DNA from: Acidobacteriota bacterium
GTDB taxonomy: Bacteria; Acidobacteriota; Vicinamibacteria; Vicinamibacterales; Fen-181
Direction of reading: 5' to 3'
Length of the DNA: 41,369 nt
Assembly: GCA_017883185.1 (NCBI GenBank)
Contig: JADGOB010000020.1
Span: forward strand, 1 to 41,369
Every line of letters starts with the position of its first letter. Within the stretch, counting starts at the first letter, position 1. The notes under the pieces are model-generated. The model was not told the origin of the DNA and ran no database searches. It saw nothing but the letters and a program-made list of their open reading frames with translations. A program made the position numbers and the translations under genes. Positions 1-41,369 of the stretch are shown one piece after another.

Positions 1-52
1 CGTCCGCTGCCGCGTCGGCCCACCTTGCCCAGCCTCGTGGCTTTCCCGCGAA

Positions 53-74
53 TTGCCCCACGGTTGCCCCACGG
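53..74. repeat. perfect 11-bp tandem duplication
   Basis: TTGCCCCACGG occurs twice head to tail (53-63 and 64-74), about 70 bases beyond the 3' end of the tRNA-Leu gene. No gene could be recognised in 1-140 on either strand; short open frames exist but none resembles a known protein. A tandem duplication close to a tRNA 3' end is compatible with a remnant of site-specific integration, but no integrase is visible in the window. Confidence 0.7.
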
Positions 75-140
75 CGGTCTTCGCGCACGGGGCTGTGTGG
101 AGCCGCGGTCGCCGTAAGTGTCTGAAGGGGGTCGACTTAA

Positions 141-229
141 TGGTGCCGGAGGAGGGAGTCGAACCCTCACGAGGCGTGAGCCTCTCGGGATTTTGAGTCC
201 CGCGCGTCTGCCAGTTTCGCCACTCCGGC
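141..229 (-). tRNA. tRNA-Leu (anticodon CAA)
   Basis: On the minus strand the molecule starts GCCGGAG and ends CTCCGGC-A-CCA, a perfect 7-bp acceptor stem with discriminator A (144) and an encoded CCA (141-143). The anticodon loop is CTCAAAA, giving anticodon CAA (193-195), which reads UUG leucine codons. The D-arm (GGCGAAACTGGCAGACGC) and the T-arm (GGGTTCGACTCCC) are canonical, and a long class II variable arm lies between anticodon and T stems, as expected for leucine. The only tRNA found in the window. Confidence 0.97.
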
Positions 230-566
230 ACTCGGAGAGGAATGACAGTATACCGCGGCCGCGCGCATCGCCGAAACCCTTCAGTCAGAACCGTCCGTTC
301 CCGACCCTTCATCGTCAGCCCCGACCCTTCATCGTCAGTACCGACTTACGACGTTCGATGCAGAACGAGGATCGCAGAACCCTACTAATGGGCCAGGCAG
401 GAGAGAGAGCCCCAAGGACTTGCGAGCCGCGGAGCCGAGGCTCAACTTGTCGCTAAGTCGATACACACCAACAAGAAGCGGCCGACTCGAGCGTCCTGGG
501 GGCTTCGGGTGTGCGGTTTCGGAAAGCGAACATAAGACGAACATCTTGGAATTGTGGCCAGTTCTC
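230..566. other. gene-poor interval with short direct repeats
   Basis: This stretch lies between tRNA-Leu and the carD promoter. Open frames cross it on both strands, but none has a recognisable motif or a convincing start, and its composition is less G+C-biased than the flanking genes. An 18-base unit, CCGACCCTTCATCGTCAG, occurs at 301-318 and again at 321-338 (20-base period), and a degenerate third copy starts near 271. A small GAGCC/GGCTC inverted repeat lies near 430. I can assign no function; a small RNA cannot be excluded. Confidence 0.5.
301..338. repeat. 18-bp direct repeat, 20-bp period
   Basis: Two identical 18-base units (301-318, 321-338) separated by CC, with a third diverged unit at about 271-290. 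They sit in non-coding DNA between the tRNA gene and carD. Seen directly in the sequence; function unknown. Confidence 0.75.
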
Positions 567-595
567 TTGCGATTTCTCGTGCCGTCCTGTATACT
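567..595 (+). promoter_or_regulatory. sigma70-type promoter of carD
   Basis: TTGCGA (567-572) and TATACT (590-595) are separated by exactly 17 bases, matching 4/6 and 5/6 positions of the housekeeping consensus. Transcription would start near 602, leaving a leader of about 50 bases before the GTG at 654. No other gene start lies between, so this is assigned to carD. Confidence 0.65.
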
Positions 596-653
596 GATTG
601 CCAGTCGAGATCCCATCGCCTCCTGATGAAACCCTTCCTAGAACGGGGGACAC

Positions 654-1238
654 GTGACATTCCAGATCGGTGACAAGGTCATTTACCCGAATCACGGTCT
701 CGGCGTCATCGAGCGTATCGAAGAAAAAACTATTCTCGGCACTACCTGCGGGTTCTATTCCCTCCGTATCACCTCGAACGAGACAACGGTGCTCGTGCCT
801 GTTGGTAACGTTGAGTGCGTGGGCCTGCGCCGCGCCATTGGGGATACCGAAGTCGATCGCCTGTTTCGCCTCCTCGGCGACGGCAAGATCGACACCCAGC
901 AGAACTGGAAGGGGCGGTTCAAGGATAACTCGGAAAAAATGCGCAGCGGCTTGGTCCACGACGTGGCCGACGTGCTGAAGAGCCTCACGCTCCTCAGCAA
1001 GTCGAAGAACCTGTCGTTCCGCGAGAAGCGCATGCTCGACCGCGCCAGGTTCCTGGTGGTCTCCGAGATCTCTGAAGTGCTCCATGAAGGCCAGCCGGTC
1101 ATCGAGGCGCGCGTCGATCGCGCGCTCGACCGTTCGCTGACCGCGCGTATGCGCGTGGCCGCACGCGCCGTGGCCGCCAAGACGGTGTTGCGGGTTCCGG
1201 CTCCCGTCGTCGCGCGGCGCGCCATCCGGGCGTCGTAG
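654..1238 (+). CDS. carD: CarD family RNA polymerase-binding transcriptional regulator
   Basis: 194 residues. The N-terminal region (1-60) is the RNA polymerase-interacting Tudor-like domain shared by CarD, CdnL and TRCF: it opens FQIGDKVIYPNHGLGVIE and continues with alternating beta strands ending in VPVGNVE. Residues 65-165 form the helical DNA-binding part. Family members bind the polymerase beta subunit and stabilise open complexes at housekeeping promoters. Start is GTG at 654, preceded by GGGGGA at a short spacing. At 194 residues it is about 30 longer than mycobacterial CarD; the surplus is a C-terminal Ala/Arg/Val-rich tail from about residue 160. It is monocistronic, with its own promoter and terminator. 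Confidence 0.93.
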   Translation: MTFQIGDKVIYPNHGLGVIERIEEKTILGTTCGFYSLRITSNETTVLVPVGNVECVGLRRAIGDTEVDRLFRLLGDGKIDTQQNWKGRFKDNSEKMRSGLVHDVADVLKSLTLLSKSKNLSFREKRMLDRARFLVVSEISEVLHEGQPVIEARVDRALDRSLTARMRVAARAVAAKTVLRVPAPVVARRAIRAS

Positions 1239-1260
1239 ACGAGAGATCGCCATCCCGGTC

Positions 1261-1323
1261 GGGGCAGAAGATGTTCTGCCCCGGCAGCTGAAAGGCCTGG
1301 ATCCCCAGTCGGTCCGGGCCTTT
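1261..1323 (+). terminator. double hairpin terminator after carD
   Basis: Two hairpins in a row. The first has perfect 9-bp arms GGGGCAGAA/TTCTGCCCC around the loop GATG (1261-1282). The second pairs AAAGGCCTGGA (1291-1301) with TCCGGGCCTTT (1313-1323), with one mismatch, and ends in TTT. It lies directly downstream of carD and only 8 bases upstream of the proposed plsC start, so plsC probably has little leader or an internal start. Confidence 0.7.
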
Positions 1324-1331
1324 CGTGTATC

Positions 1332-2153
1332 ATGCGACTGATGACATTCAGGGCCGATTACCGTCCCACCGTGGTCGGTTCGGTAGCCGCCGTCCCAGTG
1401 CCGCTTCGCGGCATCCCGCTGATGGTCGCCGCCAGCCGGTCGCTCGCGACGTATGTCGCCATCTCGGCCTACACGCTGCTGGTGGGACCGCCAGGGCTGT
1501 TGATCGCGTGGCTCTTCAATCGTCCCGGTCTCCTCTACGTACTCTTACACGGCGGCGTCGGACTGGGCCTCGCCCTCTCCGGCATTACGCACCGAATCGT
1601 CGGCCAGGAGCGGCTGCCGCGGGGACGCACCGCCGTCTATTGCGCCAACCACACCAGCAACATCGATGCCCCGTTGCTGTTTCACATCCTGCACCCGCGC
1701 CTCCACGTGCTCTACAAGGTGGAGTTCGGCAAGATACCGATCCTCGGCCAGGCGGCCCAGATGGCCGGGTTCATCCCGGTGGAACGGCAGAACCCGGAAC
1801 AGTCCCAGCAGGCGGTCGATCAGGCGGCGGCCTCAGTCGAGCGAGGCCACTCCTTCCTGGTGTTCCCGGAAGGCACGCGAAGCCGCACCGGCGAGCTGTT
1901 GCCGTTCAAGAAGGGCGGCTTCATCATGGCGATCAAGGCACAGGTGCCGCTCGTGCCTGTCGCGATTCTCGGGGGGAAGGCCGCTATGTACAAGGGTAGC
2001 CGCCTGATTCGGCCGGTGACGGTCGACGTTCGCATTGGCGAACCGATCGACACCACCGGGATGACGCTGGACGACCGCGACCGGCTGATTGCCATGGCGC
2101 GTGGGCAGATCGAGCGCATGATGCGCTGTCAGAGGGCTGACGCGGGGGATTGA
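1332..2153 (+). CDS. plsC: 1-acyl-sn-glycerol-3-phosphate acyltransferase (PlsC-like)
   Basis: 273 residues. The family transfers an acyl chain to lysophosphatidic acid to make phosphatidic acid, the precursor of membrane phospholipids. The catalytic motif NHxxxxD is N106-H107-TSNI-D112; the substrate-binding motif FPEGTRS is at 178-184; the following LLPFKKGG and VPLVPVAI segments are typical blocks. One or two membrane segments (about 40-85) precede the catalytic domain. ATG 1332 starts right behind the carD terminator without a clear ribosome binding site; ATG 1341 and ATG 1422 are in-frame alternatives, the last removing 30 non-conserved residues. The family is certain, the exact start is not. 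Confidence 0.9.
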   Translation: MRLMTFRADYRPTVVGSVAAVPVPLRGIPLMVAASRSLATYVAISAYTLLVGPPGLLIAWLFNRPGLLYVLLHGGVGLGLALSGITHRIVGQERLPRGRTAVYCANHTSNIDAPLLFHILHPRLHVLYKVEFGKIPILGQAAQMAGFIPVERQNPEQSQQAVDQAAASVERGHSFLVFPEGTRSRTGELLPFKKGGFIMAIKAQVPLVPVAILGGKAAMYKGSRLIRPVTVDVRIGEPIDTTGMTLDDRDRLIAMARGQIERMMRCQRADAGD

Positions 2154-2171
2154 GCGCGACACGTAGTTATC

Positions 2172-2246
2172 GGTTGCCAGTTGTCAGTTGCCAGTGAGAC
2201 CGCGTGACGGACTGACCACTGACCACTGAAAACTGGTCACTGCCTG
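2172..2246. repeat. heptamer-phased intergenic repeat (locus A)
   Basis: Between plsC and the VWFA gene lie two short runs of 7-base units: GGTTGCC AGTTGTC AGTTGCC from 2172, and CTGACCA CTGACCA CTGAAAA CTGGTCA from 2212. The second run can fold, with TGACCA pairing to TGGTCA. The same 7-base phase, with different unit sequences, occurs at three other intergenic sites in the window. Confidence 0.75.
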
Positions 2247-2319
2247 CCGAGAGCGCCTGGCGCCGATTGTGCAAAGCTGAAGAAGATCTCGAAGCCCTCG
2301 TGGCCCGCCAAGGACACTT

Positions 2320-4449
2320 ATGCCGTCATCGACCGTCGCCTCGTCCGCTGCCGGTATCACTGGCAGACTCCTGGTTGCGACGCTGGCCGCCGCATTCGGG
2401 TCGCTCGTGCTGGCCCAGGGGCAGCAGCCGCCGACGCCACCCGCGACTCAGAAGCCTCCCGCCACCCAGGGGCAGGCGCCCCAGGAACAGCGCCCGGTTT
2501 TCCGCGCCGAAGCGAACTTCGTCCGCGTGGACGTCTATCCGACCGCCGGCGGGAAACCGATCGTCGACCTCCGGCAGGAGGAGTTCGAGGTGCTGGAGGA
2601 CAACGTCCCGCAGCAGATCCAGACGTTCGAGCACGTCGTAGTCCAGGCGCCGACTCAGCAGGACAGAGCCCGCGCGCCAGAGCCGAATACCGTGACGCAG
2701 TCGCGCGAGATGGCCGCCGATTCGAAGGCGCGCCTCTTCGTCCTCTACCTCGACACGTATCACATCTCGCAATCGGGCGCGATGTCGGTGCGCGACGCGC
2801 TGATCCGGTTCCTGCAGCGGGCGCTCGGCCCGGACGATCTGATTGCCGTCACGACGCCGGAATTGCCGGCATCCACGGTCACGTTCGCCCGGCGCACGGC
2901 CAGCGTAGAGGAACTGGTGGACAAGTTCTACCGCTGGAGCCGGCGCGATTCGATCACACAGTTCGAACCGATCGAAGAGCAGTACATGCAGTGCTATCCG
3001 CAGGGGCTCGGCGAGACGGGCCGGATGTCGGCCATCGCGCGCGAGATGATCCAGCGGCGCCGCGAGCGGATCACGCTCGACTCACTCCAGGAACTGGTCG
3101 TCCACCTGGGAGGCATCCGCGAGGAACGGAAGGCGGTGCTGGCGGTCAGCGAGGGCTGGCTCCTGTATCAGCCGAATACCCAGCTCACGCGGACCACTGC
3201 CGGGCAGGCGAATGCCGGCTCTCAGTACCAGGCCCGCTGCGATGCCGACCGCTTCCGGTTGTCGCAGGAAGACCACGCCCGCGATTTCCGCACCATGCTC
3301 GATGACGCGAATCGGGCCAACGTCAGTTTCTACCCGCTCGACCCGCGCGGCCTCGTGGTGTTCGACACGTCGCTGGCCGACGAGATGATCGACCTGACGA
3401 CCGACGCCAGCCGGTTGAGCTCCCGGCTGGACTCGCTGCAGACCCTCGCGGGCGCGACCGACGGCATCGCCATCGTCAACAGCAACGACATCGACCGCGG
3501 GCTGCGGCGGGTCATCGACGACCTGACGTCGTACTACCTGCTCGGCTACTACTCGACCAACACGAAGTTCGACGGGCGGTTCCGATCGATCAAGGTGCGC
3601 GTGAAGCGTCCCGGGGTCGATGTCCGTGCGCGGCGCGGATACCGTGCGGCGACGAAGGAAGAAGTGGCGTCGCGCGCCAGCGCCACGACGACGCCGGGGA
3701 GCCCGGCCTCGCCGGTGGCCGGGGCCGTGTCGGGGCTCGGGAAGATCCGCGCGGATGCGACGGTTCATGCGCAGGTGGGCTACACGTGGGTGGCGGGCGC
3801 GGACGGCGCCATGCGACCGACCCTGTGGCTCGTGGGCGAATGGGACCCGGCGATTGCGACGCGGGACGAGCAGTGGAAGGCAGGCGCCGAGGTGAACGTC
3901 ACGGTGACGGCGCCCGACAAGGCCAACCTCGAGACCGCGCGCCAGACCCTGACGCGCGAGGCGCGGAGTTTTGTGATGCGCGTGGGGGTGCCGGCCGGTC
4001 AGACGGCGGGGGACTACACGCTGCGCGTGAGCAGCAAGCCGACCGGGACGACGCTGGGGAGCACGGAAACGCTGCACGTGACGGTGCCGAAGTGGCCGAC
4101 GGCAGGAGCGGTGGCGATCGGCCAGCCGGTCATCTTCCGGCGCGGCCCGTTCAGCGGGCCGGCCTGGATGCCGGCCGGCGACCTGCGATTCCGGCGGCAG
4201 GAACGGGTGAAGGTGGAGGTAGTCGTCGCGGGACCGATGACGTCGAGCGCGGTGCGGTTGCTCGATCGCGCGGGTAACCCGCTGAGCCTGCCGGTCACCG
4301 CGAGCGAGCGCGACGAGGACGGCGCGAAGATCGTGTCGGGTGAAGTGACGCTGGCGCCGCTCAGCATCGGCGACTACGTACTGGAGACCACGATCATGCA
4401 GGGGACGACGACGCAGAAGGTGTTGGCCGCGTTCCGGATTGTCCCCTGA
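2320..4449 (+). CDS. secreted VWFA-related domain protein (Acidobacterial type)
   Basis: 709 residues. A signal peptide (about 1-33, hydrophobic core LLVATLAAAFGSLVLA) and a Pro/Gln-rich linker are followed at 61-105 by the strand-rich block FRAEANFVRVDVYPT...VDLRQEEFEVLEDN that opens proteins of the TIGR03436 family. The von Willebrand A fold begins near 138 with LFVLYLDTYHIS. The metal-binding DxSxS motif is not canonical (D145-TYHIS), as is common in this family. After the A domain (ends near 440 with RVKRPGVDVRARRGYRA) comes a C-terminal region of about 270 residues rich in beta strands. ATG 2320 follows AAGGA at good spacing. The role is unknown; such proteins are exported and very abundant in Acidobacteria. 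Confidence 0.88.
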   Translation: MPSSTVASSAAGITGRLLVATLAAAFGSLVLAQGQQPPTPPATQKPPATQGQAPQEQRPVFRAEANFVRVDVYPTAGGKPIVDLRQEEFEVLEDNVPQQIQTFEHVVVQAPTQQDRARAPEPNTVTQSREMAADSKARLFVLYLDTYHISQSGAMSVRDALIRFLQRALGPDDLIAVTTPELPASTVTFARRTASVEELVDKFYRWSRRDSITQFEPIEEQYMQCYPQGLGETGRMSAIAREMIQRRRERITLDSLQELVVHLGGIREERKAVLAVSEGWLLYQPNTQLTRTTAGQANAGSQYQARCDADRFRLSQEDHARDFRTMLDDANRANVSFYPLDPRGLVVFDTSLADEMIDLTTDASRLSSRLDSLQTLAGATDGIAIVNSNDIDRGLRRVIDDLTSYYLLGYYSTNTKFDGRFRSIKVRVKRPGVDVRARRGYRAATKEEVASRASATTTPGSPASPVAGAVSGLGKIRADATVHAQVGYTWVAGADGAMRPTLWLVGEWDPAIATRDEQWKAGAEVNVTVTAPDKANLETARQTLTREARSFVMRVGVPAGQTAGDYTLRVSSKPTGTTLGSTETLHVTVPKWPTAGAVAIGQPVIFRRGPFSGPAWMPAGDLRFRRQERVKVEVVVAGPMTSSAVRLLDRAGNPLSLPVTASERDEDGAKIVSGEVTLAPLSIGDYVLETTIMQGTTTQKVLAAFRIVP

Positions 4450-4497
4450 CGGGCCCGTGGCACGGGCGAGACGTGCCTCGAATCGCCAAGAAACAGA

Positions 4498-4530
4498 AGA
4501 GCCGGTGCGGCTGACCCTCGCACCGGCTCT
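4498..4530. terminator. bidirectional terminator between convergent genes
   Basis: Perfect 12-bp arms AGAGCCGGTGCG (4498-4509) and CGCACCGGCTCT (4519-4530) enclose a 9-base loop. Read on the minus strand, the hairpin is followed by the T-rich tail TTCTGTTTCTT, so it is a good intrinsic terminator for the OPT transporter gene; on the plus strand it follows the VWFA gene by 50 bases but lacks a T run. Confidence 0.75.
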
Positions 4531-4535
4531 CTCCA

Positions 4536-4668
4536 CTGACTCCCGTCTCCCGACTCCCGACTCCTGTGTTCTGTCTCCTGACTCCCGTCTCCCGACTCCT
4601 GTCTCCCGACTCCCGACTCCTGTGTTCTGACTCCTGACTCCTGTCTCCTGACTCCTGACTCCTGACTC
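4536..4668. repeat. 19-unit heptanucleotide tandem array (locus B)
   Basis: Nineteen uninterrupted 7-base units fill 4536-4668 exactly in phase, with the general form C(T/C)G(A/T)CTC; the commonest are CTGACTC, CCGACTC, CTGTCTC and CCGTCTC, and CTGTGTT occurs twice. Longer blocks of units recur within the array (for example CCGACTC CCGACTC CTGTGTT), which suggests stepwise duplication. It ends 3 bases before the stop codon of the OPT transporter. Variable copy number between strains is likely. Confidence 0.9.
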
Positions 4669-4671
4669 CTG

Positions 4672-6756
4672 CTACATCACTGCCGTTGGCGGAGCCGGCT
4701 CATCGGCATCGCCCGCCTTGCGCAGCGGCACCGCAATCAGGTACCAGACCAGGAACGCCAGCACGGGGATGGCCATCCAGGGCACCAGGCTCTCGAAGCC
4801 CGATGCGTGCCAGAATTTGTGCTCGGCTCGAAGCCCGACTACGGCCGCGATGAACAGCCCGACCAGGGCTTCTCCGGCGATCAGGCCCGACGCCGCCAGT
4901 ACCCCGGCGTTCTCGACGCGCGCCTTCTGCGCCGCGTTGTAACCACGCTTGTCGCGCATCTTGTCCACGATCCCGCGCACGAGGCCGCCGACGAAGATGG
5001 CCGCGGTCGTCTCGAGCGGGAGGTACATGCCCACCGAGAACAGCATGGGGCTCCGGACCTTGATCAGGATGAACGAGAAGCCCATCGCGATGCCGACCAG
5101 CACCAGCGGCCACGCCATCTCGCCGCCCACGATGCCGGACGACAGCGCCGCCATCAAGCCGGCTTGCGGGGCCGCGTAGGTCTTGCCGCCGAAGCCGCCT
5201 ACCGCTTCGCCGAACTGCGCGATGTCCGAGGTGTGCATCAGGTAGAGCGGGAAGAACATCACGGCGCCCGCGAAGATGACGCCGATGACGTCGCCCACTT
5301 GCATCTTCCAGGGCGTGCCGCCCAGGATGTGGCCGACCTTCAAGTCCTGCAGCATCTCGCCCGCCACGGCCGAGGAGACGCAGCCAATCGCGGCGACCGC
5401 GAGCACCGCGAGCACGCCCTCATCCCCCTTCGCGCCCACGATGACCATCGTCAGCGCCGCGACGACCACGGTGGCCAGCGTCAGGCCCGACAGCGGGTTG
5501 TTCGACGATCCGATCATCCCGACGAGGTTGCCTGAGACCGCCGCGAAGAAGAACCCGGTGACGAACATGACCAGCGCGGCGACGCCCGCGGACAGGAGCG
5601 AGCGCGTGAAATAGAAGTACAGGGTCACCATGAGGGCCACGATGACCGCGATGGCGAGGCCGACGATCCTCAGCGACAGGTCCTGCTGCGTCCGCTGCGT
5701 GGCCGCCTGGGCCGCCGACGATTTCTTCACGTCGGCAATGCCGCGCTTGATGCCGAGGATCAGGTTCTTCCGCATCTTGAACAGCGTGAAGCAGGCGCCG
5801 ACGAGCATCCCGCCCACCGCGATCGGACGGACGATGAAGCGGTAGAGGTGTGCGACGATGCCGGCCCACGCAGCCGCCTCGTTGCCGTTGTTGAGCGCCA
5901 GGTACTGATCGATCAGCGTCGGCCCGACGAAGTAGACGAGCAGTGGCACGAACAGGCCCCACGCAAGCAGGCCGCCGGCGAAGTTCAACGCGCCCAGCTC
6001 GGGCCCGATGATGTAACCGACGCCCAGGTAGGCGGGCGTGACCGCGGGTGCCGAAAAGCTGGTAATCCCGCCGGTCGGCACCTTCACTGCCGCATCGGTC
6101 AGGCCGAGCTTCACGAAGCTCTGCTTGAGCGTGCCGATCCCGACTGCGAAGTCGTTCGACGAGCGGAAGATGCCGAACCCGTCGAGGAACCGCACGACCG
6201 CGCCCACGCCCATCGCGCGGAACAGTTGCAGCGCCGCCTCGGCTCCCTTCTGGCCGGCCTTGTGGATCTCGCCCGCGGCCACCGATTCGGGGAAGGGCAG
6301 GCCCGGGTCTTCCACCATCACGCGGCGGAGGATCGTGACGAACATGATCCCGAGGAGGCCGCCGAGGATCATCAGGCACGAGGCCAGGATGTATTCCTGG
6401 AACATGTGCGCCGAGTCGAACTTCCAGAGCTTCAGCATGACGAATGCCGGAATGGTGAAGATGGCGCCGGCGGCCACCGACTCGCCGATCGAGCCGACCG
6501 TCCGGGCGAAGTTCTCTTCGAGCACGCTGCCCTTGAAGAGGCGCAGGACGGCCATTCCGATCACGGCCGCGGGATAGGTGGCGGCGATCGTCATGCCCGC
6601 CCGAAGGCCCAGGTACGCGTTGGCGGCCCCGAGCACGACGCACATCACGAGACCCAGCACCAGCGCCCGGAACGTGAACTCGCTCATCGTCGAATTGTCG
6701 GGCACGAGCGGCTGGAAGCCGGATTGACCCTTCTGGTCGGAAGATGGCTGTGTCAT
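4672..6756 (-). CDS. OPT family oligopeptide transporter
   Basis: 694 residues with about 14 to 16 hydrophobic segments over its whole length. The first segment reads FRALVLGLVMCVVLGAANAY, followed by LGLRAGMTIAATYPAAVIGM, the hallmark opening of bacterial OPT transporters. Further family blocks are ARTVGSIGESVAAGAIFTIP, PESVAAGEIHKAGQ and SSNNPLSGLTLATVV. Members move oligopeptides or metal-chelate compounds across the inner membrane with protons; the substrate here cannot be read from sequence. I chose ATG 6756 because the hydrophobic core begins about 30 residues later; the open frame extends much further upstream but without family similarity. It is divergent from rex with a 117-base gap and convergent with the VWFA gene. 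Confidence 0.9.
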   Translation of the reverse strand: MTQPSSDQKGQSGFQPLVPDNSTMSEFTFRALVLGLVMCVVLGAANAYLGLRAGMTIAATYPAAVIGMAVLRLFKGSVLEENFARTVGSIGESVAAGAIFTIPAFVMLKLWKFDSAHMFQEYILASCLMILGGLLGIMFVTILRRVMVEDPGLPFPESVAAGEIHKAGQKGAEAALQLFRAMGVGAVVRFLDGFGIFRSSNDFAVGIGTLKQSFVKLGLTDAAVKVPTGGITSFSAPAVTPAYLGVGYIIGPELGALNFAGGLLAWGLFVPLLVYFVGPTLIDQYLALNNGNEAAAWAGIVAHLYRFIVRPIAVGGMLVGACFTLFKMRKNLILGIKRGIADVKKSSAAQAATQRTQQDLSLRIVGLAIAVIVALMVTLYFYFTRSLLSAGVAALVMFVTGFFFAAVSGNLVGMIGSSNNPLSGLTLATVVVAALTMVIVGAKGDEGVLAVLAVAAIGCVSSAVAGEMLQDLKVGHILGGTPWKMQVGDVIGVIFAGAVMFFPLYLMHTSDIAQFGEAVGGFGGKTYAAPQAGLMAALSSGIVGGEMAWPLVLVGIAMGFSFILIKVRSPMLFSVGMYLPLETTAAIFVGGLVRGIVDKMRDKRGYNAAQKARVENAGVLAASGLIAGEALVGLFIAAVVGLRAEHKFWHASGFESLVPWMAIPVLAFLVWYLIAVPLRKAGDADEPAPPTAVM

Positions 6757-6831
6757 GAGGGCGCATCTTAGCACGCGCCTGCCTGATTTTGGCGAGCGAA
6801 CGCCAGGCGGGCGGCCCGCGAGGAACGGCGC

Positions 6832-6861
6832 TTGACCTAAGGCGAACGCGTTCCGTACAAT
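6832..6861 (+). promoter_or_regulatory. candidate promoter of rex
   Basis: TTGACC (6832-6837) and TACAAT (6856-6861) are spaced by 18 bases, each matching 5/6 of the sigma70 consensus. The predicted transcription start is near 6868, only about 6 bases before the GTG at 6874, so rex is either nearly leaderless or translated from a downstream start such as GTG 6913. Confidence 0.6.
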
Positions 6862-6873
6862 CGCGACAACCTT

Positions 6874-7545
6874 GTGACACCACAGAGCAAGAACCGAACG
6901 GCCAGCGAACACGTGTCCGAGCTGACCACCAATCGTCTTTCTATCTACGTGCGCTGTCTGGGTCAGTTGGCCGCCAGCGGCGTCAGGACCGTCTCGTCGC
7001 ATGCGATCGCCGCGCAGTTTCACCTGAACGCGGCCCAGATCCGCAAGGACCTGGCGTGGTTCGGCGAGTTCGGCGTCCGCGGCGTCGGCTACTCGGTGGA
7101 CGGCCTGGCCGCGCATCTTCGGAAGGTTCTCGGCCTCGGCGATCCCATCCGGGTCGCGGTGATTGGCGCCGGCAACCTCGGGCAGGCGCTCGCCGACTAT
7201 CCCGGCTTCCCGAGGGACGGCTTCGTGCCGGTGGCCCTGTTCGACCGCGCGGCGGCCAAGGTCGGGACCGAGTCGCGCGGTGGAGTGCCGATCTTCGACA
7301 TCCGGCGGTTGCCAACCGTCGTCCGCAAGGAAGGCATCCGCATTGCGATGATTGCCGTGCCCGCGAATGTCGCGCAACAGGTGGTGAACGTCGCGGTGGC
7401 GGCGGGACTGCGGGCCATCCTCAACTTTGCGCCGGGCACGGTGACGGTGCCGCCGGGGATCAAGCTGAAGAACGTCGATCTCACCGTCTTCCTCGACGGG
7501 CTCGCCTACTATTTGGCGAATACAGCCAATGGCAAAACGAAGTAA
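6874..7545 (+). CDS. rex: redox-sensing transcriptional repressor Rex
   Basis: 223 residues. Rex represses respiratory and fermentation genes and leaves DNA when NADH rises. Residues 15-85 are the winged-helix domain: [11 protein letters not shown], then [25 protein letters not shown], the conserved recognition helix region. Residues 90-215 are the NAD(H)-binding Rossmann domain with GAGNLG at 98-103 and a C-terminal domain-swap helix ending DGLAYYLAN. The start is uncertain: GTG 6874 lies about 6 bases from the predicted transcription start, and GTG 6913 would give an N-terminus closer to the family average. No TTGTGA-type Rex operator was seen next to it. Its 3' end overlaps moaC by 17 bases, so the two are probably co-transcribed. 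Confidence 0.92.
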
Positions 7546-8023
7546 GTCCCCGACCACACGTCTGTCGCACGTCGATGCCGAGGGCCGTATCCGGATGGTG
7601 GACGTGACCAAGAAGGCCACGACCGCCCGGGAGGCAGTCGCGCGGGGGCACATCGCCATCGCCCCCGCGGCGCTGGCGTCGATTCGCGCCGGACGCATCG
7701 CCAAGGGCGACCCGCTGCAGACGGCGCGCCTGGCCGGGATCATGGCGGCCAAGCGCACTGCCGACTTGATCCCGCTGTGCCACCCGCTCCCGCTGACGCA
7801 CGTGGACATCGTGCTGACGCCGACGCGAGGTGGCTACGACATCGAAGCCCGCGCCCGCACCAGCGCACAGACCGGGGTCGAGATGGAGGCGTTGACGGCC
7901 GTGTCGGTCGCGGCGCTGACCATCTACGACATGGTCAAGGCCGTGGACAAGACGATGGTGATCGGCGAGATCAGGCTGATGGAGAAGCGGGGCGGCAGGT
8001 CCGGAGAGTGGCGCAGGGGATGA
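7529..8023 (+). CDS. moaC: cyclic pyranopterin monophosphate synthase
   Basis: 164 residues. MoaC rearranges 3',8-cyclo-7,8-dihydro-GTP to cyclic pyranopterin monophosphate in molybdenum cofactor synthesis. The signature blocks are all present: MVDVTKK (23-29), [18 protein letters not shown] (74-91), the helix [20 protein letters not shown] (116-135), the catalytic lysine segment VKAVDKTM, and [10 protein letters not shown] near the C-terminus. It starts with ATG inside the end of rex (17-base overlap) and its TGA overlaps the ATG of the next gene (ATGA at 8020-8023), indicating translational coupling. No other moa gene is in the window. Confidence 0.96.
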
Positions 8024-8991
8024 AGGTCGTCACCTCGATCTACTCGGACCCCGCCTGGACGCTCCCTCTTCCCGAGGTCGATCGCCTGCAGCGCCTGTTC
8101 CCGCAGATCACGGTTGTCAACGCGCCTTCTCTGGCCGATCGGCTGCGCGAATTGCCGGACGCCGACATCGCCTTTCTCTCGCGCCTGAAGCCGGACGAAT
8201 TTGCCGCCGCGACCAGGCTTCGATGGATCCAGAGCCCGGCGGCCGGGGTGGCGGGCCTGCTGTTCCCGGAACTGCGGGCCAGCGCGGTGGTGCTCACCAA
8301 CGCGCGCGGCATCCACGGCGACGCGATGGCGGAGCATGTCATCGCGGTAGCCATCGTGCTGTTCCGGCAGATCCACCTGGCCATCCGGCGCCAGGCTGAC
8401 CGCAGCTGGACGAAGGAGGGGCAGGCGAAGTTCCGCCTGCTTCGCGGGCGACGGATGGGCGTCATCGGACTCGGCGCGATCGGCAGCGCGATTGCGCAGC
8501 TCGCATTCGCGATCGGCATGGACGTGGTGGCCGTCCGCCGGAACGTGCTGGCCCGGCGTCCTTCCTGCGTGTCGGTCGTCTATCCCCACACGGAACTGGG
8601 CGCGTTGCTCGGGCAGTCCGACGTGGTGGTGCTGGCAGCGCCCCTGACCGGCGACACGCGCGGGTTGATCGGCACGGATCAGCTGCGGCGAATGAAGCCC
8701 GATGCCGTGTTCATCAATGTCTCGCGAGGCAAACTCGTGCGGGAGGACGAACTCGCGGTCGAGCTTGCGCGCGGAACCATCGCCGGGGCGGCTCTCGACG
8801 TGTTCGAGCACGAGCCGCTGCCCTCATCGAGCCCGCTTTGGGATTTGCCGAACGTCCTGATTACGCCGCATACGTCGGCGTTCCGCGACGACTACTGGAC
8901 CCTGGCGGTGGGTCTGCTGGCGGAAAACCTCGGCCGCTACCTGCGCGGCGAGGCGCTGACGAACGTAGTGGACAAGGACGCTGGGTACTGA
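8020..8991 (+). CDS. D-2-hydroxyacid dehydrogenase, NAD(P)-dependent
   Basis: 323 residues. Family members reduce 2-keto acids to D-2-hydroxy acids or the reverse. The NAD-binding loop GLGAIG is at 150-155; the catalytic triad is visible as R236 (NVSRGKLV), E265 (DVFEHEPLP) and H284 (ITPHTS). The substrate-binding N-terminal half is typical in length, with [14 protein letters not shown] near 72-85. The basic residues R173-R174 after the second Rossmann strand (VVAVRRN) hint at NADPH preference, which is inference. ATG 8020 overlaps the moaC stop. Together with rex and moaC it forms a tight three-gene unit. The specific substrate is unknown. Confidence 0.9.
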
Positions 8992-9008
8992 GTAGAATCC
9001 GCATTCGT

Positions 9009-10814
9009 GTGAAAACCAACGACCAGCTCACATTGGCTGACTTGCCCTTCCGTTGCGTGGAGTTGTTCGCCAAGCCGGACTTCGTGTGCCGCTGCGAGGA
9101 GAACGGCTCCCGTCAGCTGTCTACCCAACAGTTCTTCGACCAGACGCGCGCGCTGAGCCTGGGCCTCAGCGCCCTGGGCCTTCAGCCGGGAGACCGCGTC
9201 GCCCTCGTCAGCGAGAGCCGGCCCGAGTGGGTCATCAGCGACCTGGCCGTCCTGACCGCCGGCGCCGTGACCGTCCCCGTCTACCCGACGCTCTCCGCGC
9301 CGCAGATGTGGTTCATCCTCGCCGAGAGCGCGTCGCGGTTTGCCATCGTCTCCAACGCGGCGCAGGTCGCGAAGATCATGGAGGTGACCGCCGGCGTCCA
9401 CGACCTCCAGGCGGTGATCGTGATGGACGGGGACGCCGAGGGCGGGCCGTTCCGCGTGCTGACGATTGCCGAGATGATCGCGTCCGGCGAGAAGATGCTG
9501 GCCACCGACCCGGGCGCGGCGGACCGCTACCGTGAGACGGCCGCACGTGTCCAGCCGAACTCGCTGGCGACGATCGTCTACACCTCGGGCACGACCGGCG
9601 ATCCGAAAGGGGTCATGCTGACCCACCGGAACATCATCTCCAACGTCATCGCGACAAAGGGGTGGATTGGCCTCGACCCGTCCGACCGGCTCCTGTCGTT
9701 CCTGCCGCTCAGCCACGTGTTCGAGCGGGTGGTCCTGTTCCGCAGCCTGTTCGACGGCGTCAGCGTCTACTTCGCCGAGACGATGACCAGCGTTGCGCGC
9801 GACCTCCAGCGCGTGAAGCCGACGGTCATGACCGGTGTGCCGCGGGCGTGGGAGAAGTTCGATGACGCGATCCATGAAGGGCTGAGCAAGCTGACTGGAG
9901 TGCGGAAGGCGCTGGCGACGTGGGCGATCGGCGTGGGTTACGACTACACGCGCATCTGGTTTGCTGGTGGCAAGCCGTCGGCGCTGCTGGGCGTGAAACG
10001 CGCGATTGCCGACCGCCTGGTCTTTGCCAAGATCCGTGAGCGCACCGGCGGCCGCCTCCGCTTTCTCGTGTCGGGCAGCGCGCCGCTCTCGCCGAAGATC
10101 GGCGAGTTCTTCTTCGCCATCAACCTGCCAATCCTCGAGGCCTACGGCCTGACGGAAAGCTCGCCCGGCATCACGGCGAACCCGCCCGACGCGCCGCGGC
10201 TCGGAACCGTGGGCAAGCCGCTCCCGGGCGTGGAGGTCCGCATCGGTTCCGACGGCGAGATCCTCGTGCGCGGGCCCAATGTCATGCAGGGCTACTACCA
10301 ACGCACCGAAGCCACGGCCGAGGCGCTCGTCGGCGGCTGGCTCCACACCGGCGACATCGGGCAGCTCAGCGACGACGGGTACCTGACGATCACCGACCGC
10401 AAGAAAGACCTGATCGTGACGTCGGGAGGCAAGAAGATTGCCCCGCAGCCGCTCGAAAACCTGCTGAAAGCCGACCCGCTCGTGTCCGAGGCTGTGCTGA
10501 TCGGCGAACAGCGGAAGTTTCCGGCCGCCCTGCTCGTGCCCGACTTCGCGAAGCTCGAGGCGCGGTTCGAAGCGATGAAGCTGCACGCGGCGTCACGCGA
10601 GGAACTGGTGCGCCACCCCGAGGTGTTGCGGCTCTATCAGGAGGTGCTCGACCGGCTGAACGGCAGTCTCGCGCAGTTCGAGCGGGTGAAGCGCTTCGCG
10701 CTCCTGCCCACCGAATTCACGATGGAGCGTGGAGAACTGACGCCGACGATGAAGGTCCGTCGGCAGGTGGTGGAGCAGCGCTGGCGGTCGGTGATCGACA
10801 CGATCTACGCCTAA
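9009..10814 (+). CDS. long-chain acyl-CoA synthetase (AMP-forming, FAA1 type)
   Basis: 601 residues. Activates fatty acids with ATP and CoA. The AMP-binding signature YTSGTTGDPKG is at 191-201, followed by LPLSHVFERVV, the A5-like block YGLTESSPGI, HTGDIGQLSDDGYLTITDRKKDLIVTSGGKKI (hinge region), and C-terminal ELTPTMKVRR. The long insert between AMP-binding and hinge blocks (SVYFAETMTSVARDLQRVKPT...) is characteristic of the FAA1/COG1022 group. The frame is open far upstream, so the start is inferred: GTG 9009 is the first start after the preceding gene ends (17-base gap); no strong ribosome binding site is seen. Its stop overlaps the stop of convergent lepB by 4 bases. Confidence 0.93.
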   Translation: MKTNDQLTLADLPFRCVELFAKPDFVCRCEENGSRQLSTQQFFDQTRALSLGLSALGLQPGDRVALVSESRPEWVISDLAVLTAGAVTVPVYPTLSAPQMWFILAESASRFAIVSNAAQVAKIMEVTAGVHDLQAVIVMDGDAEGGPFRVLTIAEMIASGEKMLATDPGAADRYRETAARVQPNSLATIVYTSGTTGDPKGVMLTHRNIISNVIATKGWIGLDPSDRLLSFLPLSHVFERVVLFRSLFDGVSVYFAETMTSVARDLQRVKPTVMTGVPRAWEKFDDAIHEGLSKLTGVRKALATWAIGVGYDYTRIWFAGGKPSALLGVKRAIADRLVFAKIRERTGGRLRFLVSGSAPLSPKIGEFFFAINLPILEAYGLTESSPGITANPPDAPRLGTVGKPLPGVEVRIGSDGEILVRGPNVMQGYYQRTEATAEALVGGWLHTGDIGQLSDDGYLTITDRKKDLIVTSGGKKIAPQPLENLLKADPLVSEAVLIGEQRKFPAALLVPDFAKLEARFEAMKLHAASREELVRHPEVLRLYQEVLDRLNGSLAQFERVKRFALLPTEFTMERGELTPTMKVRRQVVEQRWRSVIDTIYA

Positions 10815-11521
10815 TTGAACACCCTCGCCTCGGGAAGCGGCCACCACCGCACCTGCACTTTGCCGATGATGTACTTCTTCGGCACCATCCCCCAGTGGCG
10901 GCTGTCGGAGCTGTTGTTCCGGTGGTCGCCCATCACGAAGTAGTACCCCTCCGGGATCATCAGCGGTCCGAAGTCGTCGTGGCTGCGGAACTCGCTCGGC
11001 ACGTAGTCGTCCTCGAGCGGCACGTCGTTCACGTAGACGCGGCCGTCGACAATGCGGACCAGGTCGTTTTCCTCCGCGATCACCCGCTTCACGAACGACT
11101 TGTCCGGGTTCACCGGGTAATAGAGCATCACGATGTCGCCCTTGCGCGGGGAACTGATCCGGTAGATCAACTTGTTGACAATCAACCGGTCCTGATCCTC
11201 GAGCGTGGGCGCCATGCTCATCCCCTCGACCCTCGCCACCTGGAACCCGAACGTGACGATGAGGACCGCGTAGACGGCTGCCGACGCGACGGTCTTGACC
11301 CACGCCCAGATCTCTTCGCGGATGCGCGTCAGCGTCACCGCGCGGGAGACGGTTCCACGCTTCGGCCACGGTCGCGTGCTGCGGACGGACGGGGCGATGA
11401 CCGGCGTAAGGGCAGACGACCACTCCGGCGGGGAGGACGCCCACGGCAGCCAGGGCTCGGGTTGTATCGGGCGGGCGGACGGCTCCGGTGTCGGGGGCGG
11501 CGCCTGGACCGGCGTCGGCAA
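10811..11521 (-). CDS. lepB: signal peptidase I
   Basis: 236 residues with the start shown. Removes signal peptides from exported proteins at the outer face of the inner membrane. The catalytic serine is S102 in RVEGMSMAPTL, the general base lysine is K145 in SFVKRVIA, and the family block GDHRNNSSDSR is at 198-208. One membrane anchor precedes the catalytic domain (about 74-97). The first 60 residues are Pro-rich and not conserved. The start is uncertain: TTG 11521 lies 14 bases behind the LytTR regulator but has no good ribosome binding site, and GTG 11338 would give a 175-residue protein of more usual size. It is last in a kinase-regulator-lepB run. Confidence 0.93.
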   Translation of the reverse strand: MPTPVQAPPPTPEPSARPIQPEPWLPWASSPPEWSSALTPVIAPSVRSTRPWPKRGTVSRAVTLTRIREEIWAWVKTVASAAVYAVLIVTFGFQVARVEGMSMAPTLEDQDRLIVNKLIYRISSPRKGDIVMLYYPVNPDKSFVKRVIAEENDLVRIVDGRVYVNDVPLEDDYVPSEFRSHDDFGPLMIPEGYYFVMGDHRNNSSDSRHWGMVPKKYIIGKVQVRWWPLPEARVFN

Positions 11522-11535
11522 CGCCTCATCGGCGA

Positions 11536-12303
11536 CTACAGTTTCAGGTACTCCCGCAGCCGCTTGGTCTGCGACCGGCTCACCGGGATTTCCGTGCCCT
11601 TCCCGTCCTTCATCCTGAGGATGTAATTCCTGCTGAACCAGGGGACTATCTCCTTGATTTTGTTGATGTTGACGAGATGAGAGCGGTGCACCCTCCAGAA
11701 GACGTCCGGGTCGAGGCGCGCCTGCAGCTCGTCGAGCGTCCGGTAATTCGAGGTTCCGGACACTTGTCCCGTCACTATAGATATCGTATCTCCATTCAAG
11801 GACGCGTAGATCATATCATCGGTCTGGACCAGCAGAAATCGTTCTCCCACCTTGACGGCAACCTGTCCCCGCCACTGCTGCCGGTCACCCACAAGTTTGA
11901 CGATTTTCTCGATGTGCTCGTTCAACGGGGCTTTCGCGTCGATCCTCCGGCGGGCACGCTGGAGGGCCTGTTCGAGGCGGGCCGGCTCCACCGGCTTCAG
12001 GAGGTAGTCGACCGCGTTGACTTCGAACGCTTCGAGGGCGTACTGGTCGAAGGCCGTCACGAACACGATGTGGGTGCTCAGGCCGAGGGCCACCACGCGC
12101 CTGGCCACCTCGAACCCGCTCAACCCGGGCATCTGGATATCGAGGAAGACGACGTCCGGGCGGAGCCGCTCGATGGCGTCAATCGCCTCGACCCCGTTCC
12201 CCGCCTGTCCGGCAATCTCTACGCCGCCGAGCTGTTCCAGCTGGAAGCAGAGCTCGTCCCGGGCCAGTTGCTCGTCATCGACCACCAGGGCTCGAAGGTC
12301 CAT
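11536..12303 (-). CDS. LytTR family response regulator
   Basis: 255 residues. Receiver domain 1-120 with the acidic pocket D9-D10, phosphorylation site D55 (VVFLDIQMPG), T-A at IVFVTAF and the lysine in DYLLKPVEP. LytTR DNA-binding domain about 145-255 (VKVGERFLLVQTDDMIYASLNGD..., FWRVHRSHLVNINKI, VSRSQTKRLREYL). ATG 12303 is preceded by GAGGAA at good spacing. It follows the kinase gene after 19 bases, and lepB follows after 14 bases. The pair is the AlgR/LytR type of two-component system; its targets are unknown. Confidence 0.93.
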   Translation of the reverse strand: MDLRALVVDDEQLARDELCFQLEQLGGVEIAGQAGNGVEAIDAIERLRPDVVFLDIQMPGLSGFEVARRVVALGLSTHIVFVTAFDQYALEAFEVNAVDYLLKPVEPARLEQALQRARRRIDAKAPLNEHIEKIVKLVGDRQQWRGQVAVKVGERFLLVQTDDMIYASLNGDTISIVTGQVSGTSNYRTLDELQARLDPDVFWRVHRSHLVNINKIKEIVPWFSRNYILRMKDGKGTEIPVSRSQTKRLREYLKL

Positions 12304-12322
12304 GTCGTTCCTCGATCGAGCG

Positions 12323-13666
12323 TCAGGCGCTGACCCGTTGGACGGCCGCCTGGAGGGGAATCTCGATGCGCGCGCAGGTTCCCGTGTCCGCGGCGCTCGT
12401 CAGTTTCAGCTGGTGGTTGGCGCCGTAGGTGACGCTCAGGCGCTCATTGACGTTGCTCAGCCCGATGCCCGCCGACAGCGCCTTCTGCAACTGCTCCGCC
12501 GACATCCCGAACCCGTCATCCGCGACCTCGATGATCATCTGGTCGTTGGAGCGGAAGCTTCGGAGCGTGACGGTGCCGCCGCCGAGCTTGGCCGTCAGGC
12601 CGTGCTTGATCGAGTTCTCGATCAGCGGCTGCAGGATCATCGACGGCACTCTCAGGTCGAGGGTGTCGGGGCTGATGTCCTTCTCGACGTGGAGCTGCGG
12701 TCCGAACCGCACCACCTCGATGTCCAGGTACTGATCGATTGACTGGAGCTCCTCGCGCAGCGTGACGAAATGGTCCCGGCTCTTGAGGCGCCGGCGGAGC
12801 AGGTTCGAGAGCTTGCCGATCAGCATCCGCGCGGTCTCGGGCTTCGACCGGATGAGCGAAGAGATCGAGTTGAGCGTGTTGAACAGGAAATGCGGGTTGA
12901 TCTGGCTCGACAGCGCCTCGACCCGGGCGGCCATCAGCAGCTTCTCCTGCTCGATGAGCTGGTGCTCGATCCGGGCAGTGTTCCAGATCCTGATCGGGAT
13001 GGCGATGGCCAGCACGGTGGCGATGATCAGCAGGATCGTCGTCCAGTCGTTGGTGGCTTCCAGGTAGAAGAGGCGGTGCACTCCGAAGCGATGTCCGATG
13101 GCCAAGCGGATGGCCTCCATGCCGATCGGCGCGAGGACGAGCACCACCTGCCAGTCGACCTGGAGCGTCCGCATCGAGTGCCACACCCGACGATGAAGGC
13201 TCGTGAAGACGAACGGCGAAAAATGCCAGATGTCCGGCTTGGGGCACAGCTCGCGAAGACCGCCGCCCGCGAAGCCGCAGCCGACCGCGAAGGGAAGGGA
13301 GCCGAATTCCCCGGCAAAGATCGGCGGCAGGCCGCACATCAGGCCCACGAGCGCGCCGGCGTAGGGGCCGGCAATCAGCCCGGCCAGAAACGTCGCCTCG
13401 AGCGTCAGGTCGGCCGCCTTGTACCCCAGCAGCAGACGAGCGACGACACCGGCGCCCATCGGGATGCCGAGGCTGAGCGCGAACACGAGCCGGTCTGGCC
13501 AGGCACGGCGCTCGGTCAGCAGGATGGCTCGGAACCGGTGATACCGGACGAGGACGATGGCGATCAGTGCGATGACCGCGAGCTTGACGACCAGCGTGGT
13601 CATCAGGATCTGCTGATCGGTGAGGCCGTGCGATTCCTGTGGCACCGGGAGGATAGCTTGCGTCAC
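12323..13666 (-). CDS. LytS-type membrane sensor histidine kinase
   Basis: About 447 residues. The N-terminal half has six or so membrane segments of the 5TM-5TMR-LYT type, with GLIAGPYAGALVGLMCGLP as the recognisable repeat. The kinase part has the HPK8-type phosphoacceptor motif QINPHFLFNTLNSI (His near residue 259), followed by PSMILQPLIENSIKHG (N box) and DDGFGMS and GIGLSNVNERL (G boxes). It is a histidine kinase that partners the LytTR regulator immediately downstream. GTG 13666 is chosen over TTG 13684, which is 18 bases upstream in frame; neither has a strong ribosome binding site. It is divergent from the NuoI-like gene. Confidence 0.9.
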   Translation of the reverse strand: MTQAILPVPQESHGLTDQQILMTTLVVKLAVIALIAIVLVRYHRFRAILLTERRAWPDRLVFALSLGIPMGAGVVARLLLGYKAADLTLEATFLAGLIAGPYAGALVGLMCGLPPIFAGEFGSLPFAVGCGFAGGGLRELCPKPDIWHFSPFVFTSLHRRVWHSMRTLQVDWQVVLVLAPIGMEAIRLAIGHRFGVHRLFYLEATNDWTTILLIIATVLAIAIPIRIWNTARIEHQLIEQEKLLMAARVEALSSQINPHFLFNTLNSISSLIRSKPETARMLIGKLSNLLRRRLKSRDHFVTLREELQSIDQYLDIEVVRFGPQLHVEKDISPDTLDLRVPSMILQPLIENSIKHGLTAKLGGGTVTLRSFRSNDQMIIEVADDGFGMSAEQLQKALSAGIGLSNVNERLSVTYGANHQLKLTSAADTGTCARIEIPLQAAVQRVSA

Positions 13667-13731
13667 CGCTCGGGCTCGTGTCAAACCGTCCAGGGCGGAA
13701 GTGTTATCATGCCCCCAGGAGGCCCCTTAGG

Positions 13732-14148
13732 ATGGTCAAGGCGCTCTTGGTCGGATTTGCGACCACGCTCCGGTATATCTTCACGAAGCCCGTCACGGTC
13801 AACTACCCCGAGCAGAAGGTGCCGGTGTTTCCGAAATATCGCGGGAAGCAGGTGCTCATGCGGGACGAGAAGGGACTCGAGAAGTGCGTGGCCTGCGGGT
13901 TGTGCGCCGTGGCCTGCCCGGCCGACGCGATCTACCTGGAAGCGGCCGAGAACGACGGCACGGTCCAGGCGGGGCCGCGCTACGCCAGGATCTACCAGAT
14001 CCACAAGATGCGCTGCATCTTCTGCGGCTACTGCGAGGAAGCCTGCCCGGTGTCGGCGATTTTCATGGGCAAGGACTACGAGCTGGCCGTCTACAGCAAG
14101 ACTGACTTCATCTGGGACAAGACCGACCTCCTCGTGGCCGCGAACTGA
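13732..14148 (+). CDS. nuoI: NuoI-like 2[4Fe-4S] ferredoxin
   Basis: 138 residues. Matches NADH-quinone oxidoreductase subunit I: TLRYIFTKPVTVNYPEQK near the N-terminus, two cluster motifs CVACGLCAVACP (Cys 52, 55, 58, 62) and CIFCGYCEEACP (Cys 95, 98, 101, 105), and the C-terminal YELAVYSKTDFIWDKTDLL. In complex I this subunit carries clusters N6a and N6b towards the quinone site. ATG 13732 follows AGGAGG (13717-13722) with about 9 bases spacing. No other nuo gene is in the window; the next gene, 17 bases downstream, encodes a folate/methionine enzyme. It could be the complex I subunit encoded apart from its operon, or a dedicated electron carrier. Confidence 0.88.
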   Translation: MVKALLVGFATTLRYIFTKPVTVNYPEQKVPVFPKYRGKQVLMRDEKGLEKCVACGLCAVACPADAIYLEAAENDGTVQAGPRYARIYQIHKMRCIFCGYCEEACPVSAIFMGKDYELAVYSKTDFIWDKTDLLVAAN

Positions 14149-14165
14149 CGGCGGCCACCGCCGAT

Positions 14166-16004
14166 ATGCTCCGTCCCTTCCTCGACGAAATCGATCACCG
14201 CGTGCTCGTGTGCGACGGCGGCATGGGCACGATGCTCTACTCGAAGGGCGTGTTCGTCAACCGCTGCTTCGAGTCGCTGAACCTCTCCGAGCCCGACCTC
14301 GTCGCGGAAGTCCACCTGAACTACGTGCGGGCGGGCGCCGACGTCCTCGAGACGAATACCTTCGGCGCCAACCGCATCAAGCTCGCGTCGTTCGGCCTCT
14401 CCGAGAAAGTCCGGGCCATCAACATCGCGGGGGCGCGGACCGCGAGGCACGCGGCCCGCGACCAGGCCTACGTGGCCGGCGCGATCGGGCCGCTCGGCAT
14501 TCGCATCGAGCCGTGGGGCAAGACCGGCGTGGATGAGGCGGAGGAGTACTTTCGCGAACAGGTCTCGGCGCTCCTCGAAGGACCGGTGGATCTGTTCATC
14601 CTCGAGACGTTCCGCGACCTGAACGAGATGGGCGCGGCCATCGCCGCGGTTCGCAGCCTCTGCAAGTTGCCCATCGTCGCTCAGATGGCGATCGAGGATC
14701 ACGGCAGCACGCTCGACGGGACGCCGCCCGAGAAGTTCGGTCCCGAGCTTGTCCGTCGCGGCGCCCACGTCGTGGGGGTCAACTGCAGCGTCGGGCCGGC
14801 CGCGATGCTCGAAACCGTTGAGCGCCTTGCCGCAACCACCGATGTGCCGCTCTCGGCCCAGCCCAATGCCGGCAAGCCCCGCCACATCGAGGGGCGGACG
14901 ATTTACCTGTCGTCGCCCGAGTACATGGCCTCGTACGCCCGGCGGTTCAGCTCGAAGGGCGTGCGGTTGGTCGGCGGCTGCTGCGGGACGACTCCCGAGC
15001 ACATTCGGCAGATCAGGCTGGCGGTGGGTTCGGCCTCGGCCGCGCCGCGCGCGGGCACGGCGCGTGTCAGCCCCGTGGCGGTGGGGGAGCCGACGGTATC
15101 GCCGGTGCCCCGCGAGCGAAAGTCGCGGCTGGCCTACGCGATGGCGCACGGCACGTTCGTGCACCTCGTGGAACTGACGCCACCCAGGGGGCACGAGTTC
15201 TTCCCGACCATCGAGGAAGCACGCACGCTGAAGATCCACGGCGTGGATGCGATCAACATCCCCGACGGACCGCTGGCCGCTGCCCGGATGAGCGCCATAT
15301 CGATGGCCGTCCTGATCGAGCAGCAGGCCGGGATCGAGACCGTTCTTCACTACGCCTGCCGCGACCGCAACCTGCTCGGCATGGAGTCGGATCTCCTTGG
15401 CGCGCACGCCATGGGAATCCGAAACCTGCTGCTGGTGACGGGCGACCCGCCACGTCGCGGCGACTATGCCTTCGCCACCGGGGTCTACGACGTCGATTCC
15501 ATCGGCCTGACCAACGTGGTCAACCGGCTGAACCAGGGCGTGGACATCGGCGGCGAGGCGCTGACGCGGCAGACGGCGTACCACATCGGCGTGGCCGCCA
15601 ATCCCACGGCGCTGAACCTGGACGACGAGGTGCGCCGCTTCGAGTTCAAGGTCGAGGCGGGCGCGGAGTTCGCCATCACGCAGGCGGTCTTCGACCTCGA
15701 CGCCTTCGACGCGTTCACCAAGCGCGTCGCCCACCTCCAGGTGCCGATCATTGCCGGGCTGTGGCCGTTCGACAGCCTGTTGAACGCCGAGTTCCTGGCC
15801 AACGAAGTGCCGGGCGTGCGGGTGCCCGACGAGTACCTGCGGAGGATGCGGGCGGTCGAGCCGGGCGACGCGGCCGCCGCCGAAGGCGTGGCGATTGCAC
15901 GGGAGATCGCAGCCAACGTGAGGGATCGCGTCCAGGGCGTTCAGTTGTCGAACGCGACCGGGCGGATTCAGATCGCGCTCCAGGTGCTCGACGGGCTCCG
16001 GTAA
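14166..16004 (+). CDS. bifunctional homocysteine S-methyltransferase / 5,10-methylenetetrahydrofolate reductase
   Basis: 612 residues, two fused enzymes as in Bacillus YitJ. Residues 1-295 are the homocysteine methyltransferase barrel: DGGMGTMLY (17-25), ETNTFGAN (62-69), and the three zinc-binding cysteines C207 (VNCSVGP) and C272-C273 (GGCCGTTPEH). Residues about 325-612 are a methylene-THF reductase: VELTPPRG, YACRDRNLLGMESDLLGA, LLLVTGDPP, a folate and flavin pocket with NPTALN and AEFAITQAVFD. The fusion lacks the cobalamin-binding and activation modules of full MetH. The flavin and NADH motif cannot be separated by eye, so the electron donor is open. ATG 14166 lies 17 bases after nuoI. 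No SAM or cobalamin riboswitch was seen upstream. Confidence 0.93.
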   Translation: MLRPFLDEIDHRVLVCDGGMGTMLYSKGVFVNRCFESLNLSEPDLVAEVHLNYVRAGADVLETNTFGANRIKLASFGLSEKVRAINIAGARTARHAARDQAYVAGAIGPLGIRIEPWGKTGVDEAEEYFREQVSALLEGPVDLFILETFRDLNEMGAAIAAVRSLCKLPIVAQMAIEDHGSTLDGTPPEKFGPELVRRGAHVVGVNCSVGPAAMLETVERLAATTDVPLSAQPNAGKPRHIEGRTIYLSSPEYMASYARRFSSKGVRLVGGCCGTTPEHIRQIRLAVGSASAAPRAGTARVSPVAVGEPTVSPVPRERKSRLAYAMAHGTFVHLVELTPPRGHEFFPTIEEARTLKIHGVDAINIPDGPLAAARMSAISMAVLIEQQAGIETVLHYACRDRNLLGMESDLLGAHAMGIRNLLLVTGDPPRRGDYAFATGVYDVDSIGLTNVVNRLNQGVDIGGEALTRQTAYHIGVAANPTALNLDDEVRRFEFKVEAGAEFAITQAVFDLDAFDAFTKRVAHLQVPIIAGLWPFDSLLNAEFLANEVPGVRVPDEYLRRMRAVEPGDAAAAEGVAIAREIAANVRDRVQGVQLSNATGRIQIALQVLDGLR

Positions 16005-16018
16005 GGGGCGGTTCCCGC

Positions 16019-16048
16019 TTGTCGGTTGATCTGAGCCGGTAGTACAGT
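16019..16048 (+). promoter_or_regulatory. candidate promoter of pmtA
   Basis: TTGTCG (16019-16024) and TACAGT (16043-16048) are spaced by 18 bases, each with 4/6 matches to the sigma70 consensus. The predicted start near 16055 would leave a leader of about 57 bases before ATG 16112. Confidence 0.4.
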
Positions 16049-16111
16049 AACGACGCTGGCTGCATCCAAACCAAGTGAAACGGGGCTGGACCGACGGCCA
16101 CGGAGAGGTTG

Positions 16112-16816
16112 ATGGCGCTATTCGAACGGAGAGAGTCGGACCGCACGCAGGAGTACTTCTCCTCGCTCGACGCCGCCAGCCGGGCGCTGTCGGTCACGGC
16201 CGTCGAGAACGACTTCGTCGAGGACGTCTACGGCAAACTGGCGTCCGTCTACGACTGGACCTTCGGCCCCGCGCTGCATCCTGGTCGCCTGCGGGCGATT
16301 CAGCGCATGGGGCTGAGGCCGGGCGATCACATCCTCGAAGTGGGCGTGGGCACCGGGATCAACGCGTCGCTCTACCCCCGCGAGTGCACGGTGACCGGCG
16401 TGGACTTTTCCTCCTCGATGCTCGAGAAGGCCCGGGACCGCATCGCGCGGAAGGGAATGACGAATGTCCGCCTCCTCGAGATGGACGCGGCCGCGCTCAA
16501 GTTCGCCGATGACTCGTTCGACATCGTCTACGCGTCCTACGTGATCAGCGTCGTGCCAGACCCTGTCCAGGTGGCCGCGGAGATGCGCCGCGTGTGCCGG
16601 CCGGGAGGGCGGATTGTCTTCCTCAATCACTTCCGCAGCTCGAACTTCCTGCTCTCCCGGATCGAGCGGATGATCTCGCCGTTCACGATCCACGTCGGGT
16701 TCAGGGCCGACATCGATCTGCCCGCGTTCCTTGCCCAGACGGGCATTCACGGCGCGTCGATCGAGAAGGTGAACATCCCGCGCATCTGGTCGCTCGTGAC
16801 TTGCGTGAAGGCATAG
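16112..16816 (+). CDS. pmtA: phosphatidylethanolamine N-methyltransferase (PmtA type)
   Basis: 234 residues. Methylates phosphatidylethanolamine with S-adenosylmethionine towards phosphatidylcholine. The SAM-binding glycine loop LEVGVGTG is at 75-82; GVDFSSSMLEKA, MDAAALKFADDSFDIVYASYVISVVPDP, and RPGGRIVFLNHF follow, and these blocks match the Rhodobacter PmtA group closely, including the preceding VYDWTFGPALHPGR. The protein is soluble or peripheral, without membrane segments. ATG 16112 is preceded by GAGAGG; TTG 16109 directly upstream is unlikely. The upstream methionine-cycle gene could supply methyl groups, but the promoter between them suggests separate control. Confidence 0.9.
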   Translation: MALFERRESDRTQEYFSSLDAASRALSVTAVENDFVEDVYGKLASVYDWTFGPALHPGRLRAIQRMGLRPGDHILEVGVGTGINASLYPRECTVTGVDFSSSMLEKARDRIARKGMTNVRLLEMDAAALKFADDSFDIVYASYVISVVPDPVQVAAEMRRVCRPGGRIVFLNHFRSSNFLLSRIERMISPFTIHVGFRADIDLPAFLAQTGIHGASIEKVNIPRIWSLVTCVKA

Positions 16817-16825
16817 CCCGGCCCG

Positions 16826-17941
16826 CTAGAGCTTCCCAATTATCTCATCGGCTGCCACCGCCGCCCCCGTGACGTCTGCCGGCTCCGGACGATCCTGCGA
16901 CAGCAGTTCCTCCAGGTAGGGGCGCCACTCGCCGGCGAAGAGCGCGTCCTGCGGGATGAACTGCGATCGCACGTAACGCGGCATCTCCTGCACGAGCACC
17001 TCGTACTCGATGAAGTGCCCGCGCGAGGTGTAGAGCAGGGCGGTCTGGTGTGCCGCGCACTCGGCGATGATGCCGTATCCAGGCTTGGTCGCCACGACGT
17101 CCACCGCGGCGACCAGGTCCTCGTACCGCCAGCCCGCGTCGTACAGCCCCTGCTCGTCGAACTCGATCACGCCGCGACGGCTCTCGCGCGCCGCCTGTGA
17201 CATCTCCAGGTGGCCAGTCAGCACCGCGACGTACTCGTCACCAAAGCTGTCGAACGCCGCCGGCGACAGCCCTTTGAGCCCGTGCCCGCCGAACGACAGC
17301 AGCACCAGTGTCTTGTCGCACGGAAGACCGAGCGCCCGCCGCGTCTCCATCGGGTCCCGCGTCGAGCGGCGCGCGACGAGCGGCAGGTCGGTTGTGACCT
17401 CGGGCCGTGCCATCTCGAAGCCGCCCCACATCGGCAGCCGGAAGAACAGGTCGGCATGGGCGCAGGCTTCGGCTATCCGTTCCACGAGCCAGGGCGCTCC
17501 GAACCGCTCCGGTTCGTAGCCGTCGTAGATCCAGTCCCAGGTGAAGTTGGCGATCGCGATTGACGGAATCCCCGCAGCGTGCGCGGCCGCAAACGCCAGC
17601 GGCGGCACGTCGCCGACGACCAGCGCGGGCCCAATCGACGCCAGACAGGCGCGTTCGGCCTCGACCCTCGCCGGAAAGTCCGCGTAGAAGGCCGCGGCCC
17701 TGCGGATGGTCTCGGCCTCGTCCAGTCGGAGGCTGTCGATCTGCACCACCCCGGTGTCGCACTCGGTCGGCTGGAAGTCCACCGGCGAACGCAAGGTCAG
17801 ATCGAAGATCCACCGCTTCGCGCCAGTTCGGATGACGATCGGGATGTCGGGGCGCCGATCGCGGAGCGCGTTGATGATCTCGATCTCGCGCGAGGCGTGA
17901 CCGAACCCGTGACCGGATATGTACCAGACGATGGGATGCAT
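16826..17941 (-). CDS. glycosyltransferase-like protein similar to the N-terminal domain of plant L-arabinokinase
   Basis: 371 residues, soluble. A glycosyltransferase-B-like fold is suggested by the N-terminal GHGFGHASREIEI (10-22) and the C-terminal CAAH and KPGYGIIAECA segment, which resembles the nucleotide-sugar site of MurG-type enzymes. The order of blocks (ISGHGFGHASR, DTGVVQIDSL, LVVGDVPPLAFAAAHAAGI, IANFTWDWIY) is that of the domain in front of the GHMP kinase in plant L-arabinokinase; here it is a stand-alone protein with no kinase domain attached. The substrate is unknown. It converges with pmtA (9-base gap). ATG 17941 abuts a heptamer repeat. Confidence 0.75.
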   Translation of the reverse strand: MHPIVWYISGHGFGHASREIEIINALRDRRPDIPIVIRTGAKRWIFDLTLRSPVDFQPTECDTGVVQIDSLRLDEAETIRRAAAFYADFPARVEAERACLASIGPALVVGDVPPLAFAAAHAAGIPSIAIANFTWDWIYDGYEPERFGAPWLVERIAEACAHADLFFRLPMWGGFEMARPEVTTDLPLVARRSTRDPMETRRALGLPCDKTLVLLSFGGHGLKGLSPAAFDSFGDEYVAVLTGHLEMSQAARESRRGVIEFDEQGLYDAGWRYEDLVAAVDVVATKPGYGIIAECAAHQTALLYTSRGHFIEYEVLVQEMPRYVRSQFIPQDALFAGEWRPYLEELLSQDRPEPADVTGAAVAADEIIGKL

Positions 17942-17952
17942 CGGGCTTCTAA

Positions 17953-18058
17953 CTAGTTGCTAGTTGCTGGTTGCTGGTTGCTGGTTAGTGGTTGCCAGCG
18001 GTCGATGCGTCGACACGTGTGATTGACTAGCCACTGACAACTGGGAACTGACCACTCG
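17953..18058. repeat. heptamer-phased intergenic repeat (locus C)
   Basis: Six in-phase 7-base units run from 17953 (CTAGTTG CTAGTTG CTGGTTG CTGGTTG CTGGTTA GTGGTTG), and after a non-repetitive stretch four more from 18031 (CCACTGA CAACTGG GAACTGA CCACTCG). They fill the gap between the glycosyltransferase-like gene and the rhomboid gene, which are both on the minus strand. Confidence 0.8.
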
Positions 18059-18061
18059 CGT

Positions 18062-18730
18062 CTACTGTTCATTCCACCACTCCACGCGCTGGCGTTCAGG
18101 CCGGCGGAAGACGAAGACGCCCACCAATCCCACGACGAACCCCGCGACGTGTGCCCAGAAGGCGATGCCTCCCTGCGAGCTGGTGGTGCGGGCGATCGAG
18201 CCGGCCCCGCTGAACAGCTGCATCAGGAACCAGAAGCCGAGGAAGAACACGGCGGGGATTTCGATGATCTCGACGAAGATGAACAGCGGGATCAGCGTCA
18301 GCACGCGCGAGTGCGGGTAGAGGACGAAGTACGCGCCCATGACCCCGGCGATCGCACCGCTGGCGCCGATTGTGGGCATGTAGGAGCCGGGGTTGACGAG
18401 CGTCTGGGCCAGACCGGCCATCGCGCCGCACAGGAGGTAGAACACGAGGTAGCGCCCGTGCCCGAGGCGATCCTCGACGTTGTCGCCGAAGATCCACAAG
18501 TACCACAGGTTCCCGATCGCGTGGAGCCACCCGCCATGGAGGAACATCGAGGAGAGCAGGGTGGACCACGCGAACGTCGCGGGCACGATGCCGTACTCCC
18601 GGAGGAAGATCTGGAGCGCCGGCGGCGACAGCGAGAGCTCGAAGCAGAAGGCGAGCGCGTTCACCGCGATGATCCCCATCGTCACGAAGGGCGTCGTGCG
18701 GGAAGGGATGATGTCGCGAAGCGGGATCAT
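18062..18730 (-). CDS. rhomboid family intramembrane serine protease
   Basis: 222 residues with about six or seven membrane segments. Catalytic serine S124 lies in GASGAIAGVMGAY and the catalytic histidine H194 in AFWAHVAGFVVG; the supporting block MFLHGGWLHAIGNLWYLWIFGDNVED (62-87) carries the conserved HxxxN. These three features define an active rhomboid, which cuts membrane proteins within the bilayer. ATG 18730 gives MIPLRDIIPSRTTPFVT, the typical opening of this subgroup; the frame is open further upstream without similarity. Substrate unknown. Divergent from the zinc-ribbon gene. Confidence 0.93.
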   Translation of the reverse strand: MIPLRDIIPSRTTPFVTMGIIAVNALAFCFELSLSPPALQIFLREYGIVPATFAWSTLLSSMFLHGGWLHAIGNLWYLWIFGDNVEDRLGHGRYLVFYLLCGAMAGLAQTLVNPGSYMPTIGASGAIAGVMGAYFVLYPHSRVLTLIPLFIFVEIIEIPAVFFLGFWFLMQLFSGAGSIARTTSSQGGIAFWAHVAGFVVGLVGVFVFRRPERQRVEWWNEQ

Positions 18731-18802
18731 GCCGTGAGTATAAGAGATCCGGCTCTCATCGCGCCCGGTGTGGTCGTCTGGCGGTTTCCCGAGCCCGAGG
18801 TT

Positions 18803-18808
18803 TATAAT
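18803..18808 (+). promoter_or_regulatory. consensus -10 element upstream of the zinc-ribbon gene
   Basis: A perfect TATAAT at 18803-18808, 20 bases before ATG 18829. No good -35 hexamer is seen at 16-18 bases upstream. In this G+C-rich context a perfect -10 is notable. It would drive the zinc-ribbon, phosphatase and small membrane protein genes. Confidence 0.5.
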
Positions 18809-18828
18809 CGAGGCACATGGATTGATCG

Positions 18829-19101
18829 ATGACTTGCAAGCACTGCGGAACCGAGATTGCTGACAAGGCGCTGGTGTGCTTTCGCTGCGGCCACGCCACA
18901 TTCGAACCCCAGATCCGGTCCGGCCAGGTCCCGAAGCGGGGCAGCCGCGTTCCTGTGATTGCGGCACTGCTGATCCTGATCCTCTGTGCGCTGTTCATGT
19001 CGCAGGCGGCCGTCGGGCAGGCGCCCCGGCTCGTGTCGTGGGTCGTGGCCGGTCTGGCGGTCGTCGTGTTCGTGTGGCAGTTCTGGCGAGGGCGCCGGTA
19101 A
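18829..19101 (+). CDS. zinc-ribbon membrane protein
   Basis: 90 residues. An N-terminal zinc ribbon with CKHC (3-6) and CFRC (17-20), then a basic linker, then two hydrophobic segments (about 40-59 and 66-84) ending in the basic tail WRGRR. This is the common small 'zinc-ribbon plus membrane anchor' architecture, function unknown. ATG 18829 follows a TATAAT by 20 bases. The phosphatase gene follows after 32 bases in the same direction, so the two may work together at the membrane, which is inference. Confidence 0.8.
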   Translation: MTCKHCGTEIADKALVCFRCGHATFEPQIRSGQVPKRGSRVPVIAALLILILCALFMSQAAVGQAPRLVSWVVAGLAVVVFVWQFWRGRR

Positions 19102-19133
19102 GGCCAGCGGCGCTCTCTTTCGTGGAGATCTTC

Positions 19134-20771
19134 ATGCCTGACGCTCTGCTCGAGATCAGCGACGAATCCGGACCGCGCTACGTGCCGATCGACAAGGATC
19201 TGTTCACGCTCGGGCGACGGACCGGCAACGATCTTCGGCTGGTCGGCGCCGACATCTCGCGGGAGCACGCGGAGGTGGCGCGGGACGGGGAACAGTACGT
19301 CCTCCGGGACCGCCAGTCGCGATTCGGGACATTCGTGAACAACGCGCAGGTGAAGGAGCAGCCGCTCAAGCACGGCGACCTGATCAGGTTGGGCCAGAAC
19401 GGCGGCGTCGAGATGGTGTTCCTGTGCGAAGGCGAACCGCCAGGTGAACTCCGGAAGGCTGAGCCGCTCACCGATCGCACGTTGACCTCGGCCGGCAGCG
19501 AACTCCGGCAGGTGGCCGCGCTGCTCGAGGGGCTGCGCGCGCTGGGCTCCGCCCGTGTCCTGGACGAGGTGTTGGCCCTGGTGATCGACTCGGCCGTCGA
19601 GCTGAGCGGCGCCGAGCGCGGGTTCATCATGATGGCGGGCGCCGATGGGCGCCTGGAGTTCAAACTCGCGCGGTTCCGCGGGCACATCACCCTCTCGGGC
19701 AAGTCGTTCGAGACGAGCCGGAAGATTCCCGAGGAGGTATTCCAGACGGGCGAAACGCGCGTGGTTGCGGACCTGCTCGACGGTGACCTGCACGCGGTGC
19801 ACACCGGGACGATCGCCCTTGGGATCCGCCAAGTGTTCTGCATTCCGCTCCGGCTGGTTCGCTACGTGGACAAGGCCGACGGCTTGGCCGAGCAGAAGCG
19901 GATCGGCGTCCTGTACCTGGATAGCCGGGAACGGGGGACCCTCGCCTCCGGCGCCGTGCGCGCCGGAGTCGAAACGCTGGCGACGGAAGCGGCCGTGGCC
20001 ATCGAGAACGCCCGCCTCTATCGTGAAACGATGGAGAAGACGAAGATGGAGCAGGAGCTGCGCATCGCGGCCGAGCTCCAGCAGGCCCTGCTGCCGCCGC
20101 CCGAATGGTCGTCGGATCATTTCGAGGCCCTCGGTCGCACGGTGCCGTGCCGCGCGATTGGCGGTGACTTCTACGAATACCTGACGCTCGTGGATGATTC
20201 GGCGGGATTTGTCGTGGCCGATGTGTCGGGCAAGGGCGCGCCCGCGGCGCTGCTGGCCGCGGTCACCCAGGGCGTGCTGGCGACGCAGACCTCCTTCGGC
20301 GGCGGCCCGGCGGCCGCGCTGTCGCGCGTCAACAAGATCCTCATCCGTCGCGCCACCGGCTCACGGTTCGTCACCGCCTTCTTCGGCGCGCTCTCGAAGG
20401 ACGGCCGGCTGACGTGCTGCAATGCCGGGCACAACCCGCCATTCCTCGTCAGCGGGTCGGTCGTGCGGCGGATGACCGTCGGCGGCTTGATCTGCGGCTT
20501 GTTCGAGCAGGCGACCTACGAGGAAGAGACGGCCCAGCTCGCGCCGGGCGACATGCTGATCATGTTCAGCGACGGCATCTCGGAAGCGTTGAACGCCGCG
20601 GGGGAGGAGTTTGGCGACGATCGGATCCTGGAGAGCATCACGAAGACCGCCCGGGGGAGCGCCAGCCAGGTGCTCGAATGCCTGGTTCGGGCGGTGAACG
20701 AATTTGCCGCCGGCACCATTCAGGGCGACGACATGACGGCCGTGGTGATGCGCTACGGAAGCCGGGCGTGA
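19134..20771 (+). CDS. FHA-GAF-PP2C (SpoIIE-type) protein phosphatase
   Basis: 545 residues in three domains. 1-100 is a forkhead-associated domain that binds phosphothreonine (TLGRRTGNDLRL, ISREHAEV, SRFGTFVNN). About 125-300 is a GAF sensor domain (LDEVLALVIDSAVELSGAERGFIMM, RIGVLYLDSRE). A short coiled coil (MEKTKMEQELRIAAELQQALLP) leads to a PP2C/SpoIIE phosphatase at 330-545 with metal ligands in GGDFYEY, VVADVSGKGAPAALLAA, MFSDGISEALN and QGDDMTAVVM. It is an RsbU-like phosphatase that would act on a phosphoserine partner such as an anti-anti-sigma factor, but no such partner is encoded here. ATG 19134 follows GGAG; the frame is open upstream without similarity. Its TGA overlaps the next start. 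Confidence 0.9.
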   Translation: MPDALLEISDESGPRYVPIDKDLFTLGRRTGNDLRLVGADISREHAEVARDGEQYVLRDRQSRFGTFVNNAQVKEQPLKHGDLIRLGQNGGVEMVFLCEGEPPGELRKAEPLTDRTLTSAGSELRQVAALLEGLRALGSARVLDEVLALVIDSAVELSGAERGFIMMAGADGRLEFKLARFRGHITLSGKSFETSRKIPEEVFQTGETRVVADLLDGDLHAVHTGTIALGIRQVFCIPLRLVRYVDKADGLAEQKRIGVLYLDSRERGTLASGAVRAGVETLATEAAVAIENARLYRETMEKTKMEQELRIAAELQQALLPPPEWSSDHFEALGRTVPCRAIGGDFYEYLTLVDDSAGFVVADVSGKGAPAALLAAVTQGVLATQTSFGGGPAAALSRVNKILIRRATGSRFVTAFFGALSKDGRLTCCNAGHNPPFLVSGSVVRRMTVGGLICGLFEQATYEEETAQLAPGDMLIMFSDGISEALNAAGEEFGDDRILESITKTARGSASQVLECLVRAVNEFAAGTIQGDDMTAVVMRYGSRA

Positions 20772-21082
20772 GCCGGGATGATGGACGTCGCGCGCGTTGG
20801 GTTCGGCGCGGCGTGGCCATCGCCTGGATCGCCGGCGCGGTGGTGACCTGGAACGCCGTGTTCGACGCGCACATCGTCGCGGGCGCCAGGGGCTACGTGG
20901 ACGGGCAGCAGATGTTCATCGACGGGCGCGGCCCGCACGTGGACATCGAGCAGGCGATGGACTCGGCCAAGGCGTCGGGCCTTTGCGCCGCGTGGCGCTG
21001 GACGGCCGTAGAACTGGCGCCGGGCGTCGCGCTGGCCGCCGTTTGGCGGTGGCGGCAATCCCGCCGGCGTCGTCACTCCTAG
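20768..21082 (+). CDS. small hypothetical membrane protein
   Basis: 104 residues, not recognised. After a basic N-terminus (SRDDGRRARWVRRG) there is one membrane segment (about 15-37, VAIAWIAGAVVTWNAVFDAHI), then a polar domain with YVDGQQMFIDGRGPHVDIEQAM, and a second weak hydrophobic stretch before the basic tail WRQSRRRRHS. GTG 20768 overlaps the phosphatase stop as GTGA, so it is translationally coupled and likely works with that phosphatase. Its stop overlaps convergent M28 peptidase by 4 bases. Codon use is like its neighbours. Confidence 0.65.
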   Translation: MSRDDGRRARWVRRGVAIAWIAGAVVTWNAVFDAHIVAGARGYVDGQQMFIDGRGPHVDIEQAMDSAKASGLCAAWRWTAVELAPGVALAAVWRWRQSRRRRHS

Positions 21083-22020
21083 AAGCCGGCGCCGCGTCCC
21101 GGGCGCGCTGTCAACCGCTTCTCGATAGCCGGCAAGGCTTCCAGCAGGACATCTCCCACAATCTGCAGGCTCCGGGCGCTCACCTTGTCGAGGGTGTCGC
21201 CGGCGGTGTGCCACGGCGGATAGTCCTCGGGGCCGTCGATGACGTCCACCGCCGGGACGCCGGCATTCAGGAAGGGGACGTGATCGTCCTCGATCTGGGT
21301 CGCGATGTCGAGGAACACGTCGGAGTGCTGCAGGCGCTTCGCGGCCGCCCAAATCGTGTCGGTGAGCCAGGAGGTCGAGAAAAGTTCCCGCCGGATGTGC
21401 AGGTCGCGGTCGCCGATCATGTCCACCAGGATCAGCGCGCGGAGGCCGGCCAACGCCTTCTCGCGCTGCGCGACCTCGACGTAGTGCCGGCTGCCGTAGG
21501 TGTGGTCCGTGCCAGGGACCCAGTCCGGCAACGTCGCTTCTTCGCCGTCGAGGAAGAGCAACTCGATCGTGAACGGGCTCTTGCGCGCCTTCATCACGCG
21601 CCCCCACTCGATCAGGAAGGCGGTGCTCGACCCGGCGTCGTTCGCCCCCACGAACCTGAACTCACGATAGAGCTTCGTGTCGTAGTGGCCCGCGAAGACC
21701 ACACGCTCGGGGGACGCGCCAGGGATCCTGGCGACCAGGTTCACCATGTGAATGCGGCCGATCGGCGTGTCGGCGTCGAACGGCTGCTCGGTCACCTGGA
21801 TGCCGATGTCGGCCAGCTGCTTCTTGATGTACTGCCGGGTGGACTCGAGGGCAGGCGAGCCGGCCGGCCGTGGGCCGAACGCGACGACCTGGCGCACGTG
21901 CTCGTAGGCACGATTGCCGTCGAAGGTCGGCGGCTGCGCCACCCCGGCCATGGCGATGGCCGAGGCCACACCCAGCAGCAGGATCAGGAGGACACTACCG
22001 CTCATCGCTCTCATCGTCAT
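21079..22020 (-). CDS. M28 family zinc peptidase (or glutaminyl cyclase-like)
   Basis: 313 residues. Signal peptide or anchor at 6-27 (SGSVLLILLLGVASAIAMAG). The co-catalytic zinc site is visible: H and D in VFAGHYDTK, D in GANDAGSS, the EE pair in FLDGEEA, D in LVDMIGD, and H in YPPWHTAGDTLDKVS. This set is shared by M28 aminopeptidases and by secreted glutaminyl-peptide cyclotransferases; the motif GANDAGSSTAFLIE and the overall length of about 310 suit the latter group, but I cannot decide. ATG 22020 overlaps yacG by 26 bases; ATG 22005 is an in-frame alternative with an 11-base overlap. Confidence 0.85.
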   Translation of the reverse strand: MTMRAMSGSVLLILLLGVASAIAMAGVAQPPTFDGNRAYEHVRQVVAFGPRPAGSPALESTRQYIKKQLADIGIQVTEQPFDADTPIGRIHMVNLVARIPGASPERVVFAGHYDTKLYREFRFVGANDAGSSTAFLIEWGRVMKARKSPFTIELLFLDGEEATLPDWVPGTDHTYGSRHYVEVAQREKALAGLRALILVDMIGDRDLHIRRELFSTSWLTDTIWAAAKRLQHSDVFLDIATQIEDDHVPFLNAGVPAVDVIDGPEDYPPWHTAGDTLDKVSARSLQIVGDVLLEALPAIEKRLTARPGRGAGF

Positions 22021-22171
22021 CGCGCGGCTCCTTGAATGGCTCGTCCGGGACCCGGTAGTCGCCGTCCACCCATTTCGCCAAGTCCAGCATCTTACAGCGC
22101 GCGCTGCAGAAGGGACGCCATCGGGGTTCGATCGGCTGCTTGCGGCAGAACACGCACAGCGGGGCGCTCAC
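21995..22171 (-). CDS. yacG: YacG-type zinc-binding DNA gyrase inhibitor
   Basis: 58 residues. The family signature is complete: the first cysteine pair in CVFC (6-9), then RPFCSARCKMLDLAKW (19-34) with cysteines 22 and 26, followed by VDGDYRVP. In E. coli YacG binds zinc and inhibits DNA gyrase. The start is GTG 22171, because an in-frame TGA lies just upstream. The C-terminus is very acidic (DDDESDE). It overlaps the M28 peptidase start by 26 bases, so the two are probably translated together. It is short and was found by reading the minus strand between phoU and the peptidase. Confidence 0.88.
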   Translation of the reverse strand: MSAPLCVFCRKQPIEPRWRPFCSARCKMLDLAKWVDGDYRVPDEPFKEPRDDDESDER

Positions 22172-22200
22172 GCCACCATTATGAGGCAGGAGTGGGGATT

Positions 22201-22256
22201 CAGAATTTAGAATTCAGGATTCTGACTTCTCACTTCAGGGTTCGAGGTTCTGAGCG
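22201..22256. repeat. heptamer-phased repeat running into phoU (locus D)
   Basis: Eight in-phase 7-base units: CAGAATT TAGAATT CAGGATT CTGACTT CTCACTT CAGGGTT CGAGGTT CTGAGCG. The phoU stop codon lies at 22235-22237, so the last three units encode the final residues of PhoU and the rest is the gap before yacG. Confidence 0.7.
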
Positions 22257-22915
22257 TGCCTGACGTCTTTCGCCGACACGACGAAAATGATGTCCTCGGC
22301 GATGTTGGTGGCGTGGTCGCCGATCCGTTCGAGGTGGCGTGAAATCAGGATCAATTCCAGTCCGGCTTCGATCGTGGTCGGGTCCTGGAGCATGTAGGTC
22401 AGAAGTTCCCGGAAGATCTGCGTCTTATAGTTGTCCAGCAGATCGTCCCGCACGAGGACGGATTGCGCCAGGTCGACGTCGCGCTTGACGAAGGCATCGA
22501 GCGCATCACGCAGCATGGTCTGGGCGATCTCCGCCATGCGGGGCAGATCGAGGAGCGGCTTGACTGGGGGCAGCGCAAGATACCGGTGCGCCGCCTCTGC
22601 GATGTTGACGGCCATGTCGCCGACGCGTTCGAGGTCGCTGTTGATCTTCAGGGCCGCCACGATCACCCGCAGGTCCGACGCCATCGGCTGGTGCAGGGCC
22701 AGCAGGCGGAACGCGAGTCCGTCGATCTCGACGTGCAGTTGGTTGATCGGCTCGTCACCCTTCAGCACCCCATCGAGGCGTACCGGGTCGCGTGAGACAA
22801 GGCCGTCAACCGCCGACTGGACCCGGTCTTCGGCAAGGCCCCCCATCGCGAGGATGCGGGCTTTCAGCTGCCCGAGTTCTTCCTGGAAGTGCCTGACCGG
22901 CTCCCTCTTCTCCAT
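22235..22915 (-). CDS. phoU: phosphate signalling protein PhoU
   Basis: 226 residues, all helical, with two PhoU repeats each carrying an E/DxxxD-type metal motif: KINSDLERVGDMAVNIAE (90-107) and LISRHLERIGDHATNIAED (190-209). PhoU connects the PstSCAB transporter to PhoR and keeps the regulon off when phosphate is plentiful. It follows pstB by 57 bases on the same strand. ATG 22915 gives MEKREPVRHFQEELGQLK, a standard opening. The last six codons lie inside a heptamer repeat array, so the extreme C-terminus may vary. Confidence 0.96.
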   Translation of the reverse strand: MEKREPVRHFQEELGQLKARILAMGGLAEDRVQSAVDGLVSRDPVRLDGVLKGDEPINQLHVEIDGLAFRLLALHQPMASDLRVIVAALKINSDLERVGDMAVNIAEAAHRYLALPPVKPLLDLPRMAEIAQTMLRDALDAFVKRDVDLAQSVLVRDDLLDNYKTQIFRELLTYMLQDPTTIEAGLELILISRHLERIGDHATNIAEDIIFVVSAKDVRHAQNLEP

Positions 22916-22972
22916 CGGCGTTTCCTCCCACGCGTTCGTCCCGCCCCGGCGCCCCTGGCCGCCCGGACGACC

Positions 22973-23839
<867 letters not shown>

Positions 23840-23871
23840 GCCAGCAGCATAGCGGCCGTCCGTTGCTGCCG

Positions 23872-23888
23872 GGTTTCCAGCGTGTTAA
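23872..23888 (-). promoter_or_regulatory. candidate PHO box upstream of pstB
   Basis: On the minus strand TTAACACGCTGGAAACC has half-sites TTAACA and GAAACC at an 11-base period, the helical spacing used by PhoB/PhoP proteins. It lies 32 bases before pstB in the direction of transcription. Two similar sites precede pstC and the porin-pstS pair. The second half-site here is the weakest of the set. Confidence 0.45.
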
Positions 23889-23922
23889 TTCGGCGTTTCG
23901 TCGTGCGGTGCGGTGCTAGACG

Positions 23923-25197
23923 CTAGGCGACCGTGCCTTCGGGGACCACACCCCACTTGGGCACGATGATGATGCCGTTACGGATGTGGTAGCCGTCGCC
24001 GTCGGCGTTCTCCACGCCCGACTCGTTGGTCAGCCGGACCCCGCGGCCAATCCGCGCGTTCTTGTCCACGATCACGCGGTCGAGGATCGAGCCGGCGCCA
24101 ATGCCCATCTCCGGGCCGCCCCCGTCGTGGATCGGGGCATCGTCGTCGTGCTCGTAGAAGTCGGCGCCGAGCAGCACCGACCGGCTGATCCGGCAGCCGT
24201 CGCCGACGCGGGTGCGGATGCCGACGATCGACTGCGAGACCGTGGACTTGTCCACGTAGCACCCTTCGGCGATCACCGCCTGATCCACCGTGCACTCGTT
24301 GAGATGGGAACCGGGCAGGAACCGGGGACGGGTGAAGACGGGTCTGTGCGGATCGTAGAAGCTGAACGGCGCGCGGTGGCGCGTCAGCATGATGTTCGCG
24401 TCGTAGAACGACTCGACCGTTCCAACGTCCTGCCAGTAGTCGCGGAACAGGTACGCGTTGACGCGGCGCGCGCCGAGCGCGGCCGGGATGATCTCGTGGC
24501 CGAAGTCCACGCCCGCGTGGCGTTCGATCGATTCGAGCAGCACGTCGCGGGTGAAGACGTAGACCCCCATCGACGCGACGAACGGCTTGTCCGGGGCCGT
24601 CTGCATGAACCGCGATCCGGCCGGAATGCTCGAACCGATCGTGTTCAACCGCTCCGCGCTGGGCTTTTCCTCGAACCCCACGATCTGGCCGCCGGCGTCG
24701 AACCTGAAGATCCCCATCGCCTGGGCCTCGCCGGGCGTCACCGGCTGCGCCGCGATCGTGATGTCGGCGCGCCGATCCACGTGTTCCTCGATCATCGCCG
24801 TGTAGTCCATGCGGTAGATCTGATCGCCGGCGAGGATTAGGTAGTACTCGGCGTCGTGATAGATGAAGTGACGGGCGGCCTGGCGGACGGCATCCGCCGT
24901 CCCCTGGAACCAGTTAGGATTGTCAGGCGTCTGTTCCGCGGCCAGGATCTCGACGAACCCGCGCGAGAACAGATCCATCCGGTACGTCTCCGCGACGTGC
25001 CGGTTGAGCGACGCGGAGTTGAACTGGGTCAGCACGTAGATCCGGCGGATATCCGCGTGGAGGCAATTGCTGATCGGAACGTCAATCAGCCGGTACTTGC
25101 CGGCGATCGGAACGGCCGGCTTGGCCCGGAGGTGGGTGAGGGGAAAGAGACGGGCGCCCCGCCCGCCGCCGAGGATGAGTGCGAGGACCTGTTTCAT
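23923..25197 (-). CDS. glgC: glucose-1-phosphate adenylyltransferase
   Basis: 424 residues. Makes ADP-glucose for glycogen synthesis. The nucleotidyltransferase domain begins ALILGGGRGARLFPLTHLRAKPAVPIAGKYRLIDVPISN (positions 6-44), the family's glycine-rich loop and substrate site; WFQGTADAVRQ, ILAGDQIYRMDY and VGTVESFYDANI follow. The C-terminal left-handed beta-helix (about 300-424) has SVLLGADFYEHD and GVENADGDGYHIRNGIIIVPKWGVVPEGT. It lies between phoR (39-base gap) and pstB on the same strand, an unusual place, and may be co-transcribed with phoBR. Confidence 0.96.
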   Translation of the reverse strand: MKQVLALILGGGRGARLFPLTHLRAKPAVPIAGKYRLIDVPISNCLHADIRRIYVLTQFNSASLNRHVAETYRMDLFSRGFVEILAAEQTPDNPNWFQGTADAVRQAARHFIYHDAEYYLILAGDQIYRMDYTAMIEEHVDRRADITIAAQPVTPGEAQAMGIFRFDAGGQIVGFEEKPSAERLNTIGSSIPAGSRFMQTAPDKPFVASMGVYVFTRDVLLESIERHAGVDFGHEIIPAALGARRVNAYLFRDYWQDVGTVESFYDANIMLTRHRAPFSFYDPHRPVFTRPRFLPGSHLNECTVDQAVIAEGCYVDKSTVSQSIVGIRTRVGDGCRISRSVLLGADFYEHDDDAPIHDGGGPEMGIGAGSILDRVIVDKNARIGRGVRLTNESGVENADGDGYHIRNGIIIVPKWGVVPEGTVA

Positions 25198-25236
25198 GAT
25201 CTTCTAGGGTATGGCGAGACGCCCGCTCGGGCAAGA

Positions 25237-26994
25237 CTAACCGAGCGGAAGGCTGATCGTGAACACCGCGCCGCCTTCCGGCCGGTTGGCCGCCCAGACC
25301 TGTCCGCCCAGTACGTCGATGAGGTGCTTGACGATCGACAGCCCGAGCCCGGTCCCGCCCGACTCGCGCGAACGGGCCTTGTCGACGCGGTAAAACCGCT
25401 CGAAGACCCGCTCGAGATCCGATTCGGGAATGCCAGGGCCTTCGTCCGACACCGTGATGGCGACGCGGTCGCCGTTCTGCCGGGCGTCCAGGCGGATGCG
25501 TGTCCCTTCCGGTGAGTAGTTGACCGCGTTCTCGACCAGGTTCCGGATGGCGTCCTGCAGTTTCTGGGGGTCGGTGCGGACCGTCGTCACCTCCGGGGCC
25601 ACGCCAATCGTCACCTCCTGGCGTCGCGACTCGATGATCGTGGCCAGGTCCGCAATCGCGCCAGCCAGCAGCCCCGGCAGCGGACACGTCGATTGCTCGA
25701 CCGGTTCCTGCCGCGCGTCGAGTCCGGCCAAGCGGAGGAGGTCGCGGACCAGGCGCTCCATCCGGCTGACGTGGCGTGCGATGACGTCGAGGAACCGGGC
25801 GCGATCCTCGACGCTCGCAGGGTCGTCGGTCAGCGCCTCGACGTAACCTCTGATGGCCGTCAGCGGCGTGCGCAACTCGTGCGAGACATTCGCGACGAAA
25901 TCGCGGCGGACCTGGTCGGCGCGGCGCAGGTCTGTGATGTCGTGGAGGACGAGCACGGCGCCGGTCACCGAGGGCGCCGACACCGGTGTCGCGCGGGCCA
26001 CGAGCCGCCGTCCGGGGGTTCTCGCGGGCGACAGCTCGAGGTGGGGTGGCTGCCGGCCCTCGAGTGTGTCGGTCAGCAGCGCCGCAATGCCCGGGTGACG
26101 CACCGATTCCAGGTAGTGTCCGCCGACCGTCGCGTCGTCGAGCGCGAGCATCGCGCGCGCCGCTCGATTCACCAACTGGACGCGGCCCTGGCTGTTGACC
26201 ACCATCACGCCTTCGACCATGCCCGTGAGGATCGCGTCGGTACGCGCCCGATCCTGCCGCAGTTCATCGACGCGGCTGGCGAGCTCGCGCACGGTGTCGT
26301 CCAGCACGCGGGCCACCGTGCCCAGCTCGTCCCGCTCGTAGTCGCGCACCCGCTGCGACAGGTCGCCCGACGCGAAGCGGCGCGCGGCGCTCGCGATGGC
26401 CTGCAGCCGTCGGCCGAGCAGGACGGAGGCGATCCACGCGAGGGCCAGGGCGCCCACGAGCGCGACGCCGAGCGCCACCAGTGTCATGTGCCGTACGGAC
26501 GCCACCTGCTGCTGGACCTCGGTCAGCGGCAGCGCGAGCCGGACCATCGTCATCCGTGGATGGTCGATGGTGACCGCGACGTACAGCATGTCGGTCTGGA
26601 TCGTGTGGCTGTAGCGGCGGGAGATGCCAACCCCCGTCGCCTTCGCCTGGAGCACTTCCGGCCGCGTGGCGTGGTTCTCGAGTGTGGAGAGGGTCGCGCC
26701 GCTCACCATGGAATCGCCGACGACGGTGCCGTCGGCCGCGATCAGCGTCACCCGTGCCGACAGGGTCTTCCCGATTCGGCCGGCTTCGGACTCGATGGCG
26801 CCGGAAGGGAGATCGCGTTCGTGCGTGGAGAGGACGTCGGCGACGAGATGCGCTTCGGAGACCAGCGACTGCTCGATCCGCCGGTACGTCTGTTCCGGGA
26901 GGGACAGGGACACGAGCGTCGCCACCAGCAGGAGGCACGCGGCCGCGACGCCGAAGATCGCGACGAATATCTTCCCCCGAAACCCGAGGTGCAT
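25237..26994 (-). CDS. phoR: phosphate regulon sensor histidine kinase PhoR
   Basis: 585 residues. Two membrane segments (about 8-28 and 165-187) flank a periplasmic sensor region of some 135 residues; then a HAMP domain (RRLQAIASAARRFASGDLSQRV), a PAS domain (DAILTGMVEGVMVVNSQGRVQLVNRAARAML), the HisKA motif FVANVSHELRTPLTAIRGYVEAL with the phosphoacceptor His, and the catalytic domain with NLVENAVNYSPEG, DEGPGIPESDLERVFERFYRVD and GGTGLGLSIVKHL. The large periplasmic domain differs from E. coli PhoR, which has almost none. Start is ATG 26994, 26 bases after phoB; upstream frame is the shadow of phoB. Assignment to phosphate rests on its neighbours. Confidence 0.92.
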   Translation of the reverse strand: MHLGFRGKIFVAIFGVAAACLLLVATLVSLSLPEQTYRRIEQSLVSEAHLVADVLSTHERDLPSGAIESEAGRIGKTLSARVTLIAADGTVVGDSMVSGATLSTLENHATRPEVLQAKATGVGISRRYSHTIQTDMLYVAVTIDHPRMTMVRLALPLTEVQQQVASVRHMTLVALGVALVGALALAWIASVLLGRRLQAIASAARRFASGDLSQRVRDYERDELGTVARVLDDTVRELASRVDELRQDRARTDAILTGMVEGVMVVNSQGRVQLVNRAARAMLALDDATVGGHYLESVRHPGIAALLTDTLEGRQPPHLELSPARTPGRRLVARATPVSAPSVTGAVLVLHDITDLRRADQVRRDFVANVSHELRTPLTAIRGYVEALTDDPASVEDRARFLDVIARHVSRMERLVRDLLRLAGLDARQEPVEQSTCPLPGLLAGAIADLATIIESRRQEVTIGVAPEVTTVRTDPQKLQDAIRNLVENAVNYSPEGTRIRLDARQNGDRVAITVSDEGPGIPESDLERVFERFYRVDKARSRESGGTGLGLSIVKHLIDVLGGQVWAANRPEGGAVFTISLPLG

Positions 26995-27020
26995 CGATCG
27001 TCTCCTGGCACGCGCCACGC

Positions 27021-27725
27021 CTACCCCTCGTCGTCTCCCGCTGGCGGGTCGGCAAGCTTGTAGCCGAATTGCTTGACCGTGACGAGCGCCTCGGCCAGGA
27101 GGGGAATCTTCTCCCGCAGCCGGCGAACGTGCACATCCACCGTGCGCGTCCCGCCCGTGTATTGATAGCCCCAGACGTCCGACAGCAGACGGTCGCGTGA
27201 CAGCACCCGTCCCCGGTGCTGGATGAAGAACTCCAGCAGGAGGAACTCCTTGGCGGTGAGCACTACCTCCCGGCCGTTGTCCTTCACGACATGCTGCTCG
27301 CGGTCGATCGCGATCCCCTCGTAGGTCGTGCGGCCGTCGCCCACCGTTCCTCCCCTCGACGCCCTCCGCAGGAGCGCGCCGATACGGGCGACCAGCTCTT
27401 TCGGGCTGAACGGCTTGGTCAGGTAGTCGTCGGCGCCCAGCTCGAGGCCGGCCACGCGGTCCGACTCTTCTGCCCGGGCGGTGACGACGATGATCGGCAG
27501 GTCCACGGTCGCGGGATCGCGCCGCAGCGCCTGGCAGATCTCCAGGCCGTGGAGACCCGGCAGCATCAGGTCCAGCACGAGCAGGTCCGGTCGTCGGGCG
27601 CGCACTCTCGGCAGGGCCTGGGTGCCCGACGCCAGCACCTCCGCGGTGTGGCCGGCCTTCACCACGTAATGCCGGATCAACTCGGCGATGTCCCGGTCGT
27701 CTTCGACGATGAGGATATGGCTCAC
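27021..27725 (-). CDS. phoB: phosphate regulon response regulator PhoB
   Basis: 234 residues. Receiver domain with acidic pocket D9-D10, phosphorylation site D52 (LVLDLMLPG), IIVVTAR and DDYLTKPFSPKEL; C-terminal OmpR/PhoB winged helix with LTAKEFLLLEFFIQHRGRVLSRDRLLSDVWG and TRTVDVHVRRLREKI. ATG 27725. It is first in the minus-strand run phoB-phoR-glgC and is divergent from pstC; the 143-base gap holds a candidate PHO box that could serve both directions. Specific assignment as PhoB comes from context and from VWGYQYTGGTRTVDVHVRRLREKI, common in this clade. Confidence 0.93.
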   Translation of the reverse strand: MSHILIVEDDRDIAELIRHYVVKAGHTAEVLASGTQALPRVRARRPDLLVLDLMLPGLHGLEICQALRRDPATVDLPIIVVTARAEESDRVAGLELGADDYLTKPFSPKELVARIGALLRRASRGGTVGDGRTTYEGIAIDREQHVVKDNGREVVLTAKEFLLLEFFIQHRGRVLSRDRLLSDVWGYQYTGGTRTVDVHVRRLREKIPLLAEALVTVKQFGYKLADPPAGDDEG

Positions 27726-27768
27726 AACAGCGTCTGTTCGGCGTCAATCCTCTCAGCCCGTCCGCTCG

Positions 27769-27807
27769 CTGTCAACTGCTTCCCGCGCTCGTAACACCCA
27801 TTTAACA
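27769..27807 (+). promoter_or_regulatory. candidate PHO box between phoB and pstC
   Basis: GTAACACCCATTTAACA at 27791-27807 has two half-sites, GTAACA and TTAACA, at an exact 11-base period. CTGTCA at 27769-27774 lies two periods upstream, in phase, and resembles a proteobacterial PHO half-site. It is 61 bases from the pstC start. Similar sites precede pstB and the porin-pstS pair. Confidence 0.55.
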
Positions 27808-27868
27808 GCGCCGACACGCCGGCGAAACGTCGCCTGCCTAGACTGCAGAGCGTGATGAGACTGCGGAC

Positions 27869-28813
27869 ATGAGGGGGATCCTGTCGGTCGTCGCGACGCG
27901 GCTGCGGAGGGGCGACGCCGTGGCGCACGCGTTCACCTTTGTCTTCGGCGCCACCGTGGTTGGCGTGACCGGCCTGCTCGCATGGGAACTCTGGCGCAAC
28001 TCGGCCCTCGCACGGCAGCAGTTCGGGTGGGGGTTCCTCGTCTCCCAGACATGGGACCCGGTGGCCGGGCAATTCGGCGCCGCGGCATTCGTGTACGGCA
28101 CGCTGATGACGTCGGCCCTCGCGCTGATCATCGCGGTGCCGCTTGGCGTGGGCGTCGCGATATTCCTGGCGGAGCTCGCGCCGCCGCGGCTCTCCGCGGT
28201 GGCCGGGATGCTGCTCGAGTTGCTGGCGGCCATTCCAAGCGTCATCTACGGCCTGATCGGCATCGCCGTCCTGGTGCCGGCGATGCGGCAGTGGGTGCAG
28301 CCGATCCTGAAGACGGCCACCGGGGGATTCCCGCTGTTCAGTGGCCCTGCCTACGGGATCGGCCTCCTCACGGCCGGAATCGTCCTCGCCATCATGATCG
28401 TGCCATTCATCGTCTCGGTCGGGCGCGAGGTGCTGCTCTCCGTGCCGCGCGAGCAGCGCGAGGCGGCGCTGGCGCTTGGATCCACGCGCTGGGAGAGTAC
28501 CTGGAAGGTCGTGCTCCCGTACGCCCGTCCCGGGCTCTACGGCGCGATCTTCCTCGCGCTCGGCCGCGCGCTCGGTGAAACGATGGCCGTGACGATGGTC
28601 ATCGGCAACCGGCCGGAGATCGCCGCGTCGCTGTTCGCGCCGGCCTACTCGATGGCGGCCGTGATCGCGAACGAGTTCAGTGAGGCCACCGAGGAGCTGT
28701 ACCTGCATTCGCTCATCGAGGTCGGCCTCGTCCTCTTCTTTTTGACGATGATCATCAACATGGTCGCCCGGGGACTGATAGCCGCCACCGCGGGACCAGG
28801 TACCGCGCGATGA
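27869..28813 (+). CDS. pstC: phosphate ABC transporter permease PstC
   Basis: 314 residues with six membrane segments, the first at about 25-46. The permease coupling (EAA) loop reads REQREAALALGSTRWESTWKVVLPYARPGLYGAI, with a preceding PFIVSVGREVLLSVP. LLELLAAIPSVIYGLIGIAVLVP is diagnostic of PstC. It forms the channel with PstA, driven by PstB. ATG 27869; TGA overlaps the pstA start (ATGA). pstS and pstB are elsewhere in the window. Confidence 0.96.
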   Translation: MRGILSVVATRLRRGDAVAHAFTFVFGATVVGVTGLLAWELWRNSALARQQFGWGFLVSQTWDPVAGQFGAAAFVYGTLMTSALALIIAVPLGVGVAIFLAELAPPRLSAVAGMLLELLAAIPSVIYGLIGIAVLVPAMRQWVQPILKTATGGFPLFSGPAYGIGLLTAGIVLAIMIVPFIVSVGREVLLSVPREQREAALALGSTRWESTWKVVLPYARPGLYGAIFLALGRALGETMAVTMVIGNRPEIAASLFAPAYSMAAVIANEFSEATEELYLHSLIEVGLVLFFLTMIINMVARGLIAATAGPGTAR

Positions 28814-29658
28814 CCCTCCTGTTCCGGAACCAACGCCGGAAAATCGTGAACGTGGTGATGCTCGGCATGACGGCGTTCTCCACGCTGCTGAGCGTCTCGG
28901 TGCTGTTCTTCGTCCTCGTCTACCTGATCGTCAAGGGCGGCAGTTCCCTGAACGTGGCGTTCTTCACCGAACTTCCGAAACCGGTCGGCGAGAGCGGCGG
29001 CGGGATGGCCAATGCGCTCGTGGGGAGTGCGAAGATGCTGGGGATCGCGGCGATCACCGGGCTGCCCGTCGGCCTGCTGGCCGGCCTCTATCTGAGCGAG
29101 TTCGCGGGCCGGACGATGGCGGGCGCCGTCCGCTACGCGGCGGACCTGCTGAACGGGATGCCGTCGATCGTCGTCGGGATCTTCGTCTACACCCTCGTGG
29201 TGCTGCCGATGAAGCAGTTCTCCACGCTGGCCGGCGGGCTGGCGCTCGGGATCATGATGATCCCGATCATGACGCGCAGCACCGAGGAATTCCTGCGCGC
29301 GGTGCCGGTGTCGCTGCGCGAGGCGTCGCTGGCGCTGGGTGCGTCCCTCACGCTGACGATCGTTCGGGTGGTTGTCCCGGCGGCCACCCGCGGTATCGTC
29401 ACGGCGGCCATGCTCGGCCTCGCCCGCGTGGCCGGAGAAACGGCGCCTCTGCTGTTCACTTCGCTCGGCAACGCGTTCTGGAGCCCGGGCGTCCTGCACC
29501 CGACCGCCTCGCTGCCGGTCATGATTTACAACTACGCGGTCTCTCCCTACGACGACTGGCACCGCCAGGCATGGGCTGCCGGCCTGGTCCTGCTGACGCT
29601 CGTCCTGCTCGCCAACCTCGGCGCCCGCTCCCTCCTCGGCGGACGTCGCCACGCCTGA
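28810..29658 (+). CDS. pstA: phosphate ABC transporter permease PstA
   Basis: 282 residues with six membrane segments. The family blocks are LLAGLYLSEFAG, AADLLNGMPSIVVGIFVYTLVV, and the coupling loop PVSLREASLALGASLTLTIVRVVVPAATRGIVTA, with GETAPLLFT near the C-terminus. ATG 28810 overlaps the pstC stop by 4 bases, so the two permeases are translated together. The next gene starts 105 bases downstream after a hairpin and a possible promoter. Confidence 0.96.
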   Translation: MTLLFRNQRRKIVNVVMLGMTAFSTLLSVSVLFFVLVYLIVKGGSSLNVAFFTELPKPVGESGGGMANALVGSAKMLGIAAITGLPVGLLAGLYLSEFAGRTMAGAVRYAADLLNGMPSIVVGIFVYTLVVLPMKQFSTLAGGLALGIMMIPIMTRSTEEFLRAVPVSLREASLALGASLTLTIVRVVVPAATRGIVTAAMLGLARVAGETAPLLFTSLGNAFWSPGVLHPTASLPVMIYNYAVSPYDDWHRQAWAAGLVLLTLVLLANLGARSLLGGRRHA

Positions 29659-29667
29659 TCGCTCGCC

Positions 29668-29692
29668 GGGACCCCCGTTTGCGGAAGGTCCC
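29668..29692 (+). terminator. hairpin after pstA
   Basis: GGGACC (29668-29673) pairs with GGTCCC (29687-29692), with an inner CCG/CGG helix and a TTTG loop. There is no T run after it, so it may be a weak or factor-dependent terminator, or an RNA stabiliser, between pstA and the DUF47-Pit genes. Confidence 0.4.
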
Positions 29693-29722
29693 CAGGTGTT
29701 CCGTCACGGCCCCGGTCGAATC

Positions 29723-29731
29723 TGATACAAT
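29723..29731 (+). promoter_or_regulatory. extended -10 element before the DUF47 gene
   Basis: TGATACAAT (TG plus -10 TACAAT) lies about 33 bases upstream of GTG 29764; no clear -35. It suggests that the DUF47-Pit genes can be transcribed apart from pstC-pstA. Confidence 0.4.
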
Positions 29732-29763
29732 TCGGCGGCTCTGAAGTGCCGAAGGGGGATAGT

Positions 29764-30381
29764 GTGGCGTTCCGGCTGATTCCAAAGGAAGAGAAGTTCT
29801 ACCAGGATTTTCTGGCGATTGCGGACGAGCTGAAGCACGGCGCCCGTTTGCTCGAGGAGATGCTGGCGACCGATCCGCCCGCGTGGGACAAGGCCGCGGA
29901 AATCAAGGAAGTGGAGCATAAGTGCGACTTCCTGAGCCACGAGGTGTACCAGCGGCTGCACCGCACGTTCGTCACTCCCCTGGACCGTGAGGACATCCAC
30001 GCCCTGGCTGGATCGCTCGACGACGTGATGGACGAGATCGACGCGACAGCCGGCTACGTGAGCCTGTACCGCGTCCCTGTCGTCCGCTACGGCGCGCGCG
30101 AGCTGGCCCGTATCATCACCGACTCGACCAAGGCGGTCCGGCTCGCGATGGGGGGGCTGGAGTTGCGGAAGGGCGTGTCGGAACCGCTCGTCGAGATCAA
30201 CCGGCTGGAGAACGAGGCGGACCGCATGCACCTCGAGGCGGTCAAGAAGCTGCTGGACGAGGAGACGGACGCGATCCTGGTGTTCAAGTGGAAGGAAATC
30301 CTCGACCGCCTCGAGGACGCGACCGATCGCTGCGAGGACGTCGCCGACGTGATCGAAGGCGTCGTGCTCAAGAACTCGTGA
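29764..30381 (+). CDS. DUF47 (PhoU-like) regulator of phosphate transport
   Basis: 205 residues, all helical, without membrane segments. The block VEHKCDFLSHEVYQRLHRTFVTPLDREDIHALAGSLDDVMDEID and the later LENEADRMHLEAVKKLL are typical of DUF47, a family related to PhoU that accompanies and regulates Pit transporters. GTG 29764 is chosen because GGGGGA lies just upstream; GTG 29746 is an in-frame alternative that would add six residues. The pit gene follows after 7 bases. A hairpin and a possible promoter separate this pair from pstA. Confidence 0.92.
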   Translation: MAFRLIPKEEKFYQDFLAIADELKHGARLLEEMLATDPPAWDKAAEIKEVEHKCDFLSHEVYQRLHRTFVTPLDREDIHALAGSLDDVMDEIDATAGYVSLYRVPVVRYGARELARIITDSTKAVRLAMGGLELRKGVSEPLVEINRLENEADRMHLEAVKKLLDEETDAILVFKWKEILDRLEDATDRCEDVADVIEGVVLKNS

Positions 30382-30388
30382 GGCCGGC

Positions 30389-31387
30389 ATGGACCTCTTC
30401 GTCGTCATCCTGCTCATCACCGTCGCCCTGGCCTTCGACTACATCAACGGTTTCCACGACGCCGCCAACTCGATCGCGACGGTCGTGTCTACCCGGGTCC
30501 TTTCGCCGGGGAAGGCGGTCATCTGGGCGGCGTTCTTCAACTTCGTCGCCGCGTTCGCCTTCGGAACGGCGGTCGCGAGGACGATCGGCTCGGGGATGAT
30601 CGACATCCACGCGGTCACCTTTGCCGTGATCTTCGCGGGGCTGGTGGGCGCCATCGCATGGGACCTGATCACCTGGTACTGGGGCCTGCCGACCAGTTCG
30701 TCGCACGCCTTGATCGGCGGGTACGCCGGGGCGGCCATCACCAAGGCTGGATTCTCCGTGATCATCCCCTCGGGGTGGACGAAAACGCTGGTCTTCACCG
30801 TGGTCTCCCCGGTGATCGGCCTGGTCGCGGGACTCGTGTTGATGGTCCTCATCTACTGGGTCTGCGCGCCAATGGCGCCGGCGCGGGTGGACAAGTGGTT
30901 CCGTCGTTTGCAGTTGCTCTCCGCTGCCTTCTTCAGCCTGAATCACGGCGCGAACGATGCCCAAAAAACGATGGGGATCATCGCGGGCGTGCTGTTCACC
31001 GCCGGCTATCTGCAGGGGGAATTTCGCGTGCCGATCTGGGTGGTGCTGCTGGCGCACGCGGCGATCAGCCTTGGCACCCTGTCCGGGGGCTGGCGGATCA
31101 TCCACACGATGGGATCGCGAATCACGAAGCTGCAGCCGGTCAACGGGTTCGCGGCCGAGACGGGAGCGGCGTCGGCCCTCCTCCTGGCCACGTCCTTCGG
31201 GATCCCGGTGAGCACCACGCACGCGATCACGGGGGCCATTGTCGGCGTCGGTGCCACGCGTCGCTGGTCGGCGGTGCGTTGGGGTGTGGCAGGACAGATC
31301 GTGTGGGCCTGGCTGCTGACGATCCCCGCCGCTGCGGCGATCGGCGCCGGGACCTACATCGTGCTCCGTTTCTTCGGCTTCGCCTGA
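30389..31387 (+). CDS. low-affinity inorganic phosphate transporter (Pit family)
   Basis: 332 residues with about ten membrane segments. Two copies of the family signature are visible: FDYINGFHDAANSIATVVSTRVL (15-37) in the first half and NHGANDAQKTMGIIAG in the second half; TSSSHALIGGYAGA and VSTTHAITGAIVGVGATRR are the paired GxxxSSxxA-type motifs. Pit carriers import phosphate or metal-phosphate with protons. It follows the DUF47 gene after 7 bases, the usual pair. A low-affinity Pit system directly behind pstC-pstA is uncommon. Confidence 0.95.
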   Translation: MDLFVVILLITVALAFDYINGFHDAANSIATVVSTRVLSPGKAVIWAAFFNFVAAFAFGTAVARTIGSGMIDIHAVTFAVIFAGLVGAIAWDLITWYWGLPTSSSHALIGGYAGAAITKAGFSVIIPSGWTKTLVFTVVSPVIGLVAGLVLMVLIYWVCAPMAPARVDKWFRRLQLLSAAFFSLNHGANDAQKTMGIIAGVLFTAGYLQGEFRVPIWVVLLAHAAISLGTLSGGWRIIHTMGSRITKLQPVNGFAAETGAASALLLATSFGIPVSTTHAITGAIVGVGATRRWSAVRWGVAGQIVWAWLLTIPAAAAIGAGTYIVLRFFGFA

Positions 31388-31438
31388 CCGGCCGCTCGAC
31401 AGCGCCTGCCCGCGTCGAAGATCGTGCGCGCCCACAGA

Positions 31439-31461
31439 TGACGCGCGTCAGACGCGCGTCA
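31439..31461. terminator. inverted repeat at the junction of pit and ribH
   Basis: TGACGCGCGTC (31439-31449) and GACGCGCGTCA (31451-31461) are perfect inverted repeats separated by one base, and each arm is itself nearly palindromic. It overlaps the last codons of ribH and lies 52 bases behind pit, which converges on it. It lacks a T run. It may act as a bidirectional terminator. Confidence 0.45.
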
Positions 31462-31945
31462 GGTGGGTGTTCGGCGGCGCGTCGAGCGTGGCGCACAGGT
31501 CGATCATCTCGAGTGCGGTAGCTGCCGCGTCGAACCCCTTGTTGCCGGCCTTCGTGCCCGCCCGCTCCATCGCCTGATCGAGCGTCTCGGCGGTGATCAC
31601 GCCGAAGATGACCGGGACTCCCGAGTCGAGCGAAACCTGTGCGATACCTTTCGTCACCTCTCCCGCGATGTACTGGAAGTGCGGCGTGTCGCCCTGAATC
31701 AGGCAACCCAGGCACACCACCGCGCCGTACCGGCCACTGCGTGCCAGGCGCTGGGCCGCCAGCGGCATCTCGAAGCTCCCAGGCACCCACGCGACATCCA
31801 CGTCCGCGTCAGCCACCCCGTGCCGGCGGAGGCAATCCTGGGCACCCGCCAGCAGCTCCTTGGTGAAGAAGTCATTGAACCGGGAGGCCACCAGCGCCAC
31901 CTTCCGCCCACGCGCATCGAACCGTCCCTCGAATACCTGTCCCAT
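31448..31945 (-). CDS. ribH: 6,7-dimethyl-8-ribityllumazine synthase
   Basis: 165 residues. Condenses the pyrimidine and dihydroxybutanone phosphate precursors, the next-to-last step of riboflavin synthesis. Family blocks: [55 protein letters not shown] (catalytic His in the TPHF segment), [35 protein letters not shown] 31945 follows GGGAGG. Last gene of the rib operon, 59 bases behind ribBA; the gap holds a perfect palindrome. Its final codons overlap an inverted repeat. Confidence 0.97.
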
Positions 31946-31970
31946 CTCATCCCTCCCGTCATTCCGCGTG

Positions 31971-31991
31971 GGGGTCAGGAGACCTGACCCC
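31971..31991. repeat. REP-like palindrome between ribBA and ribH
   Basis: GGGGTCAGG (31971-31979) and CCTGACCCC (31983-31991) are perfect 9-base arms around AGA. It is the only copy in the window. Its shape is that of a dispersed palindromic (REP-like) element rather than of a terminator, since no T run follows on either strand and it interrupts an operon. Confidence 0.55.
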
Positions 31992-32004
31992 AAGAGTGGC
32001 CGTG

Positions 32005-33219
32005 TCAGATCTGCCCCAGTAAGTGACCGAGCTTCGACTTCTTCGTTCGCAAGTACTCGATGTTGCGGCCGTTGGGCGCCACCTCGAGGGGGATCCGCTC
32101 GGTGACTTCCAGACCGTGGCTGTTGAGGCCGACGATCTTCCGCGGGTTGTTCGTCAACAGCGCCATGCGGCCGACGCCGAGGTCGTGCAGGATCTGCGCC
32201 CCAATCCCGTACTCGCGAAGGTCGTCGGGAAAACCCAGCTGGCGGTTCGCTTCAACCGTGTCGCTGCCCGCCTCCTGCAGCGAATAGGCCTTGAGCTTGT
32301 TGAGCAGGCCGATACCCCGTCCCTCTTGCCGCATGTAGAGGAAGACGCCGGAGCCGCGTGTCTCGAGTGCCGCCAGCGCCGCCTCCATCTGTTCTCCACA
32401 GTCGCACCGGAGCGAGTGGAAGACGTCTCCGGTCATGCACTCGGAGTGCACGCGGACGAGCACGGTGGCCTCGCGCGTGATGTCGCCTTTCACCAGCGCG
32501 AGGTGCAGCGCCTGATCGACCGTCGTGCTGTAAGCAACCAGGCGGAACTGGCCGTACCTCGTCGGCAACGCGATCTCGATCTCCCGGCGAACGAGCTTCT
32601 CGTGACGTCGCCGGTAGGCGATGAGGTCGGCAATCGACACGATCACGAGGTCGAACGCGTTGGCGATGGCGCCCAGCCGCGGCAACCGCGCCATGCTGCC
32701 GTCCTCGTCCATGATCTCGCAGAGGACGCCGGCAGGGTAGAGACCCGCGATGCGGCAGAGATCGACCACGGCTTCGGTGTGCCCGGCACGCTGCAGGACA
32801 CCGCCCGGTTGCGCCTCGAGCGGGAACACGTGACCGGGTCGCGCCAGGTCGCGAGACCTCGAAGCCGGGTCGATGAAGACCCGCACGGTGTGGGCCCGGT
32901 CGTGAGCCGAGATCCCCGTCGCGATCCCGGCCGCCGCGTCGATCGACACGGTGAACGACGTGCCGAGCGCCGCGGTGTTCTCCGTCACCATCGGCTGCAG
33001 TTCGAGCGAACGAAGACGATCCCGGGTGGCCGCCAGGCACACCAGGCCGCGGCCCTGCTTGCTGAGAAAGTTGATTGCGTCCGGCGTCACCTTCTCTGCC
33101 GCGATCACGAAGTCTCCCTCGTTCTCGCGGTCTTCGTCGTCCACGACGATGATGGGCTCGCCGCGGCGCAGCGCCGCCAGGGCGTCCTGAATCGTATCGA
33201 GCGTCGTCTGATCCAGCAT
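32005..33219 (-). CDS. ribBA: bifunctional 3,4-dihydroxy-2-butanone-4-phosphate synthase / GTP cyclohydrolase II
   Basis: 404 residues. N-terminal RibB domain (1-200) with [37 protein letters not shown] and [14 protein letters not shown]-terminal RibA domain (205-404) with the zinc site [21 protein letters not shown] (three cysteines) and [21 protein letters not shown], and the C-terminal [15 protein letters not shown]. Both halves of the early riboflavin pathway are in one protein. ATG 33219 lies 4 bases behind ribE; the frame is open upstream without similarity. Confidence 0.97.
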
Positions 33220-33223
33220 GGTT

Positions 33224-33877
33224 CTATCTGCTCCAGCCGCGGGCAAGGATGGCGCCGATCGTCTGATGCGTGGCAGGTCGCGCGTCCCGGGCGGCGCCTG
33301 CCATGGCCGCTTTCGAGAGGATGTCAATCTCGAGGTTCACCCGATCGCCGGCGCGCAGGGTGTCGAAGCGGGTCTCCCGGAGCGTGTGCGGCACGATCGT
33401 CACCGTGAATGTGCGGTCGAACGGGCCGTCGTCGAGCGTCAGGCTCACGCCGTCAACCGCGATCGAACCCTTGGGCACCAGCTGCGCGCGCAGGGCGGGC
33501 GACGCGAACATCGAGAGCGCGCGCGTGCCTCGTTCCCGCCGGATGCGTGCCACCTGCCCGATGCCGTCCACGTGCCCGAGCACGAAGTGGCCGCCTAGCG
33601 GATCACCGGAGCGGAGCGCCGGCTCGAGGTGAAGGGCCTGGCCCACGCGCCAGTCCGCCAGGGTTGTCACGCGACGCGTCTCGGCGGATGCGTCCACGCG
33701 CACGCGGTCCGCGGTCATCGTGGTGATGGTCAGGCAGATGCCGTTCACGGCCAGGCTGTCGCCGATCGCGAGACCGCTGGCGACAACCTTTGGTGCCGCG
33801 ATCTCGAGCACCGTGAGCCCCGAGACGCTGCGTTGCGACCGCAAGCGTCCGACTTCGCGAACGAGCCCCGTGAACAT
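33224..33877 (-). CDS. ribE: riboflavin synthase, alpha subunit
   Basis: 217 residues. Two similar barrels, as in all alpha-type riboflavin synthases: [12 protein letters not shown] (1-12) and [14 protein letters not shown] in the first, and [12 protein letters not shown] and [14 protein letters not shown] in the second; the C-terminus has [11 protein letters not shown]. It dismutates lumazine to riboflavin. Its ATG (33877-33875) shares its A with the ribD stop codon, so the two are translationally coupled. ribBA follows after 4 bases. Confidence 0.96.
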
Positions 33878-35073
33878 CAGCGACTCCCTGCATGCGTGTC
33901 CGAGAGGCGCGCGACGGTCTCGGGGAAGGACTGGCGATCGAACACCGACTTGAGATCCGGCCCCACCGCGTGCGACCTGGTGAGGTGGTACGAGGAGCGG
34001 GACGCGGGTTCGCCGGTTGTCGGACCGACGTCCGCTCGATCCACCGCTGCCAGGCAGCCGGGCCAAGTCACCCCCGCGCCGAGTACGATCGGCGCCACAT
34101 ACGACACCCACCGGTCGACCACGTTCGCCCGAAGGAACGCGGCTGCCAGCGTCGGGCCCCCTTCGACCATCAGGCAGTGGCCCCCACGGCGCTGGAATTC
34201 GGCGACCAGGGAAGCTGGCGCCACGTGCCCGTCGAGTTCCTGGCACAGAACCACCGTCCCCTCCAGCCGTTCAATCCCATGTTGTTGCGTGGCCGACGCA
34301 CAACGGGCGCCTGCGAAGATCCAGTGGGGCTTCGCCCACGCCTGCTGCAGGCTCAGGTCGGTGTCCACGTAGGCGGGCAGCGGCTCCGCGCCGGGGCAGG
34401 AATCGCCTTCCGGAACCATGCGTCCATCGAGGCGCGGATGGTCAGCCTGCATCGTCCGTTCGCCGACGACCACCATGTCGCACCAGCGGCGGAGACGGTG
34501 GACGTCCTGCCTGGCCGCCGGCCCGGTCAGGAAGGTGGGTTCGCCGGGCGGAGCGCCCTGATGGTGCGGGGCGAAGAAGCCATCCAGGGAGGTGGCGGTC
34601 TTGAGCAGCACGAACGGGCGCTCGAACGCCCGGGTGACGACGAACGGCCAGATCAGTTCCAGCGCGTCCTCTCCCATGACGCCAGAGTGAACTTCGACGC
34701 CCGCCTCGCGAACGCGCGCAAGCCCGCCGCCGCACACGGCGGGGTTCGGGTCGGCGACGCCGACCACGAGCCTTGTGATGCCGCTGCTCGCGACCAGGGG
34801 AGCGCAGGGCGGTGTGCGACCGTGATGGTTACACGGTTCCAGCGTGCAGTAGAGTGTGGCGCCCAGGGCGCGCGGCCCGGCCTCCCGGAGGGCGATCACT
34901 TCGGCATGGTCCGCCCCGGCGCCGTGGTGCGCGCCGCGGCCGACCACCTGATGGTCGCGGACGACGAGCGCCCCGACGGGAGGGTTCGGCCACGGCCGGC
35001 GCGGGATGCGGGCGGCGAGGCGGAGCGCCTCCGCCATGAACGATGTGTCTTCCGGTTTCGCTGGGCAATCCAC
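33877..35073 (-). CDS. ribD: bifunctional pyrimidine deaminase / reductase RibD
   Basis: 398 residues from the start chosen. Deaminase domain: FMAEALRLAARIPRRPWPNPPVGALVV, zinc ligands H-A-E in HAEVIALREAG and the cysteines of CTLEPCNHHGRTPPC. Reductase domain from about 150: VLLKTATSLDGFFA and MVEGGPTLAAAFL near the C-terminus. The reductase loop normally reads DGK; here it is DGF, a departure at a substrate-contact position. GTG 35073 is preferred: it follows GAGG at short spacing and gives the usual number of residues before FMAEAL. ATG 35037 and TTG 35157 are alternatives. It is first in the operon, behind the FMN riboswitch. Confidence 0.93.
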   Translation of the reverse strand: MDCPAKPEDTSFMAEALRLAARIPRRPWPNPPVGALVVRDHQVVGRGAHHGAGADHAEVIALREAGPRALGATLYCTLEPCNHHGRTPPCAPLVASSGITRLVVGVADPNPAVCGGGLARVREAGVEVHSGVMGEDALELIWPFVVTRAFERPFVLLKTATSLDGFFAPHHQGAPPGEPTFLTGPAARQDVHRLRRWCDMVVVGERTMQADHPRLDGRMVPEGDSCPGAEPLPAYVDTDLSLQQAWAKPHWIFAGARCASATQQHGIERLEGTVVLCQELDGHVAPASLVAEFQRRGGHCLMVEGGPTLAAAFLRANVVDRWVSYVAPIVLGAGVTWPGCLAAVDRADVGPTTGEPASRSSYHLTRSHAVGPDLKSVFDRQSFPETVARLSDTHAGSR

Positions 35074-35154
35074 CGCGTCCTCGAACGGGGCGGCGGGGAG
35101 AAGGCAGGCGTACGACAGGCTCGTGTCACGGCAGGCGAGCGCAGCCGAAGCCCC

Positions 35155-35266
35155 CAACTTCTCCCATCCAGACTCTCACTGTCGGCCCCGGAGTCTCACC
35201 GGGTCCTGCCCTTGCGGGCTCGCGGGCTGTACCGCCGGTGGGGACTTGCACCCCGCCCCGAAGTTG
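35155..35266 (-). promoter_or_regulatory. FMN riboswitch (RFN element)
   Basis: Minus-strand landmarks of the RFN aptamer occur in order: GGGGCGGGGTGCAAGTCCCC, ACCGGCGGTA, AGCCCGCGAGC, GGCAGGACCCGGTG, GACTCCGGGGCCGACAGT and GTCTGGATGGGAGAAG. The closing helix P1 is CAACTTC (35266-35260) with GAAGTTG (35161-35155). It binds FMN and turns down the rib genes when flavin is plentiful. No terminator with a T run follows. The leader sequence CCCCGCCGCCCCG (35098-35086), just before the proposed ribD ribosome binding site, can pair with the aptamer strand CGGGGCGGGG, so control of translation is likely. Confidence 0.95.
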
Positions 35267-35326
35267 TGGCTGTTCAACGATAGCCACGTCGGTCGCGGGG
35301 TGTCAAGTGACACGCGCAGGATTTTG

Positions 35327-36379
35327 CTAGAGTCTGATCTTCTTCAGGGCTTCCATCTCGAGCTTGACCACGCTGTCGGGAAGCGGCGCGTAGCCGAGGC
35401 CGGCGGCGAGTTTCTGCCCGTCGGTCAGCGCCCAGTTCATGAACTCCACCATGGTCTTCGCCGCGGCCTTGTCCTTCGGGTTCTCGTAGAACAGGAGCCA
35501 GGTGAACGACGAGATCGGGTAGACCGCGTCGCCGGGCGCGTTGGTGATGGAGACGCGGAAGTCGGCGGGCATTGCCGCGCTTGCTGCCGCGGCGGCCGCT
35601 GTCACGGCATCCACCGACGCACCGACGAACTTCCCGGCGCTGTTCTGCACAAAGCCGTAGGCAATCTTGTTCTGCAGCGCGTAGATGAGCTCGACGTACC
35701 CGAACGCGCCCGGCGTCTGCTTGACGAGACCGGCCACGCCCTCGTTGCCCTTGCCGCCCAGGCCGACCGGCCAGTTCACCGCCGTCGAGACGCCCACGCG
35801 TTTCTTCCACTCCGGCGACACCTTGCCCAGGTAGTCCGCGAAGATGTAGGTCGTGCCCGATCCGTCGGACCGGTGCACCACGGTAATGTCCAGCCCGGGA
35901 AGATTCACGCCGGCGTTGAGCCTGGTGATCGCCGGGTCGTTCCACTTCGTAATCTTGCCCAGGAAGATATCGGCCAGGACGGTGCCGCTGAACTTGAGTT
36001 CGGTCTTGACGCCATCGACGTTGTACACGGGCACGACCGCGCCCAGGACGGTGGGGAAGTGCAGCACGCTGCCGGGCGTCGCGAGGAGCTGTTCCTTCGT
36101 CATCGGGCCGTCAGTGGCGCCGAAGAACACCGTCTGCGCGGTGAGTTGCCGAATGCCGCCGCCCGACCCGATCGACTGGTAGTTGATCTGGACCTTGGGG
36201 TTGAGCTTGTTGTACTCGCTGAACCACTTGGCGTAGATCGGGTACGGGAAGCTGGCGCCGGCGCCGTTGATCTGCTGCGCCTGTGCCGCGACGACGGCTC
36301 CGAGCACGCCAACGGCCAGGAGGACCACCAGGATTGTGAGCGAGCGGACACCGTGGATTGCACGAAGAACCGACTTCAT
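35327..36379 (-). CDS. pstS: phosphate ABC transporter substrate-binding protein PstS
   Basis: 350 residues. A signal peptide (about 1-34, ending VVAAQA) precedes the binding protein, which opens INGAGASFPYPIYAKWFSEYN and has QSIGSGGGIRQL, FGATDGPMTKEQL, HRSDGSGTTYIFADYL and GAFGYVELIYA, all contacts or family blocks for phosphate. No lipobox cysteine is visible, so it is periplasmic and soluble. ATG 36379 is preceded by AGGAGA. It follows the porin gene by 47 bases on the same strand; pstC-pstA and pstB are 7 to 13 kb away. Confidence 0.96.
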   Translation of the reverse strand: MKSVLRAIHGVRSLTILVVLLAVGVLGAVVAAQAQQINGAGASFPYPIYAKWFSEYNKLNPKVQINYQSIGSGGGIRQLTAQTVFFGATDGPMTKEQLLATPGSVLHFPTVLGAVVPVYNVDGVKTELKFSGTVLADIFLGKITKWNDPAITRLNAGVNLPGLDITVVHRSDGSGTTYIFADYLGKVSPEWKKRVGVSTAVNWPVGLGGKGNEGVAGLVKQTPGAFGYVELIYALQNKIAYGFVQNSAGKFVGASVDAVTAAAAAASAAMPADFRVSITNAPGDAVYPISSFTWLLFYENPKDKAAAKTMVEFMNWALTDGQKLAAGLGYAPLPDSVVKLEMEALKKIRL

Positions 36380-36426
36380 CGAACTCTCCTTCTGTGGGCC
36401 GGGCACAGGGCCGGCCCGGATGAAAC

Positions 36427-37599
36427 CTAGAAGCTGACGAGGGAGTGCAGGAAAATCTTCTGCTGCGTCGGCTTGGCGGTCGCGTAGTCGGTGAACGTCA
36501 CGTTCTCGACGTCGAACAGCAGTGCAAACGCCACGCTTCCAATCTTCGGGAACCAGTAGGCGATGCCACCGATGGTCCGCTTGTCGATGCCCTTGCCCGC
36601 GACAGTGCTGGCACCGATCGTCGTGATCTCGTTGTTCGGCTCCATGTAGTCGTAGCGCAACAACGCCTCCACCGACGACCCGTTGGCGAACACCTTCTTC
36701 GGCGTGCCCCAGATCGACCAGCCCTTCCCGTGCAGGTTCTGGGAGCCGGGTTTCGCCGATGACTGATCGTGGGTGTTCAGGTAGTCGAAGCCGATGTTGA
36801 GGTACGGGTGTTCGAACGTCGTGTTGAACACGGCGCGCGTCCGTTCGGCGTTCGACTGCACGCTGTCCGCGGTGTAGAACCCCTGCAGTCGCCAGCTCTT
36901 GAGGACCGGGTGCCGCGGAAGCGGCTTGAAGCCGACGCGGACCATCAAGGCCTTCTGGCTGTTGGCCTCCGCCTTCGAATACCCTTCACCGTTGTACACG
37001 CCGACGTGAATGTCGCCGTAGTTGTTCGGGAAGGTCGTTCGGAACGACACGCCTGCGTCGGCCGACGACATGTAACCGGCGCGCTCCGGGAAGACCGTGC
37101 CCTGGAACCGATACCGGTAGATGCCATCGACGCTGTCGATGAAGGGAGTCTGCTGGATGCCGAGCCGGATCCACGAACCTTTCGGGAGCCAGTCGTCCAG
37201 GTTGATCTGGGCGTACGCGTACTTCAGCCGGAAGGTCATGCTGCCGTTCAGCGAACTCCCGGTACCGCTCTCGCGCGTCACGTCCGGGGTGATACGGAAC
37301 GCGACGAGGTGCGAGATGTTGCCGGTCACGTTGATGTAGCTGCGCGCGACGTTGAACGAGTTCGAGTGAATCTCGTTGCCGTCCGCATCCTTCACGGTCG
37401 GTTTCTGCTGGAACGTGTAGTCCGCGAAGACGACGGCACCGATCTTGATCGACGGCGTGTCGTCGGGCGGCGTGTAGCCGGCCGCGGGTGTCACTTGTGC
37501 CTGTGCAGCCTGGCCGGCCACGAGGAGGAAGGCCACGGCCGCCATCGCGACGGCAACCAGGCGCACACGGTGTGCGAACAGCGCGTTGTGGGTATTCAC
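36427..37599 (-). CDS. phosphate-selective-type outer membrane porin
   Basis: 390 residues. A signal peptide (about 1-35, ending AAQAQ) and a body of alternating beta strands with a C-terminal Phe (HSLVSF), as in outer-membrane barrels. The order of blocks (IGAVVFADYTF, FNVARSYINVTGNISHLVAFRITPDV, FRLKYAYAQINLDDWLPKGSWIRLGIQQTPFID) is that of the OprP/OprO-type porin family. Expected role: let phosphate cross the outer membrane to PstS, whose gene follows after 47 bases. A candidate PHO box lies 86 bases upstream. ATG 37599 has GGAGA nearby. Selectivity cannot be read from the sequence. Confidence 0.8.
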   Translation of the reverse strand: MNTHNALFAHRVRLVAVAMAAVAFLLVAGQAAQAQVTPAAGYTPPDDTPSIKIGAVVFADYTFQQKPTVKDADGNEIHSNSFNVARSYINVTGNISHLVAFRITPDVTRESGTGSSLNGSMTFRLKYAYAQINLDDWLPKGSWIRLGIQQTPFIDSVDGIYRYRFQGTVFPERAGYMSSADAGVSFRTTFPNNYGDIHVGVYNGEGYSKAEANSQKALMVRVGFKPLPRHPVLKSWRLQGFYTADSVQSNAERTRAVFNTTFEHPYLNIGFDYLNTHDQSSAKPGSQNLHGKGWSIWGTPKKVFANGSSVEALLRYDYMEPNNEITTIGASTVAGKGIDKRTIGGIAYWFPKIGSVAFALLFDVENVTFTDYATAKPTQQKIFLHSLVSF

Positions 37600-37656
37600 C
37601 TGAGTCTCCTTTGGTCTGCGCGAACCTCGTGCGGATCAACCGAGCCTCAGAATACG

Positions 37657-37702
37657 AACCTGTTGTGTCAGCCAGTGGTCGGCTGCGTTACAACAGGGTT
37701 AA
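37657..37702 (-). promoter_or_regulatory. candidate PHO box within a hairpin upstream of porin-pstS
   Basis: On the minus strand TTAACCCTGTTGTAACG (37702-37686) has TTAACC and GTAACG at an 11-base period, like the sites before pstC and pstB. It overlaps an inverted repeat: AACCTGTTGT (37657-37666) against ACAACAGG (37690-37697), with an inner CAGCC/GGCTG helix. The hairpin lies behind the second kinase gene and could also end its transcript, although no T run follows. Confidence 0.5.
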
Positions 37703-37731
37703 TTTCGCCCGACCGCCACCGCCGAGGTGGT

Positions 37732-38478
37732 TCAGCCGGAGGCAGGCGGTTCGTTGGCGCCGAGGAAGGCGCCGATCTGGTTCCGCAGGTTCTTCTGAAT
37801 CCGGTCGACCGACTGCCGCGCGTCCAGCGTCCGGAAGCCGAACTCTTCGCCGAGGGAGTTGTACTCGCGCAGCAGCTTGGCCTGGTAGGTGCGGAAGCTC
37901 TCGTAGATATCGTCGCCCAGCTTCAGGTCCATGCCGGATTCCCAGAAGTCCATCCCCCCCGACTGGAGCACGCGTTTGATCAGGGCGTCCACGTCGAGCT
38001 TGAGGTAGAAGACGAGGTGCGGCGCGATGGCGAAGCCGTACAGGTTCCGGAGCCAGGCGCGATCCACGCCCCGAACCCTCGCCCGCGCGAGCGCGGTGAA
38101 GATGTAACGGTCGGCCAGCACGATGAAGCCGGCCTTCAAGGCAGGAATGATCTCCTCCTCGAGGCGGTCGGCGAAATCGGTGGCGTAGAGCAGCACGAAG
38201 GTGAGCTTGTTCAGCGTGTTGCTGGCCTTGGCCATGTCGATCGTCGGCTGCATCAGCACGGAGCGGGTCCAGCCCGTTTCGATCACGCCGTAACCCTGGA
38301 CTTCCAGCCACTCGCGCAGCAGGTGGATCTGCGTGGATCGACCCACGCCATCGGTCCCCTCGATCGCGATGATCTTCCCCGGGTAGTGCTCCAAGCCGAC
38401 GTAGGGCAGGCCTGCGCCATAGAAGTGGCCCGGCTGCACTCGATCCGTCACCTGCGCCTCGCGAGGTTCGCTAACCAT
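37732..38478 (-). CDS. thymidylate kinase-like protein with altered P-loop
   Basis: 248 residues. Same fold and block order as the next-door kinase: IIAIEGTDGVGRST (36-49), LLYATDFADRLEEEIIPAL, VLADRYIFTALARARVRGVDR and LRNLYGFAIAPHLVFYLKLD. The P-loop reads GTDGVGRST, so the invariant lysine is replaced by arginine (R47); activity may be lost or changed. About 34 N-terminal residues precede the fold. It overlaps the preceding kinase gene by 8 bases and so is translationally coupled. It may be a regulatory partner of that kinase or act on a different substrate; I cannot decide. Confidence 0.8.
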   Translation of the reverse strand: MVSEPREAQVTDRVQPGHFYGAGLPYVGLEHYPGKIIAIEGTDGVGRSTQIHLLREWLEVQGYGVIETGWTRSVLMQPTIDMAKASNTLNKLTFVLLYATDFADRLEEEIIPALKAGFIVLADRYIFTALARARVRGVDRAWLRNLYGFAIAPHLVFYLKLDVDALIKRVLQSGGMDFWESGMDLKLGDDIYESFRTYQAKLLREYNSLGEEFGFRTLDARQSVDRIQKNLRNQIGAFLGANEPPASG

Positions 38479-39145
38479 TGGTCCGCTCCAGTTCGCGTGC
38501 GACCAGCTTCCTCACCCGGCGCTGCTGGTCCGGGATGCCGTCAGTCGCGTCGATGACCTCCAGTCCGAACTCCTCGACGAGCCGGTCGTACTCGTCGAGC
38601 ACCTTGCCCTGGAACAGCCGGAAGCTCTCGTTGACGTCGCCGCTCCAGCCCATGTCCATGCCGGCCTCGTAGAACTTCAGCTTCACGCGGCGCGCGAGCA
38701 GCCGCTCGAGCGACGTTTCGATCGGCACGCGGAAGTAGAGGGCGAGGTCGGGCCTGGCCGCGAAGCCGTAGAGGTCGCGCACCCACTGGCGATCGACGCC
38801 GCGGGCCACGTCGCGCGCGAACGCGGTGTACGTGTAGCGGTCGGCCAGCACGATCATGCCGGCCTTGAGGGGCGGGATGATCTTGTAGAGCAGCCGGTCG
38901 GCAAAGTCGGTCGCGTGCAGCAGGCTGAACGTGGTTGGAGTCAGCAGGTTCTTCTTCTTGCCGGCCTTGGTCGCCGCCTTCACGAGCGTCGAGGAGTTCC
39001 ACTCAGTGACGATGACGGGGCGGCCGGCCGAGGCCAGCCACTTCGCGAGAAGACCGAGCTGCGTGGTCTTGCCCGAGCCGTCGATGCCCTCGACGACGAT
39101 CAGCCGCCCGGGATACTGGTGTGGAGTCGTCAGTGTGTTCAGCAT
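38471..39145 (-). CDS. tmk: thymidylate kinase-like protein
   Basis: 224 residues. Belongs to the dTMP kinase fold: intact P-loop VVEGIDGSGKTTQ (17-29, K26), the DRY motif in IVLADRYTYTAFARDVARGVDRQWV, and the phosphate-donor-side helix RPDLALYFRVPIETSLERLLAR. The kinase phosphorylates dTMP with ATP in true members. Two points argue for caution: the usual glutamine after DRY is replaced (TAFARD), and a paralogue follows directly. ATG 39145 lies inside the 3' end of the upstream ppx/gppA frame (143-base overlap, different frame); no later start keeps the P-loop. Substrate therefore unproven. Confidence 0.82.
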   Translation of the reverse strand: MLNTLTTPHQYPGRLIVVEGIDGSGKTTQLGLLAKWLASAGRPVIVTEWNSSTLVKAATKAGKKKNLLTPTTFSLLHATDFADRLLYKIIPPLKAGMIVLADRYTYTAFARDVARGVDRQWVRDLYGFAARPDLALYFRVPIETSLERLLARRVKLKFYEAGMDMGWSGDVNESFRLFQGKVLDEYDRLVEEFGLEVIDATDGIPDQQRRVRKLVARELERTNG

Positions 39146-40685
39146 GATTCGCGTCAGCCGCTTCGATCACCACCGTCTTGCCCAGGAGTCTCTCCAGCGG
39201 CTCCGCCTGCCGCGCGGAGGCCCACCGCTCGAGTTCGACCGGACCATGGGCGCGGAGTACCAGGCGATACCGGTCGCCGGCCGCCTGCAGTTCCACCTGG
39301 TCTACCACCTGCCCGTGACTGCGATCAAGGCTCTCCGCCATGCGCAGCAAGGCCGCTCCGACGCGGACGGCGCGCCGCGCCTGGGGCGGCAGCGACGAGA
39401 GCTGCCGATTCGACTTCTTCGGCCGACCCCGTCGGTGAGACCGCGCCATCAGCGCGATGGCTTCCACTTCCTCTGGCTCGAACCCCCGCAACCCGCCGTT
39501 GTGGATCAGGTAGTACGAGTGCCGGTGATGGCCGATGTACGAAATGTGGCCGCCGATGTCGTGCAGCAGCCCGGCAAATTCCAGCCACTCGCGGGCGCGG
39601 TCGCCCAACTCGTGAAGGCCGCGCGTCTGATCGAACAGCGAGAGCGCCAGGCGCGCGACCTGCTCGGAGTGCTCCTGGTACCAGCGGCACCGCTCGCCCA
39701 GCTCCACGACGCTGCGGCGGCGGATGTCGGGATAGCGCTCGATGCTGGCGATCTGCTTGCGATTGCGGTCGATGAAGTCCAGCACCAGCCCCTCGCGGAG
39801 CGCGAGATCCGACAGCGTGATTTCCCTTGCGCCGAGCAGACGGACGACCGTGTCGAGCAGGACGGCGCCAGCGACCACGAGATCGGCGCGCCGCGAGTCG
39901 AGGCCGGGCAGCTTGAGCCGGCGTGCCATATCGAGCGCGACCACCTGCTTGCGTGCCCGGTGCAGCGTCTTGGCCGGGATCCGGGTGTGATGGATGGTAT
40001 CGCTGTCGAAGAGCCGATGGCCCGCCATCGCCACCTCGCCCAGGCTCAGGCTCGTGCCCGACGTGACGATAACCCGGCTGAAGCCTGCCGCGGTGAGTTG
40101 CCGGGCGAAGTCGCCGAACTCTGAGCGGATGTGCTTCACGAGCCGACGTTCGTCGCCCTTCGAGAGCGGATCGCTGGAGACGTACTTGTCGGTCAGCCGG
40201 ATGGCCCCGAGCGTGAAGCTCCGAGCCAGGTGCGTCTCGGTGGCCGTGCCCAGCGTCACTTCCATCGATCCCCCGCCGATATCCACGACCACCGTCGTGC
40301 CGCTGGTGGCATCGACGCCGTAGACCGCGGCCTTGTGGATCAGGCGGGCTTCCTCGACCCCCGAGATGACCCTCGCACGGATCCCGGTGCGCGCTTCCAC
40401 CGCGGCGAGGAACTCGCCACCGTTTCGGGCTTCTCGGACGGCGCTGGTGGCCGTGGCGAGGATCTCGTCCACCTGCCGCGAGTCGGCCAGTTGCTTGAAG
40501 CGGACGAGCGCTTCGAGCGCCGCCTCGACGGCAGTCGGCGCGAGGGCGCGGCCGCCGAGACCGCCCGCCCCGAGCCGGACCATCTCCTTCTCCCGATCGA
40601 CAATCTCGAACGAGAGGTCCGCCTTCACCTGGACTACGATCATGTGGATCGAGTTGGTGCCGATGTCGATGGCAGCGAGGCGCAT
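39003..40685 (-). CDS. Ppx/GppA phosphatase with HD domain
   Basis: 560 residues. Exopolyphosphatase or guanosine pentaphosphate phosphatase: AAIDIGTNSIHMIVVQ (4-19), ATATSAVREARNGGEF, SGVEEARLIHKAAV, VVVDIGGGSMEVTLG and VIVTSGTSLSLGEVA form the ASKHA nucleotide/phosphate site. A C-terminal HD-type domain follows (LEFAGLLHDIGGHISYIGHHRHSYYLI). Family similarity ends near residue 515 (ERLLGKTVVIEA); the last 45 residues are read from the same bases as the start of the kinase gene and look like a frame shadow. Either the gene truly overlaps by 143 bases, or a frameshift removed its natural stop. ATG 40685. Divergent from the CHAD gene. Confidence 0.92.
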   Translation of the reverse strand: MRLAAIDIGTNSIHMIVVQVKADLSFEIVDREKEMVRLGAGGLGGRALAPTAVEAALEALVRFKQLADSRQVDEILATATSAVREARNGGEFLAAVEARTGIRARVISGVEEARLIHKAAVYGVDATSGTTVVVDIGGGSMEVTLGTATETHLARSFTLGAIRLTDKYVSSDPLSKGDERRLVKHIRSEFGDFARQLTAAGFSRVIVTSGTSLSLGEVAMAGHRLFDSDTIHHTRIPAKTLHRARKQVVALDMARRLKLPGLDSRRADLVVAGAVLLDTVVRLLGAREITLSDLALREGLVLDFIDRNRKQIASIERYPDIRRRSVVELGERCRWYQEHSEQVARLALSLFDQTRGLHELGDRAREWLEFAGLLHDIGGHISYIGHHRHSYYLIHNGGLRGFEPEEVEAIALMARSHRRGRPKKSNRQLSSLPPQARRAVRVGAALLRMAESLDRSHGQVVDQVELQAAGDRYRLVLRAHGPVELERWASARQAEPLERLLGKTVVIEAADANHAEHTDDSTPVSRAADRRRGHRRLGQDHAARSSREVAGLGRPPRHRH

Positions 40686-40800
40686 GAAAAGCGAAACCTC
40701 CTGGCCCTCAGGGTGACGATCCGAACGCTGTCATGTTACCGTAAACTGTCTCAACGTTGCCCGACTGCATGACGCGCCGGGCCGATTCATTCTGACGACC

Positions 40801-41369
40801 ATGCGCTTGCTGCCGGTTCAGCGCGCGTTCGTACGCCGCGCCCGCGCGCTCGATCGTGACCTGCCCGCCGCCGTCGAAGACGACGTCGAGGCGCTGCACC
40901 ACGCCCGGGTGGCTTCCCGGCGCCTGCGCGAGATCCTGCCCCTGGTGGGACCTGCGGGCGGCCATCGAGGCGATGGCGAGCTCCGCGCGGTCCGACGGCG
41001 CGTGCGGAGGCTCACGCGCGCCCTCGGCGGCGTCCGGGAACTGGACGTGGCGCTGGGCATCCTGGATGCTCTCCGTCAGACTCATCCTGACCTGGCCGAG
41101 GCCATCGGCGCTGCGTGCTTGGCCGTCGAGGCGGACCGCCGTCGGCGACGGGAAGAGATGGCGCGGCAGCTGGACGACCTCGACGCCAGGGACCTGGCCG
41201 GCGATTTGACCGAGCTGGCACAGCATGTCGGTCAGGGTTCTCCGGTGGAACACGCGATGCGGCTGCGGCATCGCCTGGAGCGGCGCGTCGATCGGCTCGA
41301 TGCCGCGATCGACGAGGCCGGCGCGCTCTATGCGTTCGACCGGCTCCACCTCGTCCGGATCGCGGTCAA
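40801..41369 (+). CDS. CHAD domain protein (partial, cut by window end)
   Basis: 189 residues visible, without stop. The CHAD pattern of conserved basic helices is clear: VEALHHARVASRRLREIL (30-47), ELRAVRRRVRRLTRALGGVRELDVALGIL, and RLRHRLERRVDRLDAAI later. CHAD domains bind inorganic polyphosphate through these histidines, arginines and lysines. ATG 40801 gives MRLLPVQRAFVRRA; no clear ribosome binding site. It is divergent from ppx/gppA, and that pair plus the phosphate genes nearby supports a polyphosphate role. The 3' end is beyond the window. Confidence 0.88.
   Translation, partial: MRLLPVQRAFVRRARALDRDLPAAVEDDVEALHHARVASRRLREILPLVGPAGGHRGDGELRAVRRRVRRLTRALGGVRELDVALGILDALRQTHPDLAEAIGAACLAVEADRRRRREEMARQLDDLDARDLAGDLTELAQHVGQGSPVEHAMRLRHRLERRVDRLDAAIDEAGALYAFDRLHLVRIAV

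Follow-up and report, generated by a model that had tools for sequence, protein, structure and literature searches.

The gap between the divergent phoB and pstC genes held a tandem array of four 11-bp direct repeats, and it was very probable that this array was a PHO operator that phosphorylated PhoB would read to switch on pstCA (Table 1). The repeat was almost certainly a docking site for a phosphate-starvation regulator. It was located in the window, i.e., the whole stretch of 41,369 nucleotides that was analysed here. Judging from sequence comparisons, a real and functional-looking PHO operator, ordinary in kind, was well supported; the unexpected part was which regulator appeared to carry the box.

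The initial annotation had described two half-sites exactly 11 bp apart between divergent phoBR and pstCA, and both the spacing and the location were confirmed. Namely, GTAACACCCATTTAACA (27791-27807, plus strand) had GTAACA at 27791 and TTAACA at 27802, and the gap between phoB (minus strand) and pstC (plus strand) was 143 bp long (27726-27868). Two more units, GACACG at 27813 and GAAACG at 27824, continued the repeat in register, so the site had at least two direct repeats with an 11-bp period, as a PHO box generally does. The first two units scored 10.6 and 10.7 bits as half-sites, and units 3 and 4, at 3.9 and 7.6 bits, were weaker ones. The fourth unit was followed by TGCC (4 bp) and then by TAGACT (27839-27844), the predicted -10 element of pstCA. 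Neither these two units, nor the -10 element, nor two sister boxes in the window were part of the initial annotation. The array was directed at pstC, and no recognisable -35 element was found before the pstCA -10. The absent -35 and the constant distance from the last unit to the -10 would agree with recruitment of RNA polymerase by PhoB.

The proposed mechanism was as follows. Under phosphate limitation, PhoR would phosphorylate PhoB, and PhoB would fill the array, binding head-to-tail on the four tandem 11-bp half-sites, most simply as two dimers, as the number of half-sites suggested. PhoB would then recruit RNA polymerase, replacing the -35 contact, and pstCA would be turned on. Operators 2 and 3 would turn on porin-pstS and pstB-phoU along with pstCA. 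The phoBR genes would not be driven by the array in the usual manner and would have a separate promoter.

Table 1. Features of the phosphate cluster in the window; operators and promoter elements are predictions
Feature	Coordinates	Strand	Remarks
PHO operator 1, before pstCA	27791..27834	+	four 11-bp direct repeats: 27791 GTAACACCCAT, 27802 TTAACAGCGCC, 27813 GACACGCCGGC, 27824 GAAACGTCGCC
pstCA promoter -10, TAGACT	27839..27844	+	4 bp past the fourth 11-bp unit; TA..CT kept in the genus
phoB promoter -35, TTGACA	27770..27775	-	TGTCAAC identical in 5/5 genus genomes; complement GTTGACA
phoB promoter extended -10, TGA-GAGGAT	27747..27755	-	17 bp from the -35; TGA-[GC]A[GC]GAT in 5/5 genus genomes
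PHO operator 2, before porin-pstS	37659..37702	-	TTAACCCTGTT GTAACGCAGCC GACCACTGGCT GACACAACAGG; PWM 31.2 bits; R1 E = 9.6e-6
porin-pstS promoter -10, TATTCT	37649..37654	-	
PHO operator 3, before pstB-phoU	23856..23899	-	GAAACGCCGAA TTAACACGCTG GAAACCCGGCA GCAACGGACGG; PWM 25.8 bits; R1 E = 0.00145
pstB-phoU promoter -10, TATGCT	23846..23851	-	
phoB, OmpR/PhoB-family response regulator	27021..27725	-	Response_reg and Trans_reg_C; proposed reader of the operators
phoR, sensor kinase	25237..26994	-	HAMP, PAS, HisKA, HATPase
pstC, first gene after operator 1	27869..28813	+	BPD_transp_1
pstA	28810..29658	+	BPD_transp_1
pstB, first gene after operator 3	22973..23839	-	ABC_tran; named from its position beside phoU and other pst genes
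phoU	22235..22915	-	PhoU
outer-membrane porin-like gene, first after operator 2	36427..37599	-	open reading frame; similar genes follow the same box in relatives
pstS, phosphate-binding protein	35327..36376	-	PBP_like_2 (family search on 35327-36406)

The cluster also held other genes. Directly 3' of pstCA (29746-31387), a family search found genes for a DUF47/PhoU_div protein and a Pit-type transporter, so that the cluster had two proteins of the PhoU kind and two transporters for phosphate. The glgC gene (ADP-glucose pyrophosphorylase) was located between phoR and pstB, inside the cluster (23923-25197), and a glgC relative was also present in the clusters of seven other loci (L107, L108, L110, L113, L117, L118, and L119). 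Adjoining porin-pstS, the segment 37732-41367 contained two neighbouring thymidylate-kinase-like genes and a PPX/GppA-like gene (by eye from translations), and one more open frame on the opposite strand.

The specificity of the array was examined with a matrix (PWM) of 66 positions trained on 24 pstS-operon promoters outside the window's genus. Over the ~82,600 positions of the window, three places stood out, 37708 (minus strand, 31.2 bits), 27785 (plus strand, 29.4 bits), and 23905 (minus strand, 25.8 bits), each coordinate being the first base of the 66-mer; the next score was -5.3. These were the promoters of porin-pstS, pstCA, and pstB-phoU, and a counterpart of operator 3 was present in G001, G003, and G004. 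A sequence-only covariance model (R1) was built from 27 boxes, none of them from the window's own genome (G000). In this 4.85 Mb draft genome of 395 contigs, where 150 of 1326 first-look candidates were scored, R1 recovered only the three window operators (E = 4.2e-6, 9.6e-6, and 1.45e-3), and the next match had an E-value of 1.2. Operator 1 was the best site of the genome by R1 (E = 4.2e-6) and the second in the window by the matrix. Each genome-wide match with E <= 0.0015 preceded a Pho operon; the weak matches L071 and L072 (E 1.2 and 1.7) spanned half the model.

The simpler patterns were compared as well. The 17-mer GTAACACCCATTTAACA was single-copy in the genome, and [GT]TAACA-N5-[GT]TAACA had a single match over the two strands of the window and none in 100 simulated first-order Markov windows. 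The bare pair TAAC-N7-TAAC was not enriched, since it had six genomic matches, fewer than the backwards control (10). Two of the six preceded Pho operons of the window in the same register; the other four (L034 to L037) were dropped because, by eye, they had no downstream units and -10 in register.

The array recurred across the order, presumably Vicinamibacterales, the lineage of the relative G009. Matches to pstS were found in 33 of 100 related genomes, and 30 pstS loci were searched up to 1500 bp upstream. The two-half-site pattern was present in 20 of them, and a leave-one-out matrix placed an array in 28 (29.8 to 57.1 bits). The remaining two, L061 and L063, had no array in the 1500 bp upstream of pstS and scored -13.4 and -17.8. 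Among the controls, the best shuffled score was 3.2 bits; reverse-strand scores were below 0 for 24 loci and above 5 for the remaining six, one of which was the divergent box of G006. The consensus of the 28 boxes was WTTAAC-N6-GTAACA-N5-GA-N9-GANAC-N10-TANNNT, and the TAnnnT -10 was invariant, in the same register, in 27 aligned boxes. Since the matrix itself picked the sites, the letters of the weak units were sharpened by selection; the separation from the controls was not accounted for in this way. The initial annotation had proposed to look at relatives, and both checks were run: each of the five genus genomes compared kept the repeat in its homologous gap, and the motif scan gave the 28 of 30 pstS loci. 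The box was therefore conserved both before pstC and at further Pho promoters, like a PHO box in general. Taken with the array itself and the genome-wide specificity, its recurrence before Pho operons argued for the PHO-box-type operator that had been suggested.

The genes behind the array were mostly phosphate genes. In a tally of 64 distinct array sites, in which some loci were training sites and two rows overlapped, 46 preceded pstS, porin, pstC, pstB, phoU, phoR, or a PhoB-like gene. Five sites preceded beta-barrel-like proteins (no Pfam name or no family search), and for nine no convincing downstream gene was seen (L088, L097 plus strand, L103, L104, L106, L212, and the third-rank sites in L086, L087, and L090). 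Another four preceded TonB-dependent-receptor-like genes with CarboxypepD_reg, Plug, or barrel domains (L082, L083, L092, and L101 3-416), which were possible uptake routes for organic phosphate. R1 matched at E <= 0.1 in 21 of 25 genomes, the window's own included. A phylum-wide sample gave matches at E <= 0.01 in 27 of 247 genomes, with about 2 to 3 expected by chance; 21, counting the window's own genome, belonged to the order and six lay outside it. The 21 are a count and give no rate within the order, since 200 genomes without a match were absent from the listing.

We compared the array with known operators. Effector domains of the PhoB family sit head-to-tail on direct repeats (PMC4415409). 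Like the array here, the E. coli PHO box has 11-bp direct repeats upstream of a TAnnnT -10, pst targets, and an OmpR/PhoB-family reader with a PhoR partner (PMC4415409, PMC1906773). However, the half-site here was [GT]TAAC[AG] rather than CTGTCAT, there were four units compared to the E. coli minimum of two, and by our own count the last unit was ~2-3 bp nearer the -10. The E. coli-type half-site was not found, the consensus of the 28 boxes having TTAAC and GTAACA instead. The Bacillus subtilis PhoP box consists of TT(A/T/C)ACA units repeated in the same orientation, with 5 +/- 2 bp between them (PMC3036859). TTAACA at 27802 fitted this half-site exactly and GTAACA was one base off, whereas units 3 and 4 did not fit. 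There are four such repeats per promoter in B. subtilis. In comparison, the spacing here was strictly 5 bp, G was favoured as the first letter of the second unit, the last two units were degenerate (GA....., GANAC), and the genome was G+C-rich and from the phylum Acidobacteriota. The cyanobacterial SphR box, at least three tandem 8-bp repeats CTTAACCT per promoter with 3-bp linkers (PMC1906773), shared the 11-bp period and the TTAAC core; in contrast, the array here had four units at a fixed -10 distance and GTAACA as its second unit. The Streptomyces PHO box likewise has 11-nt direct repeat units and a phosphate regulator as reader, but its unit is GTTCACC (PMC6988585).

The actinobacterial GlnR box was close as well. 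It reads gTnAc-n6-GaAAc-n6-GtnAC-n6-GAAAc, or t/gTAAC-n6-Gc/aAAC in Mycobacterium smegmatis, and in a solved activation complex with RNA polymerase four GlnR protomers are bound head-to-tail on four sites (PMC10704036). The 5+6 grammar was shared, and the letters and spacing of the a-b-a-b array (GTnAC-n6-GAAAC) fitted nearly in full. However, GlnR serves nitrogen genes, and the genes here were phosphate genes with a PhoR-PhoB pair. GlnR is also not known to have an adjoining PhoR-type partner. The operator appeared to be a PHO box whose consensus was specific to the lineage and less like E. coli CTGTCAT than like the operators of Bacillus PhoP and actinobacterial GlnR. As the initial annotation had proposed, it was nearer to the Bacillus half-site than to the E. 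coli one. Among the titles listed in a search of the open-access literature, no paper on a PHO box in Acidobacteria was found.

The promoter of phoB offered another reading of a motif that the initial annotation had placed two periods upstream of the repeat. Across the genus (five genomes, G000 to G004), the aligned gap had invariant columns on TGTCAAC, GTAACAC, TTTAAC, GACA, CGAAA, and TA..CT, and only 2 of 14 columns were invariant in 27776-27789. The half-site letters of operator 1 were kept in all five, as were the elements of both promoters. CTGTCA was indeed located at 27769, in phase and 22 bp 5' of GTAACA at 27791. However, as a lineage half-site it scored -13.4 bits, and 44 per cent of the 6-mers in the window did as well or better. 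Its first C was not conserved among the five genomes, and the unit between it and GTAACA, TTCCCG at 27780, was not a half-site. We therefore rejected CTGTCA as a third half-site. With TGTCAAC conserved, a 17-bp distance to the extended -10, and a random-like half-site score, the more fitting reading of CTGTCA was the phoB -35 seen on the opposite strand. The extended -10 sat just before the phoB start, but its hexamer was poor (3/6 consensus letters), so the phoB promoter, too, was a prediction. From this predicted sigma70-type promoter, separate from that of pstCA, phoBR would run leftward.

The initial annotation had also suggested that the site could autoregulate phoBR, and this found no support. 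A bidirectional array, where PhoB at 27791-27834 would also activate or repress the divergent phoBR promoter, was unlikely. The array started 15 bp upstream of the phoB -35, close enough for contact or exclusion, and the five genus genomes all kept this distance. Two back-to-back four-unit arrays, one facing phoR and the other pstC, occupied the phoR-pstC gap of G006 (L101, ~3830-3960). On the other hand, the array in the window was directed away from phoB, which had its own consensus -35 and extended -10. The best PhoB match was taken in each of 60 relatives, 49 of them at >= 58 per cent identity, and none of 30 phoB orthologs had an array facing it within 400 bp; in L226 and L241 there was a two-half-site remnant only. 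An array facing pstC was present in 3 of these 30 loci, all from the window's genus.

The boxed PhoB-like genes of relatives were at first taken as phoB orthologs, and this assignment was rejected: box-blind ortholog sampling gave two clades, with boxes only in the second. This clade of PhoB-like response regulators, B2, was ~49 per cent identical to PhoB and 68 per cent identical among its own members (9 and 10 proteins). In 31 B2 loci (L250-L280), picked by identity and E-value regardless of any model match, an array scored above 0 bits before B2 in 30 and above 8 bits in 29, and the control gave 0 of 31. The exceptions were G024, a clear miss, and G012 (10.0 bits), whose -10 was out of register. 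B2 was present in G006, G008, and G009 at 66 to 77 per cent identity, whereas the search of the window's genus found none. There, the best B2 match in G000, G001, G002, and G004 was phoB itself, which suggested that the genus lacked B2 and that PhoB was the likely reader. In G003, a draft 77 per cent complete with phoB split in the assembly, the best match was another regulator (43 per cent).

Since no B2 was found in the genus, PhoB would be the sole regulator inside the cluster; response-regulator searches had dozens of further matches in the genome, and a different member of the OmpR family could be the reader. It was nevertheless improbable that the arrays are read by a regulator other than PhoB, be it a nitrogen regulator of the GlnR type or a second response regulator resembling PhoB. 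B2 itself was preceded by the array in most of the order, the operator grammar equalled the published one of GlnR (PMC10704036), and the effector domain of the window's PhoB was closest to the solved chains 8hih, 8hml, and 8hig. We take these to be GlnR entries. The domain also aligned, less strongly, to the E. coli PhoB effector chains 1gxp, 1qqi, and 3t72. Against a different reader, the arrays persisted in the genus although no B2 gene was found there, and their targets were phosphate genes and not nitrogen genes. Finally, it was extremely improbable that the repeat had arisen by chance because the DNA between the two genes was richer in A+T. The gap was slightly lower in G+C (61.5 compared with 66.6 per cent for the window), but the simulated windows, the ranks by matrix and model, and the order-wide recurrence in a fixed register spoke against chance, and shared descent of the whole gap as a source of the register was contradicted by the differing genes and operons behind the box.

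The order as a whole may have a two-regulator circuit, which we put forward tentatively. Box-free PhoB/PhoR would turn on B2 via the four-unit operator, B2 would amplify the regulon, and positive feedback would act on B2 instead of PhoB. The window's genus would have lost B2 and kept a feedback-free regulon of three transport operons within 14 kb. PhoA (PF00245), PhoD (PF09423), and PhoX (PF05787) were not found in the genome; some named control genomes matched.

Similar arrays were also seen beyond the order. Among 80 pstC loci in named records from several phyla, 17 had an array above 8 bits (including L121, seemingly the genus member G001), and the reversed-sequence control gave 0 of 80. 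Four-unit arrays near pstC were observed in L154, L155, L157-L160, L178, and L190, from records titled Bacteroidetes, Ignavibacteria, Omnitrophica, unnamed bacterium, and Paradesulfitobacterium. Since several of the 17 were from A+T-richer genomes, to which the matrix was not tuned, a wide spread of TTAAC-type PHO operators was a lead only. Separately, a metagenome-assembled record titled Bordetella parapertussis had a pstC 62 per cent identical to that of the window, and its title looked mislabelled.

These results provided a usable phosphate-control consensus for a mostly uncultured lineage of Acidobacteriota, so that its regulons may be predicted from draft genomes. They also suggested that TTAAC-type four-unit PHO operators were not restricted to Bacillus and cyanobacteria. 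The arrays of the same grammar in other phyla open a way to test if CTGTCAT, the E. coli form, is derived, and the box-free PhoB next to a box-controlled second regulator poses a concrete question about how the phosphate response of this order may be wired.
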